A DNA stretch of 64,000 bases, from the NCBI RefSeq assembly GCF_014784055.1, contig NZ_CP061813.1, positions 273,501-337,500 of the forward strand, written 5' to 3'. Below are positions 1 to 64,000 of the stretch, piece after piece; position 1 is the first letter of the stretch; every line of letters starts with the position of its first letter. Position numbers and translations under genes: made by a program. Source of the DNA: Polaribacter haliotis (lineage in GTDB: Bacteria; Bacteroidota; Bacteroidia; Flavobacteriales; Flavobacteriaceae). Below the pieces are notes generated by a model that worked only from the letters and a program-made list of their open reading frames with translations, did no database searches and was not told the DNA's origin.

Positions 1-2783
1 TCGTTTAATTTTTTCAACCTAATTGCTTTCCAGAATTTTTCTCTTAATTCTGGATAACTTGTTAAGTTATCTATTGATTTACGTGATATATAAAAATCAG
101 AGTTAGACTTATTTATATCTTGCAATTTTGCGAGTTCTATAAATGTTAACAATCCAATTTCACTATTTGCTTTAAGATTAGCTTCTATTACTTTATCGCA
201 AACGTTATACTGCGAATACATATTAACCTCTTTCCATTCCAATATTTTATAATATTGTTTTATGAATAAATTAAGTTCTTTTTTTGATTTGAAGGTTAAT
301 TTTTTAGCAATATCAGAAGTTTTTAACTTTTCAAACTCATCGTAATCTTCAAAATCGTATTCTTCTTTTCCTCTACGTCTGTCCCAATTAACAAGCTCAA
401 ATAAATTGTAAGTAGGATGTTTAAAAGTTGTTTTGAGTCTTTTAAAATCAGGGTTACTATATTTTATTTCTCTTGAAGAGCGTATCATTTCTTGAATATA
501 ATAACAATGGCGAAAGGATTTAGCTTTCATATTTTTATCTATCCATGGAATTAGATAAACTAAATCAAAAGCAAACGTATATTTGTTATTGTTATCACCT
601 GCCATTGAAAAGTTTAGTACAACAGAAAATGTTTCTTCAGGATAATTCTTATAAAGAGTAAAAAGAGTTTCTAAAATTTTTATACGAGATTTTTTAACAG
701 AAGCTATATTCAAATCATCTTTTTTAGCTTCCTTCTTATTCTCGTAGCTCCAACGCAAAGATTTTAATAATTTTCTTGATATGGCAAAAAAGGCAAGAGC
801 TTCTAATTTTCCATTTTTAGCTTCGTCAATTAAAAAATCTACAAGCTGTGAGTGTCTTTTAAAATGATCTATGTAGTCTTCTTCTGTAAATATTATGTTA
901 CTATCTATATTATATATTAATTGTGAAAGGTGCTGATTATTCTGTTTGACAAACAGAAATGATAATTCAAGAGCATCTAAAAAGAATGTTGGTTTTTTTA
1001 GAAAATTTGAAAGTAAGTTTAAATGTTTTTCACGACTGGAATTACTGGTAAAATCATTCGTTTCATATGTTGTTGTTAATTCTTTATTTTCTGAAGTATT
1101 AATAGAGCTAATTTGCTCTTCTAAATAAATTAAAGTTTCGTCTGGCAAAAACTCCCAAGCAAACTTCAAAAAACGAAAAGCTTTTTCATTGTCAGATTTA
1201 ATAGTGGACCAATAAGAAATAAGCGCAGGTTTTATTTCTTTAGAGATGAATTCTTTTCCAAAATTTTGATGCATTGGGTAAACAGTATCCTTAAAACGAT
1301 ATTCTTGTTGTTCAAAGTAATTGTGGCAAAGAGCTTCAAACGATAATAGTTTATCTTTAACAAACACTTTATAAAAAAGATAGGTAGAAAGATTCTGTTC
1401 TCCAATTCTTACATGCTCATAGTTCAGTTCTATTAAATCTAAATTATGTAACCTATCAAAAGTTTCTCTTAACTTGTCAGCAGGAATTGAAAACGCATTG
1501 GCAACTGAATCTAATACTTGGTTATTATAAGGTAGCGTGTAAAAAAAGGATAAAATTCCTAACGCTTTTAGTACTATTTTATCTTTAAATGCGCCTTGGT
1601 CACTTACAAAAGTTTCAAAATATTGCTCAAATAAATCGGCTACATTATTTAAAGAATCAAGATTATTTGTTTTTCTTGCTATCATCGCCATCATAACTGC
1701 AAGACGAGCATTTCCTTTTGCTAAATCATAAATTTTATATTGATATGTTCCATTTAAAATACCAAAAGGCTCTTTTTCTATAATGGTTTTAATTTCTTCA
1801 AAATTAAAACCATTAATTTTTACAATAGAATTTTTATACAAGTATAACCATTCACTAACATTATCTAAAGCATAATCACGTACTGTCAAAATAAGTTTTA
1901 AATTGTTATGATTTAAGCTTTTATAGAACCCTAAAATTTGATCAAATTTATCAACACGATTAACATCATCTACCAATAAAATACTATTATCATCTCCATT
2001 AAAATAAGCTCCTAAATCTCCTATTAAATCTGCTCCTTTTGGAGAAATAGCGAAAGCATTATAATCTAAATTTGATTGAATAAATTCATGAATAGATTGT
2101 AATGCTAATTTTGATTTGCCAACACCTGCAGGACCAGAAATGATTATAATATCATCAGTAAACAACTTGCTTTTCAGGTTTTTAAGTTCTTCATCTCTAT
2201 GTAAAAACAGACCAGCTAAAGGTGTAGCAAGTTTCTGTTTACCATTGTCGTATTCTTCTACAAACTTTTCTAACGAAACAACTTGTCCTGTATCTAATGG
2301 TAGATTTAAGTAATCTGATGCTATGTTTTTATGATGAAAAAATATTTCATTTGCAAGTGCATCAAGACTGTAATGCATAGGGAGTTTTTCCATAACTTCA
2401 AATGCTTCCTTGTTAATTTCTTCAATTTCAACAGCTCTTAAATTTGAATTATAGCATAGAATTATTTCTTGAATTTTATTAATTGGAATATCTGTTTTAT
2501 CAGTATTCAAACATCCAGAAATATCATCTTTCAGCTTATTTAGTAATCTTTTTCCTTTATGTTCAGTTGTTGTAGATTCTACAAATAAATAAAGCCCATT
2601 GGGCATTTGAATAAAAGAATCTGGTGTTCCCTTGGTAGTTTTCTGTTTAATCTCATGAGCTCCATTTCGAGAATATGCTTTATAATCTCTATTCCTTAAA
2701 CTCAAAAAAGAATCACACAATTCTTGGAATTCAGTATCATTTAAATTTTTAAGTCTTTCTTTAATGCTGGAGAGTTGAATCAT
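1..2783 (-). CDS. STAND-type P-loop NTPase with N-terminal nuclease-like domain (Avs-like), 3' end outside window
   Basis: I translated this frame directly; it is open from an ATG at 2781-2783 to the left edge, about 927 codons, with no stop in the window. The N-terminus (residues ~15-75) has a PD-(D/E)xK-like pattern: GTPDSF with D55, then YLFVEST with E69; the usual Lys is replaced by Thr. A Walker A motif GPAGVGKSK (K223), a Walker B LLVDDVNRVD (D272, D273) and LILTVRDYA near residue 300 follow. The remaining ~500 residues look like helical repeats. Nuclease plus STAND ATPase plus a long helical sensor is the layout of Avs anti-phage proteins, which oligomerise on sensing phage proteins. 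The gene lies 90 bp downstream of dnaE2 on the same strand. The family call is by motif recognition; the exact Avs subtype is not assigned. Confidence 0.72.
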   Translation of the reverse strand, partial: MIQLSSIKERLKNLNDTEFQELCDSFLSLRNRDYKAYSRNGAHEIKQKTTKGTPDSFIQMPNGLYLFVESTTTEHKGKRLLNKLKDDISGCLNTDKTDIPINKIQEIILCYNSNLRAVEIEEINKEAFEVMEKLPMHYSLDALANEIFFHHKNIASDYLNLPLDTGQVVSLEKFVEEYDNGKQKLATPLAGLFLHRDEELKNLKSKLFTDDIIIISGPAGVGKSKLALQSIHEFIQSNLDYNAFAISPKGADLIGDLGAYFNGDDNSILLVDDVNRVDKFDQILGFYKSLNHNNLKLILTVRDYALDNVSEWLYLYKNSIVKINGFNFEEIKTIIEKEPFGILNGTYQYKIYDLAKGNARLAVMMAMIARKTNNLDSLNNVADLFEQYFETFVSDQGAFKDKIVLKALGILSFFYTLPYNNQVLDSVANAFSIPADKLRETFDRLHNLDLIELNYEHVRIGEQNLSTYLFYKVFVKDKLLSFEALCHNYFEQQEYRFKDTVYPMHQNFGKEFISKEIKPALISYWSTIKSDNEKAFRFLKFAWEFLPDETLIYLEEQISSINTSENKELTTTYETNDFTSNSSREKHLNLLSNFLKKPTFFLDALELSFLFVKQNNQHLSQLIYNIDSNIIFTEEDYIDHFKRHSQLVDFLIDEAKNGKLEALAFFAISRKLLKSLRWSYENKKEAKKDDLNIASVKKSRIKILETLFTLYKNYPEETFSVVLNFSMAGDNNNKYTFAFDLVYLIPWIDKNMKAKSFRHCYYIQEMIRSSREIKYSNPDFKRLKTTFKHPTYNLFELVNWDRRRGKEEYDFEDYDEFEKLKTSDIAKKLTFKSKKELNLFIKQYYKILEWKEVNMYSQYNVCDKVIEANLKANSEIGLLTFIELAKLQDINKSNSDFYISRKSIDNLTSYPELREKFWKAIRLKKLN

Positions 2784-2836
2784 TAATAGTTAAGTTAAAT
2801 ATATCTTTTAGATAAAAATAGTGAAACCAGTTGAAA

Positions 2837-2876
2837 TATAATTATGGATTTCTATAATTATATGTTTATATAATTA
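2837..2876. repeat. AT palindrome cluster, copy 1 (upstream of the Avs-like gene)
   Basis: The dnaE2/Avs-like gap contains TATAATTAT at 2837-2845, TATAATTATAT at 2853-2863 and TTTATATAATTA at 2865-2876. Nearly the same pair of motifs recurs at 7892-7925 and 10199-10242. It could be a binding site for a ribbon-helix-helix protein or a promoter region; it could also be chance in AT-rich DNA. Confidence 0.35.
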
Positions 2877-5825
2877 ATTTCTCGGATCAACAGCAATACT
2901 CATTTTTTTAGATTGAATTATATTCATACTACAAAACCCATATCTATTGGTGATTTTTCCATAACAACCATAAATTCCCATTCCGTTTATTGGATATTGA
3001 TGCACCACATCTGTAAAATGAACAGCATCAAAATAATGTCCATCTTCATCTATAAATGTGCTTAAACGCATTAGTTTTCCTTGCGAAGTTTTATTGTAGC
3101 GAGTATTTACAAGCATTCCATAAATCAATACATTTTTATTGCTAAAAGCATTCATTTCTTTGGCTTTTACGCTTGGTAAAAAAGGTTCTGTAACCAACTT
3201 AAAATAATTATGAATTGTAAAACCCAATAATTCCATCTCATCATACACATTTTCCAACCAATGAAATTTTAATTTCGGAATCTCATATTTTGTAGTTTTT
3301 ATTTTAAATAATTGTGATTGTTTCGTTTTTTGTTTCGTGGCATTTGTCTTAAAAATTGAGTGCCATAATAATTCAGTTTTTGTTTTCTTTGTAAATCGAA
3401 AAGCATCAATTTTAACAAGTATCGTTAGCTGTTCAATAGAAATTGCAATTCGATCTATAAAATTATCTATAGAAAGAAAAAGTCCGTTGATTTGACGTTC
3501 TGTTAAGAGTTTCTTAACTGTGATATCTTCCAAATTCTTTAAATATCCAAAACCTAAAAAGATTGTTTTTCCAATAACAGAATTAGCGTGATCACTTTTA
3601 TTAATGCAAGGTAATTCAATGGTTGCGCCACACATTTTAGCTTCGTGAATATAATGTTCAGTTGAGTAGAAGCCACCACCGTTATTTAAAACTGCAACCA
3701 TAAATTCAATAGGGTAGTAGCATTTTAAAAATAAACTCTGATAACTTTCTACTGCATAAGAAGCTGAATGTCCTTTTGCAAAAGCATAACCTGCAAAAGA
3801 TTTAATCTGATTCCAAACTTCAAATGTCAATTCATCTTTAAACCCTTTTTTTCTGCAGTTGGAAATAAATTTATCTTCAACTCCTTTAAATTCTGCTAAA
3901 GACCTGTATTTTCCACTCATTCCACGTCTTAAAACATCAGCTTCACCCAAAGATAAATCTGCAAATTTATTGGCAACTTTCATCACATCTTCTTGATATA
4001 CCATAACTCCATAGGTTTCAGGCATAATTTCTAATAAAATTGGGTGCGCTTCTTTTCGCTTTTCAGGAAAACGATGTCTCTTGATAAATTCTTCTTTCAT
4101 TCCCGAGCCAGAAACACCAGGGCGAATGATAGAACTTGCTGCAACCAAACCTAAATAATCTTGCGTTTGTAGTTTTTGCATCAATCCACGCATTGCTGGA
4201 GATTCCACATAATACGCACCAATTGCGCCACCAGTTTTTAAAAGGTTATTTATTTTTTTATCCTTCTTAAAACTTTCAATATCTGTAATATTGATTGGCG
4301 GATGATCTGGATTATTTATTTTGATAATTTCTAAAGCATCTTTAATTTTTGCCAAACCTCTTTGCCCTAAAATATCAAACTTAAAAATACCCACATCGTC
4401 TGCAATATTCATATCATATTGAACAGTAGGAAATCCTTTTGGAGGCATAGAAGTAGCTGAAAAATAATGAATGGGTTTGTCTAAAATTAAAACGCCTGCA
4501 GAATGTACACTCACATAATTTGGAAAACCTTCAATCAATTCTCCATATTTTAAAACCAATTTAGAGATATCATCCAATTGATTAGATTTTACGCCTTTAC
4601 TTAACTTGTCAATTTCTTCTTTTGGCAAACCAAATACTTTCCCCAGTTCACGAACAACAGCTTTGTATTTAAAGGTATTGTAAGTCGCTAATAATGCAAC
4701 ATTATCAAAACGATTAAATATATATTGAGTGACTGTATTTCTGTCTTTCCAAGAGAAATCAATATCAAAATCGGGAGGAGAAGCTCTAAATGGATTTATA
4801 AATCGTTCGAAATACAAATCTAATTCCACTGGATCTACATCTGTAATTCCAAGAATATAAGCGACTATACTATTTGCTCCAGATCCTCTACCAACATGAA
4901 AAAAGTTGTTTCTTTTGGCATAACTAATAATATCAAAATTGATTAAAAAGAAAGAAACAAACTTCAAATCCACAATAACATCTAGCTCTTTTTTTAAACG
5001 AGCTAACACTTTTTCACTCGGGTTTTTATAGCGATTGTAAATTTTAGCATCACACAATTCTAAAAGCATTTTACAATCTTCTTCAAACGAATTCAAATAT
5101 AAATTTTGATTCTGATTGACTCTTTCATCATCAAAACCGAAATCAATATTACAAGTATTTAGAATTGCTTTTGTGTTTTCTACGATGTTTGGAAACTCTT
5201 CAAAATGCTTTAAAATTTCAGAATTTGAATACATTATATCTGTTTGTTTGCATTCTTCAGAAGTACACAATTTACTTAATAAAGTATTATTGTCTATCGC
5301 ACGTAATAACCGGTGCGCATTAAAATCTCTTTTATTTCTGATAGTTACTTGTTGTTGAATGACTAATTTATCAGTAAAATTATTCAAATAGGAAAAACGA
5401 AGTTTCTTAATTTCTCCCACAGAAACTCCGATAAACTCATTGCTTTTGAAAGTGGAAAGATTCAGCTCTAAAACTTTTTCAAAAGGGAAAATAATGTATA
5501 CATCTTCCAAATTTTTCGGTTTATCTGGAAAAGGAATTTTATTTTCTAAAAAATGAGATAAATATCGATTGATATTCTCAAAACCTTTGTTATTTTTTGC
5601 TAATGCTACAAATTGTTGCTGATTTCCATTTCTAAAATCAACACCAATAATTGGCTTAATATTTGCTTTTTTAGCCTGTTGTACAAAATTGATACAAGCA
5701 GAAGTATTATTAATATCAGTTAATGCAATTATCTCAATTGAATTTTCTTGCGCAAGTTTTAACAATGAAACTTCCGAAAAAGTTCCAAAACGTAAAGAAT
5801 AATAAGAATGACAATTCAAATACAT
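2874..5825 (-). CDS. dnaE2: Error-prone DNA polymerase III alpha subunit (DnaE2-like)
   Basis: A 983-residue C-family polymerase, shorter than the replicative DnaE (about 1150 or more). It begins with a PHP domain (HSYYSLRFGTFSE, residues 6-18) and carries the palm signatures GRGSGAN (312-318) and PDFDIDF (351-357, catalytic D354 and D356), followed by the fingers region and a C-terminal OB-like segment. DnaE2 proteins perform mutagenic translesion synthesis together with a Y-family partner. The start lies 6 bp after the dinB stop, so the two are co-transcribed from the divergent SOS promoter at 7060-7083. ImuA and ImuB are not recognisable here; the Y-family partner looks like a catalytically intact DinB. 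The replicative dnaE must lie elsewhere. Confidence 0.88.
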   Translation of the reverse strand: MYLNCHSYYSLRFGTFSEVSLLKLAQENSIEIIALTDINNTSACINFVQQAKKANIKPIIGVDFRNGNQQQFVALAKNNKGFENINRYLSHFLENKIPFPDKPKNLEDVYIIFPFEKVLELNLSTFKSNEFIGVSVGEIKKLRFSYLNNFTDKLVIQQQVTIRNKRDFNAHRLLRAIDNNTLLSKLCTSEECKQTDIMYSNSEILKHFEEFPNIVENTKAILNTCNIDFGFDDERVNQNQNLYLNSFEEDCKMLLELCDAKIYNRYKNPSEKVLARLKKELDVIVDLKFVSFFLINFDIISYAKRNNFFHVGRGSGANSIVAYILGITDVDPVELDLYFERFINPFRASPPDFDIDFSWKDRNTVTQYIFNRFDNVALLATYNTFKYKAVVRELGKVFGLPKEEIDKLSKGVKSNQLDDISKLVLKYGELIEGFPNYVSVHSAGVLILDKPIHYFSATSMPPKGFPTVQYDMNIADDVGIFKFDILGQRGLAKIKDALEIIKINNPDHPPINITDIESFKKDKKINNLLKTGGAIGAYYVESPAMRGLMQKLQTQDYLGLVAASSIIRPGVSGSGMKEEFIKRHRFPEKRKEAHPILLEIMPETYGVMVYQEDVMKVANKFADLSLGEADVLRRGMSGKYRSLAEFKGVEDKFISNCRKKGFKDELTFEVWNQIKSFAGYAFAKGHSASYAVESYQSLFLKCYYPIEFMVAVLNNGGGFYSTEHYIHEAKMCGATIELPCINKSDHANSVIGKTIFLGFGYLKNLEDITVKKLLTERQINGLFLSIDNFIDRIAISIEQLTILVKIDAFRFTKKTKTELLWHSIFKTNATKQKTKQSQLFKIKTTKYEIPKLKFHWLENVYDEMELLGFTIHNYFKLVTEPFLPSVKAKEMNAFSNKNVLIYGMLVNTRYNKTSQGKLMRLSTFIDEDGHYFDAVHFTDVVHQYPINGMGIYGCYGKITNRYGFCSMNIIQSKKMSIAVDPRN

Positions 5826-5831
5826 AACGCA

Positions 5832-7046
5832 TTATTGTTTTCTATGTGCTAAAACTAAAGGAGGTTCGCCATTAAAGGGGTTACTGAAACGCCCAATAGA
5901 TTTCGCACCCATTGAAGCTGCTCTCATAATACTCAACTCACCATATTTATTACGAACATTGTCCATAGCATTGTATAAATGCAACATTTGTTCAGTATCA
6001 TCAAAAAGGTTTATTTGATAATTTCCACTAACGATATCAGAAATTTTTACGCCAACCAATCGAATTAATAATCTACGTTGATATAATTTTTTAAAGAGTT
6101 CTAAAACTGCAGGAATGATAATATGATCGGCACTTGTATAGGGGATTTTGACTTGTTTGCTGTACGTATTAAAGTCCGAATATCGAATTTTCACACTAAT
6201 TGTAGAAGCTAATTTATCTCCCTTTCTTAACTGATAAGACAAGTTTTCTGCCATTGCAAAAATGGTATTCTTTAGTTTTTCCATATCAATGGTATCTTTA
6301 TTAAATGTTCTTTCTGTGGATAAAGATTTACGTTCATGAAAAGCAATTATTGGAGGATTGTCAATTCCATTTGCACGTTTCCAAATGGTTTTTCCATTAG
6401 CGCCCAAAACACTAATCATCATTTCTAAAGGCATTTCTTGAATTACACGAACTTTGTCAACCCCAAGGTTTCTTAAAGTTTGATATGTTTTTTCTCCAAC
6501 AGAAGGAATTTTACGGATTGATAAAGGTGCTAAAAAGGCTTTTTCAAATCCATCATTAATCAATAATTGATTGTTTGGTTTTGCTTCGCCAGTCGCTACT
6601 TTAGAAACAATTTTGTTTTGAGACATTCCAAAAGAAATGGGTAATCCAATTTCAGAGATAATGCGTTGGCGTAATTCTGATGCATATTTATAACTTCCAA
6701 AAAAAGCATCCATTCCAGACAAATCAGCATAGAATTCATCAATACTTGCTTTTTCAAAAATGGGTACTTTTTCTTTGATAATTTCAGTAACAATATCAGA
6801 ATATTTAGAATAAATACTTGTGTTTCCTCGAATAATAACGGCTTCAGGACACAGCTTTCTAGCAATTTTCATAGACATGCCAGAATGCACACCAAAACGT
6901 CTGGTTTCATAACTACAAGCTGCCACAACACCTCTGTCTCCAGTTCCACCCACTAATAAAGGTTTCTTTTTTAGTTTGCTGTCTATCAGTCTTTCACAAG
7001 AGACAAAAAAAGTATCTAAATCTAATTGTAAAATATTCTTTTTCAT
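5832..7046 (-). CDS. dinB: Y-family DNA polymerase (Pol IV/UmuC type)
   Basis: A 404-residue translesion polymerase. The catalytic acidic residues are visible: D9 and D11 in LQLDLDTFF, and D103, E104 in ASIDEFYAD. F13-F14 supply the steric gate. A helix-hairpin-helix segment (IRKIPSVGEKTYQTLRNLG, about 178-196) and little-finger domain follow. Because the active site is intact this is an active polymerase rather than a degenerate ImuB. It is the first gene of a minus-strand operon with dnaE2 and is transcribed divergently from a LexA-like repressor 53 bp away, so DNA-damage induction is expected. The ATG is preceded by a short leader of about 12 nt from the likely promoter. Confidence 0.9.
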   Translation of the reverse strand: MKKNILQLDLDTFFVSCERLIDSKLKKKPLLVGGTGDRGVVAACSYETRRFGVHSGMSMKIARKLCPEAVIIRGNTSIYSKYSDIVTEIIKEKVPIFEKASIDEFYADLSGMDAFFGSYKYASELRQRIISEIGLPISFGMSQNKIVSKVATGEAKPNNQLLINDGFEKAFLAPLSIRKIPSVGEKTYQTLRNLGVDKVRVIQEMPLEMMISVLGANGKTIWKRANGIDNPPIIAFHERKSLSTERTFNKDTIDMEKLKNTIFAMAENLSYQLRKGDKLASTISVKIRYSDFNTYSKQVKIPYTSADHIIIPAVLELFKKLYQRRLLIRLVGVKISDIVSGNYQINLFDDTEQMLHLYNAMDNVRNKYGELSIMRAASMGAKSIGRFSNPFNGEPPLVLAHRKQ

Positions 7047-7059
7047 AACACAAAATTAA

Positions 7060-7083
7060 GCTACAAATACATACATTTGTTGC
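7060..7083. promoter_or_regulatory. Divergent SOS-type operator/promoter between dinB and the LexA-like gene
   Basis: A perfect inverted repeat ACAAAT-N6-ATTTGT occupies 7063-7080, extended by GC at 7060-7061 and 7082-7083 (one mismatched pair between). A Bacteroidetes-type -7 box TACATTTG (7072-7079) points toward the repressor, and TGTATTTG points toward dinB on the other strand; both lie inside the palindrome. Binding would therefore block both promoters. The binding protein is inferred to be the product of 7100-7873. Confidence 0.7.
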
Positions 7084-7099
7084 TTGTAATTGTAGCAAT

Positions 7100-7873
7100 A
7101 TGAAAATTTTAGCAAAAAATATCAAACATTTAAGAGGTTTAAAGCGATTTAGTCAAGAGGTTTTGGCAGAAGAATTGGCTGTAACAAGATCAAGAATAAG
7201 TTCTTATGAAGAGAATAGATCATCGCCAACCATAGAGTTTTTGATAGACTTTTCAGAATATTTTAGACTTCCCATTGATATTTTGGTAAAAAAAGATTTG
7301 ACCAAAGCTACAGATGTTTCTTTTATAGAAGTTGGCGATAAGAGAGTTTTATTTCCAATTACTGTTGATGTAGATAATGAAAATTTAATAGAAGTAGTTT
7401 CTGTAAAAGCATCTGCAGGATATTTATTAGGGTATGATGATCCTGAATTTATAGAACAATTAGAAAAAATAAAACTACCTTTTTTACCAACTGGAAAACA
7501 TAGAGCTTTTCCAATTAAAGGGGATTCTATGTTACCAATGAAAGATGGTTCTTATGTGGTTGCAGAATTTGTAGAAGATATCATAAATGCAAAAAGTGGC
7601 GTCTCTTATATCGTAATTACAAAAAATGATGGATTGACTTATAAGCGATTAGAAAATCAAATTGAAGAGAATCAATCTTTCTTATTAAAACCAGATAATC
7701 CATCTTACCAACCTTATGAAATTCCTGTTTCTGAAGTTTTAGAACTTTGGAGTTTTACTTGCAGTATAAATACACAAGAATACGAGGAACACGAACTAAA
7801 AATGAGTAGTATTATTCAAATGTTTACTGGGTTAGGAGTGGAGTTGGAAGCTTTGAAGAAGGCAGTACAGTAA
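7100..7873 (+). CDS. XRE-family, S24-peptidase LexA-like repressor
   Basis: A 257-residue protein with an N-terminal HTH_3 domain (residues 5-60; LAVTRSRISSYEENR) and a C-terminal LexA/UmuD-type self-cleaving serine peptidase. The nucleophile is S143 in KGDSMLP and the general base K182 in TYKRL. A plausible Ala-Gly autocleavage site is A106-G107 (ASAGY). RecA filaments on damaged DNA should trigger cleavage and derepress dinB-dnaE2 and this gene through the operator at 7060-7083. The N-terminal domain is phage-repressor-like rather than the winged helix of canonical LexA, so this is probably a local regulator. About 40 C-terminal residues extend beyond the peptidase domain. Confidence 0.9.
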   Translation: MKILAKNIKHLRGLKRFSQEVLAEELAVTRSRISSYEENRSSPTIEFLIDFSEYFRLPIDILVKKDLTKATDVSFIEVGDKRVLFPITVDVDNENLIEVVSVKASAGYLLGYDDPEFIEQLEKIKLPFLPTGKHRAFPIKGDSMLPMKDGSYVVAEFVEDIINAKSGVSYIVITKNDGLTYKRLENQIEENQSFLLKPDNPSYQPYEIPVSEVLELWSFTCSINTQEYEEHELKMSSIIQMFTGLGVELEALKKAVQ

Positions 7874-7891
7874 GCTATAAAACTAATATTC

Positions 7892-7925
7892 TATAATTAT
7901 ATATTTAAGGAATTATATAAATGTA
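7892..7925. repeat. AT palindrome cluster, copy 2
   Basis: TATAATTATATAT (7892-7904) and TTATATAAATGTA (7913-7925) lie just downstream of the LexA-like gene. The second motif is identical to 10211-10223. See 2837-2876 and 10199-10242. Confidence 0.33.
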
Positions 7926-8075
7926 TACTATTCAATTTTCTTTTGGTTTAATTTAGTAATTAGTTTAATTTCATAAAAAGTTTCCTTAAATTTGATACAA
8001 ATAAATTTATGATTATATAAAGAATTAAAATATTAACATATAAAGCGTAATAGCTTTTGATTTGGTTTTAAGAAA

Positions 8076-8165
8076 CTCGCCAGTTTTACAACCCTCCAAT
8101 TTCAAAGTTAAGACGCCCACGTTCTGCGTGGGCTGTTCTTATTTGGAGGGAAGGTTTCTGGCGAG
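8076..8165. repeat. Triply nested palindrome (fold-back element) in a 330-bp gene-free gap
   Basis: Three concentric stems are visible: CTCGCCAG (8076-8083) with CTGGCGAG (8158-8165); CCCTCCAA (8092-8099) with TTGGAGGG (8143-8150); GCCCACG (8115-8121) with CGTGGGC (8127-8133) around a 5-nt loop. All arms pair perfectly and are much more G+C-rich than the surroundings. The rest of the 7874-8203 gap is AT-rich with no gene. It resembles a mobile cassette boundary, MITE or structured RNA; there is no T-tract for a terminator. Its class is unknown to me. Confidence 0.75.
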
Positions 8166-8203
8166 ACCACTTAGACCGATAAGATTCAGTTCCACGTTTT
8201 TTT

Positions 8204-8458
8204 ATGCCCAAAATTATGAACGATAACTTTTCCAAAAGACAATTAAAAATTTTACACCTCCTTGAAGTCAAATATAATTTTGATACCTCGTTAGTATTCA
8301 AGATGTATTTACCGCTTTTTTTTGAAGATGAAAATGCAGATAGTATACTTAAACAAATTGAGACGTTTGAAGATGAAAGTAAAAATCCAAAAGTAGTTAG
8401 GCGTAACATTTCTATTCTACTAAATAACAAGTTCATTGAAAAATTACATAGTTTATAA
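8204..8458 (+). CDS. Small hypothetical protein
   Basis: An 84-residue acidic-basic protein that I do not recognise. It is predicted mostly helical; KRQLKILHLLEVKYN near the N-terminus and RRNISILLNNKFIEKL at the C-terminus could form a winged-helix-like unit. The true start may be the second ATG (8216). It begins 38 bp after the nested palindrome and ends just before the WG-repeat gene, so it could be cargo of whatever that palindrome delimits. No signal peptide is seen. Confidence 0.45.
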   Translation: MPKIMNDNFSKRQLKILHLLEVKYNFDTSLVFKMYLPLFFEDENADSILKQIETFEDESKNPKVVRRNISILLNNKFIEKLHSL

Positions 8459-8476
8459 ATAAAAAAAATGATTGAA

Positions 8477-9682
8477 ATGAAAAAAATAAAAATTTTAATG
8501 TTAGTAGTTTTGTGCTATGTAAATATATACTCTCAAAAAAAAGTAGATGCAGAGAACTTTTACTGCTTTACTAATAATTATGCACTTGTAAAAAAAGGAA
8601 ATGATTTAAGATTTATTGACAAATTAGGGAATATCATACCTGAAATGAAAGTAAATCAAAGCGTTCAATATATTACTTCTACAGATTATGGAATGCAAGG
8701 AAATAATATCTATATCACTAAAGAGCAAAGTGGTTCTGGTATTAAAAATACTAAAGGAGAATTTCTTTTCGAACCTTTCTATAATATAGAAAGCTTTCAT
8801 GGTTATTTTATTCTCAATCCAAATTTAAACTCCAAAAAAGATGATTTTATTATCATAAATAAAAACGGGAAAATAATTTACAAAGAAAAAAACACTTCTA
8901 AAAAGCAAGTTTTTCCAATTAATGATGAAATTTTTGCAATTCGATATCAAAAAAATAATAACTCATATGTAGCAAATAATTATGGATATTCAGAAATAAA
9001 AAACATTAAAACAGGTAAAGTTACAGAAAGAGTTTTCAGTAGTGTTCTTCCAGAAGTTAATGGACTTATTAAGGCTTATAGATATAATGAGAAAGAAGGA
9101 GCTGGAAAATGGGGTTTTTTAGACGAAAATTTTAAAACTGCTATTGGTTTTATTTACACAAATAAACCAGGAGATTTATATGATAATAGAATTTTAGTAA
9201 AGTCAAAGGATAGAAAATACGGATTTATAGATAAAAGAGGTAGATTAATTATTGAAGCAAAATTTTTAGAAGCAAAGCATTTTGTGAATGGTTATGCTAT
9301 GGTAAAACTCCATAAGAAAAAATATAGTAAAGAGTCAAAAAAGTATAATTACGGTTATAGAGTTATAGACGTTAATGGTAGAATTATTCGTGATTTGGAA
9401 GATGCAGTTCCTGCAACATTTCACAGTTTAAAATCTATAAATGCTATTGAAAACGAAGGAGTTGTTAGAATTAAAATAAATCAAAAAAAAGGGTTTCCTA
9501 TAAATTATATTTTAGATATTAAATCAGGTGAAATTATTGAAACAAAATATAGAAGAATTTATAGATTTAATTCAGGTTTAGCCCTTGTCGAATTTATTAA
9601 TGAAAATAAAAAAATGACTTACGGTTACATAGATAAAAAAGGAGAACTGAAAATCATGAAAGAAGTGAGGAATAAATTTTAA
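8477..9682 (+). CDS. Secreted WG-repeat protein
   Basis: About 401 residues. The start is placed at the second ATG because it gives a clean signal peptide (MKKIKILMLVVLCYVNIYS). The body has WG beta-repeats: GKWGFLDENFK, RKYGFIDKRGRLIIEAKF, YGYRVIDVNGRIIRDLE and YGYIDKKGELK, all variants of the xYGxIDxxGxxVI unit. WG repeats probably form a propeller-like or solenoid structure; their function is unknown, and they often occur on surface or periplasmic proteins of Bacteroidetes. The gene lies in accessory DNA 18 bp after the small gene at 8204, so may be cargo of the integrated element. Confidence 0.8.
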   Translation: MKKIKILMLVVLCYVNIYSQKKVDAENFYCFTNNYALVKKGNDLRFIDKLGNIIPEMKVNQSVQYITSTDYGMQGNNIYITKEQSGSGIKNTKGEFLFEPFYNIESFHGYFILNPNLNSKKDDFIIINKNGKIIYKEKNTSKKQVFPINDEIFAIRYQKNNNSYVANNYGYSEIKNIKTGKVTERVFSSVLPEVNGLIKAYRYNEKEGAGKWGFLDENFKTAIGFIYTNKPGDLYDNRILVKSKDRKYGFIDKRGRLIIEAKFLEAKHFVNGYAMVKLHKKKYSKESKKYNYGYRVIDVNGRIIRDLEDAVPATFHSLKSINAIENEGVVRIKINQKKGFPINYILDIKSGEIIETKYRRIYRFNSGLALVEFINENKKMTYGYIDKKGELKIMKEVRNKF

Positions 9683-9748
9683 TTTAATAAATTCTTTATT
9701 CAATCATAGCAACAGTAAATAATATTCTATTATAAAAAATTAAAAAAC

Positions 9749-9955
9749 ATGAGTTACATAAATAAATTAAATTCAGAAGAAATTGATTTTTTAATGAATC
9801 ATTCTGAGGGTTTGAAAAGCGAGAAGATAGATTCTAAAATTTTAGAAGAATATAACAACGAAAATGCTTTATCCAATTTCAAGGAAGATAAAGCATTTAG
9901 GTTAAATTTTAAATCTTCTGATACTATTGAACAGATTCCGTTATTTCCAGTCTAA
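9749..9955 (+). CDS. Small hypothetical protein
   Basis: A 68-residue, charged, probably helical and partly disordered protein ending IEQIPLFPV. I recognise no family. It converges on the ribbon-helix-helix gene, whose stop is only 9 bp away. An A-rich stretch precedes the ATG, as is usual for weak-Shine-Dalgarno Bacteroidetes starts. Confidence 0.4.
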   Translation: MSYINKLNSEEIDFLMNHSEGLKSEKIDSKILEEYNNENALSNFKEDKAFRLNFKSSDTIEQIPLFPV

Positions 9956-9964
9956 TAACCTTTA

Positions 9965-10192
9965 TTAATTGGCTTTAAAGGAGTTTTCAATTGCATTTAT
10001 AATTATGCTTTTAATGCTAACATCATTATTTAAAGCTTTTTGCTTTAACTTTTTTAATAAAGACTTTTCAATGTAAAAAGAGAATTGAACATCATCTTTC
10101 TTTTCAGCTATTGGCAATACTTTTTGGGTTGTCTTGTTCTGCTCATTAGACTTGACTTTGTTTATTAAATCACTAATATTTTGTTTTTCCAT
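9965..10192 (-). CDS. Ribbon-helix-helix-like partner of ParA
   Basis: A 75-residue protein. The C-terminal 45 residues read as a ribbon-helix-helix fold: VQFSFYIEKSLLKKLKQKAL (strand and helix 1), then DVSIKSIIINAIENSF (helix 2). The N-terminus is charged and flexible. It is 42 bp downstream of parA in the same direction, the place normally held by a small centromere-binding ParB/ParG-type protein. Its likely target is the cluster of AT palindromes lying exactly in that gap. The role is inferred from position and fold. Confidence 0.6.
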   Translation of the reverse strand: MEKQNISDLINKVKSNEQNKTTQKVLPIAEKKDDVQFSFYIEKSLLKKLKQKALNNDVSIKSIIINAIENSFKAN

Positions 10193-10198
10193 AATAGT

Positions 10199-10242
10199 AT
10201 AATTATAGTTTTATATAAATGTAGATTTATATAATTATATAA
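10199..10242. repeat. AT palindrome cluster, copy 3 (candidate parS/operator)
   Basis: Between parA and its partner gene lie TATAATTATA (10199-10208, perfect palindrome), TTATATAAATGTA (10211-10223) and TATATAATTATATA (10228-10241, perfect palindrome). Its location in the par operon makes it the best candidate for a centromere or autoregulatory site. Confidence 0.42.
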
Positions 10243-10825
10243 GTTTTGTTAACACCTCTTTTGTTAAATTATTTAATTGTTTTTGCGCATTTCTATCTTT
10301 TTGAACTCCACCTACCAAAACAGACCTTGTAAAAGCGACTAAATCAGAAATATGTGTTTTAGCAATTGGTACATTATACTCTTCTAAACCTATTAAAATG
10401 TCTAATGTTAATGTGGTATTCGCCTTTATCATATTAAATATCACTAATGCCTTATGGAGCTTTTTTTCTGCTTCAATTAAGTCAATTGTACTTTTAACAG
10501 CAAGTAAGTCTAATATTCCAGCTTTCGTTGGTATCAAAATTAAATCGGCTAAACTTATCAATTTTGGTAACTGATTGGATAAATATGGTGGAGTATCTAT
10601 CAAAATGAAATCAAAGTCCATTTTTTTGATATTTATAATTTCTTTCTGATATGTAATAATTTCAAAATCAGTAACCATTTTTTTCAAACTGATTAAACTA
10701 CCTTGTAAATCTAAATCAATGACTAATATTTTTGCGTGTTTAGATAAAGAAATGGCAAGATTAAAGGTTAGTGTTGTTTTTCCAACACCACCTTTTTGGT
10801 GGGTTACAAGGATTATTTTAGGCAT
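10235..10825 (-). CDS. parA: ParA-family partition ATPase
   Basis: A 196-residue MinD/ParA ATPase. It has the deviant Walker A HQKGGVGKTT (residues 9-18), a VIDLDLQGSL switch region (residues 38-47), and Walker B FILIDTPPY (about 73-81). At this size it lacks the N-terminal HTH of large plasmid ParAs, so any autoregulation would come from the small downstream gene. Partition genes on an integrated element suggest the excised circle is stabilised, or that the element derives from a plasmid. It lies 44 bp downstream of the relaxase gene on the same strand. Confidence 0.85.
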   Translation of the reverse strand: MPKIILVTHQKGGVGKTTLTFNLAISLSKHAKILVIDLDLQGSLISLKKMVTDFEIITYQKEIINIKKMDFDFILIDTPPYLSNQLPKLISLADLILIPTKAGILDLLAVKSTIDLIEAEKKLHKALVIFNMIKANTTLTLDILIGLEEYNVPIAKTHISDLVAFTRSVLVGGVQKDRNAQKQLNNLTKEVLTKLI

Positions 10826-10868
10826 TTATATTGCTTTTTTAAGTGGTTTAATTTTTTAGCATTCATCA

Positions 10869-11744
10869 TTATCTTTTTCTCTTTTTTCGCTTCTTATTTC
10901 TATCTACATCACTTATTAAGCTATCTGAATTATCAATAAAGTTATCTGCGGAGTTTTTTGTCTTATTTGAAATGAATTTTTGGCTATTATTTTTTAAGGA
11001 TTCTGTTATTATTTGGTTCTTATGCTGTTCTTTCTCCTTACTTTCATAGCTAAACATTCGCTTTATATTATTAAGAGAGAGTTTTCTGTCTATTGCAGAA
11101 CCTTTTTTTTTAATCCCATTTTCATCTGTAAATGAAATGCCTCTTCCAACTTTTACCTTAATGTTTTGATTTTTAAGTATAAAAATTAAGTCATCTAAGT
11201 TATCTGAAAATGTAACTGCTTTGAGTATTTTGTCTTTTAATAATATAGTTCGCTTGTCTTGAGAAATAAAATCTTCTTCTTTTCTTATAGCTTCTAATCT
11301 TCTTTTAACTTTACGTAATTTATATTTTTGCTCTACCATTCTTGCAAAATCCATATTTTTATAATGGGTGTAATTATCTCTTACAGCTAAATTGTTTTTT
11401 TTAATTCTACTAGCAACAATATGTATATGTTCTTTGTCCGTGTTTTCCATATGTATATATACAGCATATAAATTATTCTCAAATCCAATTTTTTTTGCGT
11501 AAGATTTAGAGATGTCAATCCAATTTTGATTATTTAAAATTCCTTTATCCTCTGGGGCTATTCTCATTTTAATATGAAAAGTTTTTTTTAAACACCTTTC
11601 ATTTATCTGCTCGATTTGTTTCATTTGCTGATAAATTTGATTTGCATTTCCTAAACATTCATTAGCATGCAAAAATTCTCCTCCTTTTTGACAATAATTA
11701 AGAGCATTATGGCAAAAATCAATAGTTTCTAGTTGAATTATCAT
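10869..11744 (-). CDS. Relaxase / mobilization nuclease
   Basis: A 291-residue relaxase of the MobA/VirD2-like family (PF03432 type). Y17 in NALNYCQKGGE is the likely nicking tyrosine. The HUH metal site is seen as YIHMENTDKEHIHIVASRI, with H98, H106 and H108. The C-terminal third is rich in Lys, Asn and Ser, probably disordered DNA-binding tail (ending RNKKRKKRKR). It overlaps the upstream gene by 4 bp (ATGA), so the two are translationally coupled. It would nick the oriT, probably near the hairpin at 12828-12896, with help from MobC. Confidence 0.82.
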   Translation of the reverse strand: MIIQLETIDFCHNALNYCQKGGEFLHANECLGNANQIYQQMKQIEQINERCLKKTFHIKMRIAPEDKGILNNQNWIDISKSYAKKIGFENNLYAVYIHMENTDKEHIHIVASRIKKNNLAVRDNYTHYKNMDFARMVEQKYKLRKVKRRLEAIRKEEDFISQDKRTILLKDKILKAVTFSDNLDDLIFILKNQNIKVKVGRGISFTDENGIKKKGSAIDRKLSLNNIKRMFSYESKEKEQHKNQIITESLKNNSQKFISNKTKNSADNFIDNSDSLISDVDRNKKRKKRKR

Positions 11745-12432
11745 TCAAGTTCTTTTAATTGTTTTTCCAATTCTTTCTTTTTAATACTTTTATTATACAT
11801 GTTAAATAATTGATTATATTCTTTTGTGATTGCAGAATCATTTTGTTTAATTTTATTTAGAAGTCTAGAGTATTGATTATCTAATTTACCATCATCTTTA
11901 TAATAGAGAAGATAGAGATAATTGTAAAAGTTTTGATAGTTTTTAATTTCTAACTGATTAGTATTCCTTTCTTTCAAGTAAGGAGGGATGTATTTAAAAC
12001 CATAAGAAAATATAAGTAAGCATATTATAGATATTAATAATAATTTTGAAGTAAATGGTGAATCTTTACCGAAAATTATAATCTCTTTTTTTATAGAGTT
12101 ATTAATTGGAGTTTTATGATTTTGAATAGTTTTTTCTAAATTCTTCGATATTTTTTCTAGACTAACCTCTAATTTTTTCTTATTCAGAACTTCGTTATTA
12201 GAATTTTTAAAGATTCTTTTAAGTTCTTCTGATATTTCTAATATTTTTTATTTAAAGATTCTAATTTAATGCCATGATTTTTATTATTTACTATGTCTAT
12301 TTTATTAGATATACTATTTAATTTATCTTCATTATTATCATTATTTAATTGATCAATTTTGTTAGAAATACGATCTAAATTATCAACCACATTTTGCATT
12401 AATTTTAAAAGGTAATTTTCGTTTTCTGACAT
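11741..12432 (-). pseudogene. MobB-like mobilization gene split by a -1 frameshift
   Basis: Two overlapping frames read as one protein. The first (12432 to the TAG at 12238) encodes 64 residues of polar coiled coil (ISNKIDQLNND). From about 12249 the -1 frame continues without ATG, GTG or TTG through 11977 to the stop at 11741, encoding ILEISEELKRIFKNS, more coiled coil, a single membrane segment (SKLLLISIICLLIFSYGF) and a charged tail. The switch coincides with an A6 tract (T6 at 12244-12249 on the plus strand). Coiled coil, one membrane span, then a tail overlapping the relaxase fits MobB accessory proteins. It may be a mutation, a sequencing error, or slippage on the A-run. Confidence 0.65.
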
Positions 12433-12780
12433 TTATAATTGAGATTTAATTTCTAAAATATGTTCATTTAATAACTCTATACTTTTCAAAACTTCTATTT
12501 GATCTCCAACTTGAAACTGTAATCCAGAATTTAATTTTTTAGCAATCTGATTTAAATTCACGCCAATTTTATTAAGTTGAGAATTGTATTGTTTTGTTTC
12601 AATTTTCATTTTTTTAGGTTCAAATATTGGTCTTCCTAATTTCTCTAAAACTATATTTCTTATAAAAAAAGATGGTTTTATTTGTAGTAACTCACAGTGA
12701 TTTTTTATGAGTTCTTTATCTTTTAAATTTATATAGAAAACCATTTTTACTTTAGGGTTTGTCTTATCTTTTTTAATCAT
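12433..12780 (-). CDS. mobC: MobC-like relaxosome protein
   Basis: A 115-residue protein with an N-terminal ribbon-helix-helix region (KMVFYINLKDKELIKNHCE) and the MobC signature LNKIGVNLNQIAKKLNS (about 69-85). MobC proteins bind oriT and help the relaxase open the nick site. The stop is immediately followed by the ATG of the MobB-like frame. The gene begins 48 bp from the long hairpin at 12828-12896, the expected oriT position. The order mobC, mobB, relaxase is typical of Bacteroidetes mobilizable elements. Confidence 0.82.
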   Translation of the reverse strand: MIKKDKTNPKVKMVFYINLKDKELIKNHCELLQIKPSFFIRNIVLEKLGRPIFEPKKMKIETKQYNSQLNKIGVNLNQIAKKLNSGLQFQVGDQIEVLKSIELLNEHILEIKSQL

Positions 12781-12827
12781 AATTAAATTTATTTTTTTAC
12801 TCTTATGAACATTTTTTATGTGAATAA

Positions 12828-12896
12828 GCCAGGTGTATTCAGTTTTTATTTAGTGCACGAAGTAGGCACTAAATGGAAACTGAATGCACTCCTGGC
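12828..12896. other. Candidate oriT: long imperfect hairpin upstream of mobC
   Basis: The arms pair almost fully: GCCAGG (12828-12833) with CCTGGC (12891-12896), a TGTATTCAGTTT / AAACTGAATGCA segment with one wobble, two more wobbles, and ATTTAGTGC (12848-12856) with GCACTAAAT (12866-12874) around a 9-nt loop; there is one 2-nt bulge. No T-tract follows on the minus strand, so it is a poor terminator for the primase gene. A long inverted repeat just upstream of mobC is where a relaxase nicks in related elements; the nick position is not determined. Confidence 0.6.
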
Positions 12897-12909
12897 AAAG
12901 CCACTGTTG

Positions 12910-13767
12910 CTATTGTTTTATATTTGTTAAGTATTCATTTAGATCATTATAATTTTTATAGTGTATACGATTATCTATAATTGAGTTTTTGAATTTCATT
13001 TTTAAATATGCAGTAGCTTTATTTCCTGCGTTATCATTATCGAAAAATAATTTTATAGTATCGTAATCGATTAATAAGTTGGTTACTTTACTTACCATAG
13101 AAGTAGAGTTAAGAATGATGAAATTTTCTTTTGGGATTTGTTTTTTAATTGTCAAATACGATAAGAAGTCAGACCAAGATTCGAAGATTGAAACAATTTT
13201 AGAATTGTTATTAATTGTTGTAATTTCCTTTTTCCCCAGGCAAATTTTTCTAAAATTTTCACTGATAATGTTTGTGATTTCTAATCCGCCGGAATCATTC
13301 ATAAATCCAATTCCAAATATTTCGTTACCATTAGAAAAAGAATAGTGTACCTGAAAGCAAAATCGTTTAGCAAATTGTAAATTGATTTTCCGATTAGAAA
13401 CATAATCTAATAATTTCTGATTGTTAAGTTCTGTTACTTTTTTTATAGAATAAGTTGGAATAGTTTCATTTATAACAGTTTTTTTTTGCTGGTGAACAGG
13501 AAAAGTATTTTCTGATAAAATTATTAAAGCTTCTTTAATTGAACAGTTATTGTATTTCATTATAAAATCTATAATAGTTCCTCCGATTCCTTCACCAAAG
13601 TCATACCAAACATTTTTATTAATATCAATTTTAAAAGATGGCGTTTTTTCATTATTTCTAAAAGGTGAGTAAAACCAAATATCTTTTGTATAAGTTTTAC
13701 CAGTTTTAAATCCTTGTTTTTTTAGATATGAAGCTAGGTCTATTTGTTTTGCTTTTTTACAATTCAT
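12910..13767 (-). CDS. Toprim / CHC2-like DNA primase
   Basis: A 285-residue DnaG-like protein. The N-terminal ~90 residues match the CHC2 primase fold (DIWFYSPFRNNEKTPSFKID, then NVWYDFGEGIGGTIIDFIM) but lack most of the zinc cysteines. The C-terminal half is a Toprim domain, with FESWSDFLSYL (the acidic motif) and IKLFFDNDNAGNKAT (the DxD motif). Such primases sit with VapE helicases on mobilizable elements and start replication of the excised or transferred strand. The gene follows the helicase gene, separated by a 48-bp perfect palindrome. Confidence 0.8.
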   Translation of the reverse strand: MNCKKAKQIDLASYLKKQGFKTGKTYTKDIWFYSPFRNNEKTPSFKIDINKNVWYDFGEGIGGTIIDFIMKYNNCSIKEALIILSENTFPVHQQKKTVINETIPTYSIKKVTELNNQKLLDYVSNRKINLQFAKRFCFQVHYSFSNGNEIFGIGFMNDSGGLEITNIISENFRKICLGKKEITTINNNSKIVSIFESWSDFLSYLTIKKQIPKENFIILNSTSMVSKVTNLLIDYDTIKLFFDNDNAGNKATAYLKMKFKNSIIDNRIHYKNYNDLNEYLTNIKQ

Positions 13768-13790
13768 TTTATTTTTCTTTTGGTGATTTT

Positions 13791-13838
13791 ATCTTACCCA
13801 TCTTACCTTTTTTATAAAAAAGGTAAGATGGGTAAGAT
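13791..13838. repeat. 48-bp perfect palindrome between helicase and primase genes
   Basis: The sequence from 13791 to 13838 equals its own reverse complement. Each arm contains ATCTTACCC followed by ATCTTACCT, a 9-bp direct repeat, with a T6-AT-A6 centre. In RNA it would fold into a 23-bp hairpin. Neither side has a U-tract after the stem, so it is not a standard terminator. An origin, a replication-protein binding site, or an RNA-processing hairpin separating the helicase and primase messages are possible. Confidence 0.8.
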
Positions 13839-13854
13839 CATTTAAGGAAAACTT

Positions 13855-15012
13855 TTATTTTTTTCGTAACTTGATTAAGTATCCTTTTACTCCTGTGATT
13901 TTGCTGTTGATTCTTTTAAATTTTAACTTTCTTAAAACTTTACCAATCGCTATGTGACTTACAGACGAGTACTCTTTCTTAATTATCATTGTTATTGTTG
14001 TGGTTGTCATGAAATGATCTCTATTATCTGATTTTTCAAATAGTTGATTTATTAAATCTTCTTCGATAGTTGACTGTTTATAGTTTGCATTCCTTTTTTC
14101 ATTTTCTTTTATGTCATTTACAGTTAAATCACAATTAAATGCTTCATCCTTGTAGGCTAGATGAAAAGCTTGCTCCCAAACTTTATTGATATCAATGTCT
14201 TTTGAGTAATTAAAATCAATCTGACCTATCAGCTCTATGCAGACCCATCTAACATTGCCTGTTTCGTCTTTTAAAAAATTTATAAGGTTAGTTGAGCCGA
14301 TAAAGGAGCAATTCCGGGTCTGGTGAGAGTTGTGTTTTGCATATGGTAACCTAATGTTTATATGTGTTTTTGAAAACATAGATTTATAGGCGTTTATGTA
14401 TTTTGCCGAAAGTTTATCTATTTCATCTAAATTGATTAAAAGATTTTTACATAGTTGGACTAGTCCATCTCTATCATCACTGATGTTTTCTGCTATATGT
14501 TTTTTCAATTCAGGAGGGCATAAAAACCTACATAGTGTGCTTTTTCCAGAATTTTGTTCTACTTGCACAAATACAATACATTGTTTGTTGTAGAAATCTT
14601 CTTCCAATGCAGTTTTTACAGTTCTTGCAAGCCACTTTTTTAAATGATATTCAAAAAAGATATTATCATCAGTTGGAATATATGAGATTAGTTTTTTAAT
14701 ATGGTCAATCTCATCCCATTTATTAAGGTTCTTGAAGTACTCTTTTAAAGGGTTAAATTGTTTTATATAATTAGAGCCTAAATAGGTATAAAAATCATCT
14801 TTTTTAAATTTGATTTTCTTTTTTGTTAGTTCAATTCTTAATGAATTTTCATTTAGAACCTTCCATTTTTTAGAATCTTTAAATTTTATAAGATATTCAT
14901 GAGATATTATATTAAATACTATATCATATCTTTGTTTTAAATAATTATCAATTAAATCAAATACCGTTTTATTAGATAATTTAATGTTCACATAAAGTTT
15001 TTGTTCATCCAT
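13855..15012 (-). CDS. VapE/VirE-type superfamily 3-like helicase
   Basis: A 385-residue protein of the virulence-associated E family (PF05272). The P-loop is FVQVEQNSGKSTLCRFL (about 150-166), followed by the Walker B/acidic LLINLDEIDKLS, a sensor region FIGSTNLINFLKD, and the arginine-bearing NVRWVCIEL. The C-terminal ~70 residues look like a winged helix (TITMIIKKEYSSVSHIAIGKVL). These ATPases, together with a primase, act as replication initiators of integrative elements and phage satellites. The gene starts 22 bp from a perfect 7-bp-arm palindrome that may be its operator. Confidence 0.82.
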   Translation of the reverse strand: MDEQKLYVNIKLSNKTVFDLIDNYLKQRYDIVFNIISHEYLIKFKDSKKWKVLNENSLRIELTKKKIKFKKDDFYTYLGSNYIKQFNPLKEYFKNLNKWDEIDHIKKLISYIPTDDNIFFEYHLKKWLARTVKTALEEDFYNKQCIVFVQVEQNSGKSTLCRFLCPPELKKHIAENISDDRDGLVQLCKNLLINLDEIDKLSAKYINAYKSMFSKTHINIRLPYAKHNSHQTRNCSFIGSTNLINFLKDETGNVRWVCIELIGQIDFNYSKDIDINKVWEQAFHLAYKDEAFNCDLTVNDIKENEKRNANYKQSTIEEDLINQLFEKSDNRDHFMTTTTITMIIKKEYSSVSHIAIGKVLRKLKFKRINSKITGVKGYLIKLRKK

Positions 15013-15033
15013 TTTATTAGATAAGTTGGAAAC

Positions 15034-15051
15034 TGTATATTTGCATATACA
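15034..15051. promoter_or_regulatory. Palindromic operator candidate upstream of the helicase gene
   Basis: TGTATAT (15034-15040), a 4-nt spacer TTGC, then ATATACA (15045-15051) form a perfect inverted repeat 22 bp upstream of the VapE-like start. A regulator of the element, perhaps the HTH protein at 15109-15399, could bind here. This is inference from position. Confidence 0.45.
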
Positions 15052-15081
15052 ATATTAAGTTAGACTATAATTTTGTTAGAC

Positions 15082-15117
15082 AAAAAGCATAAAAGAATTG
15101 CAGTTCTTTTATGCTTT
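15082..15117 (-). terminator. Intrinsic terminator overlapping the end of the HTH gene
   Basis: AAAAGCATAAAAGAA and TTCTTTTATGCTTTT form a 15-bp stem with a 5-nt loop, and a T-rich run follows on the minus strand. The stem includes the TAA stop of 15109-15399. Confidence 0.75.
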
Positions 15118-15399
15118 TCTTTTGTTTTGAAGTGTATAGGTTAGAGCTTCAGATTCTATATCCTGCTTACATTTAACTTCATTTTGAAGCATCCAAGACT
15201 CTAACTTTTCTTTTTCAAAAAAAATGCTACCTTTATTAGGCTTACTATGAGGAATTTCTTTCAAACTCGTTAATTTATACAAATAGCTTATTTTGTATCC
15301 AGTTACTTCAGAGGCTTCTTCAATATTTAAAACTTTCTTTTTAAAGAGTAAAAGTCTTTCAATCCTTTCCAATCTTTCATATAATTTTATTATATTCAT
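15109..15399 (-). CDS. Excisionase-like helix-turn-helix protein
   Basis: A 96-residue protein. The N-terminus is a short coiled coil (LYERLERIERLLLF). Residues ~24-70 form a MerR/excisionase HTH_17 domain: VLNIEEASEVTGYKISYLYK, then the wing KGSIFFEKEKLESWM. Proteins of this type serve as recombination directionality factors or regulators of integrative elements in Bacteroidetes. It overlaps the upstream gene by 4 bp (ATGA) and is followed by a strong terminator. Confidence 0.75.
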   Translation of the reverse strand: MNIIKLYERLERIERLLLFKKKVLNIEEASEVTGYKISYLYKLTSLKEIPHSKPNKGSIFFEKEKLESWMLQNEVKCKQDIESEALTYTLQNKRKA

Positions 15400-15752
15400 A
15401 ATGTTTTGGAATTTAGATTATTAATGGTTTTAGAAGTTTGAATTTCTTCTATTTCAAATTTTATAATATTTTCTAACGACTCAATAAATGTCCAATTTTC
15501 AATGTTTTTGTCATAATTTCTTTCCACGTATATGTGGTGAAACCATTCAAAAAAATCATTAATATCTGGCATTTTTTTACTAAAAATTATTTTAGCATCA
15601 TCCATTAAAGCCAAAAAAAGGCTTAATTTTTCGATATCATTCTGATTTAATTCTGCCTCTTTTTGTTTTAGGGTAGAATAATCTGTTAAAGTTTGGAAAA
15701 AGATGTCTGATAGTTCATCTTTTGATAATTCCTTTTTTATTATTGTATTCAT
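15396..15752 (-). CDS. Hypothetical protein of the mobile element
   Basis: A 118-residue protein, counted from the internal ATG at 15752 (MNTIIKKELSKDEL), which looks more natural than the upstream ATG at 15779 (nine extra hydrophobic residues). It is acidic and predicted helical, with FFEWFHHIYVERNYDKNIEN in the middle. I recognise no family. It overlaps the excisionase-like gene by 4 bp, so the two are translationally coupled and probably act together. Confidence 0.55.
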   Translation of the reverse strand: MNTIIKKELSKDELSDIFFQTLTDYSTLKQKEAELNQNDIEKLSLFLALMDDAKIIFSKKMPDINDFFEWFHHIYVERNYDKNIENWTFIESLENIIKFEIEEIQTSKTINNLNSKTL

Positions 15753-15843
15753 AATTAATTGTATATTAATTTTGAACAAAAACGTTTTTGTCTTCCTTGA
15801 TTAAGAATTCTGAAACAAAGTAAAGGAAAGTAAATAGTAGAAG

Positions 15844-15868
15844 TGTTTAGATTGTATATATCTAAACA
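15844..15868. terminator. Hairpin at the 3' end of 15862-16839
   Basis: TGTTTAGAT (15844-15852) and ATCTAAACA (15860-15868) are perfect 9-bp arms around a 7-nt loop, overlapping the stop of the upstream gene. The downstream T-run is weak (TTCTACTATTT), so it could be an attenuator or mRNA-stability hairpin as easily as a terminator. Confidence 0.5.
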
Positions 15869-16839
15869 GATTTTAACAATTTGTACATTAATTGATCTTC
15901 ATCTTTTTTGTCATTCGTTCTTTCTCTTCTTTGAGATGCTGAAATTGAGCCAGCGGTAAAAAAACCTTTAATACCAGACGTGTTTTTAAAGAGTTTTGAT
16001 TTTTCAATATCTTTTAATGTTAATGATACTTTATACCTTTTACAGAACCATTTCTGAAATATGTAAGTTTGATAGTGGTCCATAATTAAATATATCAAAG
16101 AACCATGTTCGTTCCAAGGCTTTAATAGAACATTAATAAAGTCTTCAACTTTAGTTGTTTCGGTATTTATAAAATCAATTTTTAAAACATTATATAATTT
16201 TGTTAGATCTTCTTCTAATATATTTAACTTGAAACTATTATTATCCATATTATTTTCAAGATTTACTATTTGAGAAATTAAAATTTCATTTTCTTTTTTT
16301 AAACCTTTCCAATTATTAATTTTATAAATTAAACTATTTTCTAAATAATCTAAAATAGAGGATCTACTAAATATAGAGTTAGTGTTTTCAAATTTTTTCC
16401 AAGTATTACTCTCAAAGTTTATTGAAGATTCTTTTTCTAATTTTTCTTGTACTATTGACTTAATTAAATTATTAATAATAATTTCACATATTTCTTTTTG
16501 ACTTTCATGTAGATCTTGATTGGAACAATTAAATCTAAAATCTTCATAATTTCTATAATCACCAAATGAAAAAAATAAATTACAATTTTCTTGGGAAAGT
16601 ATTAAGCCTGGATCTTTTCGCAATAAAGATGAAATTATACCCATAAACTGAATTAATGAAGTTTCAGAAATTCTAAATTTTATTTCATCTCTATCAAAAT
16701 TTCTCAATTTTGTAAATGCATTTAAAATATATCTGGTGTTAAAATCTGATTGAAAGTCTACAAATTGTCCTTTAGAAATAAGTAATTCTAATTCTTTATC
16801 ATTTAGATTTCTATTTTTGTTGTATTCGAAATTACTCAT
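15862..16839 (-). CDS. Hypothetical protein of the mobile element
   Basis: A 325-residue protein that I do not recognise. The first ~130 residues are mixed alpha/beta with several aromatic residues; residues ~170-220 form a coiled coil (NENEILISQIVNLENN-like heptads); the C-terminal third is basic and ends in a Ser/Arg/Lys/Asp-rich tail. There is no signal peptide or membrane span. It starts 3 bp after the integrase stop, so it belongs to the integrase transcript. Unknown proteins in this position often accompany Bacteroidetes integrases. Confidence 0.55.
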   Translation of the reverse strand: MSNFEYNKNRNLNDKELELLISKGQFVDFQSDFNTRYILNAFTKLRNFDRDEIKFRISETSLIQFMGIISSLLRKDPGLILSQENCNLFFSFGDYRNYEDFRFNCSNQDLHESQKEICEIIINNLIKSIVQEKLEKESSINFESNTWKKFENTNSIFSRSSILDYLENSLIYKINNWKGLKKENEILISQIVNLENNMDNNSFKLNILEEDLTKLYNVLKIDFINTETTKVEDFINVLLKPWNEHGSLIYLIMDHYQTYIFQKWFCKRYKVSLTLKDIEKSKLFKNTSGIKGFFTAGSISASQRRERTNDKKDEDQLMYKLLKSV

Positions 16840-16842
16840 AAT

Positions 16843-17991
16843 CTATAAAATATTTAATTCAGGTATTAAAGTTGCAGCTTCTTTCATTTTTTTATCAATG
16901 ATTTTTGCATATATTTCTGTGGTGCGAATTTCTTTATGTCCAAGTCTTTTAGAGACTGTATAAATGTCTGCTCCATTCTCTAAAAGAAGTACAGCATTGG
17001 TGTGACGGGCAGAATGAAAAGTTATGTGTTTTGTAATACCTGCAAACATGCACCAGCGTAAAAGAATCAAGTTCATTTGTGCGCTATAATGTAAATTGAC
17101 AAAAACCCTGTCGTTTTCATCTTTTCTTTCTCCTAATAATTCTCTGGCTTGTTTTGATAGATATAAATATTCAACTCCATTAGTTTTCTTTTGAGAAAAA
17201 ACTAATCGATGAATGTCTTTTCCGTCTTCATCTTTTCCTTCGTCTCTAATTTCACTCCATATCATTTTATTAATATCTGACCAACGAATACCACTCAAGC
17301 AACTGAATATAAATGCAGATTTCAAAACTGGGATTTTGCAATCAGTTTTAGATAGATTTTGAAGCTCGTCAATAGATAAATATTCTCTATGAGTTTCACC
17401 CATTGGAATGCTTTTAACCTTACTTACAATATTTTCATTAAGATATCCTTCTTCAAAAGCTGCGCTTAAACAGGCTTTAAATTTATTGTAGTAAGTGTGT
17501 TTTGTGTTTTGAGATAAAGGAGCACCAGACTTGGCAGTAGCTTTAGTGTGTAAAAATTTTTGAAAATTTTTAACAAAATCTATATTTACATCTTCAAAGG
17601 TTGTGCTAATAGAACAAAATTTTTCAATATGTTTTCCAGCAGCTTCCCAATTATCATAATTCTTTTCAGATTGATAGCGTTCTTCTTTTTTAGATTTATA
17701 AAATTGAAGAAAACTATGTTTACTTTTATTTCCGTTTTGAATTTTAAACTTCCCTTGATAATAATCAGCTTGTCTAATTGAAAGTATTTTTTCTGCAAGT
17801 TCAAGAGTCTCTTTATTAGTGTCTTTTTCCTTTTTAGATTTAGGGTCAATAATTAAATATTTCTTTAAATATTCAAATTCTCTATTGTGTTTGGATTTTC
17901 CTTTTTCATCAGTAAAAGTACCTTTGTAGTATTCTATGAAGAGGCTATATTTACCTGTATTTAGTTTTTTCTTTTTTAGAGTAATTTTCAT
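16843..17991 (-). CDS. int: Tyrosine recombinase (integrase)
   Basis: A 382-residue site-specific recombinase. An N-terminal arm-binding domain (residues 1-90) precedes a SAM-like core-binding domain (about 100-190). The catalytic domain shows the expected residues: Arg in SCLSGIRWSDI, His-x-x-Arg in TFHSARHTNAVLL, His in RLGHKEIRTTEIYAKI, and the nucleophilic Tyr eight residues later. It should integrate and excise the element at the mnmE end, 172 bp from its start codon. The gap holds inverted and direct repeats likely to be arm sites. Length and domain order match Bacteroidetes conjugative- or mobilizable-element integrases. Confidence 0.9.
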   Translation of the reverse strand: MKITLKKKKLNTGKYSLFIEYYKGTFTDEKGKSKHNREFEYLKKYLIIDPKSKKEKDTNKETLELAEKILSIRQADYYQGKFKIQNGNKSKHSFLQFYKSKKEERYQSEKNYDNWEAAGKHIEKFCSISTTFEDVNIDFVKNFQKFLHTKATAKSGAPLSQNTKHTYYNKFKACLSAAFEEGYLNENIVSKVKSIPMGETHREYLSIDELQNLSKTDCKIPVLKSAFIFSCLSGIRWSDINKMIWSEIRDEGKDEDGKDIHRLVFSQKKTNGVEYLYLSKQARELLGERKDENDRVFVNLHYSAQMNLILLRWCMFAGITKHITFHSARHTNAVLLLENGADIYTVSKRLGHKEIRTTEIYAKIIDKKMKEAATLIPELNIL

Positions 17992-17996
17992 AAAAG

Positions 17997-18046
17997 GTGG
18001 ATTTTTTTACACCTCAATGGAAATTAGTAGTTTTGAGGTGGATTTT
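17997..18046. repeat. Candidate integrase arm-binding repeats
   Basis: GGTGGATTTT occurs at 17997-18006 and again at 18037-18046, and CACCTCA (18010-18016) pairs with TGAGGTG (18034-18040). Paired direct and inverted repeats between an integrase and its attachment site are typical of arm sites and of int promoter control. Confidence 0.5.
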
Positions 18047-18129
18047 AGCGTCCAATATTGTCCTCCAAAAGTAAATTAAAAGAAAATGAAATCAAAGAAA
18101 AAACAGATAAAATACTGATTTTAAGTATT

Positions 18130-18182
18130 TTGTTTTCCTTTAGTTACCTTTGTTTTACTTTTTTACTTCCCGATACAAAAAT
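18130..18182. other. Candidate attachment site at the mnmE 3' end
   Basis: The last mnmE codons, for the invariant FCIGK tail, lie at 18163-18180 on the minus strand, followed by an A/G-rich stretch. Because mnmE is complete, the element either restores the tail or recombines just outside it. The precise core cannot be given without the second att copy, which is not in the window. Confidence 0.5.
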
Positions 18183-19557
18183 TACCAAAAATATGCCCTA
18201 AAATATCCTTATCCACATCATATTCTCCAGTAATGTTGCCTAAATGACGCAAACATTCTCGAATATCAATAGAAAATAAATCGGTCGAGATTTCTAAATC
18301 AATTCCTTCTTGTACAGAAGTAATTGCCATTAAAGCATTATTTAAAGCTTCAAAATGGCGAGAATTGGTAACAATAGTTTCGTTGTTACTTAAAGCACCT
18401 ATGTTAACTAGAGAAGTTAATTCGGCTTTTAATTCTTCAATTCCAGTTTTGTTTTTTGCAGATAAAAGAATTAAATTTTCAATTTCAGATTGTAAGATGG
18501 AAGAATCATGACATGATAAAGTATCAATTTTATTAGCAATAACTAATAAACGTTTATTTGGAAAACGCTCTTTAATCGTTTTAATTTCTTGTAAAAAATC
18601 TTCACTAGAATAAGAAAATTTATTAGAATCTATTAAGAATATTATTAACTGTGCATTTTCTGCTTTTTCGTAGGCTTTTTTAATACCAATATTTTCAACA
18701 ACATCTTTTGTTTCTCTAATTCCTGCAGTATCTATAAAGCGAAATGCAACACCATCAATAATTAATTCGTCTTCAATTGCATCTCTTGTAGTTCCTGCAA
18801 TATCAGAAACAATAGCTTTTTCTTCGTTTAAAAGAGTGTTTAAAAGTGTAGATTTCCCAACATTTGGCTCACCAATAATAGCAACAGGAATTCCATTTTT
18901 CATAGCATTTCCAAATGCAAAAGAATCAATCAAACGTTTTAAAACGAAAGTAATTTTTGCAACCAATTCTTTAAATTTAGTTCTATCTGCAAATTCTACA
19001 TCTTCACCAGAAAAATCTAATTCTAATTCAATTAAAGCTGCGAAGTCTAATAATTGTGCACGTAATTCTTTTAATTCATTGGTAATGCCACCTCGCATTT
19101 GCTGAATTGCCATTTTATGACTCGCTTCAGAATTAGATGCAATAACATCTGCAACAGCTTCTGCTTGGCTTAAATCCATTTTTCCATTCAAAAAAGCACG
19201 CATGGTAAATTCCCCATTATCTGCCATTCTACAACCATTTTGTAAAAATAATTGTATAATTTCTTGTTGAATAAAACTGGAACCATGACAAGAGATTTCA
19301 ACTACATTTTCGCCAGTATAAGAATTTGGGTTTTTAAATACAGACACCAAAACTTCATCAACAATAATATCGTTATTAGTAATATGCCCTAAATGAATGG
19401 TATGCGTTTTCTGTGTTTTAAGAGATTTCCCTTTTTTTATCGACTTAAAAAAAGTGTCAACAATTTCGATGGATTTGTCTCCAGAAAGTCTTATTACAGA
19501 AATTGCACCAACTCCAGAAGGAGTTGCTAAAGCGATAATTGTATCTTGTTGCATCAT
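18163..19557 (-). CDS. mnmE: tRNA modification GTPase MnmE
   Basis: A 464-residue protein with the full MnmE layout. The N-terminal TrmE domain (residues 1-118) is followed by a helical domain and a G domain: G1 GEPNVGKST (229-237), G2/G3 AGTTRD and DTAGIRE, G4 NKID. It ends in the conserved FCIGK, whose cysteine is catalytic. With MnmG it adds the carboxymethylaminomethyl group to U34 of several tRNAs. The start ATGATG lies directly beside a -7 box, so the mRNA may be nearly leaderless. An integrase occupies the other side of the stop codon. Confidence 0.97.
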   Translation of the reverse strand: MMQQDTIIALATPSGVGAISVIRLSGDKSIEIVDTFFKSIKKGKSLKTQKTHTIHLGHITNNDIIVDEVLVSVFKNPNSYTGENVVEISCHGSSFIQQEIIQLFLQNGCRMADNGEFTMRAFLNGKMDLSQAEAVADVIASNSEASHKMAIQQMRGGITNELKELRAQLLDFAALIELELDFSGEDVEFADRTKFKELVAKITFVLKRLIDSFAFGNAMKNGIPVAIIGEPNVGKSTLLNTLLNEEKAIVSDIAGTTRDAIEDELIIDGVAFRFIDTAGIRETKDVVENIGIKKAYEKAENAQLIIFLIDSNKFSYSSEDFLQEIKTIKERFPNKRLLVIANKIDTLSCHDSSILQSEIENLILLSAKNKTGIEELKAELTSLVNIGALSNNETIVTNSRHFEALNNALMAITSVQEGIDLEISTDLFSIDIRECLRHLGNITGEYDVDKDILGHIFGNFCIGK

Positions 19558-19561
19558 ACTG

Positions 19562-19569
19562 CAAAAATA
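19562..19569 (-). promoter_or_regulatory. -7 box of the mnmE promoter
   Basis: TATTTTTG (TAnnTTTG) followed by CA on the minus strand ends 5 nt before the first ATG of mnmE. No clear -33 TTG is seen. If used, transcription would start within a few nucleotides of the start codon. Confidence 0.45.
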
Positions 19570-19591
19570 CGTAAAGATTTTTCAGAAAAAT

Positions 19592-19623
19592 AAAAAGTCC
19601 ACCACAATTTGTGATGAACTTTT
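19592..19623 (-). terminator. Terminator downstream of mscS
   Basis: On the minus strand AAAAGTTCATCACAA pairs with TTGTGGTGGACTTTT (two G-U wobbles) and is followed by TTTTTATTTTT. Confidence 0.75.
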
Positions 19624-19698
19624 CAGGCAATTCAAGGGGGATATCGTTGCAAATTTATGTACACTAAAATTTAAGTGTTATCTTGGTTTATTAAAATA

Positions 19699-20601
19699 TT
19701 AATAAGCACTTTCTTCTTCTTTCTCTTTTTTCTTATCTTCTTTAGAAACTTGCGATAAGTTCAATTTGTTATTTGGTACAAACTCTAAAGTTCTCATTGG
19801 GAATGGAATATTAATATCTGCTTTATCAAAAGCTTTCTTAATTTCTATAATAGCTTTACTTTTTGCTTTTAATTTCTCCAAAGCATTTTCAGAATCTATC
19901 CAAAATCTGCATAAGAAATTAATAGAACTATCGCCAAATTCGGTAAAATAGAATTCAACATTTTTACCAATTTCATCTTGGTCAAAATTAGCTGTAATCG
20001 TCTTCTTAGTTAACTCTTCCACTTGCTCTAAATCTGCACCATATTCTACACCACATTCAATAGCAATTCTCATTTTTGTAGTTAAAGAGTAGTTTTTAAA
20101 GGGGCTTTCTAAAATAGTTTTGTTTGGAATTACAACCATATTATTGTCAGCCTCTTTCAATACAAAATAGTTTAAATTAATATCCATAACTTCTCCAGAA
20201 TAGCCACTTGTTTCTACCCAATTCCCAATATTTAAGTTTCTTCTAAAAGATAAAACCACACCCGATATTGTGTTCGATAAAGTCCCCTGTAAAGCCAAAC
20301 CAATTACAATACCAGAAACCCCAGCTGCAGAAACAATAGTCTTTAAAGTATCGTCGAACTTAAGAACGGTCATTGCTAAATACAAACCAACTAAAATAGT
20401 AACTGCAGATGCGACTCTAGACACTAAATCTCTAACCGATTTTTGGCTAATTCTCCTTCCAATTGTTTTGTTAACTATTTTATTCATTGCTCTGGATGCG
20501 AAATACGCAATAACCAAAACAACCAATGCAATTGCCAAGTTGGGTATATTTTTTAAAAATATATCTTTCCAGGCTTCTAATTTTTCTATAACTTTATCCA
20601 T
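19699..20601 (-). CDS. mscS: Small-conductance mechanosensitive channel (MscS family)
   Basis: A 300-residue inner-membrane channel with the three-span MscS fold. TM1 is about residues 18-38, TM2 about 65-85, and TM3 carries the pore helix (VSGIVIGLALQGTLSNTISG, about 93-112). The MscS beta domain follows (NIGNWVETSGYSGEVMDINL), then the alpha/beta cytosolic vestibule. The C-terminus is a short charged tail (EDKKKEKEEESAY). It opens under membrane tension to release solutes in hypo-osmotic shock. The length is close to E. coli MscS (286). It is followed by a strong terminator and preceded, 26 bp upstream, by the dps stop. Confidence 0.93.
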   Translation of the reverse strand: MDKVIEKLEAWKDIFLKNIPNLAIALVVLVIAYFASRAMNKIVNKTIGRRISQKSVRDLVSRVASAVTILVGLYLAMTVLKFDDTLKTIVSAAGVSGIVIGLALQGTLSNTISGVVLSFRRNLNIGNWVETSGYSGEVMDINLNYFVLKEADNNMVVIPNKTILESPFKNYSLTTKMRIAIECGVEYGADLEQVEELTKKTITANFDQDEIGKNVEFYFTEFGDSSINFLCRFWIDSENALEKLKAKSKAIIEIKKAFDKADINIPFPMRTLEFVPNNKLNLSQVSKEDKKKEKEEESAY

Positions 20602-20627
20602 GTTTAATTTTTATTTATTTTAATATA

Positions 20628-21128
20628 TTATTTTACAAAACTTGTATTCAAAACGTCGTTTGTATCTTTAGACCAAGCATTTAACATCCAAGTAGATTTT
20701 TCTAATTCTCTAATGTAAGAACCTATTAAATCGATAGTTCCCTCGTCTTTTACTTCATTTGCTTTATCAATCACTTTATTTAATTGTTCTAATAAAATAC
20801 TATGATCGTCAATTATAATCGCTACCATCTCTTTGTCAGTTAACAATGGACTTGATTCTTTCACTCGCGAAATTTCTATGTAATCCGATAATTTACTAAT
20901 AGGATGGTATTTAAAAGTTACAATTCTCTCTGCAACTTCGTCGATTTTTATTCGAGTATCGTTATACATTTCCTCAAATTTTCTATGTAACTCAAAAAAG
21001 TTTTTACCTAAAACGTTCCAATGAAAATTTCTTAATTTCTGATAATAAACATGATAATCTGCCAACAACACGTTTAATTCCGATACGATTGGTAACATTC
21101 TCTTATTTTCCATATTTAAGTAATTCAT
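20628..21128 (-). CDS. dps: Dps-family ferritin-like protein
   Basis: A 166-residue four-helix-bundle protein. The ferroxidase-site motif is seen as LRNFHWNVLGKNFFELHRKF, then YNDTRIKIDEVAERI. The His, Asp and Glu ligands expected at the dimer interface are all present. Dps dodecamers store iron, detoxify peroxide, and in some species bind DNA. The first ATG is chosen because MNYL is a common start in flavobacterial Dps; MENK five codons later is the alternative. The gene is divergent from the DUF4870 gene and sits upstream of mscS on the same strand, a pairing consistent with stress response. Confidence 0.93.
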   Translation of the reverse strand: MNYLNMENKRMLPIVSELNVLLADYHVYYQKLRNFHWNVLGKNFFELHRKFEEMYNDTRIKIDEVAERIVTFKYHPISKLSDYIEISRVKESSPLLTDKEMVAIIIDDHSILLEQLNKVIDKANEVKDEGTIDLIGSYIRELEKSTWMLNAWSKDTNDVLNTSFVK

Positions 21129-21276
21129 GTAACAGAATTTTAAATTATTAATTATACAAAACTAAGGAGGATATGTATTTTATCTTACCTCAGACAATTT
21201 TCATCTTAACGCAAATCAAATTAATAATTGCCAAGTATTTTCAAAATTTTAAAAGAAAAAGTTGTAACAAATCCCT

Positions 21277-21284
21277 TAATTTTG
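21277..21284 (+). promoter_or_regulatory. -7 box of the DUF4870 gene
   Basis: TAATTTTG fits TAnnTTTG. It lies 35 bp before the ATG at 21320 and downstream of the longer frame's first codon (21173), so it supports the shorter gene start. Confidence 0.5.
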
Positions 21285-21319
21285 CGACAAATAGATGTAA
21301 CCAAACTTTAAAAACAAAC

Positions 21320-21658
21320 ATGAAAGAAGACAGACAACTCCTTGTAATAACACATATTAGTCAATTATTAGATTTCGTAACTGGAATTGGAGGCTTTATT
21401 GTACCATTGGTTTTATGGCTTACAAAAAAGGATGAAGTATTAGGAATGGATTTTCACGGAAAAGCAATTTTAAACTTTAGAATATCGATGTTTTTGTATA
21501 TTTTAATTTGTATTCCGTTAATAATATTATTTGGCTTAGGTATAATAGGAATAATAATTATTGCCTTTTTCTATCTGATTTTTCCAATAATTAACGCTGT
21601 AAAAGCCAGTAATAACGAACCACCAAATTACCCATTCAGTATAAAATTTATAAAATAA
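21320..21658 (+). CDS. DUF4870 membrane protein
   Basis: A 112-residue Tic20-like membrane protein. The start is set at ATG 21320 (MKEDRQLLVITHISQLLDF) rather than 21173, because the N-terminal 49 residues of the longer frame are non-conserved in character and lie upstream of the -7 box. Two or three membrane segments are visible (GIGGFIVPLVLWL; MFLYILICIPLIILFGLGI; IIAFFYLIFPIIN). The family signature FHGKAILNFRISMFLY is clear. Its function is unknown; proteins of this family are small integral inner-membrane components. Confidence 0.85.
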   Translation: MKEDRQLLVITHISQLLDFVTGIGGFIVPLVLWLTKKDEVLGMDFHGKAILNFRISMFLYILICIPLIILFGLGIIGIIIIAFFYLIFPIINAVKASNNEPPNYPFSIKFIK

Positions 21659-21733
21659 TAAATAGCAGAAATCGTCTTTTTAAAAGACGATTTTTTGTTT
21701 AAAAATGTTTTTGAAGAAAATTATTATAAGAAT

Positions 21734-21824
21734 TTGGGCGTTCCCTAAAAAGGTCGGGCTTTTCGCTACAATCTTTTGCCTTAAAAAAGGCAAAAGGATT
21801 TCCACTGCAATCCCTAACGCGTGC
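21734..21824. repeat. Dispersed flavobacterial repeat with hairpin
   Basis: A G+C-richer segment containing GGGCGTTCCCT, GGTCGGGCTTTTCGCTAC, a hairpin TTTTGCCTT / AAGGCAAAA, GGATTTCCACTGCAATCC and AACGCG. From memory, this combination recurs between genes across Flavobacteriia. It occupies most of the 200-bp gap between two convergent genes. No protein is encoded. Confidence 0.65.
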
Positions 21825-21858
21825 TTGTTAATAAACAAATAGCTTTCACCGAAAAGAA

Positions 21859-22290
21859 CTATATATTTTTTATAACATCTTCATATTCATAATAGAAGAG
21901 TTCGAATTTTGGCATTGTTTCCACATAGAATTCGTAGCAATCTCGCCAAGTATTTTTATTATAAACACTAAATTTCCCTTCAAAAGGCACATAAATTCTA
22001 TGAATTAGTTTTCCGCTTTCTAATTCGTATTCATTATCAAAAATTACTTCAGGAATATCAGTTTCCATCAACGTTTTTAAAGAAAGAAGCTGGTCGTAAT
22101 AAAGCATATTTACCAATTCATCTGGGTTCTCCAAATCCAAACAAACCATGGCTTTCTTTCTATCTGCCACAAATTTGAAAGAAAAACCTTTCACTTTCGT
22201 ATTATACAGCAACCATTTTCTCGGAAACGATTTTCCGAAACTTGTCCAAAAGTCTTTTCGTAATTGTGCAGCTTCGTCTTTGCTAAACAT
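21859..22290 (-). CDS. DUF4268 protein
   Basis: A 143-residue protein matching the DUF4268 pattern: LRKDFWTSFGKSFPRKWLLY near the N-terminus, GFSFKFVADRKKAMVCLDLE in the middle, and a C-terminus rich in Tyr, Phe and Glu. The fold is predicted alpha/beta with no signal peptide. The family is common in Bacteroidetes, sometimes as a domain attached to restriction-like endonucleases; its role as a free protein is not known. It follows miaE after a repeat-rich 109-bp gap. Confidence 0.8.
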   Translation of the reverse strand: MFSKDEAAQLRKDFWTSFGKSFPRKWLLYNTKVKGFSFKFVADRKKAMVCLDLENPDELVNMLYYDQLLSLKTLMETDIPEVIFDNEYELESGKLIHRIYVPFEGKFSVYNKNTWRDCYEFYVETMPKFELFYYEYEDVIKNI

Positions 22291-22297
22291 TTTTTCA

Positions 22298-22396
22298 GTT
22301 CAAAGTTTAATATTAAAAATTCAATGCTCAGAGTTTAAGATTTTTGGGTAAAACTTTAAATATTAAATATTAAACCTTAAACCTTAAACTTTGAAC
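22298..22396. repeat. Inverted repeat and short heptad repeats between DUF4268 and miaE genes
   Basis: GTTCAAAGTTTAA (22298-22310) and TTAAACTTTGAAC (22384-22396) are perfect 13-bp inverted arms. The interior contains variants of TTAAACC and AATATTAAA in tandem. It is probably a small dispersed repeat, and it could fold into a bidirectional hairpin. Confidence 0.7.
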
Positions 22397-22399
22397 CCA

Positions 22400-22981
22400 T
22401 TACCCATGAATCTTCGCTACATTTCCACGTTCACGCATCATTTCTGCTTCAAAAGCTAAAAGTGCATTCCATTTTTCGTCTACAATTGTTCGATCTTGGT
22501 ATTGTCTTGCAAACTGTAAAAAAGTAGTATAATGTCCAGCTTCAGAAATCATTAAGTTTTTATAGAAAGTCTGTAATTCTTCATCTTCCATATTTTCGGA
22601 AAATACTTTAAAACGTTCACAACTTCTTGCTTCAATTAATGCAGCAATTAATAAACGTTGCACCAAAGCATTTGTTCTGTCTTTTGTTTTGGTAAAGAAT
22701 TTCTGTAAACGGATTGCATAATCGTTTTTTTGCTCTCTTCCTAAAACCATTCCACGTTTTACCATTAAAAGATGCACCATTTTAAAATGTTGCATTTCTT
22801 CAATAGCAATATTGCTCATTTCTTTTACAAGCTCGGTTTCTTCAGAATAATTTATAATGATGGAAACAGCGTTAGAAGCCGCTTTTTGCTCTAAAAAAGC
22901 ATGATCTGTAAGTATTTGCTCTAAATTTACTTTGGCAATATCTGCCCAAGAAGTTTCTGTTTCAAACTGTAATCCTAACAT
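22400..22981 (-). CDS. miaE: tRNA 2-methylthio-N6-isopentenyladenosine hydroxylase MiaE
   Basis: A 193-residue ferritin-like di-iron hydroxylase. The iron ligands are visible as ILTDHAFLEQKAAS, then IAIEEMQHFKMVHLL (ExxxxH), LIEARSCERF and ISEAGHYTTF (ExxxH). MiaE hydroxylates the ms2i6A37 modification of tRNAs reading UNN codons and requires oxygen. The size is close to the Salmonella enzyme within the family range. The SulP gene stop lies 2 bp from its start on the same strand, indicating a shared transcript. Confidence 0.88.
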   Translation of the reverse strand: MLGLQFETETSWADIAKVNLEQILTDHAFLEQKAASNAVSIIINYSEETELVKEMSNIAIEEMQHFKMVHLLMVKRGMVLGREQKNDYAIRLQKFFTKTKDRTNALVQRLLIAALIEARSCERFKVFSENMEDEELQTFYKNLMISEAGHYTTFLQFARQYQDRTIVDEKWNALLAFEAEMMRERGNVAKIHG

Positions 22982-22983
22982 TA

Positions 22984-25173
22984 TTATAGTATTTTTTGTA
23001 AGCCAGAACCAAAATAGGCGAGGGCTTTAATTTCTTTTACACTTGCCAAACGTTCTTTGTCAATTACTAATAGACCAACGTCTGTAGCTTCAATATGATA
23101 TTGTTTGTTGCTTTCAAAGAACAAAACTAATTCATCTGTAAAATAATCTCTAATTTTTTCTTCGTTTTTTCCAGATAAGTAAAAACGTTTACTAAAATCT
23201 GGGTGCTCATCAATATCAATATCTTTATAACCTGCAAAATGATAAATATATTCAAAAACACCTTCCTTATCCAAAGTAAATTTTGGAAGCATTTTTTTAG
23301 GATGAATATGTAACATAGTTGCTTTAATTACTTGCTTAGCAATTAATTCTCCTTCCGAAAACTGAACATCGAACATAGTACAATCTTCGTTGGATAATAC
23401 ATTAGAAACCTTTTCTATATTTCGAGTTTTAAAATAACCGAAGTTTGGCAATTCTTCCATTTCAATATCAGAAAAAGCATCGTAATTATAATGCATTTCT
23501 TCACTAATTTTCTGAATCGATTTTTGTCTTTTAGTTAAAACACCTTCTTTTGGAACAAACTTTTTTGGTAACAATTTACGCAATGCAAATGGATGTTCAC
23601 TTCCAGATTTTGCATCGTCTAAACCAATGACTTCAAAATGCCCACCTTTTCTATCGAAAGCAGCACTATAGTTACTCATGTTCTCCATCACAGAATGATC
23701 CACAAAATCACACAAAGAAAAATCGATAATGGCTTCTTGTGTTTCAGGAATCTGATCTAGCTTTGTTTTTAGTTTTGTGTAGTTTAAAAACGAAGAAAAA
23801 TTCTTTACACTCACATAATATTTCTCATCTTCTTTAAACATTAACACATTTGGCTTTAAAGCATTTTTAAAAAATAACATTGCGTTTTTATTGATAAAAA
23901 CATGAATTACGAATGTGATAATGATTCCACTTAATATCCCAATAATCAGACTTGTAGCGATTGTTATTAAAAGTGTTACTGTAAAAATTATTAATTGTTC
24001 TTTACCAACCTTAAATACCTTTTGAATGTTTTTTGGAGAGGCTAACTTGTAACCTGTAAAGACTAAAATAGCCGCCAAAGCTGGTAAAGGAATCTTACGT
24101 AATTCAGCAGCAAATAAGACTATAAAGAGTATTAAAAAAGTAGCGTGAAAAAAGTTTGCAGATCTATTACTACCTTTATTATTTACATTTACAGAACTTC
24201 GTGCAATTACAGTTACTACATTTAAACCGCCTAAAAAACCACTAATTACTGTTGCAATTCCCAGCGCTCTAATATCTTTATTTATGTTCGATCTCCTTTT
24301 TAAAGGATCTAGTTTATCCACAGCTTTTATACTTAATAAACTTTCGATACTAGAAATTAATGTAATTGCAATTACTGCATTTATAAAATCCGAATGATAA
24401 ACTTTCCCAAAATCTGGAAAAGCAAAATTCGATAAAATATCATTTGGTAAACTAATTAGTAATTCTTTATGGATTGGATAATCGTGAGTAGAAAACAAAT
24501 CAAAATAATAATACAAACCAACACTTAAAACAACTATCCACATTGGAGCAGGAATTAGCTGAAAATATCTATTTCTAATTTTACTATAAAAAATCATAAT
24601 TAGCAAACTTATAATTCCTATTGCTCCTGCATAAAACATACTGGAATCGCTGGTTTTTACAAAGTTTACAATTCCTTCTGGAACTTGAATTAAAAGCTCT
24701 ATAATACTACCTTTTGCATTCAAATTACCTAACATAACATGAATCTGTTTGGCGAAAATTCCAATTCCAATGGCTGCTAACATTCCTTGTATGGCTGAAG
24801 CAGGAAAGAAGTCTCCTAAAGATCCCAATCTTAAGAAGCCAAGGATAATCATTATAATTCCAGAAATTACAATTGCAGCAAGTGTGTATAAAAAACCTTG
24901 TTGCATGTCTCCATTTCCAAGTGTTGTAATTGCTGCTAAAATAACTACAACAAGACCATTTCCAGGACCAGTAATAGTTACATGAGAGCCCCCAATTAAT
25001 GCGACTACAGTTCCACCAACAATAGCAGCTATAATTCCTGATATTGGTGGTGCACCAGAAGCTAAAGCCAATCCTAAACCTAAAGGAAGTGCAATTAAAG
25101 AAACCACAAAACCAGAAAAAAGGTTCTTAGGAATCTCACTTAAAAATGTTTTAAATGTATTTTTTTTTGTCAT
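22984..25173 (-). CDS. SulP-family anion transporter with STAS domain
   Basis: A 729-residue transporter. The SulP signature is near the N-terminus (NLFSGFVVSLIALPLGLGLA) with about 12-14 membrane segments up to residue ~420, including GPGNGLVVVILA and SIESLLSIKAVDKL. A STAS domain follows (about 440-530; EAIIDFSLCDFVDHSVMENM). The last ~180 residues form an extra soluble domain not found in small SulP proteins. Substrate could be bicarbonate or sulfate; adjacency to a Usp protein and a Na+/H+ antiporter favours a sodium-linked bicarbonate role, but this is inference. The Usp gene ends 1 bp before the start. Confidence 0.88.
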   Translation of the reverse strand: MTKKNTFKTFLSEIPKNLFSGFVVSLIALPLGLGLALASGAPPISGIIAAIVGGTVVALIGGSHVTITGPGNGLVVVILAAITTLGNGDMQQGFLYTLAAIVISGIIMIILGFLRLGSLGDFFPASAIQGMLAAIGIGIFAKQIHVMLGNLNAKGSIIELLIQVPEGIVNFVKTSDSSMFYAGAIGIISLLIMIFYSKIRNRYFQLIPAPMWIVVLSVGLYYYFDLFSTHDYPIHKELLISLPNDILSNFAFPDFGKVYHSDFINAVIAITLISSIESLLSIKAVDKLDPLKRRSNINKDIRALGIATVISGFLGGLNVVTVIARSSVNVNNKGSNRSANFFHATFLILFIVLFAAELRKIPLPALAAILVFTGYKLASPKNIQKVFKVGKEQLIIFTVTLLITIATSLIIGILSGIIITFVIHVFINKNAMLFFKNALKPNVLMFKEDEKYYVSVKNFSSFLNYTKLKTKLDQIPETQEAIIDFSLCDFVDHSVMENMSNYSAAFDRKGGHFEVIGLDDAKSGSEHPFALRKLLPKKFVPKEGVLTKRQKSIQKISEEMHYNYDAFSDIEMEELPNFGYFKTRNIEKVSNVLSNEDCTMFDVQFSEGELIAKQVIKATMLHIHPKKMLPKFTLDKEGVFEYIYHFAGYKDIDIDEHPDFSKRFYLSGKNEEKIRDYFTDELVLFFESNKQYHIEATDVGLLVIDKERLASVKEIKALAYFGSGLQKIL

Positions 25174-25174
25174 T

Positions 25175-26098
25175 TTATTTTACAATTAAAACATCTGTTG
25201 GTAATTCCGATAAAATATATTCGATATCATGTGGAAAAATTCGATCGAAAATTCCCATTTTAGTTGGTGCATTCATTACTAATAAATCAGCTCTTTTTAC
25301 ACGTGCATAATGTCCAATAGAGTACCCTCTTTTTCCAAAAATACTTTGTGTTTTTATATCTATACCCTCACAATTAACTTCTCTTATAATATTTTTTACA
25401 CGAAAATCTTCCCTAGATTTTATACGTTCTTTTACAATGGTAGACTTTCTTAAGGTTTTATCGTCACTAACTTTTACATGTAATTCTGCCTGACTAATTT
25501 CTTCGACAATCGTTAATTTTTTACAACTTAATTTTTTAGAAAAAAAGATGGAAGTTTTAATAGTTTCTTCTGTTTTTTTATCATGTAAACCATTTACAAT
25601 AATGTGTTTACATGTTACTCTTTCTATGGAAGGTTTAATTAGTAATAAAACAGAACAAGATGCTTTTCTAGTTATTTTTCTTGCAATAGAACCTACATAA
25701 TATCTTAATAGATTTTCTTGTTGGATGGCTCCTAAAATTAGTAAATCTATGTTTTCCTTTAAGGAAGTTTCAAGAATTACATCAACAGGTTTTCCTTCTT
25801 GCCAAATTGTTTTTAAAGATTTTTTTAGAACCTCTGCTTCTTTTAATAAAGCATTAATTTTTTGTTCTTTTTCTGGAGTTTTTTCACCAACATGAACACC
25901 AACTAATTCAGCATCAAACATGTTTGCCATTCTAACAGCTTCAAAAAGGTTCGCTTTTAAGTTGGGAGAAAATGCAATTCCGATTAAAATTTTTTCAATT
26001 TTTTGCAAAAAGTCTTTTAAAATAGGATGAACGCACAATATAGGAAACTTTATAAGAAAGAAAAAAACTATAAAATTATTTTTATCAAAGGGAAACAT
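25175..26098 (-). CDS. Tandem universal stress protein (UspA family)
   Basis: A protein of up to 307 residues with two UspA-like units. The first begins KIEKILIGIAFSPN (residue ~32) and has VRMANMFDAELVGVHVG and the partly degenerate nucleotide-site region LLILGAIQQENLLRYYVGS. The second unit ends DLLVMNAPTKMG...LPTDVLIVK. The 31 residues before the first unit are hydrophobic and unusual, and the ATG at 26098 leaves only 33 bp to the divergent antiporter gene. The real start may be a nearer TTG; this cannot be settled here. It is co-transcribed with the SulP gene. Confidence 0.8.
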   Translation of the reverse strand: MFPFDKNNFIVFFFLIKFPILCVHPILKDFLQKIEKILIGIAFSPNLKANLFEAVRMANMFDAELVGVHVGEKTPEKEQKINALLKEAEVLKKSLKTIWQEGKPVDVILETSLKENIDLLILGAIQQENLLRYYVGSIARKITRKASCSVLLLIKPSIERVTCKHIIVNGLHDKKTEETIKTSIFFSKKLSCKKLTIVEEISQAELHVKVSDDKTLRKSTIVKERIKSREDFRVKNIIREVNCEGIDIKTQSIFGKRGYSIGHYARVKRADLLVMNAPTKMGIFDRIFPHDIEYILSELPTDVLIVK

Positions 26099-26131
26099 CC
26101 TTAAATTTACTTTTTTGAAAATTAAAAATAT

Positions 26132-27985
26132 ATGTTAGAATTAGCAGGAATAATTATTTTAGGAATATTGGCACAATGGGTTGCATGGAAATTTAAAATT
26201 CCGGCTATTTTACCCTTAATTTTAATAGGTTTATTAGTTGGACCAATAGCTGCTGAATTTTTAAGTGAAGATGGTTCTAAATGGATAGAACCTATTTGGA
26301 ATGGAAAAAAGGGTTTATTTCCAGGAGAAAGCCTTTATTACTTTGTCTCATTAGCCATAAGTATTATTCTTTTTGAAGGTGGATTAACCTTAAAAAGAGC
26401 TGAAATTAAAAATGTAGGACCTGTAATTACCAAATTGATAACAGTTGGTTCTGCTATTACTTTTTTCGGAGCAGGAGTTCTGGCACATTATATTTTTGAT
26501 TTAGGATGGGATCTTTCGTTCCTTTTTTCTGGATTAATTATTGTTACAGGACCTACAGTAATTACGCCAATACTAAGAAATATACCTTTAAAGAAAGATA
26601 TTTCTACCGTTTTAAAATGGGAAGGAATTTTAATAGATCCAATAGGAGCCTTAGTTGCAGTATTGGTTTTCGAATTTATTAGTGTTGGAGGTGGAGGAGG
26701 GTTTACCAAAACAGCTTTAATAGAATTTGGTAAAATCTTGTTATTCGGAACTACTTTTGGGTTTACTTTTGCGCACGCATTAATGTATGCAGTAAATAAA
26801 AAATTAATTCCACATTATTTATTAAATGTAGTTTCATTATCGACAGTATTACTTGTTTTTGTAGCTTCAGAAATTTGGGCTCATGAGTCTGGTTTATTGG
26901 CAGTTGTTGTAATGGGAATGGTTTTAGGAAATGGAAAATTAAAAAACTTAAAGGAATTACTTTATTTTAAAGAATCTTTAAGTGTTTTATTGATTTCTAT
27001 CCTTTTTATACTACTAGCAGCAAATATTAATATTGAGGATTTATTGTTGTTATATACATGGAAAACAGCTGTATTATTTGCAATCGTAGTTTTTGTAATT
27101 AGACCTCTAGCTGTTTTTGCAAGCACATATAATTCAAAATTAAAATTAAACGAAAAACTATTTATAAGTTGGGTAGGACCAAGAGGTATTGTAGCTGCAG
27201 GAATTGCTTCTTTATTTGGAAGTAAATTATTAAAAGAGGGTGTAGAAGGTGCAGAATATATTACGCCTTTAGTTTTTATGATTGTTTTAGGAACCGTACT
27301 TTTAAACGCAACAACAGCTAGATTATTTGCGAAATTGGTAGGTGTTTTTCTAAAGAGTTCTAATGCAATTTTAATTGTTGGTGCATCCAGTCCAGCACGA
27401 TTAATTGCGCATTATTTGAAAGAAAACGATAAAAGAGTGGTTTTAATTGATTCTAACAAAAACTTTATTCAGGAAGCGAATAATATGGAGTTAGAAGCTT
27501 ATGCAATTAATATCTATGATGAAGATTTAACTGATAATATCGAATTAAACGATGTTGGGTATTTAATTGCAATGACTGGAAGCGAAGCCGTTAACCAATA
27601 TGCAATTAACAACTTTTCGAAAGCATTTGGTGAACATGGTGCTTTTAGACTAGCAACTTCTAAAGAAATTAGAAATACAGGTGATACTAGTAGAACACAG
27701 TATTTAACACCAAAAGACGATTATATTAATTTAAGTGAAGCTTTTAGAGACAATCCTAAAATTTACGAAGTAGAGATTGAAACGAATGATGCTTACGAAG
27801 CAATGCTTTCTAAATTGTTTAGAGAATCTAGATCTGTACCTTTATTTGTAAGAAAAGACGAGGAAATATATTTAATACCTGAGTATGAAAAGTTAAACGA
27901 ACCTAAAGAGAATTGTACTTTGGTGTATTTAGGAAAACCTTTAGAGGAGAATAAAGAAAGTGTTAACAGTCAGGATAATAAATAA
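26132..27985 (+). CDS. CPA1-type Na+/H+ antiporter with TrkA-N domain
   Basis: A 617-residue cation:proton antiporter. About 12 membrane segments occupy residues 1-400, with the CPA1 patterns FEGGLTLKRAEIK, GLIIVTGPTVITPILRN, LIDPIGALVAVLVFE and WVGPRGIVAAGIASLFG. A Rossmann-fold TrkA-N-like domain follows (AILIVGASSPARLIAHYL, about 411-428), which may sense NAD(H) or ions. It exports Na+ in exchange for H+, as expected in a marine bacterium. It is transcribed away from the Usp/SulP operon, making a divergent ion-homeostasis cluster. Confidence 0.9.
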   Translation: MLELAGIIILGILAQWVAWKFKIPAILPLILIGLLVGPIAAEFLSEDGSKWIEPIWNGKKGLFPGESLYYFVSLAISIILFEGGLTLKRAEIKNVGPVITKLITVGSAITFFGAGVLAHYIFDLGWDLSFLFSGLIIVTGPTVITPILRNIPLKKDISTVLKWEGILIDPIGALVAVLVFEFISVGGGGGFTKTALIEFGKILLFGTTFGFTFAHALMYAVNKKLIPHYLLNVVSLSTVLLVFVASEIWAHESGLLAVVVMGMVLGNGKLKNLKELLYFKESLSVLLISILFILLAANINIEDLLLLYTWKTAVLFAIVVFVIRPLAVFASTYNSKLKLNEKLFISWVGPRGIVAAGIASLFGSKLLKEGVEGAEYITPLVFMIVLGTVLLNATTARLFAKLVGVFLKSSNAILIVGASSPARLIAHYLKENDKRVVLIDSNKNFIQEANNMELEAYAINIYDEDLTDNIELNDVGYLIAMTGSEAVNQYAINNFSKAFGEHGAFRLATSKEIRNTGDTSRTQYLTPKDDYINLSEAFRDNPKIYEVEIETNDAYEAMLSKLFRESRSVPLFVRKDEEIYLIPEYEKLNEPKENCTLVYLGKPLEENKESVNSQDNK

Positions 27986-27992
27986 TTACTAT

Positions 27993-29687
27993 TTATAAAT
28001 CCAGTTCAAAAGTCTGACGTAATTTATCTAAAAGCGGATTTTTCTCTTTTAACTTATTATACTTTTCTTGTGGAGTATAAGCGAATTTTTTTTCGACAGT
28101 TTCGTTTAAAATAGTTTGTATATCAATTCCGTAATTGTTTAATTTTTCACGTAAAAATTTCAGCAATTTAGGGCGTCCTTTTAAAAATTGATCTTGCATT
28201 AATTTATTTGGAACCGTAAATGAAATTTTAAAGGCATCATTCAGTTTTGGTACATCTGTACCTACAATAGAAGCCATACTTCTTTCACCTTTTTTAATAA
28301 GAAAAGTTGTGTATTCTTTCCAAAATCCTTGTAATTGTTTTTCAGTAAAAATGTCTTTTGGATGGTTGTCGAAATTCTCTTCAACAACTGTTTTTTTCTT
28401 TTCTTTTTTATCGTGAATACTATTTAAAGAGAAAGAAGATCTTCTTTTTGCAATATTTAATATTGGTTTTTTTGTAGTATTATTTTCAACAGCAATATTA
28501 GTTTGAGTTTTTAAAACTGGAGTTTCTACCTTTTTTTCAATAGGTTTTACAACTTGCTTTTTTACAGGAGAAAGTGCTTGGAAAAAAGTAGCTGGTATTA
28601 TGTAGTTAGCCGACTTTTTTTTTTCTCCATCGAAAGTGATAGAGGCAATTTGCATGAGCGTTAACTCCACCAGCAAACGTTGGTTTTTACTTGCTCTATA
28701 ATTTAAATCGCAATTATTGGCTTTCTCAATAGATTGCATTAAAAAAGGAATGCTCGCTTTTTCGGCTTGTTTTAAATATTTCTTTTTAGCAGCATCTCCA
28801 ACTTCTAACAATTCTAAGGTTGCTTTGTCTTTTGCCACCAATAAATCTCTAAAGTGACTTGCCAATCCGTTTATAAAATGATGTCCTTCAAAACCTTTTC
28901 CTAAAACTGAATTAAACGTATTTAAAACATCAGGAATTTTATTTTCAAGCACCAAATCTGTCATATTAAAGTACGTTTCGTAATCTAATACATTTAGGTT
29001 TTCAGTAACAGCTTCACGTGTTAAGTTTTTTCCTGAAAAACTAACAACTCTATCAAAAATAGATAAAGCATCTCGCATTGCACCATCCGCTTTTTGAGCG
29101 ATAATATGTAAGGCATCGTCTTCTGCAGTAATATTCTCTTTCTCACAAATGGTTTTTAAATAATTTTTAGCATCTAAAACACCAATTCTTTTAAAATCGA
29201 AAATTTGACAACGAGATAAAATAGTAGGAATAATTTTATGCTTTTCTGTTGTTGCTAAAATAAAAATAGCATGTGCAGGTGGTTCTTCTAGGGTTTTTAG
29301 AAACGCGTTAAATGCTGCTTGAGACAACATATGTACTTCATCAATAATATAAACCTTGTATTTTCCTGTTTGTGGTGGAATGCGAACTTGGTCTGTTAAA
29401 CTTCGAATATCATCCACAGAATTATTAGAAGCAGCATCCAATTCAAAAATATTAAATGCAAAATCTTCGTCTTCCGATAATGCTGCATCTTGCTGATTTA
29501 TCTTCTTCGCCAAAATTCTTGCGCAAGAAGTTTTACCTACACCTCTTGGACCAGTAAATAATAAAGCTTGTGCTAAATGATTATTTTTTATAGCATTATC
29601 TAACGTGTTTGTAATGGCTTGTTGCCCAACAACATCTTCGAAATTTTGAGGACGGTATTTACGTGCTGATACTATAAAGTGCTCCAT
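27993..29687 (-). CDS. dnaX: DNA polymerase III subunit gamma/tau
   Basis: A 564-residue clamp-loader ATPase. Domain I has Walker A TGPRGVGKTSCARILAKKI (about 45-63), Walker B VYIIDEVHMLS, the SRC motif in ILSRCQIFDFKRI, and sensor ILATTEKHKIIPTI. The usual zinc-binding cysteines between Walker A and B are missing, as in other Bacteroidetes. The region after residue ~360 is a Lys/Thr/Pro-rich linker, followed by a tau-like C-terminal domain (LQGFWKEYTTFLIKKGER). It couples the polymerase cores to the clamp loader. It converges with the antiporter gene, stops 7 bp apart. Confidence 0.95.
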   Translation of the reverse strand: MEHFIVSARKYRPQNFEDVVGQQAITNTLDNAIKNNHLAQALLFTGPRGVGKTSCARILAKKINQQDAALSEDEDFAFNIFELDAASNNSVDDIRSLTDQVRIPPQTGKYKVYIIDEVHMLSQAAFNAFLKTLEEPPAHAIFILATTEKHKIIPTILSRCQIFDFKRIGVLDAKNYLKTICEKENITAEDDALHIIAQKADGAMRDALSIFDRVVSFSGKNLTREAVTENLNVLDYETYFNMTDLVLENKIPDVLNTFNSVLGKGFEGHHFINGLASHFRDLLVAKDKATLELLEVGDAAKKKYLKQAEKASIPFLMQSIEKANNCDLNYRASKNQRLLVELTLMQIASITFDGEKKKSANYIIPATFFQALSPVKKQVVKPIEKKVETPVLKTQTNIAVENNTTKKPILNIAKRRSSFSLNSIHDKKEKKKTVVEENFDNHPKDIFTEKQLQGFWKEYTTFLIKKGERSMASIVGTDVPKLNDAFKISFTVPNKLMQDQFLKGRPKLLKFLREKLNNYGIDIQTILNETVEKKFAYTPQEKYNKLKEKNPLLDKLRQTFELDL

Positions 29688-29925
29688 TTAATTATTTTAA
29701 TGCTAATAGTGTCAGTTCGAAAGCAGTCAAAAACCTAGAATTATAAATTTTGACTCAGAAAAACAAGACTATTTTAATGATTATTTAACAAAAATAACCA
29801 TCTAATAGGGTTTATACAAATACGTTTCTTAATAAAATGCTAAAGTTGTAAACAACTGTAAATAGAGCTGTAATTTTACGACTTAATAAATGTTCGAAAG
29901 ATTTATTTTCGAGTTAAAAGTTCCG

Positions 29926-29971
29926 AAAATTGCACTGAGATCTTTTTTGCAATGTTCTTAGTGCAATTTTT
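29926..29971. promoter_or_regulatory. Hairpin in the 319-bp gap upstream of msrA
   Basis: AAAATTGCACTGAGA (29926-29940) and TCTTAGTGCAATTTTT (29956-29971) pair over about 13 bp (one G-U) around a 15-nt loop, 36 bp before the msrA ATG. The T-run after it would allow termination, so it could be an attenuator in the msrA leader. Upstream, GTTGTAAACAAC and a run TAATTTTA may be part of a promoter. The rest of the 29688-30006 gap is AT-rich with no gene. Confidence 0.5.
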
Positions 29972-30006
29972 AATTAATAATAAAGTAAAAAAAAAAAATA
30001 ATAAAT

Positions 30007-30660
30007 ATGAAGTTGATAAAACCATTATTAGTATTGTCTTGTACACTTTTACTAATTTCTTGTTTCGGATTTTCAAATAAGAAAAAAAGCGACCAACAAG
30101 CTACATATGTTCCACAAGAAGGGACTAAAGTTGCTTATTTTGCAAGCGGTTGTTTTTGGTGTGTAGAAGCAATTTTCGAAAGCGTAATTGGAGTAGAAGA
30201 AGCAGTTTCTGGTTATGCTGGTGGAAATACTTTAAACCCAACTTACGAAAAAATTGGAACAGGAAAAACTGGTCATGCAGAAGCTGTAGCAGTTTATTAC
30301 GATCCTAAAAAAGTAAGTTTTGAAACCTTGGTAAATGTGTTTTTTGGTTCTCACGATCCTACAACTGTAAATGGGCAACATCCAGATTATGGGACACAAT
30401 ATCGTTCGATTGCTTTCTACAAAACAACAAAAGAAAAACAAACTATCGAGACAATTCTAAATATTCTTAATGATAAAGTCTATAATGGCAAAATTGCAAC
30501 AGAAGTTACTAAATTAGATCGTTTTTATAAGGCAGAAGACTATCATCAAGACTTTGAAAAAAGAAACCCAAATCAGAGTTATGTTAAGGCAGTTTCTATT
30601 CCAAGATTGAATCGTTTTAAAAAGAAATTTCCAGAATTGTTGAAGAAAGAAACTCATTAA
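30007..30660 (+). CDS. msrA: Peptide methionine-(S)-S-oxide reductase, lipoprotein
   Basis: A 217-residue MsrA with a lipoprotein signal peptide: hydrophobic residues 5-18 and the lipobox LISC, lipidated Cys19. The catalytic motif GCFWC (48-52, nucleophile C49) and the family motifs GYAGG, FFGSHDPT and DYGTQYRS are intact. It repairs oxidised methionine in proteins outside the cytoplasm, presumably anchored to a membrane facing the periplasm. No MsrB domain is attached. A terminator follows at 30685-30706. Confidence 0.95.
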   Translation: MKLIKPLLVLSCTLLLISCFGFSNKKKSDQQATYVPQEGTKVAYFASGCFWCVEAIFESVIGVEEAVSGYAGGNTLNPTYEKIGTGKTGHAEAVAVYYDPKKVSFETLVNVFFGSHDPTTVNGQHPDYGTQYRSIAFYKTTKEKQTIETILNILNDKVYNGKIATEVTKLDRFYKAEDYHQDFEKRNPNQSYVKAVSIPRLNRFKKKFPELLKKETH

Positions 30661-30684
30661 ATTCAAAAAAAACTTAAAAATTAA

Positions 30685-30706
30685 AGCAACTCATTGAGTT
30701 GCTTTT
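30685..30706 (+). terminator. Terminator downstream of msrA
   Basis: AGCAACTCA (30685-30693) and TGAGTTGCT (30695-30703) form a stem followed by TTTTAAT. Confidence 0.8.
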
Positions 30707-30803
30707 AATATAGAATTAATATTTTCGTATAAATGGTCTTAAAAATTTATTTTTTTTGTTTTACAACTGAAATTGCCAATTTTACTATGGTTACTATTTA
30801 AGT

Positions 30804-31187
30804 TTAACCTTTAGAATAAATTAGGTTTAAGATTCTATTATTTTTTTTATCAACTGCATTATTGGAATCTAATATGGTTTTTATTGGATATTTATTTGAT
30901 TTTAATTTAGATTCGATATTACTTTTAAAGTGTAAACTTTCTACTGCTTTGTTCTTTGCAATATTTAAAATCCATGTAAAAAAACGTCCTTTTTTAGCTG
31001 AATAGTCTTCAGAATTATTCCAAACATGTAAAAATACTTGTTGCGTAATTTCTTCTGCAATATTTTCATCTGTTAAAATTGTATTAATGACACCATTAAT
31101 ACTTTCGCAATATTTAAAGTGTAATTCTTTAAAAGCTTCTATATCTTTTTGCTTTAACCTAATAATTAAATCGTTTAACTTATCCAT
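30804..31187 (-). pseudogene. Truncated ECF sigma factor lacking region 4
   Basis: About 127 residues from the ATG at 31187. Sigma region 2 is well preserved (FKELHFKYCESINGVINTIL, ITQQVFLHVWNNSEDYSAKKGRFFTWILNIAKNKA). The linker is short, and the protein stops at RILNLIYSKG, where ECF sigmas continue into the region 4 helix-turn-helix (usually xYFKGYTQxEIA). I find no region 4 in any frame of the following 130 bp. It would bind core polymerase but not a -35 element, so it is probably a decaying gene or possibly an interfering fragment. A -7 box at 31206-31213 supports the shorter start. Confidence 0.7.
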
Positions 31188-31205
31188 CGAAACTTGTTTG
31201 TTAAA

Positions 31206-31213
31206 CAAACTTA
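31206..31213 (-). promoter_or_regulatory. -7 box of the truncated sigma factor gene
   Basis: TAAGTTTG on the minus strand matches TAnnTTTG. Transcription would begin near 31202, upstream of ATG 31187 but overlapping the alternative ATG 31208. Confidence 0.45.
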
Positions 31214-31341
31214 AATTTATGTTAATAGTTAAATGAACTCTTTTGCAATAAAAGTGAACTCTTTAACATTTTTTATTAATTGAAGTTTTAATATTCTAAA
31301 ACGATTATTTAGTGCTTATATAATTACTAATAAGTAAAAAA

Positions 31342-31363
31342 AAAACCGAGTAAAAACTCGGTT
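31342..31363 (-). terminator. Terminator downstream of the acyl-CoA ligase genes
   Basis: AAACCGAGT (31342-31350) and ACTCGGTTT (31355-31363) with a 4-nt loop; on the minus strand a long T-run follows the stem. Confidence 0.85.
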
Positions 31364-31369
31364 TAAATA

Positions 31370-33145
31370 TTAATCTCTATAAATTTTATCGTATAATTTT
31401 TGATAGATTTTTAAGATAATAGCACGTTTCATTTTCATTGTTGGTGTTAAATGGCCACCATCAATAGACCAAACATCTGGCGTTAATTCGAAACGCTTAA
31501 TTTGTTCCCATTTTCCAAAGTTAATATTACATTCATCAACTTCTTCTTGAATGCGTTTAATTATAATGTCAGAATTTATTATCTCTTCATTCGTTTTACC
31601 AATAGAAAGTCCTTTTTTATCTATCCAATCTTTTATAAAATCGAAGTTTGGTTGAATAATTGCTGCTGGCATTTTTTCATTTTCTCCAACAACCATCACT
31701 TGTTCTATAAACAAAGATTGTTTTAACTCGCCTTCTAATAATGGTGGAATTACATATTTTCCTCCAGAAGTTTTAAACATTTCTTTTGTTCTTCCTGTAA
31801 TTTTTAAAAAACCATCTGCATCAAATTCTCCTTTATCTCCAGAATAGAAATAACCATTCTTTAAAACTTCTGCAGTTTTTTCAGGATCTTTATAATAACC
31901 CATCATTACATTTGGTCCTTTTATTAAAATTTCTCCTGTTTCTGCAATTTTAACTTCTACACCACTTATTACTTTACCAACTGTTCCTGGTTTAAAACCT
32001 CCATTTCTAACATCGTTTACTGTAGTTACTGGAGATGTTTCAGTTAAGCCATAACCTTCCATAATTGGCATATTTGCAGCAGCAAATACTCTTGTTAACC
32101 TTGTTTGCAAAGCGGCACTTCCAGAAACCATTAATTTTAATTCTCCTCCAAGAGCAGCTTGCCATTTCGAAAAGATAAGCTTTCTAGCAAGACCTAATTG
32201 TTTTTCATACCACCAACCATTTTCTCCATAAGGTTTGTATTTTAAACCTAAATTTACTGCCCAAAAGAATAATCCTTTTTTAATTCCTGATAAAGATTCT
32301 CCTTTTAAAATAATTTTATCGTAAATTTTTTCGTACAAACGTGGCACAGCTGTCATAACGTTTGGTTTTATTTCTTGTGCATTTTCGGTTAGTTTTTCAA
32401 TAGATTCTGCAAAATAAACAGAAACACCACAATATTGATATAGATACAATATCATTCTTTCGAATATATGGCAGATTGGTAAAAAACTCAATCCTCTATC
32501 TTTTCCATAATCTAAAGGAACTCTTTCAAAAGAGCTTAAAACATTAGTAACCACGTTTTTGTGAGTTAACATAACACCTTTTGGTCTTCCTGTCGTTCCA
32601 GAAGTATAAATTAGAGTTGCTAAATCTTCCGGCTTTACGTTATTTTTTCTATCTTCAAGAATCTCTTGATTGCTAGTATCTTCTCCAGATTTTAAAATTT
32701 CTTTCCAGCTTTGTTCCCCAGCAATGTCATCAAAAGTAAAAACACCTTTTAAATGTGTATTTCCTTTTATAGCATTTAGTTTTTCTAATACATCTACATC
32801 AGAAACAAAACAATATATAGCTTCTGAATGATTTAAAACATACTCGTAATCTTCTTTACAAATTGTTGGGTAAATAGGTACATTTTGTGCGCCAGTTTGT
32901 AAAACACCAATATCACAAATATTCCATTCGGTTCTATTGGTTGATGAAATTACTGCAATTTTATCATTTGGTTTTACGCCTAAATTAATTAGTCCTCTAC
33001 TAATTTTATTGGCTTGATCTATATATTCTTGTGTAGATGTACTTACCCAATTACCACTTGTTTTAGAGGTAAATGCTTTTTTTAAATTGTAGGTTTCTAA
33101 TTGATAATAAGGAAAATCAAATAATCTCGTAATTTCTATTGCCAT
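31370..33145 (-). CDS. Long-chain fatty acid-CoA ligase, paralog 1
   Basis: A 591-residue AMP-forming acyl-CoA synthetase of the FadD15/FACS type. Visible motifs are the P-loop LIYTSGTTGRPKGVMLTHKN (about 177-196), YGLTETSP (about 360), the adenylate motif YYSGDKGEFDADGFLKITGR (with the Asp that contacts the ribose) and, near the end, LTPTMKMKR. It activates long-chain fatty acids for beta-oxidation or phospholipid synthesis. It lies 73 bp downstream of a close paralog at 33219, with the same start context (IxRLFDFPYYQ), evidence of tandem duplication. It probably associates with the membrane, though no membrane span is seen. Confidence 0.92.
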   Translation of the reverse strand: MAIEITRLFDFPYYQLETYNLKKAFTSKTSGNWVSTSTQEYIDQANKISRGLINLGVKPNDKIAVISSTNRTEWNICDIGVLQTGAQNVPIYPTICKEDYEYVLNHSEAIYCFVSDVDVLEKLNAIKGNTHLKGVFTFDDIAGEQSWKEILKSGEDTSNQEILEDRKNNVKPEDLATLIYTSGTTGRPKGVMLTHKNVVTNVLSSFERVPLDYGKDRGLSFLPICHIFERMILYLYQYCGVSVYFAESIEKLTENAQEIKPNVMTAVPRLYEKIYDKIILKGESLSGIKKGLFFWAVNLGLKYKPYGENGWWYEKQLGLARKLIFSKWQAALGGELKLMVSGSAALQTRLTRVFAAANMPIMEGYGLTETSPVTTVNDVRNGGFKPGTVGKVISGVEVKIAETGEILIKGPNVMMGYYKDPEKTAEVLKNGYFYSGDKGEFDADGFLKITGRTKEMFKTSGGKYVIPPLLEGELKQSLFIEQVMVVGENEKMPAAIIQPNFDFIKDWIDKKGLSIGKTNEEIINSDIIIKRIQEEVDECNINFGKWEQIKRFELTPDVWSIDGGHLTPTMKMKRAIILKIYQKLYDKIYRD

Positions 33146-33218
33146 AAGTTATATTTTCTGCAATGCAAAATAGGGAAATTCCCTTAATATGACAAATAGA
33201 AAATTAAATGCTTTTTTA

Positions 33219-34982
33219 TTAAGAATTATATATTTTTTTATGCAAATTTTTATATTTTTCTTTAATAACTTTTCTTTTCATTTTCATTGTAGGAGTTAAA
33301 TGACCATCTTCAATTGTCCATTCATCTGGTGTAATTTCGAACTTTTTAATTTGTTCCCATTTGCCAAACTTTTTATTATAAAAATCTATTTCTTTTTGAA
33401 TCCTCTTTATCAGTTTTTTATTTGAAGTAATATTTTTAATTGTATGATTTTTTCTTTTTGCCCATTCGTAAACGAAATCAAAATGAATTTGAATAATGGC
33501 AGCAGGCATTTTTTCTCCTTCACCAATTACCATAATTTGTTCTATAAATCTCGATTTTTTAAATTCACTTTCTAAAGCTGAAGGAGCAATGTATTTTCCA
33601 CCAGAAGTTTTAAATATTTCTTTTTTTCGATCTGTAATTGTTAAAAAACCATTTTTATCAATAGATCCAATATCACCAGTATGTAAATAACCATTAACAA
33701 TGGTTTTATTGGTCATTTCTTCGTTTTTGTAATAACCTAACATCACATTTTTTCCTTTCATTAAAATTTCTCCATCAATAGCAGTTTTAATTTCTACCCC
33801 TTCTAAAGGTTTACCAACAGAACCTATTTTTAATCCGTTATTTCTAACATCATTTACAGTTCCTGCAGGCGAAGACTCTGTCATTCCATAACCTTCATAA
33901 ACAGGAATTTCTGCAGCTGTAAAAACTCTAATTAATCTATCTTGTAAAGGCGCGCTTCCAGAAATCATAAATTTTAATTCTCCACCTAAAGCTTGTCTCC
34001 ATTTAGAGAAAATTAGTTTATTTGCTATTTTTAATTTGAAATGATACCATGCTCCGTTTTTATAATAAGGTTCATATTTTTCTCCTAATTCTAATGCCCA
34101 AAAAAATAATTGTTTTTTAATTCCTTTTAATTCACTTCCTTTATCTACAATTTTATCGAAAATTTTTTCTAATAATCTTGGTACAACTGCTAAATACCCT
34201 GGTTTTACTTCTCTAATATTATCGCCTATTTTCTCTATGCTTTCTGCAAAATAAACTTCATTTCCAAGATATAAGTTAAGATAAGAAGCTGTTCTTTCAT
34301 ATATATGACAAACTGGTAGGTAGCTTAAAATACGATTATTAACGTTATTTAAATCGAAAGCTTTCACAGTTGCAAAAACTGTAAAAACAATATTTTCATG
34401 ACTTAACATAACTCCTTTTGGAGTACCTGTTGTACCAGAGGTGTAAATAATTGTTGCTAAATTATTTGGTTTAATGTTTTGTTTTCTTTCTTCTATTTCT
34501 TTTTGATAATTTTCTTTTTCGCCTAATTCTAAAAACGAATTCCAACTATAATTTTTGGTTGATTCTTCCAAAGAAAAGATTCCTTTTAATTTTGTTTTTG
34601 GGAGTATAGATTTTACCTTCTTGTACAAATAATCATTAGATACAAAACAATAAGTTGCATCTGAATGATCTAAAATATAGGCATAATCTTTTTCTGAAAG
34701 TGTTGCATATAAAGGAACATTTTGGGCGCCAGTTTGTAGAATTCCAATATCTAAAATATGCCAATTTGGGTTATTATTCTCTGTAATTACCGCAATTTTA
34801 TCATTTGGTTGTACACCTAAACTTATTAACGAACTACTTACTTTATTGGCTAAATTGATATATTCTTTTGTTGAAATACTTTTCCAAAGAGCACTTTCTT
34901 TATAATTGAAACATTTTTCTAAAGGATTATTTTCTTTTTGATAATAAGGAAAGTCGAAAAGGCGAGAAATTGTAATACCCAT
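33219..34982 (-). CDS. Long-chain fatty acid-CoA ligase, paralog 2
   Basis: A 587-residue paralog of the preceding enzyme. It has IIYTSGTTGTPKGVMLSHEN (about 178-197), YGMTESSPAGTVNDVRN, and YLHTGDIGSIDKNGFLTITDR. The two proteins share LTPTMKMKR and many blocks throughout, but differ in the linker and the lysine-rich tail, so substrate preference may differ. It is transcribed first of the pair. Its upstream gap contains two strong hairpins belonging to the next gene. Confidence 0.92.
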   Translation of the reverse strand: MGITISRLFDFPYYQKENNPLEKCFNYKESALWKSISTKEYINLANKVSSSLISLGVQPNDKIAVITENNNPNWHILDIGILQTGAQNVPLYATLSEKDYAYILDHSDATYCFVSNDYLYKKVKSILPKTKLKGIFSLEESTKNYSWNSFLELGEKENYQKEIEERKQNIKPNNLATIIYTSGTTGTPKGVMLSHENIVFTVFATVKAFDLNNVNNRILSYLPVCHIYERTASYLNLYLGNEVYFAESIEKIGDNIREVKPGYLAVVPRLLEKIFDKIVDKGSELKGIKKQLFFWALELGEKYEPYYKNGAWYHFKLKIANKLIFSKWRQALGGELKFMISGSAPLQDRLIRVFTAAEIPVYEGYGMTESSPAGTVNDVRNNGLKIGSVGKPLEGVEIKTAIDGEILMKGKNVMLGYYKNEEMTNKTIVNGYLHTGDIGSIDKNGFLTITDRKKEIFKTSGGKYIAPSALESEFKKSRFIEQIMVIGEGEKMPAAIIQIHFDFVYEWAKRKNHTIKNITSNKKLIKRIQKEIDFYNKKFGKWEQIKKFEITPDEWTIEDGHLTPTMKMKRKVIKEKYKNLHKKIYNS

Positions 34983-35026
34983 AAAAAATTATTTAACGAC
35001 AAGATAAGAAAAGATTTTTTTAAGAT

Positions 35027-35054
35027 AAAAAGGTTAGCAAATAGCTAACCTTTT
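35027..35054 (-). terminator. Terminator downstream of the pentapeptide-repeat gene
   Basis: AAAAAGGTTAGC (35027-35038) and GCTAACCTTTT (35044-35054) with a 5-nt loop; T-rich on both sides, so possibly bidirectional. Confidence 0.7.
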
Positions 35055-35136
35055 AGGAGAATCAATTTTTTAAAAAAAATGATTCGGGGGAATAAAATAT
35101 GTAAAATGATTGAGATGATTACTTTTTAAACAAAAA

Positions 35137-35165
35137 ACTAGCTTTCTTTAGAAAAGAAAGCTAGT
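35137..35165. terminator. Second hairpin in the 3' region of the pentapeptide-repeat gene
   Basis: ACTAGCTTTCTT (35137-35148) and AAGAAAGCTAGT (35154-35165) are perfect 12-bp arms with a 5-nt loop; a T6 run follows on the minus strand. Two stacked hairpins within 110 bp are more than needed for termination. Confidence 0.65.
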
Positions 35166-35252
35166 AATATCTGGTGAGTTAGCCCCTAATCCAACTTTCC
35201 CATTATTGTGCAATTTAATAATAACTTTTATTTTGTATATAGGTATAAATAC

Positions 35253-36047
35253 CTATTTTTTATCAATTAAATATTTTCCGAAACTTTTTCCATTTATTTT
35301 AGTGTACTTAGAATCAATGTCATAAGCTACATCCATTCCAGAGATATTAAAATCTCCAGAAACTTTCATATACTTTATATTTAAATCTTCTTCGAATTTT
35401 GTGTTAACAAAAGAAACTCCGTTTTTAAATTGTGTATACTTAAAAGTTGCAGAATCTTTAAAAACTGAATTCGAAAAACTAACCTTTGTGTTAAAATTAG
35501 TGTATTTAAAAGTGGCTATTTCATCGAAAACAGTATTTTCGAAACTAATATCTTGGTCGAATTTTGCATATTTAAAAGTGGTGTCGTCATCAAAAGTACT
35601 TCCAGAAAAATCTGCATCTCTTTCGAAACGAGAATATTTAAACATTGCTTTTCTTTCGAAATTACAATTCTTAAAAATGGCAATATCTTCGAAACTTGCA
35701 GTAAAAGTGTAACCAGAATCTTCATCTGGTATGTATGCTAAAACATCATCTCTAAATGTGCAATTAGTAAATGAAATTTTTACATCAATCAATTTTTTAA
35801 TTTCGTTGCTAGAGTTTCCAGAACCCCAATTAAACCAACTATTCTTCTTTTTTCTAGGCAATTTTTCCAAAGCTTCATCCATATAAGTGAAATCTAATGT
35901 ACCAACAATAGTTACATTATTATAGGAAATCGATTTTCCGTTTTTAATATCTTTCATAATATCTGAAGCTTCTACAGTTTTTTGTGCAAAACTTATAGTT
36001 GCTGATAAAAAAAGACAAATACCTAAAAGTGTAAATTTATTTTTCAT
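35253..36047 (-). CDS. Secreted pentapeptide-repeat-like protein
   Basis: A 264-residue protein with an N-terminal signal peptide (FTLLGICLFLSATISFAQ). From residue ~95 it contains at least seven ~20-residue units of the form A(T/M)FKYxxFxxxxxFxxxxF, such as ATFKYTNFNTKVSFSNSVF. The five-residue periodicity of Phe/Leu is that of a right-handed quadrilateral beta-helix (PF00805/PF13576 type). No catalytic motif is seen. Placement in the periplasm or at the surface is inferred from the signal peptide. It has its own terminators and no obvious operon partner. Confidence 0.85.
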   Translation of the reverse strand: MKNKFTLLGICLFLSATISFAQKTVEASDIMKDIKNGKSISYNNVTIVGTLDFTYMDEALEKLPRKKKNSWFNWGSGNSSNEIKKLIDVKISFTNCTFRDDVLAYIPDEDSGYTFTASFEDIAIFKNCNFERKAMFKYSRFERDADFSGSTFDDDTTFKYAKFDQDISFENTVFDEIATFKYTNFNTKVSFSNSVFKDSATFKYTQFKNGVSFVNTKFEEDLNIKYMKVSGDFNISGMDVAYDIDSKYTKINGKSFGKYLIDKK

Positions 36048-36108
36048 TTTATTTGAGTTTTAAAGTGTTTTCTTAAAAGACCACTCAAAAGTTAAAATGT
36101 GACAGTTT

Positions 36109-37431
36109 TTATAAAATAAATGTAATTATAAACACTGTTTTTCCATTTTTAGAGTTAAAATGAATACTTCCTTTATGTGCTTCAACAATACTTTTCGTAA
36201 GTGTCAAACCAATTCCAGAACCATTTTTACGAGTTGTAAAATATGGTACAAAAATATTTTCTTTTATTTCATTAGAAATACCAATTCCATTATCGGAAAT
36301 TTCTAAATGTAGGCGATTATTTTCTTCTGTAACTTGAATTTCAATTTCTGGATGTTCAGTTTCTGTAAGTGCGTACAAACAATTTGATATTAAATTGATG
36401 AGAATTTGTTCAATTTGATTTTTATCTGCATTAATTATAAAATTATCACTTGAATTAAAAATTAAGTTGATTTTCTTTGCTAAAAACTCTTGTTTATAGA
36501 GTTCTAATGTATTTTGAATAGTTTCCGTTAAACTAATTTCTTTCTTATTTGGCAAAGGCAATTCTGCTAATTTTCGATACGTATCTACAAAAGAAGTTAA
36601 ATGTAAAGAGCGTCTTTTAATAATACTTAAACCTTGTGAAAGTTCATCAATAGTATCTTCGTCTGTATTTTCTTCTTGTAATAAAGAATGTAAATTTTCC
36701 GCTAAACTACTAATAGGAGTAATGGTGTTTATAATTTCGTGCGACATTACATTCATTAATTTATACCAAGCTTCTTTCTCTTTTTTGTCTATTAATTGCT
36801 GAATTGTTTCTAAAGAAACTACCAAATATTCAAACTCATTGGTTTGTGTTACTGCAGTTTTTAGGAAGAAATTTTCTTTATCGTCATTTATTTTTAAAGA
36901 AATGGTGTTTCTAATTTCCTTCCAATCTTTAATAAAATTGGTTAATTCGCCTATTTTGGTTTGGAGTAAATTCCAATTATAAAACTTCGGGATTTTTAAA
37001 AAGTTAGCAAATGCTTTATTGATTTGAAAAATGGATATTTCTCCATTCACGTCTTTTTTTAGAATTAAAATTCCAATTCCTAAACTTTCAATAATATTCG
37101 TAAAAATAAGTTGTTCCGATGTTTTTGATAAACTTTGTTTTCTGTGTTTTTCTAATAATAATGCTGTTTTATTATGCAAAGGATTCTTTCTTTTTTCAGC
37201 AGAAATCGTGTTAGAATAATCATCAAACAATAAACAATCTATCGATTTTTCGATATCTGTAAATAGTTTTTTTAGATATTCTGTAAAAAGGAAAAACTGA
37301 AATATAAGCAACAAAGAGAAACCAATTGTATTAACAATAAACCCTTTTTTAAAGCTAAAAACGATTATTACTCCATTAATAATCAATAAAATTAATCGAA
37401 TTACAATCTGAATATATTGTGGTTTTCCCAT
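36109..37431 (-). CDS. Membrane sensor histidine kinase
   Basis: A 440-residue kinase. Two membrane helices (about 9-27 and 33-51) with almost no periplasmic loop suggest that it senses within or under the membrane. A PAS-like region (~105-210) is followed by HisKA (MNVMSHEIINTIT, phosphorylated H231) and HATPase_c (NQIEQILINLISNCLYAL, DNGIGIS, GSGIGLTLTKSIVEAHKG). The layout resembles NtrB/YfhK-like kinases paired with sigma-54 activators. Its ATG directly abuts the stop of the response regulator gene, so the two are translationally coupled. The output is probably the divergent efflux operon. Confidence 0.92.
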   Translation of the reverse strand: MGKPQYIQIVIRLILLIINGVIIVFSFKKGFIVNTIGFSLLLIFQFFLFTEYLKKLFTDIEKSIDCLLFDDYSNTISAEKRKNPLHNKTALLLEKHRKQSLSKTSEQLIFTNIIESLGIGILILKKDVNGEISIFQINKAFANFLKIPKFYNWNLLQTKIGELTNFIKDWKEIRNTISLKINDDKENFFLKTAVTQTNEFEYLVVSLETIQQLIDKKEKEAWYKLMNVMSHEIINTITPISSLAENLHSLLQEENTDEDTIDELSQGLSIIKRRSLHLTSFVDTYRKLAELPLPNKKEISLTETIQNTLELYKQEFLAKKINLIFNSSDNFIINADKNQIEQILINLISNCLYALTETEHPEIEIQVTEENNRLHLEISDNGIGISNEIKENIFVPYFTTRKNGSGIGLTLTKSIVEAHKGSIHFNSKNGKTVFIITFIL

Positions 37432-38802
37432 TTATAATTGATGTTTCTCTAATCTTCTGTACAAAGCAGCTCTTGTTAAGCCCAAATCTTTTGCAGCTTT
37501 AGAAATATTGCCTTGGTGTTTTGTAATTGCTTGCTGAATTAATACTTTTTCAGTTTCTTCTAAATTTAAACTTTCGCCTAAATTTACGTCAATTTTCTTT
37601 GCTGAAAAATGCAAGTCAGAAACTTCAATCTCATCATTATCTGTTATTATTACAGCACGTTCTACAATATGTTCTATTTCTCTAATATTTCCTGGCCAAT
37701 GGTATTTTTCCATTGCTTTTAATGCTTCCGAAGTAAAATTGGTTATTTTCTTTCGATATTTCTGTGTTAATTTTTCAAGAAAATGTGTTGCTAACAACTT
37801 TATATCATTTGTTCTTTCACGAAGTGGAGGCAAGTTCAATTCAATGGTATTTATTCTGAATAATAAATCTTGACGAAATGTTTCTTCTTCCACCATTTTA
37901 TGAATTGGCGCATTTGTAGCACAAATAATTCTGGCATCAATTTCCGTTTCTTTTCCTTCTCCTAAACGTGTCACTTTCCGATTCTGAATAACAGTTAATA
38001 ATTTAGATTGTAAATGGAGTGGTAAATTTCCAATTTCATCCAAGAAAATAGTTCCACCTTTTGCCAATTCGAATCTCCCTAAAGTATCTTTATGCGCATC
38101 TGTAAAGGCTCCTTTAACGTAACCAAACAATTCACTTTCGAATAAATTTTCATTTAAAGAACCTAAATCTACGTGAATAAAAGGATAATTTTTTCTGTTC
38201 GATTGTAAATGAATTTCTTTAGCAAACACATATTTTCCTGTTCCATTTTCACCTAAAATTAAAACATTGGCATCTGTTGGCGCTACTTTTTTAACCAAAT
38301 TCATGGCAGATTGCATTGCTGTAGAATTTCCAATAATATGTTCCGTTTTTTGGTGAAACTCTTTGTCTTGGTGTTCTTGAATGGTTTCTAATTGGGTATT
38401 TTTTCTTTTAGAACGAGATAATTCTACACCCGCATTTACAGAAGTGTAGAGTTTTTCTGTTGTCCAAGGTTTTAAGATAAAATCGGTTGCCCCTTTTTTA
38501 ATGGCATCTACTGCTAAATTTACGCTTCCAAAAGCAGTCATTAGAAGAATGGTAGTTTCTGGGCTAATTTCTTTAATGTTTTTTAGCCAATACAAACCTT
38601 CTTTTCCATCTTCGAAACCAATTCTATAATTCATATCTAACAATACAACATCTATTGTGTTCTTCGTTAAATGCGAATTTATATTTTGTGGATTATTTTC
38701 AGTAATTATTTTTGAAAAGTATTTTTTCAAGCTAATTCTGGCCGAAAACAGAATATCATCATCATCATCTACAATTAAAATGGTTGCTTCTTTTTTTCTC
38801 AT
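37432..38802 (-). CDS. Sigma-54-dependent NtrC-family response regulator
   Basis: A 456-residue protein with three domains. The receiver (1-125) has LIVDDDDD, phospho-acceptor D56 in VVLLDMN, and K111. The sigma-54 AAA+ domain has Walker A GENGTGKY (184-191) and the sigma-contact loop GAFTDA (231-236), a known variant of GAFTGA. The C-terminal Fis-type HTH is NISKAAKDLGLTRAALYRRL. It should bind the repeats at 38821-38858 and activate the promoter at 38921-38936. A -7 box for its own gene lies between those repeats, suggesting autoregulation. Confidence 0.95.
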   Translation of the reverse strand: MRKKEATILIVDDDDDILFSARISLKKYFSKIITENNPQNINSHLTKNTIDVVLLDMNYRIGFEDGKEGLYWLKNIKEISPETTILLMTAFGSVNLAVDAIKKGATDFILKPWTTEKLYTSVNAGVELSRSKRKNTQLETIQEHQDKEFHQKTEHIIGNSTAMQSAMNLVKKVAPTDANVLILGENGTGKYVFAKEIHLQSNRKNYPFIHVDLGSLNENLFESELFGYVKGAFTDAHKDTLGRFELAKGGTIFLDEIGNLPLHLQSKLLTVIQNRKVTRLGEGKETEIDARIICATNAPIHKMVEEETFRQDLLFRINTIELNLPPLRERTNDIKLLATHFLEKLTQKYRKKITNFTSEALKAMEKYHWPGNIREIEHIVERAVIITDNDEIEVSDLHFSAKKIDVNLGESLNLEETEKVLIQQAITKHQGNISKAAKDLGLTRAALYRRLEKHQL

Positions 38803-38820
38803 AGTACATAATTAGTGTTT

Positions 38821-38858
38821 TGTTTGAATATGAACAAAAATATGTCCGTTTTTGAACA
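38821..38858. promoter_or_regulatory. Tandem enhancer sites for the NtrC-type regulator
   Basis: TGTTTGAATATGAACA (38821-38836) and TGTCCGTTTTTGAACA (38843-38858) both fit TGTYY-N6-GAACA and start 22 bp apart, about two helical turns. They lie 63-100 bp upstream of the sigma-54 promoter, the usual enhancer position. Confidence 0.65.
38835..38842 (-). promoter_or_regulatory. -7 box of the response regulator/kinase operon
   Basis: TATTTTTG (TAnnTTTG) on the minus strand overlaps the first enhancer repeat by 2 bp and ends before the second. Transcription would begin about 28 bp before the regulator ATG. Regulator binding would cover it. Confidence 0.5.
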
Positions 38859-38920
38859 CTCTTAATTTTTGGTAAATTCATATACTATTGAAAATCAATG
38901 TTTTAAAATTTATTTTTCGT

Positions 38921-38936
38921 TGGCATATTTGTGGCA
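38921..38936 (+). promoter_or_regulatory. Sigma-54 promoter of the efflux operon
   Basis: TGGCATATTTGTGGCA matches the -24/-12 consensus TGGCACG-N4-TTGCA, with GG and GC exactly 10 nt apart. The -12 element overlaps a GTG (38931) that could be mistaken for the start of the membrane fusion protein. Confidence 0.8.
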
Positions 38937-38963
38937 TATCAATTACCAAACGAAATAGAATTT

Positions 38964-40208
38964 ATGGATACTCAAATAAAACCTAAAAATAAAAAAACTA
39001 AAAAAATGCTCTTATGGGGAATTCCTGCTGTTATTTTAATGGCAGTAATTTTAATGAATGCTACCAGAAAAAAGCAAGTCAATCTTAAAAAAGATACCAT
39101 TAGTATTCGTGAAGTTACCAAAGGAGATTTCGAAGATGTTATTTTATTTAATAGTACAGTAGAACCTAAAACTTCTGTTTTGGTGAATGTAATTCAAGGT
39201 GGTTCTGTTTCAGAAATTTTTGTGGAAAGTGGACAAATCATTAAAAAAGGGACGCCACTTTTAAAGGTGTATAACCCAAATGCAGAATTGAATTATCTAA
39301 CGCAAGAAACTGCAATGGTGGAGCAAATTAACAACTTAAGAAACTTACGTGTGAATATTAAAAATCAGCAATTAAGTTTAGACCAACAATTATTAAGTAT
39401 CGATAATGATTTTAGAAATGCAGACAGACAATATAAATTAGATTCTACTTTGTATAAAAAAGAGGTGATTGCAAAAAACGATTATCAGAAAACACAACAA
39501 GAATATTCTTTTCAAAAAGAGAGAAGTGGTGTGATTAAAAAGAGTGTTTTCAACGAGAAAAAAAGTAGAGATAATCAATTAGCAAGAATAAATACTTCTT
39601 TATCAAACATGGAAAAGAGTTTGGAATTATTATACAAAAACAAAGAGAATTTTGTGGTAAAAGCGCCTGTAGATGGTTTGTTGTCTTCATTTAATCCTAT
39701 TTTAGGAGAAAGCTACAATCAAGGGCAACCAATTGGAAAAATGGATGTTTTAGACGGTTATAAATTAGTGGCAAAGGTTGATGAATATTACAATTCTAAA
39801 TTACAAGAAGGTATTTCTGGAACTGTTGCCTTAAACTCAAAAAACTACGAAGTAAAATTATCGAAAGTGTTTTCAGAAATTGTTGGAGGACAATTTAAAT
39901 TAGAATTAAATTTTAAACAAGATTCCCTTTCAAACGACGTAAAAAGAGGAATGTCTTTAAAAACAAAAGTATTTTTATCAAGCAAAACTGAAGCTTTATT
40001 ATTAAGTAAAGGTTTGTTTTATCAAAGTACAAATGGTGCTTGGGTTTTTGTGTTAAATTCTGATAATAAAGCAGTAAAAAGAAATATTAAAATAGGAAGA
40101 GAAAATCCTTTTTATTATGAAGTTTTAGAAGGATTGCAAGTAGGAGATAAGGTAATTACATCGAGTTACGATGATTATAAAGATGTTGAAGAGATTAATA
40201 TTGAGTAG
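38964..40208 (+). CDS. HlyD/MacA-like membrane fusion protein
   Basis: A 414-residue periplasmic adaptor counted from ATG 38964, because the longer GTG start at 38931 falls inside the sigma-54 promoter. After a basic N-terminus comes one membrane anchor (LLWGIPAVILMAVILM), then a barrel-sandwich domain (ILFNSTVEPKTSVLVNVIQG), a long coiled-coil hairpin (residues ~100-215, QQLSLDQQLLSIDNDF) and beta-barrel/membrane-proximal domains. It should bridge the inner-membrane permeases to an outer-membrane channel, which is not encoded here. It heads an operon with the ATPase and permease genes. Confidence 0.9.
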   Translation: MDTQIKPKNKKTKKMLLWGIPAVILMAVILMNATRKKQVNLKKDTISIREVTKGDFEDVILFNSTVEPKTSVLVNVIQGGSVSEIFVESGQIIKKGTPLLKVYNPNAELNYLTQETAMVEQINNLRNLRVNIKNQQLSLDQQLLSIDNDFRNADRQYKLDSTLYKKEVIAKNDYQKTQQEYSFQKERSGVIKKSVFNEKKSRDNQLARINTSLSNMEKSLELLYKNKENFVVKAPVDGLLSSFNPILGESYNQGQPIGKMDVLDGYKLVAKVDEYYNSKLQEGISGTVALNSKNYEVKLSKVFSEIVGGQFKLELNFKQDSLSNDVKRGMSLKTKVFLSSKTEALLLSKGLFYQSTNGAWVFVLNSDNKAVKRNIKIGRENPFYYEVLEGLQVGDKVITSSYDDYKDVEEINIE

Positions 40209-40240
40209 ACAGTCTTCAGTTGGCAGTCGCAGTTTTCAAT
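40209..40240. repeat. Short CAGT-rich repeat remnant
   Basis: Four CAGT units (CAGTCTTCAGTTGGCAGTC, then GCAGTTTTC) lie directly after the stop of the membrane fusion protein. Such CAGT strings look like remnants of dispersed intergenic repeats. No gene is present. Confidence 0.4.
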
Positions 40241-40272
40241 AATAAATAAAATAAAATTTAAAAATATATATA

Positions 40273-40974
40273 ATGATTAAAATAACAGATTTAGTAAAGG
40301 TTTACAGAACAGAAGAAGTAGAAACTACAGCTTTAAATAAGTTGAGTTTAGAAGTTAAAAAAGGTGAATTTGTTTCTATAATGGGAGCTTCAGGTTGTGG
40401 GAAATCTACACTTTTAAATATCATTGGTTTGTTAGATGCTCCAAATAATGGAAGCTATCTTTTTGATGGAACAGAAGTGGCAACTTTCAACGAAAAACAA
40501 AGAGCAGGTTTACGTAAAGCAAATATTGGTTTTGTGTTTCAGAACTTTAATTTAATTGATGAATTAACGGTTTATGAAAATGTGGAACTACCATTAATTT
40601 ACAATAAAGTAAAAGCATCCGAAAGAAAAGAACGCGTTACAGAAATTTTAGAAAGAATTGGCATTGCACACAGAGCAAAACATTTTCCACTACAATTATC
40701 TGGTGGACAACAACAAAGAGTTGCAGTTGCAAGGGCTTTGGTAACTAACCCAAAATTGATTTTAGCAGATGAGCCAACAGGAAATTTAGACAGTAAAAGT
40801 GGAAATGATGTCATGGAATTATTAACAGAATTACACGCAACTGGTGCAACAATTATTATGGTAACGCATTCAGCGTACGATGCACAATTTTCATCAAGAA
40901 TTGTAACCTTAAAAGACGGAGAAATTATTTCTGAAAAAACAAATGAACATAAAGTAGATGTTTTAGTTGAATAA
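40273..40974 (+). CDS. MacB/LolD-type ABC transporter ATPase
   Basis: A 233-residue nucleotide-binding subunit. It has Walker A GASGCGKST (residues 37-45), a Q-loop in GFVFQNFNLIDEL, the signature LSGGQQQRVAVARAL, Walker B LILADEPTGNLDS, and the H-loop MVTHSAYD. The length and sequence are those of the MacB/LolD family, which powers mechanotransmission by FtsX-type permeases rather than transport through the membrane channel. It acts with the two permeases downstream. Confidence 0.95.
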   Translation: MIKITDLVKVYRTEEVETTALNKLSLEVKKGEFVSIMGASGCGKSTLLNIIGLLDAPNNGSYLFDGTEVATFNEKQRAGLRKANIGFVFQNFNLIDELTVYENVELPLIYNKVKASERKERVTEILERIGIAHRAKHFPLQLSGGQQQRVAVARALVTNPKLILADEPTGNLDSKSGNDVMELLTELHATGATIIMVTHSAYDAQFSSRIVTLKDGEIISEKTNEHKVDVLVE

Positions 40975-41085
40975 AGTCACTAAAGACAAAGTCTTAAAAT
41001 TCAATTATAATTATGATTTCTGTGAAACTTATGCTCAAGTTGATTGGGTAACAGAAATCTAAATTCATCAAAAAAAACAGAATTT

Positions 41086-43503
41086 ATGTTACAAATATGG
41101 TTTAAAATATTCTTTAGAAATAGCAAGAAAAACTGGCTAAATACATTGATAAATATCAGTGGATTAACTTTGGGTTTGGCTGGTTTATTAATCATTTTAT
41201 TATATCTAAATGAAGAAAAAAGTTACAATCAATGGAACCCAAATAAAGAAGATGTCTATAGAGTAAACCTAAAAAAACCAAAATCTGGTGAAGTTTGGAT
41301 AACTGCAAATGCTGGGATGTATTTAACGTATCCTAAAGAAATACCAGAAGTTACAGAGTCTTTAATGGTAAAGCCATTTTACAGAAGTAGAGTAATTCAA
41401 TATAAAGATGTTTTTGAATTTACAGACAAAACAATACTTACAGAACCACAGTTTTTTAATTTTTTTCCATTCAAAATTTTAGAAGGTTCCACAGAAAACT
41501 TTGCGAAAACCAGAGATAATATTGCAATATCAAAAGAATATTCTGAAAGAATTTTTAAAGGTGAAAAAGCAGTTGGCAATTTAGTTAAAATCGACAATAA
41601 AGATTTTTTGGTAACCTGTGTTTATGAAATTCCTAAAAACTCTCACCAAGAACCTCATTTATTAATTCAGTTTTCTGAAGAATTTGAAGTGAATTGGGGA
41701 AACCATAATAACGAAGTTTTTTGTAGGGTTGCAAAAGGAACAGATTTAGCTGTTTTAAAGCAAAAAATGGATAAAATTATTAATAACGTTCATAAAATTG
41801 CTGCTGAAGAAAACGGAATTACTGTTGAAGAATTTGACGAACGTTATGGAATACCAACTGTTCTTTTAGATAAATTAGATACAATGTATTTGCACAATAC
41901 AGCAAAAAGAGCTGGGCCAAGTGGAACAGGGAATTACCAATTATTAATGGTTTTGTTAGGTTTGTCCATCCTGTTAATTGTTATTTCTTGTGTCAATTTT
42001 ATAAACTTATCTGTAGCCTCTGCAAGTCAACGAGCGAAAGAAGTTGGTGTGAAGAAAACATTAGGTTTATCAAAAAAACAACTGCTTTTTCAATATGTAT
42101 TTGAGATTGTTTTGCAAGGGTTAATCTCGTTTGTTTTAGCATTGGTAATTGTAGAATTGGCTTTGCCATTTTTTAATCAATTTGTTGGTAAAGAAATTTC
42201 GATTTTGCATACCAATTCTTTGGTAACATTATTTGTTACTTCAATTTTAATATCATTTTTTGTTGGAAGTATTCCAGCTTTGTATTTATCCAATTTTAAA
42301 GCGATTGAAGTTTTAAAAGGAAGTATTTCTAAAAGTAAAAAAGGAAATTTAGCAAGAAATATGATGCTTGGGGTTCAATTTTTAATATCAGGTTTTTTTA
42401 TTATTAGTATGTTAATTGTTGGGAGTCAAGTAAATTATATGATGGAAAAAGACTTGGGTTTTGACAAAGAACATGTGTTATCTGTTGCATTTTATAATAA
42501 AGTAGATAAATATAAAAAATACCAGTTAACAAGAGAGATTTTAAGTCAAAACAAAAACATTAGTGGTGTTACTGCAAGTATGTTTGTGCCTGGTTATGGT
42601 TTTACAAATGGTACAGATTTAAGACATAAAATAAATGATGTTAGTTTTAATTCTGCTTCTAATTTGATAGATTTTAATTATATAGATTTTGCAGGAATTA
42701 CAGTTTTAAAAGGACGAAATTTTTCAAAAAATATTGCTTCAGATACAATTAATAAAGTTTTAATAAACGAAACTGCAGCCAAACAGTTAGGTATTTTTAA
42801 GAATCCTATTGGAGAAATTGTTAATGTTGGATGGCAAGAAGATAATGCTTTAGGTTTGGAAGTCATAGGAATGATAAAAGATTATCATTTTGACGGTTTT
42901 GATAAAGAAATAACACCAATGTTTTTAGGTATTTGGAATACTTTTGATTTTGCTAAAAATTGGATTTCAATGATTCAGTTTAAAATAAAAGGAAATAATA
43001 TTGAGAAAACAATTGCAGAAATTGAAAGTTTTTGGAAACAGAATATAGATGCCAAATATCCTTTTAATTACGAGTTTATAGATGCCAAATTTGCAGAATC
43101 GTATGAGAAATATCAAAAGCAACAAACCATGTTTCTAATATTATCAGTATTAGTGATTTTAATTTCACTTTTAGGTCTATTTGCTTTGGCAACCTTAACA
43201 ATTCAGCAACGTTTAAAAGAAGTTGCCATTAGAAAAACATTGGGAGCATCCGTAAAAGAAATTATGTTTCAGTTATTAAAAAACTTCTTGAAAGTAGTGG
43301 TTATTTCTTCAATAATATTAATTCCGATTGCATATTATTTTATGGAAAACTGGTTAGAAAACTTTGTGTACAGAGTAGAAATGCCAATATTACCTTATGT
43401 ATTAACTCCAATTATATTAATTGTTTTAGTCTTTGTAGTTGTTGGTTTAAAAGCTTACAACGCAACAAAAATCGATTTAATTAAATATTTAAAATTCGAA
43501 TAA
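41086..43503 (+). CDS. FtsX/MacB-type ABC permease, paralog 1
   Basis: An 805-residue permease, from ATG 41086 (MLQIWFKIFFRNSKKNW), which aligns with the start of its paralog; a TTG at 41044 is less likely. It has the duplicated FtsX layout: TM1 near residue 25, a MacB_PCD periplasmic domain (about 45-270), three TMs (about 280-420, beginning LLMVLLGLSILLIVISCVNF), a second periplasmic domain, then three C-terminal TMs (LFALATLTIQQRLKEVAIRK nearby). Exported substrates may be peptides, antibiotics or lipids. It is 2 bp upstream of a close paralog. Confidence 0.92.
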   Translation: MLQIWFKIFFRNSKKNWLNTLINISGLTLGLAGLLIILLYLNEEKSYNQWNPNKEDVYRVNLKKPKSGEVWITANAGMYLTYPKEIPEVTESLMVKPFYRSRVIQYKDVFEFTDKTILTEPQFFNFFPFKILEGSTENFAKTRDNIAISKEYSERIFKGEKAVGNLVKIDNKDFLVTCVYEIPKNSHQEPHLLIQFSEEFEVNWGNHNNEVFCRVAKGTDLAVLKQKMDKIINNVHKIAAEENGITVEEFDERYGIPTVLLDKLDTMYLHNTAKRAGPSGTGNYQLLMVLLGLSILLIVISCVNFINLSVASASQRAKEVGVKKTLGLSKKQLLFQYVFEIVLQGLISFVLALVIVELALPFFNQFVGKEISILHTNSLVTLFVTSILISFFVGSIPALYLSNFKAIEVLKGSISKSKKGNLARNMMLGVQFLISGFFIISMLIVGSQVNYMMEKDLGFDKEHVLSVAFYNKVDKYKKYQLTREILSQNKNISGVTASMFVPGYGFTNGTDLRHKINDVSFNSASNLIDFNYIDFAGITVLKGRNFSKNIASDTINKVLINETAAKQLGIFKNPIGEIVNVGWQEDNALGLEVIGMIKDYHFDGFDKEITPMFLGIWNTFDFAKNWISMIQFKIKGNNIEKTIAEIESFWKQNIDAKYPFNYEFIDAKFAESYEKYQKQQTMFLILSVLVILISLLGLFALATLTIQQRLKEVAIRKTLGASVKEIMFQLLKNFLKVVVISSIILIPIAYYFMENWLENFVYRVEMPILPYVLTPIILIVLVFVVVGLKAYNATKIDLIKYLKFE

Positions 43504-43505
43504 TT

Positions 43506-45920
43506 ATGTTTAAAACGTGGTTTAAAATATTTTATAGAAATAGCAAAAAGAATTGGTTAAATATTGTTGTAAATATTGCAGGTTTAACTGTTGGTTTTGC
43601 AGGTTTGTTAATTGTGCTTTTATATTTTAATGACGAGCAAAGTTATAATGCGAGTAATAAAAATGTAAATGAAATTTATAGAGCAATTCATAAAATGTCT
43701 GATGGAGAAATTTGGGCAAGTAGCACAAATGTAGAAGGTGTAAAATATAAAGAAGATATACCAGAAATAACTGATTATTATTTAAGTAATTCCTGGACAA
43801 ATAGTTCTGTTGTTAAAATTGATGGGAAACAATTATTTATTGAAGATGTATTAAGAGGGGCATCTAATTTCTTTTCTTTTTTTCCTTTTGAAATTGTTGA
43901 AGGTAGTTCAGAAACCTTTACTAAAGCTAAAAATCATATAGCAATATCAGAACAAAAAGCAAAAATTTTATTTGGAAAAAACTCGGCCATTGGTAAAACT
44001 GTTGAATTAAATAATAGAAACTTTATTATTACAACTGTTTATAAAATAGAAGGTAAACATTATTTCATGCCAAATATGGTGTTACAGTTTAAAAAAGAAC
44101 CAGAAGGTCATTGGGGTAATTTTTCAAATAATTTGTTTGTAAAAACAACTAAAGGAGCTGTTTTAGAAACCATTAATAAAAAAGGAAATAATGTTTGGTT
44201 TAAATACTCAACTGAACCACAAGCTAAAAATGCTGGTCTTTCTACAGAAGAATTTTTTAAAAAACACGGTACAACTGTAATTTTTGAACCTTTAAAAGAT
44301 ATTCGTTTAAAAACAATTGCAGATGAAGCTGGTCCAGAAGGTAAAGGAAATTATCAATTAATTATAATTATGCTTTCGTTATCTATATTATTAATTATAA
44401 TTTCTTGTGTTAATTTTATAAACCTGTCTATTGCATCTGCAACCCAAAGAGCAAAAGAAGTAGGGGTAAAGAAAACTTTAGGGCTTTCTAAATTACAATT
44501 AATAAGGCAATATGCTTTAGAGATTGTGCTTCAGGGAGTTCTCGCTTTTATTTTATCTTTAGTTGTAGTAGAACTTATTCTACCTTCTTTTAACAATTTT
44601 ATGAATAAAGAAATCTCCATTTTAAATTTCTCTTTAATTATTAAAGTTGCATTAATTGCATTAATAATTTCAGTTTTTATTGGTTTTATTCCTGCAATTT
44701 ACCTTTCTAAATTTAATGCTGTAGATGTTTTAAAAGGAAATGTTTCTAGAAGCAAACAAGGTGTTTTTGCAAGAAATATAATGTTAGGAATTCAGTTTTT
44801 AATTTCTGGGTTTTTTCTTACAGGCTCATTAATCATTTTTAAGCAAGTAAATTATATGATGAATAAGGATCTTGGTTTTAAAGGCGATCAAGTTATTATG
44901 GTGTCTATGAATGAATTTGAAAATAGATTTAAAAAGTATGAGTTAGCTAAAAAGGAGTTAATTAAACACCCTAATATAGAGGTTGTAACAAGTAATTCTT
45001 TTACCATTGGTGGTGGAAGTTCTATGTCTACAAATGTAGATTATAAAGAACTTTCTATACAAACACATGCAAATGCTGTAGATTTTAATTATTTAGAAAC
45101 AATGGAAGTAACTTTATTAAAAGGTAGGTTTTTAGATGAAAATATGGCTTCTGATACTATTTCTAATGTTATTATAAACGAAACATTAGCCAAAGAGCTT
45201 AATATTTATGATAATCCTATTGGAAAAAAAATAAGACCAGGTTTTAGTGATGAAACTAAAAAAACGAAAACCTTTGAAGTTGTTGGTATGGTTAAAGACT
45301 ATCATACATTTGGTTTAGATCGTAAAATAGTACCAACATTTATGTTCCACTGGAATACTGTTGGTTGGGTTAAGAATAATTTTTGGAAAATGCAATTTAA
45401 AATAAAACCAAACAATGTATCAGAAACTTTAAAGCATTTAGAAAATTATTGGAAACAAAATGTAGAACAAGGTTATCCCTTTAATGCAGAATTTTTAAAC
45501 AAACGATTTGCAAGAACATATAAGAAATATCAAAATCAAAAAACATTGTTTTTAATTTTAACATCTATCGTTATTATTATTTCTCTATTAGGTTTGTTTG
45601 CTTTGGCCACGTTAACAATTCAACAAAGATTAAAAGAAGTTGCAATTCGTAAAACATTAGGTGCTTCTGTAAAAGAAATTATGTTTCAGTTGATAAAAAG
45701 TTTCTTGAAAATTACTTTAATTTCATCTATAATTCTAATTCCAATAGCGTTTTATTTTATGGAAAATTGGCTAGAAGATTTTGTGTATAGAATAGATATG
45801 CCAATTCTCCCATTTATAATTACACCAATAATTTTAACAATTTTAGTTTTTGTAGTTGTAGGTTTAAAAGCATTTAATGCAACAAAAATAGACTTGATTA
45901 AATATTTAAAATTCGAATAA
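43506..45920 (+). CDS. FtsX/MacB-type ABC permease, paralog 2
   Basis: An 804-residue paralog of the previous permease, with the same start (MFKTWFKIFYRNSKKNW), transmembrane pattern and final ~40 residues (both end KIDLIKYLKFE). The periplasmic domains differ most, which suggests a heterodimer with two specialised halves. It is separated by only 2 bp, so the two are coupled. The duplication is presumably ancient since the central domains have diverged. Confidence 0.92.
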   Translation: MFKTWFKIFYRNSKKNWLNIVVNIAGLTVGFAGLLIVLLYFNDEQSYNASNKNVNEIYRAIHKMSDGEIWASSTNVEGVKYKEDIPEITDYYLSNSWTNSSVVKIDGKQLFIEDVLRGASNFFSFFPFEIVEGSSETFTKAKNHIAISEQKAKILFGKNSAIGKTVELNNRNFIITTVYKIEGKHYFMPNMVLQFKKEPEGHWGNFSNNLFVKTTKGAVLETINKKGNNVWFKYSTEPQAKNAGLSTEEFFKKHGTTVIFEPLKDIRLKTIADEAGPEGKGNYQLIIIMLSLSILLIIISCVNFINLSIASATQRAKEVGVKKTLGLSKLQLIRQYALEIVLQGVLAFILSLVVVELILPSFNNFMNKEISILNFSLIIKVALIALIISVFIGFIPAIYLSKFNAVDVLKGNVSRSKQGVFARNIMLGIQFLISGFFLTGSLIIFKQVNYMMNKDLGFKGDQVIMVSMNEFENRFKKYELAKKELIKHPNIEVVTSNSFTIGGGSSMSTNVDYKELSIQTHANAVDFNYLETMEVTLLKGRFLDENMASDTISNVIINETLAKELNIYDNPIGKKIRPGFSDETKKTKTFEVVGMVKDYHTFGLDRKIVPTFMFHWNTVGWVKNNFWKMQFKIKPNNVSETLKHLENYWKQNVEQGYPFNAEFLNKRFARTYKKYQNQKTLFLILTSIVIIISLLGLFALATLTIQQRLKEVAIRKTLGASVKEIMFQLIKSFLKITLISSIILIPIAFYFMENWLEDFVYRIDMPILPFIITPIILTILVFVVVGLKAFNATKIDLIKYLKFE

Positions 45921-46002
45921 ATATTAAAAACAGTCACACTTTAAAAATAATTGAGTCTTTAAATCGTAAACAACAATTTAAAACGAACTTTAAAATAAAA
46001 AT

Positions 46003-46749
46003 ATGAAATTCAAATTAACTCTTTTCTTAATGACTTTATTATGTATTAATAATAGTTTAACAGCTCAGAAAACAATAGAACTTAAAGAAAAGTTTGATAA
46101 AGTAATTGTAAGTCCACATATAGAAGTAGTTTTTAAAAAAGGGGACAAGGCAAGCATTAAAATTGAAGAAATTAGTGTTCCAATAGAAAAGTTTAATTAC
46201 GAATTAGAAAAAGGTACACTCCAAGTATATTTAGAAGGAGCAAAAACCTATACTAAAAATAAAAAGGTTGTTATTAGAAACCAAGAAAGAAAAGTCCCAT
46301 TATATAAAAATAGAGTGGTTAGTTTAATAATTACTTACGCTGATGTATCCATATTTTCTTTAAGAGGAGAAGAAAAAATTACTTTTAATAGTCCATTAAT
46401 TCAAGATAAATGCGAATTACGTATTTATGGTAAATCTGAAGTAACGATTCCTACTATAGATGTAAATAAATTATATGTCTCTATTTACGGAAATAGTTAT
46501 CTTAATATAGAAAAAGGAAAGATTCAGAAGCAAAAAATTACTGCTTATGGAGAAAGTAAAGTTATGGCTTCAGAAGTTGAATCGAAAGAAACTAAACTAA
46601 CTGCTTATGGAAGTGGAACCTTTCAATTAAATGCAACAGAAAGTATAAAAGTAACTTCATATGGAGAAGCAACAGTCTTATATAAAGGAGATGCTAAACT
46701 AAAAAAAGGAATTATTATAGGAGAATCTACTATAAAAAAAGTTCAATAA
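46003..46749 (+). CDS. Secreted GIN-domain (DUF2807) protein
   Basis: A 248-residue protein with signal peptide (KLTLFLMTLLCINNSLTAQ). The rest is a right-handed beta-helix of the GIN/DUF2807 type, with short repeats such as LRIYGKSEVTIPT, VSIYGNSYLNI, ITAYGESKVMASEV and LTAYGSGTFQLNA. Family members are periplasmic or surface proteins without assigned enzymatic activity. It is the last gene of the apparent efflux operon, 82 bp after the second permease, and is followed by a terminator. Confidence 0.88.
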   Translation: MKFKLTLFLMTLLCINNSLTAQKTIELKEKFDKVIVSPHIEVVFKKGDKASIKIEEISVPIEKFNYELEKGTLQVYLEGAKTYTKNKKVVIRNQERKVPLYKNRVVSLIITYADVSIFSLRGEEKITFNSPLIQDKCELRIYGKSEVTIPTIDVNKLYVSIYGNSYLNIEKGKIQKQKITAYGESKVMASEVESKETKLTAYGSGTFQLNATESIKVTSYGEATVLYKGDAKLKKGIIIGESTIKKVQ

Positions 46750-46790
46750 ATTTAAATATATATTGAAATTCAAAAATTCTTTATAAAACT

Positions 46791-46822
46791 AAAAAAGGTC
46801 GAAACTTAATTCGACCTTTTTT
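46791..46822 (+). terminator. Terminator of the efflux operon
   Basis: AAAAAAGGTCGAA (46791-46803) and TTCGACCTTTTTT (46810-46822) form a 13-bp stem with T-rich tail. The gap up to 46980 otherwise holds nothing recognisable. Confidence 0.85.
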
Positions 46823-46980
46823 CTTCTTTTACTAACAAAATTCCTTTGAAGGTTTTGTTTTAAAAATAACCTTTATAATAATTACTTCCAAACTTATTAC
46901 CCCTAATAAATAGAAGGATGCAATTTAAGGTTAAGCTAATTTAAAGCCTATTTCTCGTAGTTTATTGTAAATAATCGTAA

Positions 46981-47790
46981 TTATGGTTTTTTTAAAGCTT
47001 TTTTTATTAGTGTAAATTCATCTTTAAAATAATCTTTAAAAGATTTAGATGTAAATGCTTTAAAATCTTTTGCAAAATGAGATTCATCGTAATAATTATA
47101 CATATAGATTAAATCTTTTAAATCTATTTTATTGCTTTCATATTGTTTCATTAAATTTTTAAAGCGAAAAATTCTAATGTATTTTGCTGGTGTTAAACCT
47201 ACCATTTTTTTAAATAGAGTTTCTAAAGTCTTTTGCCCAAAAGGAATTTCATTTAATAATTCATTTACAGATATCATTCCTTCTTTTAAATGAATGGTAT
47301 GTAAAACCTTATCTATTGCAATTGTATTTTTATTCTCTATTATAGGTATTTCTAATAGTAGTTTTTCTAGTTTTGCGAATAATTTTTTGAAATCATTATT
47401 ATGATTGATAAAAATATTTTCAAACTTATCAGCAAGATTTTTATCTATTTGGTTAAAAACAGAATATTTATGTGAAAATTTAGATATATCTAAACCCGTT
47501 AATTTATGAAGGGCTGTAGGTTTAAAACTTAATCCACAAGCAGAACCAATTTCACTTACATTAAACTTGTAAGACTTGTAGAACTGCCCATTTATAATTA
47601 AATTTTTAATTACAGTTTCATTATTATTTAATGAAATTTTTTGACCATTAGAGTAAATATAAGCTATACCTGTATTGCCAAGAGGTATTATAGTTGCATT
47701 TAATGGAACTATTTTTTTTGAATATACAATATGATAAAAATCTTCAACTAAATGACTTGTTTTATCTACATTAAAATAAGTTAGTTTCAT
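46981..47790 (-). CDS. AraC-family transcriptional regulator
   Basis: A 269-residue protein from ATG 47790 (MKLTYFNVDK); a second ATG is 9 bp upstream. The N-terminal ~150 residues form a jelly-roll-like sensor region. The C-terminal ~100 residues are a paired AraC HTH: MISVNELLNEIPFGQKTLET, then KDLIYMYNYYDESHFAKDFK and SFKDYFKD. The ligand is unknown. It is monocistronic, convergent with the efflux operon. Confidence 0.88.
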   Translation of the reverse strand: MKLTYFNVDKTSHLVEDFYHIVYSKKIVPLNATIIPLGNTGIAYIYSNGQKISLNNNETVIKNLIINGQFYKSYKFNVSEIGSACGLSFKPTALHKLTGLDISKFSHKYSVFNQIDKNLADKFENIFINHNNDFKKLFAKLEKLLLEIPIIENKNTIAIDKVLHTIHLKEGMISVNELLNEIPFGQKTLETLFKKMVGLTPAKYIRIFRFKNLMKQYESNKIDLKDLIYMYNYYDESHFAKDFKAFTSKSFKDYFKDEFTLIKKALKKP

Positions 47791-47938
47791 AGAATGCAAT
47801 TTCCTTATTCTAAAAATAAATAAAAAAAAATATTAATACCTACTATTTTTTGGTTATCCAATTTTTAGTAATCAAAAACTTTAAATTTCTAACAAAAAGC
47901 TTTTAGTACTTATGGTAACTTATTTTTTTAGACAAAAG

Positions 47939-49171
47939 CTAATTATTTTTAATTTCGATTTTATTTTTTTTAGGACTTCTTTCTCTAAATGTACCAGCAA
48001 AAAGTAATCCTCCAATAATACCCATAAGAATGAAAGCAACTTGTTCAAATAAGTTGACAGAACCTGTTGTAGTAGATGGATTAAAAAAGGAGTTACTTAA
48101 ACCCATAAAAGATTTACTTCCTGGTACAAGCATAACAACTCCTTGAATTAAATATACTGTTTTTGGAGTTTTGGAAATCAATCCAAATAAACGACTCATT
48201 GCAACCACAACCAAAGTACCAATAAACGTACTTACTAATATGCCATACCCAGAAAATAATACAGTCATTAAAAATGCAACTACACCTGTTAATACACCAA
48301 AAAGCATATCTTTTTTACGAACCTGAAATATTGGTAATAACGTAATCGATAATATAGGAATGGCTAAATAAATAGTCCATTTAGGCATCTCAGACACATG
48401 ATAAGTTAAGTCAATATTTACCAATGATGTCATTAATGCAATACCAAGTAATACACCAAAAAATTGTTTAAATAATAAGATAATTGCATCAAAAAGTTTT
48501 GCGCCACCAGAAACCAAACTTTTAGAAGTTATTTCTTCTAAAGCAGTTGTAATTGCTAATCCTGGAATAAAAATAATAATAGAAGATAATATAGTTAAAC
48601 CTAAATTAAGGTTTGGAAAAATTAATGTTAGTAAGCAACAGATTATAGTTACAACTAAAGCACTTAAAGATTCGAATACATTTTCTAAATATTTAGACTT
48701 TTTGGTTAAAAAAACTAATAGATAAATAAACGCACCTAATATTAAGGAAAATACAAAAGAAACAAGATTAGTACCTATTAATAAACTAAAACAACCTGCA
48801 GATAAAGCGTATGCTAAAACTAAATATAAATGATTTATTTCCTGTGTTTTTGCATGTATAATATTCAATTCTTTATGTATAGAATCATTGTTAATTTTAG
48901 AATCAATAACCTTATTTGTTAATTCTGCAATTCTAGAATAAGCACCTAAGTTTAAAGAACCTGGTAAAACACATTCAACATAATTATAAGAATTTTCATC
49001 TTCATAAAAAACATAGTTTATCCATGTAGGAGAATCCATAAAACTACCCGTAATTCCTTGTTTTTTAGCTACTTCAGTTAAGTATGCTTGTATTTTGTAG
49101 GAAGGAATACCATATACGTGTAACGCTTTTCCTAGCGCAACTATAAATTGATATTTTTCAGGAATTTTCAT
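47939..49171 (-). CDS. Threonine/serine exporter (ThrE family)
   Basis: A 410-residue membrane protein with fused ThrE/YjjP and YjjB modules. The N-terminal soluble part has ALGKALHVYGIPSYKIQAYL and SFMDSPTWINYVF; nine or ten membrane segments follow (from about residue 125), including IIIFIPGLAITTALEEITS and the characteristic VVMLVPGSKSFMGL. Such transporters export threonine and serine, protecting the cell from inhibitory amounts. E. coli splits the two modules into yjjP and yjjB. It is followed by a terminator and precedes purL on the same strand. Confidence 0.88.
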   Translation of the reverse strand: MKIPEKYQFIVALGKALHVYGIPSYKIQAYLTEVAKKQGITGSFMDSPTWINYVFYEDENSYNYVECVLPGSLNLGAYSRIAELTNKVIDSKINNDSIHKELNIIHAKTQEINHLYLVLAYALSAGCFSLLIGTNLVSFVFSLILGAFIYLLVFLTKKSKYLENVFESLSALVVTIICCLLTLIFPNLNLGLTILSSIIIFIPGLAITTALEEITSKSLVSGGAKLFDAIILLFKQFFGVLLGIALMTSLVNIDLTYHVSEMPKWTIYLAIPILSITLLPIFQVRKKDMLFGVLTGVVAFLMTVLFSGYGILVSTFIGTLVVVAMSRLFGLISKTPKTVYLIQGVVMLVPGSKSFMGLSNSFFNPSTTTGSVNLFEQVAFILMGIIGGLLFAGTFRERSPKKNKIEIKNN

Positions 49172-49216
49172 TTGTACTTATTTAAAATTGCTATTTTACT
49201 ATTTATTTAAACAAAA

Positions 49217-49243
49217 AAAAGGGCTTTTTAAAAAAGCCCTTTT
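49217..49243 (-). terminator. Terminator downstream of purL
   Basis: AAAAGGGCTTTTT and AAAAAGCCCTTTT form a 13-bp stem around 49230; T-rich both sides. It lies between the purL stop and the thrE-like start. Confidence 0.85.
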
Positions 49244-49264
49244 ATAGATACTTCTTATATAATA

Positions 49265-52200
49265 TTACTTTGTTAACCAATTTTTAGCATTTACAAAAGC
49301 TTCTAACCAAGGAGAAACTTCATCTTTTCTTCCAGCAGGATAATTTGCCCAATTCCATTGGAATGTAGAACGCTCTATATGAGGCATTGTAACTAAATGA
49401 CGACCAGTTTTATCTGTCATCATTGCAGTGTTAAAATCAGATCCATTAGGGTTGTTTGGATAGCCTTTATAACCATATTTTGCAACAATGTTATAGTTTT
49501 CTTCAGCTTCTGGTAAATTAAATTTTCCTTCTCCATGAGAAATCCAAACTCCTAATTCTGTTCCTGCTAAACTCGATAACATTACAGAATTATTTTCTTG
49601 AATTTTTACAGAAGTAAAAGAACTTTCGTGCTTTTTAGAATCGTTATGTACTAATTTTCCATGTACTTTATGTTCTGGATTAATTAAATCTAATTCCATC
49701 CATAATTGTGCTCCATTACAAATACCTATTGATAAAGTATCTTCTCTTTTAAAGAAATTCTTTAAAGCTGCTTTTGCTTTTGCATTGTATTTAAATGCTC
49801 CAGCCCAACCTTTTGCAGAACCTAAAACATCTGAATTAGAAAAACCTCCAACAGCACCAATAAACTGAATATCTTCTAACGTTTCACGACCAGAAATTAA
49901 ATCTGTCATGTGAACATCTTTCACATCAAAACCAGCTAAATACATAGCATTTGCCATTTCACGTTCAGAGTTTGAACCTTTTTCTCTTATGATTGCAGCT
50001 TTTGGTTTCTTTTTCCCAATTTTTGGAAGCTTTCCAGTAAATTTCTTTGGAAAAGTATATTGTAAAGGCTGTTTTTTATAATTATCAAAACGATCTTTTG
50101 CCAAGTCGTTTGCTGTTTGTTTTTGGTCTAATAAGAAAGAAGTTTTATACCAAACATCTCTCATTTCAGCAACATCAAAAGCGAATGTTTCATCGTTATT
50201 TTTAATGGTTACTTTTCCAGAATTATTAGCAGTTCCAATATTGAAAGCAACAATTCCTTTTTCTTCTAAAGTTGCTTCTACAGAAGCATCTGCTTGAAAA
50301 ACGATTCCAGCATTTTCAGAAAATAATAATTTTATTGAGTCTTCTTCATTTAATTCAGAAAGATTAAAATCTGCTCCTAAATTTACATCAGCAAAACACA
50401 TTTCTAATAAAGTAGTGATAAAACCTCCAGAAGCAATATCATGGCCAGCAACAATTTTATTGTCTTTTATTAATTTTTGAATGGTGTTGAAAACCGTTTT
50501 TAAATACCTTGGATTCGTAACATCAGGTGCTTCATTTCCAATTGCATTTAAAGTCTGATTAAAAGAACTTCCACCTAATTTATATTCGTCTTGAGAAATG
50601 TTTATATAGTAGATATTTCCACCATCGATTTGTAAAACAGGTTCTACAACTTTAGAAATTTCGTTACAGTTTCCTGCAGCCGAAATAATAACGGTTCCCG
50701 GAGAAATTACTTCTCCATCAGGATATTTTTGCTTCATAGAAAGCGAATCTTTTCCTGTTGGTACATTAATTCCTAAATCTATAGAAAACTCTGAAATGGC
50801 TTTTACAGCTTTGTACAAACGAGCGTCTTCACCTTCATTTTTACAAGGCCACATCCAGTTTGCAGATAATGAAACACTTTTTAAATTATCTTTTAAAGGC
50901 GCCCAAATCATATTTGTTAACGCTTCTGTGATTGAATTTCTACTTCCAGCTTCTGGATGAATTAATCCAGAAATAGGGGAGTGCCCAATTGTGGTTGCAA
51001 TTCCTTCTTTTCCATTATAATCCAAAGCCATAACACCCACATTATTCAACGGAATTTGTAAAGAACCAACACATTGTTGTTTGGCAACTTTTCCACCCAC
51101 ACATCTATCCACTTTATTTGTCAACCAGTCTTTACAAGCGACAGCTTCTAACTGTAAAACTTGCTTTAAATAGATTTCTAAATTTTTCGTTTTGTAACGT
51201 GGATTTTTATAATTTCTGATGACAGTTTTGTCATTCATAACTGTTTTTGGGGAAGAACCAAACATGTCTTCTAAAGCTAAATCCATTGGTTTTTCTCCAG
51301 TAGTTTTAGACTCGAAAGTAAACCTGTCATTTCCAGTAACCTCACCAACAGTGTACATTGGAGAACGCTCACGCTCTGCTATTTTTTGTAAAGTATCTAT
51401 ATGTTTTTCAGCAATAACCAATCCCATTCTTTCTTGAGATTCGTTACCAATAATTTCTTTTGCAGATAAAGTTGGGTCTCCAACTGGTAATTTATCTAAA
51501 TCTATTTTTCCTCCTGTATCTTCAACTAATTCACTCAAACAATTTAAGTGTCCTCCAGCTCCATGATCGTGAATAGAAACAATAAAATTATCTTCGCTTT
51601 CTACCATTCCACGAACTGCATTTGCAGCACGTTTTTGCATTTCTGGATTTGATCTTTGAACTGCATTTAACTCAATTCCTGATGCAAATTCTCCAGTATC
51701 CGCAGAAGAAACTGCAGCTCCACCCATTCCAATTCTGTAGTTTTCTCCACCCAAAATTACAATTTTATCGCCTTCTTTTGGAGTGTCTTTTAAAGCTTGG
51801 TCTGCTTTTCCATAACCAATTCCACCTGCTTGCATTATTACTTTATCGAATCCTAATTTTCTTGGATTCGCATCACTTGAAGAAGAGTTTTCTTCGTGCT
51901 CAAAAGTTAAAACAGAACCTGTAATTAAAGGTTGCCCGAATTTGTTTCCAAAATCCGATGCTCCATTAGACGCTTTTATTAAAATATCCATTGGAGTTTG
52001 GTACAACCAATCTCTTTCTTTGAATTTGTGTTCCCAATATCTGTTTTCCTCTAATCTTGAATAAGAAGTCATATACACAGCAGTTCCTGCTAAAGGTAAA
52101 GAACCTTTTCCTCCAGCCAACCTGTCTCTAATTTCTCCTCCAGAACCAGTTGCAGCTCCATTAAAAGGTTCTACAGTTGTTGGGAAATTGTGTGTTTCTG

Positions 52201-52936
52201 CTTTTAAAGAAATTACAGATTCATAATCTTCTGTAGTATAAAAATCTGGTTTATCTGCAGTTTTTGGAGCAAATTGCTCCACTTTTGGACCTTTTATAAA
52301 AGCAACATTGTCTTTGTATGCAGAAACAATATCGTTCGGATTTTCCTTTGAAGTTTCTTTAATCAACTTAAATAATGATGTTGGCATTTCTTCTCCATCA
52401 ATTACGAAAGTTCCGTTAAATATTTTATGACGACAATGCTCTGAATTTACTTGGCTAAAACCAAATACTTCAGAATCTGTTAATTTTCTTCCAATTTTTG
52501 TAGCAACACTTTCTAAATATTCAACTTCTTCATCACTTAAAGACAAACCTTCTTGTTGGTTATAAGCAGCTATATCTTCAATATTTAAAATTGCTTCTGG
52601 TTTAATATCGATGGTAAAAGAATCTTGATTTAAACCATTAAATTTCTCTGAAATCATAGGATCGAAATCTTTGAAATCTTCTGAAACTGCCGTAAATTCT
52701 TCAATTCTAATAATATCAGAAATTCCCATATTTTGAGTTATTTCCACAGCATTCGTACTCCAAGGCGTAATCATAGCTGCTCTTGGCCCAACGAAAAAAG
52801 TATCTAAAGTTGTTTCTTCTATTTTTGGTTGATTGCCAAAAAGCCAAGTCAATTTATCTATTGTTGTTTTAGCTAATTTTTTTGTGGTTTGAACAGCGAA
52901 TACTTTACTGCTTGTACTTCCAAAGAAATGAATCAT
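49265..52936 (-). CDS. purL: Phosphoribosylformylglycinamidine synthase (single-chain)
   Basis: A 1223-residue FGAM synthase, the large single-chain form in which FGAR amidotransferase and glutaminase are fused. The N-terminal linker precedes the ATP-binding domains with ETHNFPTTVEPFNGAATGSG and SIHDHGAGGHLNCLSE. The C-terminal class I glutaminase (about 965-1223) has the nucleophile in IGICNGAQLW and the His/Glu region. It converts FGAR, ATP and glutamine to FGAM in purine synthesis. A likely -7 box TAAATTTG lies upstream on the minus strand. Confidence 0.97.
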   Translation of the reverse strand: MIHFFGSTSSKVFAVQTTKKLAKTTIDKLTWLFGNQPKIEETTLDTFFVGPRAAMITPWSTNAVEITQNMGISDIIRIEEFTAVSEDFKDFDPMISEKFNGLNQDSFTIDIKPEAILNIEDIAAYNQQEGLSLSDEEVEYLESVATKIGRKLTDSEVFGFSQVNSEHCRHKIFNGTFVIDGEEMPTSLFKLIKETSKENPNDIVSAYKDNVAFIKGPKVEQFAPKTADKPDFYTTEDYESVISLKAETHNFPTTVEPFNGAATGSGGEIRDRLAGGKGSLPLAGTAVYMTSYSRLEENRYWEHKFKERDWLYQTPMDILIKASNGASDFGNKFGQPLITGSVLTFEHEENSSSSDANPRKLGFDKVIMQAGGIGYGKADQALKDTPKEGDKIVILGGENYRIGMGGAAVSSADTGEFASGIELNAVQRSNPEMQKRAANAVRGMVESEDNFIVSIHDHGAGGHLNCLSELVEDTGGKIDLDKLPVGDPTLSAKEIIGNESQERMGLVIAEKHIDTLQKIAERERSPMYTVGEVTGNDRFTFESKTTGEKPMDLALEDMFGSSPKTVMNDKTVIRNYKNPRYKTKNLEIYLKQVLQLEAVACKDWLTNKVDRCVGGKVAKQQCVGSLQIPLNNVGVMALDYNGKEGIATTIGHSPISGLIHPEAGSRNSITEALTNMIWAPLKDNLKSVSLSANWMWPCKNEGEDARLYKAVKAISEFSIDLGINVPTGKDSLSMKQKYPDGEVISPGTVIISAAGNCNEISKVVEPVLQIDGGNIYYINISQDEYKLGGSSFNQTLNAIGNEAPDVTNPRYLKTVFNTIQKLIKDNKIVAGHDIASGGFITTLLEMCFADVNLGADFNLSELNEEDSIKLLFSENAGIVFQADASVEATLEEKGIVAFNIGTANNSGKVTIKNNDETFAFDVAEMRDVWYKTSFLLDQKQTANDLAKDRFDNYKKQPLQYTFPKKFTGKLPKIGKKKPKAAIIREKGSNSEREMANAMYLAGFDVKDVHMTDLISGRETLEDIQFIGAVGGFSNSDVLGSAKGWAGAFKYNAKAKAALKNFFKREDTLSIGICNGAQLWMELDLINPEHKVHGKLVHNDSKKHESSFTSVKIQENNSVMLSSLAGTELGVWISHGEGKFNLPEAEENYNIVAKYGYKGYPNNPNGSDFNTAMMTDKTGRHLVTMPHIERSTFQWNWANYPAGRKDEVSPWLEAFVNAKNWLTK

Positions 52937-53000
52937 TATTTTTGTTTTGATGTAAAATTGTAAGTCACAAATTTAATTCTTTGTATTCAATTTTAAGCAT

Positions 53001-53030
53001 AAAAAAACTCGCAATATTTGCGAGTTTTTT
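53001..53030. terminator. Terminator downstream of the endonuclease I genes
   Basis: AAAAAAACTCGCAA and TTGCGAGTTTTTT form a strong stem with a 3-nt loop, 20 bp past the stop of 53050-54150. Confidence 0.88.
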
Positions 53031-53049
53031 AAGAAGGTTATTAACAAAA

Positions 53050-54150
53050 TTATTGAATAATAATTTTTCTCGATAAACTTTTCGTATCACTAGATATTTT
53101 CAAAATATAAAATCCTTTTTTTAAGTCGTTAATTCTTATTTTTTGATTAGATATTGTTGGGTTTTTAGATTGATAAATAGTAGCACCAATTACATTATAT
53201 AAAACAACAGCATCTACTTTTAAATCGTTAGGAATTGTAATTGTTATTCTATTAATTGTACTCGGATTTGGGTAAATAGAAATATCTTCTAACAACAATT
53301 GTTGCTTTACAGAAAGCACAGAGCTCCAAATTTCGCTTACATATTCTGGATGATCTATAAAAGGGTTTCTGTTTTTCTGATGTTTAAAAATTTCTTCATT
53401 TCTATCTATCTCTTTTTGACTAACAGGGTCTTCTACATGCCATTTATTTAGCATATCTAAAGCCCATAGTTCAAAAACTTTATCACTAGAACCATCTAAC
53501 ATATTATCTGCGCCATTATTATTGTTTTCCCAAGAATTAATTTCATTTTGGTAGCGAACAGCAACATAAAATAGAGCTCTAGCAATATCTCCTTTAAATT
53601 CATCTATGGGTTCGAAAACTTTATCATTTGGGCCTGCAATTTTACTTGTACCTCTTTTAGATCCATTATTAGAAGTGTAATCTGTAGTTAAAACCTCTCC
53701 AAATGCGTAATTACTTCTTATTCCGTTCACTTTTTTATCAGTAGGAAAAACATGATGTGCATCTCCTCTTAAAGGGTGAGAGCTACTTCCTCCATACCAA
53801 CTTTGGGCAAAGGTATGTTCTCTATTAAATTTATCACATTCAGTTGTACCTCCAGAACCTCTATCTTGGTCTGTAGAAAATGTGAAGTTACAATTACTGT
53901 AAATATCCCAAACTTTTCCATCATTTCTTACATCAGAAGTTTCGTATAACTCCCATAAATCTCCATAAGTTACACTTGTATCATGAAAAGCCTGTCCATT
54001 ACCATCATTAATATTGTCAATTATATTTTTTAATTGTGTTTTTAATGTGAAACCACTTCCTGTTGCAGAATTGTAATATCCACTAGGTATTTGTGAAAAT
54101 ACCAAAAAGGAACTTAAAATAAATATTAATAAAAGTAATTTTTGCTTCAT
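53050..54150 (-). CDS. Secreted endonuclease I with T9SS tail
   Basis: A 366-residue extracellular nuclease. After a signal peptide (LLLLIFILSSFLVFSQ) comes an Endonuclease_1 (EndA/NucM) domain up to ~275, with FNREHTFAQSWYG and PLRGDAHHVFPTDKKVNG (the His-Asn metal site) and DIARALFYVAVRY. The last ~80 residues form a type A T9SS sorting domain (SIYPNPSTINRITI to SLSRKIIIQ), directing it across the outer membrane. It should degrade external DNA for phosphate or nucleosides. Its start overlaps the preceding paralog's stop (TAATG), so the two are coupled. Confidence 0.92.
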   Translation of the reverse strand: MKQKLLLLIFILSSFLVFSQIPSGYYNSATGSGFTLKTQLKNIIDNINDGNGQAFHDTSVTYGDLWELYETSDVRNDGKVWDIYSNCNFTFSTDQDRGSGGTTECDKFNREHTFAQSWYGGSSSHPLRGDAHHVFPTDKKVNGIRSNYAFGEVLTTDYTSNNGSKRGTSKIAGPNDKVFEPIDEFKGDIARALFYVAVRYQNEINSWENNNNGADNMLDGSSDKVFELWALDMLNKWHVEDPVSQKEIDRNEEIFKHQKNRNPFIDHPEYVSEIWSSVLSVKQQLLLEDISIYPNPSTINRITITIPNDLKVDAVVLYNVIGATIYQSKNPTISNQKIRINDLKKGFYILKISSDTKSLSRKIIIQ

Positions 54151-56282
54151 TATTCTTTAACAATTTTTATGGAATGTACTTTATTTTCAACTTCTAATTT
54201 AAGGATATAAATTCCTTTGGACAAAAAAGCTACGTTAATTTCTTTAGAAGGATTTTTAATATTCATAATATTTTTCCCTAAAAGTGTATAAATAGAGGCT
54301 TTATTGATGGTTTTATTCTTACTATTTTGTATTGTTATAATTGTATTTATTGGATTTGGATATATTTTGAATCCATCTAATAAAAAACTATTTACACTTA
54401 AAGTACTATTGTGTTTTCCTATATCATCTACAGTATCTTTTGGTAAAACATCCCATTCGTTATCTAAATCAAAAGCTGTATTTGGTTGAGAAACACCACT
54501 TTTTCGACGTAAAGTCTTGTCTTTAGCAAAATTGGCTGTTCCGCCATTATAAACACCAATTATATCAATTAGAATATCATTTTTAAACAACCCAACAGGA
54601 TCATCACCATTAAAATTAATTGGTGCTCCAAAATTTGTTGCGCTAGAATTTGGTTGTACAAAGTCTGCTTCATCAATTAAAGTTTGTAAATTAGAACTTC
54701 CATTAATTATTACATAAACATCTCCTTTTATAAGTGTGCCAGAAAGTAGTAAAGGATGTTCCCATTCATCTCCCTCTTCACCACCATCTTTTTGTCTTTT
54801 TATACTGTAAGCACTTAAGTCTACATCAGCAGATGTTACATTTACAATTTCAACTGCTTTATTATTAGAAGAGCCTTCTACATATTCTGAAAAGAATAAT
54901 TCATTGGCTGTTGTTGTAGAGCCATCTGTAGTTGTTGCATTTACACCAGATGATAAATTAGATTTATTATTAACTGCATCTTTAGCTAATACTTGTAAAT
55001 TATAAGTTGTAGATATTGTTAAATTAGTTACCGTATATGTAATATCTGAAGTTGTTGCTAGAAAACTTCCATCAACAAAAACCTCATAACCAGTTACAGC
55101 TGTGTTGTCTGTTGAAGCTGACCAACTTGCTTTAAATGAAGTTCCTGTTTCATTACTAATAACAATATTTGCAGGTATTGTTGGGGCTTCAATATCCTCT
55201 ATAGTTGTTATGTTTATTGGTGCGCTTTGCGCAGATTCATTATTTGCTACATCTTTTGCCAAAACAGTAATAACAAATGAAGTATTAGAATCTAAACCAA
55301 TTATTGTTGTTGAAGTATTTGTAACATTTGAATTTAGAACTCCATCTACAAAGACATCGTAACTAGTAACAGCAACATTATCTGATGAAGCATCCCAAGA
55401 AACATCCACTGAAAATGTAGTAATATTTGTAGCAGTAACATTTGTTGGAACTGTAGGGTTTTCTGTATCTGTATTTGAGTAAATTCCCCAAATATCTTCG
55501 GCTTCAGGACCTCCCCAAATTCTTGTTGCTAATCTTGGGTTGTCTATAAAAGGATTTCTATTTCCTTGTGCTTCTAGATTACTTGTGTTTTCATGATATG
55601 TATTTCTTTGTTTTTCAAAATCGGAAACTTTATCTTCAGCATTCCATTTTAGAAATAAATCTATCATATCATCTGGAGTTGCAGAATTATCACCAATTCC
55701 AATATTACTAGGTAAACATCTGCTACCATAACGTAAATACATATACATCATCATTCTTGCAACATCTCCTTTCCATTCATCTCCAGGATACCAACCATTA
55801 TTTGTTCTTAAAGATTGAACTCCAGAACCTTCTGCAAATTTTTCATTATTTCTAGAAGAGTTTCTTTGTGTATCTGAAGGCCTTAAATGGTGTGCGTCTG
55901 AACCAGGTCCAGATTCACCTAAATTTGGATTTCCTAAAGAACGAGCATAAACATGTTCTCTATTCCATTGACCAACACTACCACCATTATTATTTATGCC
56001 ACGTTCTCTGTCATTGGTACCATCACTATCTGAACCATTTTCCCAACCATAAACCAATAGTACTTGACTACTGTTTTCTGGGTTTACATCTGTTGCTTTT
56101 GAGGCGTCCCATACTTGGTCGTAAGATAAAAAACGAGCATGTGTGTTTATAATTTTTGTTGCTAATTCATCTTTTAAAGACAGCCCCGTAAGATTTAAAT
56201 CTACATCACTGTAATAAGATTCTTGAGCATATGAGAATACTGTAAATAAAAGAAATAGATAAAGTATATTTTTTTTCATCAT
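54150..56282 (-). CDS. Secreted multidomain endonuclease I with FN3, lamin-tail and T9SS domains
   Basis: A 710-residue secreted protein. Signal peptide (NILYLFLLFTVFSYAQ); Endonuclease_1 domain (about 25-265; WNREHVYARSLG, GSDAHHLRPSDTQRNSSRNN); two FN3 domains (about 275-365 and 370-455, both with AYDVF/GYEVFVDG-like strands); a lamin-tail domain (about 462-590; ELFFSEYVEGSSNNKAVEIV); and a T9SS type A sorting tail (FKIYPNPINTIITI to IVKE). FN3 and lamin-tail domains probably help surface or polymer binding. It is transcribed before the smaller paralog. Confidence 0.92.
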   Translation of the reverse strand: MMKKNILYLFLLFTVFSYAQESYYSDVDLNLTGLSLKDELATKIINTHARFLSYDQVWDASKATDVNPENSSQVLLVYGWENGSDSDGTNDRERGINNNGGSVGQWNREHVYARSLGNPNLGESGPGSDAHHLRPSDTQRNSSRNNEKFAEGSGVQSLRTNNGWYPGDEWKGDVARMMMYMYLRYGSRCLPSNIGIGDNSATPDDMIDLFLKWNAEDKVSDFEKQRNTYHENTSNLEAQGNRNPFIDNPRLATRIWGGPEAEDIWGIYSNTDTENPTVPTNVTATNITTFSVDVSWDASSDNVAVTSYDVFVDGVLNSNVTNTSTTIIGLDSNTSFVITVLAKDVANNESAQSAPINITTIEDIEAPTIPANIVISNETGTSFKASWSASTDNTAVTGYEVFVDGSFLATTSDITYTVTNLTISTTYNLQVLAKDAVNNKSNLSSGVNATTTDGSTTTANELFFSEYVEGSSNNKAVEIVNVTSADVDLSAYSIKRQKDGGEEGDEWEHPLLLSGTLIKGDVYVIINGSSNLQTLIDEADFVQPNSSATNFGAPINFNGDDPVGLFKNDILIDIIGVYNGGTANFAKDKTLRRKSGVSQPNTAFDLDNEWDVLPKDTVDDIGKHNSTLSVNSFLLDGFKIYPNPINTIITIQNSKNKTINKASIYTLLGKNIMNIKNPSKEINVAFLSKGIYILKLEVENKVHSIKIVKE

Positions 56283-56360
56283 TAAATTGTTTTCTAATTA
56301 ATTAAAAACAATTTCTTTTTCTGCAATTCTAAATTTTATACAAGCAATTAAGTATAAAAT

Positions 56361-57575
56361 TTATTTTCTTTCTAACAACGCCATATAAAAACCATCGAAA
56401 CCAGAAATATGTGCCAATACTTTTTTGTCAGAGACAAAGGTAAAGTCTTTTCCTGATTCTGATGTTAAGAATTTATTAACTTGATCTTGGTTTTCCGATG
56501 GTAAAATAGAACAAGTTGCATACACCATTTTTCCTCCTGGTTTTACCATTTTAGAATATTGTTGCAAAACATCTTGTTGTACTTTTTTAATATTATCTAT
56601 AAATTCTGGTTGTAATTTCCATTTAGAATCAGGATTTCTACGAATAACTCCTAAACCAGAACATGGAGCGTCTATTAAAACTCTGTCTGCTTTTCCATGT
56701 AATTTTTTAATTGGTTTTGTAGAATCAATTACACGCATGTCTATATTATGCGCTTTGTTTCTTTTGGCTCTAACTTTTAATTTACGAAGTTTACTTTCGT
56801 AAATATCCATTGCAATAATTTGCCCTTTATTTTCCATTAATGCAGATAAATGTAATGTTTTACCTCCAGCACCAGCGCAAGTGTCTACAACTTTCATTCC
56901 TGGTTTTACATCTAAATATGCTGCAACTAATTGAGAAGAAGCATCTTGTACTTCAAAAAAACCATTATGAAAAGCTTCTGTTTTAAAAACATTTGCTCTT
57001 TCTGGTAATACTAACGCATCTGGATGATTAGGAACAAACTCTGTAACTACATTTTCTGCATGTAATTTCTTTTGAAGAATTTCTCTAGAAATATTTAAAG
57101 TATTCGTTCTTAAAATTACTTTTGCTTGCTCGTTTAAAGCAGCAATTTCTTTTGTCCAAACTTCTTCACCTAACTCAGCAAGACAAATTTCATCCATCCA
57201 ATCTGGAATAGATTCTCTAAATTTTCTTGTTTTTGATAATTCTGCAAAACGTCCTTTAATTCTTCTTTCTGGGACATGCTCTCCAATTTGATTCCAATCA
57301 GGTAAGGCAATTCCTCTTAAAACACACCAAACAGAGAACAATCTCCAAATATTATCTCTATCGTAAGGTAATTTTACTTCAGCAATTTCTGCATATAAAC
57401 GATTCCAACGCACAATGTCGTAAATTGTTTCTGCAACAAATTTACGATCTCTTGCTCCCCAACGTTTGTCTCTTTTTAAGGCTTTTTCTACAGCTTTGTC
57501 TGCATATACACCTTCGTTAAAAATATCTCTAATACTGTCGATAACAGCAAATGTTAAATTTCTATGTAATCTCAT
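56361..57575 (-). CDS. rsmB: RsmB/NOP-family rRNA cytosine-C5 methyltransferase
   Basis: A 404-residue SAM-dependent RNA methyltransferase. The SAM-binding motif is MKVVDTCAGAGGKTLHLSAL; motif IV is VLIDAPCSGLGVIRRNPDS, with one catalytic Cys; motif VI is MVYATCSILPSENQDQV, with the other. The N-terminal ~160 residues are helical with an RsmB/NusB-like character (RDKRWGARDRKFVAETIYDI). It probably methylates 16S rRNA in the way E. coli RsmB does; the exact nucleotide is not known. It is divergent from recG with a 78-bp gap. Confidence 0.85.
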   Translation of the reverse strand: MRLHRNLTFAVIDSIRDIFNEGVYADKAVEKALKRDKRWGARDRKFVAETIYDIVRWNRLYAEIAEVKLPYDRDNIWRLFSVWCVLRGIALPDWNQIGEHVPERRIKGRFAELSKTRKFRESIPDWMDEICLAELGEEVWTKEIAALNEQAKVILRTNTLNISREILQKKLHAENVVTEFVPNHPDALVLPERANVFKTEAFHNGFFEVQDASSQLVAAYLDVKPGMKVVDTCAGAGGKTLHLSALMENKGQIIAMDIYESKLRKLKVRAKRNKAHNIDMRVIDSTKPIKKLHGKADRVLIDAPCSGLGVIRRNPDSKWKLQPEFIDNIKKVQQDVLQQYSKMVKPGGKMVYATCSILPSENQDQVNKFLTSESGKDFTFVSDKKVLAHISGFDGFYMALLERK

Positions 57576-57596
57576 TTTTCAATTATAAATCGAGTG

Positions 57597-57604
57597 CAAA
57601 GATA
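57597..57604 (-). promoter_or_regulatory. -7 box of the rsmB-like gene
   Basis: TATCTTTG followed by CA on the minus strand is a canonical Bacteroidetes -7 box, about 20 bp before the ATG. Confidence 0.6.
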
Positions 57605-57653
57605 CGTGAAATAAAAGGTATTTCGTATTTTCGTTTTTACAAACTTACCAAAG

Positions 57654-60224
57654 TTGAATTTAGATTATCCAATTACATATATAAAAGGTATTAGTGTACA
57701 AAGAGCGGCTCTTTTGTATGCAGAATTGGGTATAAAAACATGCAACGATTTATTAAATTTATTTCCTTTTAGATATATTGATAAAACCCAGTTTTATGCA
57801 ATAAAAAATTTACAACCAAATTCTTCGGAAGTACAAATTGTTGGAAAAATTACACGTGTAAAATCCGTTGCTCAAAAAAGGGGAAGTAGGTTAGTAGCAT
57901 CGTTCCAAGATGCTTCTGGAACCATGGAATTGGTTTGGTTTAAAGGTCAAAAATGGATTAAAGATTCACTTAAAATTAATGAACCTTATGTGGTTTATGG
58001 AAAATTGAATCATTATAATGGTAATTTTAGCATTCCACATCCAGAAATGGAATTGGTTACAGAATACAAGAAAAAGTTGCAAACTAAAATGCAACCAGTA
58101 TATCCTTCCACAGAAAAATTAACGAATTCTGGAGTCTCTAATAAATTGATGCGTAATTATATCCAGAATTTGTTGCAACAGTTTTACGACGGAATTCAAG
58201 AAAGTTTATCGCAAGAAGTTTTAGAGGATTTTAAATTGATGAAAAAGCGAGATGCATTATTAAATGTGCATTTTCCTAAAAGTCAAGAAAATTTAGCGAA
58301 AGCACAAAATCGCTTAAAGTTTGAAGAATTATTTTTTATTCAATTACAATTATTGAGAAAGAAACTCATTAACAAAACTAAAAACAAAGGATTTATATTT
58401 GAAAATGTTGGCGAAGTTTTTAATCAATTTTATAGTGAAAAGTTACCTTTTGATTTAACAAATGCTCAAAAAAGAGTATTGAAAGAAATTCGAAAAGATG
58501 TTGCTTCAGGTGCTCATATGAATCGTCTTTTACAAGGAGATGTAGGTTCTGGAAAAACAATTGTTGCTTTATTAACCATGCTTTTAGCAATTGATAATGG
58601 TTTTCAAGCCACAATTATGGCACCAACAGAAATTTTGGCGAATCAGCATTTTACTGCAGTTTCAGAGCTTTTAGAAGGAATGGATATTAAAGTTGATATT
58701 TTAACTGGTTCTGTAAAAACAAAAAAACGAAGAGAAATTCACGCAAATTTAGAAGATGGAAGTCTACATATTTTGGTTGGAACACATGCTCTGTTAGAAG
58801 ATAAAGTGCAATTCAAAAATTTAGGAATTGCCATTATTGATGAACAGCACAGATTTGGTGTCGCACAAAGAGCAAAATTATGGATGAAAGGTGGCCCACC
58901 TCAATCCTCCCAAAGGGAGGAGGCCCAATCTGTGCGTGAAAAATATATGACTGCTCGTCCATCAGTTTATAAATTGATGAAAGAATTGCAAAAAGATAGA
59001 AAAAAACAAACTACAGAAGCTGAACAAATTCTTTGGGAGCAATTAAGAGCTAAAAAACTTGAAAATAAATTTAGGAGACAACATATTATTGATGAATTTA
59101 TAGTAGACTTTGTTTCAATTTCAAAAAAATTAATTATCGAGGTTGATGGAAAATATCACAACACAAAAGATCAAAAAGAGGCCGATGAATTAAGAACACA
59201 AATTCTTAAGGAACTAGGCTTTAAGGTGATAAGATTTAATAATGAAGAAGTTGTTGGGAATATTGAAAATGTTTTAGAAAAGATATCAGAAGAATTAAAA
59301 AGTTTACCACAAGAAGAAGAAAATAAGAGTAAGAGTTCCCTCCCTTTGGGAGGGTTAGGGAGGGCTTTTCTACCTCCCCACATTTTAGTAATGACTGCAA
59401 CACCAATTCCAAGAACTTTGGCAATGTCTGTTTATGGTGATTTAGATATTTCTGTTATAGACGAATTACCTCCAGGAAGAAAAGAAGTAAAAACGGTACA
59501 TCGTTTTGATAGCAACAGATTATCCGTTTTTAAATTTATGAAAGATGAAATTAATAAAGGAAGACAAGTTTATTTGGTATATCCATTGATTGAAGAATCT
59601 GAAGCTATGGATTACAAAGATTTAATGGATGGTTATGAGAGTGTTTCAAGAGAATTTCCTTCGCCAAAATATCAAATAAGTATTGTACATGGAAAAATGA
59701 AACCTGTAGATAAAGATTTTGAAATGCAACGTTTTGTTAAAGGTGAAACCCAAATTATGGTGGCAACAACTGTAATAGAAGTTGGTGTAAATGTACCCAA
59801 TGCAAGTGTTATGATTATTGAAAGCGCAGAACGATTTGGACTTTCTCAATTACACCAATTAAGAGGAAGAGTTGGGAGAGGAGCAGACCAAAGTTACTGT
59901 ATTTTATTATCGAGTTATAAATTATCTGAAGAAGCAAAAACACGTTTAAAAACGATGGTAGAAACCACAGATGGATTTAAAATTGCAGAAGTAGATTTAA
60001 AATTACGTGGTCCAGGAAATCTAATGGGAACTCAACAAAGTGGTGTTTTAAATTTGAAGATTGCAGATGTTGTAAAAGATTCCAAAATATTAGTAGCTGC
60101 ACGAAATACGGCGATTTCAATTTTACAAGAAGATGGTAACTTATCTCAAGAAAAAAATTTACCAATAAAAACAGCGTATACAAAAATGACCAAATCTTCT
60201 AAGATTTGGTCAAATATAAGTTAA
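57654..60224 (+). CDS. recG: ATP-dependent DNA helicase RecG with an in-frame nuclease insertion
   Basis: An 856-residue protein, about 160 longer than the usual ~700. The start is TTG (57654), giving MNLDYPITYIKGI. The wedge domain spans about 1-240; helicase domain 1 has Walker A QGDVGSGKT (about 285-300) and DEQH (396-399); motif III TATPIPR starts at 581; the C-terminal domain has RLRGPG-like RGPGNLMGTQQSG. RecG remodels stalled forks and recombination intermediates. The insertion (residues 414-572) carries a DUF559 endonuclease between motifs II and III. Removing those 477 bp leaves a 697-residue, standard-looking RecG. Whether both activities survive in the fusion is unknown. Confidence 0.9.
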   Translation: MNLDYPITYIKGISVQRAALLYAELGIKTCNDLLNLFPFRYIDKTQFYAIKNLQPNSSEVQIVGKITRVKSVAQKRGSRLVASFQDASGTMELVWFKGQKWIKDSLKINEPYVVYGKLNHYNGNFSIPHPEMELVTEYKKKLQTKMQPVYPSTEKLTNSGVSNKLMRNYIQNLLQQFYDGIQESLSQEVLEDFKLMKKRDALLNVHFPKSQENLAKAQNRLKFEELFFIQLQLLRKKLINKTKNKGFIFENVGEVFNQFYSEKLPFDLTNAQKRVLKEIRKDVASGAHMNRLLQGDVGSGKTIVALLTMLLAIDNGFQATIMAPTEILANQHFTAVSELLEGMDIKVDILTGSVKTKKRREIHANLEDGSLHILVGTHALLEDKVQFKNLGIAIIDEQHRFGVAQRAKLWMKGGPPQSSQREEAQSVREKYMTARPSVYKLMKELQKDRKKQTTEAEQILWEQLRAKKLENKFRRQHIIDEFIVDFVSISKKLIIEVDGKYHNTKDQKEADELRTQILKELGFKVIRFNNEEVVGNIENVLEKISEELKSLPQEEENKSKSSLPLGGLGRAFLPPHILVMTATPIPRTLAMSVYGDLDISVIDELPPGRKEVKTVHRFDSNRLSVFKFMKDEINKGRQVYLVYPLIEESEAMDYKDLMDGYESVSREFPSPKYQISIVHGKMKPVDKDFEMQRFVKGETQIMVATTVIEVGVNVPNASVMIIESAERFGLSQLHQLRGRVGRGADQSYCILLSSYKLSEEAKTRLKTMVETTDGFKIAEVDLKLRGPGNLMGTQQSGVLNLKIADVVKDSKILVAARNTAISILQEDGNLSQEKNLPIKTAYTKMTKSSKIWSNIS
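58906..58920. repeat. Left hairpin of the recG insertion's inverted repeat
   Basis: CCTCCCAAAGGGAGG is itself a hairpin. The surrounding 58895-58922 matches the reverse complement of 59337-59364 at 22 of 28 positions (counted by hand). Just outside lies GGTGG-C-CCACC (58890-58900). Confidence 0.8.
59338..59354. repeat. Right hairpin of the recG insertion's inverted repeat
   Basis: CCCTCCCTTTGGGAGGG is a perfect hairpin with 7-bp arms, followed by TTAGGGAGGGC. It is the inverted partner of the left end and stands out sharply in AT-rich DNA. Confidence 0.8.
60187..60212. terminator. Hairpin overlapping the recG stop region
   Basis: TGACCAAATCTT (60187-60198) and AAGATTTGGTCA (60201-60212) are perfect 12-bp arms separated by CT, lying in the last recG codons. 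There is no T-run afterwards, so termination would be weak. Confidence 0.5.
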
Positions 60225-60236
60225 TGAAACAAGATA

Positions 60237-60533
60237 TTAATTTTGCCAAGGTTTGTAATTCTTCGCTTTTGGTCCTGTTAATTTTCTAATTTTAGTATTT
60301 CTAGCTAAAACAATTTTAGTATCAGATTTCTTTCTTTCCCAAATTTTTAAGTTTTTGAATTCCGGACCTTTTGAATCTAAATATTCAAATGTATTTAATG
60401 TTATAACCGAAGATTCTTTTTTATGCTCCCAAAATTTATAATTTTTGGCTTCTGGTCCTAAAACTCTTTTTTCGTTCTGCGCAGTTGTTTGAAATCCCAT
60501 AAAAATTGCTACAATAAATAATAATTTTTTCAT
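60237..60533 (-). CDS. Small secreted protein with three GPxxKNxKxW repeats
   Basis: A 98-residue protein from ATG 60533; the longer open frame upstream to 60698 is AT-rich and unlikely to be translated. The first 18 residues are a signal peptide (MKKLLFIVAIFMGFQTTA). The mature part repeats one motif three times: GPEAKNYKFWEHKK, GPEFKNLKIWERKK and GPKAKNYKPWQN, with hydrophobic beta segments (SVITLNTFEYL; KIVLARNTKI) between. I know no family for it. It converges on recG, with stops 12 bp apart. Confidence 0.7.
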   Translation of the reverse strand: MKKLLFIVAIFMGFQTTAQNEKRVLGPEAKNYKFWEHKKESSVITLNTFEYLDSKGPEFKNLKIWERKKSDTKIVLARNTKIRKLTGPKAKNYKPWQN

Positions 60534-60686
60534 TAGGAATATTTTAAAATTAATTAAAACAAAATTAATTAAAATTATTTTTAAAAATGTTAATGTTTTC
60601 TGAAATTGATATTTAAAGTTAATATAAATGAGATAATCAGAATATTTTATAGGATTAATTGAAAATACAATATTATAATGCAAAAA

Positions 60687-60711
60687 AAGACCGAACAAAA
60701 AGTTCGGTCTT
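60687..60711 (-). terminator. Terminator downstream of the M28 peptidase gene
   Basis: AAGACCGAAC (60687-60696) and GTTCGGTCTT (60702-60711) with a 5-nt loop; on the minus strand a T-run follows the stem. Confidence 0.88.
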
Positions 60712-60735
60712 AAATATTTTAAAAAGTAAATAGAA

Positions 60736-61785
60736 TTATTTCGTAGCTTCTTTTACTTCAGCTTTATCTGCAACAATTCTTTTATCCATATTTGCAACTT
60801 CCCAAGCTGTATGGAAAACCAAGCGTGTTCTGTTTTCTAACAGCTCATAATTAATTTTATCAGGAGTGTCAGAAGGTCTATGATAATCTGCATGAGTACC
60901 ATTAAAATAGAAAATAATTGGCACATTATTTTTAGCAAAATTATAATGGTCAGATCTGTAATAGAATCTATTAGGATCATTTTCATCATTATATTTATAG
61001 TCTAAATTAATGTTCATATATTTTGCATTTACTGCTTCAGAAATGTTGTGTAATTCCGTACTCAACTTATCTGAACCAATTAAATATACATAATTAGGAT
61101 CTGCTTTATGTCTATCGTCAATTCTACCAACCATATCAATATTTAAATCACAAACTGTGTTTGCTAATGGGAAAATTGGGTCTTCGTCTGTATAGTATTT
61201 AGAACCTAATAAACCTTTTTCTTCTCCAGTTACGTGTAAAAATAAAATAGAACGTTTTGGTCCTTTTCCAGCTTTTTTAGCCATTTGAAAAGCTTGTGCG
61301 ATTTCTAACATTGCTACTGTTCCAGAACCATCATCATCTGCACCATTATAAATTTCTCCATTTTTAATTCCTTCGTGATCTAAATGAGCAGAAATTACTA
61401 CGATTTCATCTGGTTTTTCTGAACCTTTAATAAAAGCAACAACGTTTTCAGAAGCTTTTAAAGGTGTTCTTCTTTTACGTTTGTTTAAGAATTCTGCAGG
61501 AACTTCTTGGAAATAATCGTCTCCACCTAAAGGAGAAACGATTCCTTCTGAAACATAAAAGTTTTTTAAGTATTCAACCGCCATTTTTTGCCCAGGTTCA
61601 CCAGTATTTCTTCCTTCAAATTCGTCGGAAGCGTATGTAAATAAATGTTCGCCTAAGTCTTTTGCTGTAATGCTTTTAGCATATTTTGCAGCTTGATCTA
61701 CATTTGCATCATCATCAGATGCATTTTTACTAGAACCACAAGCCATAAAAGCGATTGCACTAGCAACATAAAGTATTTTTTTCAT
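60736..61785 (-). CDS. M28-family metallopeptidase, lipoprotein
   Basis: A 349-residue zinc aminopeptidase. The N-terminus is a lipoprotein signal (AFMAC, lipidated Cys16). The metal ligands appear in VVISAHLDHEG, NGADDDGSGTVAMLE, VTGEEKGLLGSKYY, CDLNIDMVGRID and DYHRPSDTPDKI, all in the expected order for M28. It should trim N-terminal residues of peptides while anchored to an outer or inner membrane. It is monocistronic with its own terminator. Confidence 0.93.
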   Translation of the reverse strand: MKKILYVASAIAFMACGSSKNASDDDANVDQAAKYAKSITAKDLGEHLFTYASDEFEGRNTGEPGQKMAVEYLKNFYVSEGIVSPLGGDDYFQEVPAEFLNKRKRRTPLKASENVVAFIKGSEKPDEIVVISAHLDHEGIKNGEIYNGADDDGSGTVAMLEIAQAFQMAKKAGKGPKRSILFLHVTGEEKGLLGSKYYTDEDPIFPLANTVCDLNIDMVGRIDDRHKADPNYVYLIGSDKLSTELHNISEAVNAKYMNINLDYKYNDENDPNRFYYRSDHYNFAKNNVPIIFYFNGTHADYHRPSDTPDKINYELLENRTRLVFHTAWEVANMDKRIVADKAEVKEATK

Positions 61786-61855
61786 CGATTAAAAAAGTAT
61801 TTTGTTTGTTGTTATAAGTAACCAAATGTAACAAAAAGTTACAAGCACATCAAAA

Positions 61856-62659
61856 TTAAATTTTGTTGATGACAAATTGTTGTAAGGTTTTGTTAAATTT
61901 TATGATATTTTTAGGAAACAAATCATCAAAAGCGTTCTTTTCTATTAATTGAGAAGTCGTGCCAAAAATAATAGCGTTTTCTGTTAATAAAATAATTTCA
62001 TTTGATAATTGAATCGCCAAATTGACTTCATGTGTAGAGATTAAAATTGTTTTAGAAGTTTCTAAGACCAGTTTTTGTAAAAGTGAAAATATTTTTAAAG
62101 TATGATGCATATCTAAATGCGCTGTTGGTTCATCTAAAATAATAATTTCGGTGTCTTGCGCCAAAGCTCTAGCAATTAAAACACGTTGCAATTGTCCGTC
62201 ACTTAATTCGTAAAAACGATTGTTTTTTAAATGTTCTATCTCTGTTTGTTCAATTGCATAATTCACTTTTTCAATATCCTCATTAGAAAGCTTGTCAATC
62301 CAATTTGTGTAAGGTTGTCTTCCAAGTGCAATGAGTTCAAAAACAGTTAATTGGCTTTCTGGTAGACGTTCAGTTAATACCAAGCTTAATTTGGTGGAAA
62401 GTTCTCTTTCTGTGTAATTATTTAGGTTTTTGTTTTCTAAAATAACATCACCTGAAATAGGTTTTTGAACTTTAGAAATAGTTCTTAATAAAGTTGATTT
62501 TCCAATACCATTTTTACCTAAAACACTAATTAGTTTTCCTTTTTCTATAGACAGATTTACATCAGAAAAAACAATTTTGTTTTGCTTTTTCTGTTGATAA
62601 CCAATCGTTAGATTCTCGGTTTTTAGGATGATATTTTTTTCTTTATGTTCGATTTTTTT
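61856..62659 (-). CDS. FecE/BtuD-type ABC transporter ATPase without a standard start codon
   Basis: An open frame of 267 codons runs from after a TAG at 62660-62662 to the stop at 61856. It encodes a whole FecE-type ATPase: ILKTENLTIGYQQ, Walker A LGKNGIGKST, LTERLPESQLTVFELIALGR, signature LSDGQLQRVLIARAL, Walker B IIILDEPTAHLD and the H-loop STHE. There is no in-frame ATG, GTG or TTG before codon 93 (a TTG at 62383), which lies well after Walker A. Initiation may use ATC (62627-62632) or be coupled to the permease gene, which ends 40 bp upstream; a mutated start is also possible. It would pair with the permease at 62699. Confidence 0.8.
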   Translation of the reverse strand, partial: KKIEHKEKNIILKTENLTIGYQQKKQNKIVFSDVNLSIEKGKLISVLGKNGIGKSTLLRTISKVQKPISGDVILENKNLNNYTERELSTKLSLVLTERLPESQLTVFELIALGRQPYTNWIDKLSNEDIEKVNYAIEQTEIEHLKNNRFYELSDGQLQRVLIARALAQDTEIIILDEPTAHLDMHHTLKIFSLLQKLVLETSKTILISTHEVNLAIQLSNEIILLTENAIIFGTTSQLIEKNAFDDLFPKNIIKFNKTLQQFVINKI

Positions 62660-62698
62660 CTAAAATTTGGTTTCAAAGTTTTGCTTTGTTACTTTTTT

Positions 62699-63727
62699 CT
62701 ACACAAATATCTTTTTCTTTCTTATCAACAACCAAATAACAACAGGCGCACCAAAAAGAGATGTAATTGCGTTAATAGGTAGTGTGAATTCACTTGTTGG
62801 TAATTGTGCAATTCCGTCGCAAATTAGCAAAATAATTGCGCCTAAAATAGCCACTGCTGGTAATAATGTTTTATGATTAGAGGTAGAAAATAACATTCTT
62901 GCAATATGAGGAACAGCCAAGCCAACAAAAGCAATTGGTCCAGAAAAAGCAGTAATTACGCCTGTTAAAAGACTAGTAACTAACAATATTATATTTCTAC
63001 TCTTCTTCACATTTATTCCTAAACTTTTCGCATAATTTTCACCTAATAAAAAACTGTTTAAAGGTTTTATAATTGAAATTGTTCCTAAAATTCCAAGAAA
63101 GTAAATACTGCTAAAAACAAGAATTTCGTTCCAAGAAAGATTTCCTAAGCTTCCAAAACTCCAAAATAAATATTGTTGGATTTGTTCTGCTTCACTAAAA
63201 TAAGCTAAAACACTAATAATTGCACCAGTTAAGCTACCAAACATCAATCCAATAATTAAAATTGACATGGTATTTCGAACTCTGTTTGCAGCAATAATTA
63301 CGGCTGATAAAACCAAAAAAGCTCCCAAACTTGCAGCAATTGGCAAAGACCAATTAGAAACTGAATTTGTAAGGAAAAAGCCACCAAAAAGTGATGATCC
63401 TAAAATTAGCAAAGCCACTCCTAAACTTGCGCCAGAAGAAATTCCTAAAACAAAAGGGCCAGCCAATGGATTTCTAAATAAAGTTTGCATTAACAAACCA
63501 CAAACAGACAAACCAGAACCAACTAAAATTGCAGTAATTGCTTTTGGTAACCTAAAATGCAGAATTATTGTTTGCCAACTTTCCTTGGCAGAAATATCGC
63601 CAATTAAAGTATTAATAATATCTTTAAACGGAATAGAAACAGAGCCCAAACTTACATTCACAAAAAATAAAACTACCAATAAAATTGATAGGATTATAAA
63701 ATGTATTTTGAATGATTTTTGTTCCAT
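62699..63727 (-). CDS. FecCD-type ABC transporter permease
   Basis: A 342-residue permease from ATG 63727 (MEQKSFKIHF); an upstream ATG at 63751 is possible. It has about nine or ten membrane helices, and the FecCD motifs RLPKAITAILVGSGLSVCGLL, LMQTLFRNPLAGPFVLGISSGASLG and FVGLAVPHIARMLF (the coupling helix region). It belongs with siderophore, heme or vitamin B12 importers; the cognate binding protein and receptor are not in the window. The ATPase gene follows on the same strand. Confidence 0.92.
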   Translation of the reverse strand: MEQKSFKIHFIILSILLVVLFFVNVSLGSVSIPFKDIINTLIGDISAKESWQTIILHFRLPKAITAILVGSGLSVCGLLMQTLFRNPLAGPFVLGISSGASLGVALLILGSSLFGGFFLTNSVSNWSLPIAASLGAFLVLSAVIIAANRVRNTMSILIIGLMFGSLTGAIISVLAYFSEAEQIQQYLFWSFGSLGNLSWNEILVFSSIYFLGILGTISIIKPLNSFLLGENYAKSLGINVKKSRNIILLVTSLLTGVITAFSGPIAFVGLAVPHIARMLFSTSNHKTLLPAVAILGAIILLICDGIAQLPTSEFTLPINAITSLFGAPVVIWLLIRKKKIFV

Positions 63728-63767
63728 GTATTGATGTCTGGTTGAGCGCAATTGAAATCTTTATAAG

Positions 63768-64000
63768 TTAATCTTTATAATTTGTTAAGAATTCAACCAG
63801 TTTATTAATTGCAATTCCTCTATGAGAAATTTTGTTTTTTTCTTCAGAATTCATTGTGGCGAAAGATTCACTATAACCTTTAGGTTTAAATATTGGGTCG
63901 TAACCAAAACCTTTTTCACCTTGTTTTTCTTTTAGAATTTCACCTTTGCAAATTCCTTCAAATAGAAATTGTTTTCCATTTAAATTTAAACAAACTGCTG
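63768..64000 (-). CDS. rdgB: Non-canonical purine NTP pyrophosphatase (RdgB/HAM1), 5' end outside window
   Basis: I translated this frame directly. The 77 codons reaching the right edge encode the C-terminal part of Rdg[21 protein letters not shown], then [20 protein letters not shown] and the stop at 63768. Both family signatures (GFGYDPxF and KNxISHRGxA) are intact. The enzyme hydrolyses dITP, XTP and ITP to prevent their incorporation. The start lies beyond 64000. It precedes the permease gene on the same strand, 40 bp away. Confidence 0.92.

Follow-up and report, generated by a model that had tools for sequence, protein, structure and literature searches.

A palindrome-ended DUF559 nuclease element lying in frame within recG of Polaribacter haliotis, a probable member of a wider class in Bacteroidota

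The window analysed here is a stretch of 64,000 nucleotides from Polaribacter haliotis (Flavobacteriaceae; contig NZ_CP061813.1, positions 273,501 to 337,500 of the forward strand), and the coordinates below are positions within it. An earlier note, made from the sequence alone, had described recG as continuous at 856 residues in spite of an insert between helicase motifs II and III, and one frame does run from 57654 to 60224. The features of this locus are as follows.

57654..60224, + strand: recG open reading frame of 856 aa, bearing the insert; the only strong RecG match of the genome
57654..58892, + strand: upstream part of recG, up to helicase motif II (DEQH); its predicted model aligns to RecG 1gm5
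58893..59366, + strand: in-frame nuclease element of 474 bp, from GGCCC to GGGCT, delimited by empty congeneric recG sites and by the block shared between metH copies
58893..58923, + strand: left terminal repeat with hairpin TCCTCCC-AAA-GGGAGGA (TCCTCCCAAAGGGAGGA, 58905-58921), translated GPPQSSQREE
58989..59297, + strand: DUF559 nuclease domain (PF04480) with intact motif D..ExDGxxH
59336..59366, + strand: right terminal repeat with hairpin CCCTCCC-TTT-GGGAGGG (CCCTCCCTTTGGGAGGG, 59338-59354), translated SLPLGGLGRA; it resembles solo palindromes elsewhere in the genome
59367..60224, + strand: downstream part of recG, starting LPPHILVMTATPIPR (motif III, TATPIPR); its predicted model aligns to RecG 1gm5

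The PF04480 match covers RecG residues 446-548 (E 1.9e-31; 108.6 bits against a curated cut-off of 20.6) and lies between the DEAD and Helicase_C matches. A Vsr-type (I-Bth0305I-fold) nuclease fold with the conserved acidic and histidine residues is present, so that the description of an apparently intact DUF559/Vsr-like nuclease holds, and the nuclease part is 97% identical to a Polaribacter pectinis record. The insert comprises 158 codons without a stop, its length being a multiple of three as had been noted, and replaces about two host codons. We placed its bounds at 58893-59366 because most empty recG sites of congeners read LWxKN-x-LPPHI; the start proposed earlier was thereby retained, and the proposed end, 59369, proved to lie one codon (TTT) past the terminal GGGCT. 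Both ends are indeed translated inverted repeats containing G+C-rich hairpins. Their arms (58894-58920 and 59339-59365) are 27 nt long and 85% complementary, the exact 15-bp arm was matched in none of 100 shuffled-flank trials, and CCTCCCNNNGGGAGG occurs at only five sites in the 3.80-Mb single-contig genome, two of which are the ends of this insert. A Pfam scan of the RecG chimera and the other scanned hosts returned no intein/Hint family at E up to 1e-6, in agreement with the earlier statement that the insert carries no splicing domain. Nor was there any Rfam match (ribozyme) up to E 1 over 58700-59600, where less than 100 nt of the element lie on each side of the nuclease domain. In the predicted model, the RecG core runs on past the insert (590 residues aligned to 1gm5, rmsd 10.0).

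How is this insert distributed among relatives? A search with the front half of recG reached 57 congeners, 54 of which were readable across the insertion site, and the comparison additionally took in eight filled genes from other genera. Among the 54 congeneric genes, 16 were filled and 38 had no nuclease; far from being carried by all relatives, the insert is absent from the majority, and it is a real insertion. The alignment suggested in the earlier note also revealed no target site duplication, and none was seen in the corresponding filled and empty ileS genes or at two metH copies. Near-sisters can differ in state, one being filled and the other empty (G036/G033, G017/G054). Thirteen changes of state are needed on the tree of the recG host protein, and well-supported branches force at least seven of them; the filled label is clustered, since as few as 13 changes arose in 3 of 500 shuffles (shuffled mean about 19). 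In G006, the recG loop reads RKSLPFGEVGGAS, which is the peptide of one right-hand end, in frame and with the nuclease gone. The empty loops of G013 (L069; KGGKVEGFS) and G054 (L170; KSSSDGRA) exceed the usual length by a few codons, which may be what lost inserts left behind as scars. When the nuclease part of the recG insert served as query, 331 long proteins were recovered, and all 120 of those listed carry RecG-type helicase domains; because the chimera recurs in many records, we do not regard it as the assembly artefact that the earlier note had considered.

Within the genus, 41 of 58 genomes contain DUF559; at the level of the family the count is 143 of 299, and at that of the phylum 222 of 395. 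Among the matches listed, free-standing DUF559 genes were mostly of 120-220 aa, as opposed to the long embedding frames, and 72 of the best 80 genome loci were embedded in a longer frame, with eight free. Isolated copies elsewhere, a point on which the earlier note had hung its proposal, were thus found in many unrelated genes across Bacteroidota genomes, those of the family included. Internal insertions occur in recG, leuS (two sites), ileS (two sites), valS, metG, metH (three sites), purL and murE; in the repair and restriction genes uvrA, recJ, addA/recB-like helicases, hsdR (several sites), hsdM, type IIG and ISP enzymes; and in icmF, mazG, hutU, an ABC-F gene, a GH31 glycosidase and an aldehyde dehydrogenase-MaoC fusion. 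The domain also stands at the N-terminus of the products of hemD, hisF, hemF, gmk and rnhA and at the C-terminus of those of hisD, hutG and ispG, cases that simple fusion at a terminus could explain. Searching with the nuclease of a ValS chimera gave 1837 long proteins among 1987 candidates, and the 120 listed all combine PF04480 with host domains. By motif count, 19 of 240 proteins have more than one nuclease; a MetH protein (P0121) has three by Pfam, in frame, and a PurL protein (P0122) has two together with a third, nuclease-less copy that retains both ends, all in frame. This nuclease-less copy (residues about 82-118, APPSPPEGGDVGASATLMRSKSFRRFTSPPSGGLGEA) looks like a MITE-like derivative of the full copies of the same protein. 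Since intragenic copies were recognised by their continuous frame, the statement that all are in frame is partly circular.

Several further observations concern these hosts. In P. haliotis itself, leuS carries a second DUF559 insert (L002, frame residues 313-407) that is catalytically dead and has no terminal repeats; eight dead leuS inserts of this kind were read (L002 and seven from congeners), and further listed matches look alike. An hsdR frame (L254) contains, beside DUF559, a GIY-YIG nuclease domain in frame at residues 251-316, which suggests that another nuclease type has the same way of life. In G130, two DUF559 genes (L130) lie 1.4 kb apart and are identical where aligned, with a run of N between them.

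The best evidence for copying to a new site comes, at the level of sequence, from the metH frame of G271 (L098), in which two copies of 418 bp each, identical at 345 of 418 positions, stand at different sites. Their similarity is bounded exactly by AGCC and GGCT, the flanks are unrelated, and target duplication is absent. On the nuclease tree, both fall within the metH clade (support 100), on its shortest branches; the tree leaves their status as mutual nearest relatives without resolution. Because 418 cannot be divided by three, it is host loss or gain at the junctions, and not the element, that keeps the frame, and the empty metH sites of relatives have more loop codons than remain at filled sites. 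In one genus, ileS is filled in three of 12 species and has no nuclease in nine; the insert replaces ten codons (NADLIDKGTT or near) that are present in eight of the nine unfilled species, the ninth having a different repeat. Different repeats were read in frame in nuclease-receiving loops of ileS of G374 (L192, translated SRQPELVPGSHDEAPKQVRNDKK) and of metH of G072 (L149, site 2, translated ..RHAKLDSASQEN..).

A check on the ends that does not depend on frame-based recognition, one of two such checks, was a strict hairpin test (perfect stem of at least 6, loop of 3-6; control windows 350 nt further out). Embedded copies had such hairpins in 61 of 114 cases on the 5′ side and 57 of 114 on the 3′ side, with 41 having both, against 2 of 112 and 0 of 113 in the controls; about half of the embedded copies therefore fail this strict test. 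For free-standing genes the counts were 15/33 (5′) and 26/33 (3′), with controls of 2/32 and 2/30. When the two sides were compared in a plain inverted-repeat test, the signal was weaker: at least 95 of 100 shuffles were outdone by 20 of 77 embedded copies, 14 of which have G+C-rich arms, and by 12 of the 19 free copies. Terminal inverted repeats are thus found in the P. haliotis recG element and the metH copies, whereas many other copies no longer have them, and the metH-type end folds no better than its shuffles (z -0.95). The phase of the palindrome relative to the reading frame varies between copies, even among those in recG, which indicates that the DNA palindrome, and not the peptide, is conserved.

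Palindromes of this kind also stand alone. A search of the P. haliotis genome for solo ends (at most three mismatches) gave ten matches, one being the right end of the recG insert, against none for the reversed control; of the nine solo palindromes (L215, L216 and L218-L224), four overlap open frames of at least 120 aa and the rest lie outside. They form two subtypes of a roughly 30-bp unit, AAGCCCACCCTAACCCTCCCAAAGGGAGG and AAGCCCATCCTAACCTTCCCAAAGGGAAG. Farther afield, DUF559 genes on plasmids of cyanobacteria and Deinococcus are flanked by G+C-rich inverted repeats in three of the five examined, and in two alphaproteobacterial cases such repeats are present but do not flank the gene.

The nuclease tree comprised 93 domains with few columns, and many of its inner forks are open. 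The inserts of recG, ileS, leuS, metH and hisD and one hsdR insert nevertheless fall together in a single clade (SH-aLRT 98) that excludes the free-standing genes, and in another clade a second hsdR insert joins those of hemD (support 91). The catalytic motif is intact in 166 of 179 embedded copies. The 40 closest pairs of the recG insert gave dN/dS values of about 0.06-0.29, apart from a single 0 that is an effect of saturation, and in leuS the dead inserts are as constrained as the intact ones (median omega 0.152 versus 0.156). Over all intact recG pairs the median silent divergence was 0.70 for the insert and 0.69 for the host, and the insert was the less diverged in 17 of the 40 closest pairs. 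Because of this similar silent divergence, the agreement of insert and host recG trees at deep nodes and the clustering of the filled label, we consider much of the history of the recG insert to be vertical. The insert exceeds its host in similarity in ileS and in two close recG groups, G000/G001 and G017/G021/G026; this excess reached p<0.01 in five of seven pairs picked for closeness (0.06 and 0.09 in the others). These values are hints of element-only exchange among near relatives and form no general pattern.

How might such an element persist within indispensable genes? Sequence comparison shows that it resides in frame, that its ends are defined, that a further copy can stand at a new site, and that it can shrink to a solo end or die catalytically while in frame. 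We propose, with a probability of roughly three in four, that it belongs to a class of nuclease elements, with palindromic ends, which survive as translated domains and follow the life cycle outlined below. A typical element measures about 420-480 bp, has terminal repeats with G+C-rich palindromes (AGCC...GGCT) that are read as short linkers, and encodes one Vsr-like DUF559 stretch that is open through both ends into the host gene. First, as the open frame and the predicted model suggest, the host gene would be read through and RecG, LeuS, IleS or MetH would fold round a tethered nuclease. Second, judging from its fold and conserved residues, the nuclease may cut or nick either an unoccupied copy of the site or DNA that is new to the element. 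Third, the element would be copied in as the break is repaired, often at the expense of host codons and without a target duplication; the outcome expected of such a reaction is seen at metH and ileS. Fourth, in essential genes only in-frame outcomes would survive. Fifth, the element would be hard to lose; the patchy distribution points to occasional swap-out against an empty allele, and both shrinkage to a solo end and catalytic death in frame are seen. The suggestion in the earlier note of coding-compatible selfish nuclease elements is supported by the copies in unrelated genes, from which we infer that the elements are selfish and mobile.

Within this proposal, the chances are about even that the elements constitute a new class of transposable element, in which a unit of less than 500 bp, by means of a Vsr-fold nuclease and palindromic ends, copies itself into unrelated genes. 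In the same reading, it would survive by being translated as a tolerated domain, in effect a 'non-splicing intein' that also yields nuclease-less, in-frame palindromes. A somewhat less favoured account, which we hold as tentative, is that allele-specific homing is the main route, with site-bound nuclease lineages cutting empty alleles, recombination of the flanks as for inteins, and rare jumps between genes. The class, self-transposition and site-bound homing are overlapping readings. The fold and the patchy distribution would suit a homing endonuclease element, for which cleavage of the empty allele is predicted. However, no sign of co-conversion appeared where it could be checked: among the few suitable pairs, silent divergence had sharp edges at the insert in G000-G001 (5 of 156 silent codons differing in the insert against 10/40 and 6/40 in the touching windows) and in G021-G026 (16 of 139 codons against 16/39 and 18/40). 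In addition, the leuS inserts are not a single group on the nuclease tree (four changes), one gene can hold two or three copies at separate sites, which implies movement beyond one site, and palindromic ends would have no role in plain homing.

It is unlikely that the palindromes are REP-like sequences moved by a trans-acting enzyme, with the nuclease a passenger caught between two of them. The ten solo-end matches of P. haliotis, the nuclease-less purL copy with both ends and the single-end remnant in recG of G006 are what such a process could leave behind. Against it, the Y1 (TnpA-REP) transposase PF01797, the only enzyme type searched, had no match in the P. haliotis genome and matched five of 14 control genomes; the nuclease motif, moreover, is intact in nearly all embedded copies, and the inverted repeats round plasmid genes indicate that nuclease and palindrome go together across phyla. 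We consider ordinary domain fusion, the nuclease being recruited for its benefit to the host protein, still more doubtful. The low dN/dS of the insert agrees with it, and the constraint on dead leuS inserts implies that an inserted domain can matter to the host. Yet the hosts are functionally unrelated (tRNA synthetases, methionine and purine synthesis, cell wall, repair and restriction), presence is patchy within genera, and many copies are bounded by DNA palindromes in varying reading phase. Least probable by far is that the insert is removed before the gene product works, whether as an intein, as an intron or through ribosome bypass: ileS is essential and single-copy (one strong IleS match per genome), so its product must work, which favours removal, but the Pfam and Rfam scans described above argue against it, as does the RecG core that continues across the insert in the predicted model, and purifying selection on the frame and the nuclease codons would be needless for any of the three.

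Among known systems, inteins with homing endonucleases are one of those closest to the palindrome-ended element. They too lie in frame in conserved, often essential genes, contain an internal nuclease, are patchily distributed and are retained as dead copies, features described in part in PMC3943268. The present element differs in that it has no detected splicing domain, stays as an extra domain, has palindromic DNA ends and occupies several sites per gene; by analogy, it would do the job of an intein without splicing. The Vsr-like (EDxHD) homing endonuclease I-Bth0305I, whose structure 3r3p is named a mobile intron protein in the PDB, has extra DNA-binding regions (PMC3943268), and the element here has neither an intron nor an extra domain. 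The earlier note had compared the outcome with Rickettsia palindromic elements, and the likeness is borne out in that palindrome-bearing copies are translated in frame inside unrelated genes. Those elements are of about 150 bp and encode a conserved peptide, with no nuclease mentioned in the available text (PMC10969869); ours, as far as that text allows comparison, is of 474 bp, carries a DUF559 nuclease and is spread across Bacteroidota rather than Rickettsia. Like REP/RAYT (Y1) systems, it has short G+C-rich hairpins dispersed as solo copies; unlike them, its palindromes bound a nuclease element and are placed within coding sequence, and the genome has no Y1 match. Free-standing DUF559/Vsr-like genes such as Caulobacter vsrA belong to the same nuclease family but are genes of their own and not domains of a host protein; VsrA is, according to the available part of the report, needed for the DNA-damage response upon deletion of the methylase ScmA (PMC12907096). 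With DNA transposons and MITEs the element shares terminal inverted repeats, and it lacks their target site duplication. In another bacterium, homing endonucleases, and also segments that carry a transposase and DUF559, are reported as recombination hotspots (PMC12308824). Mobile nucleases and coding palindromes, the two components of the idea, each have precedents, and no description of such in-frame nuclease elements was found in the openly licensed literature. Because the element lacks a defining feature of each known family tested (splicing domain, ribozyme, target duplication or Y1 enzyme) and carries a nuclease, we rate the element as a new kind.

Mobile nucleases are known to reside in introns, in inteins and at intergenic positions. 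In-frame insertion into indispensable genes, with no removal step, would be a fourth way of life for them. It would also provide a candidate enzyme that makes the entry of palindromic repeats into coding sequence directly testable. In effect, nature would have tried out repeatedly which loops of essential enzymes tolerate a domain of 150 residues, with the elements acting as a source of new protein domains. For annotation it serves as a warning, as many filled RecG proteins in public records are named just 'DUF559 domain-containing protein'. If they do form a new transposable class, such elements would, all over the Bacteroidota, have remodelled aminoacyl-tRNA synthetases, MetH, PurL, RecG and restriction enzymes.
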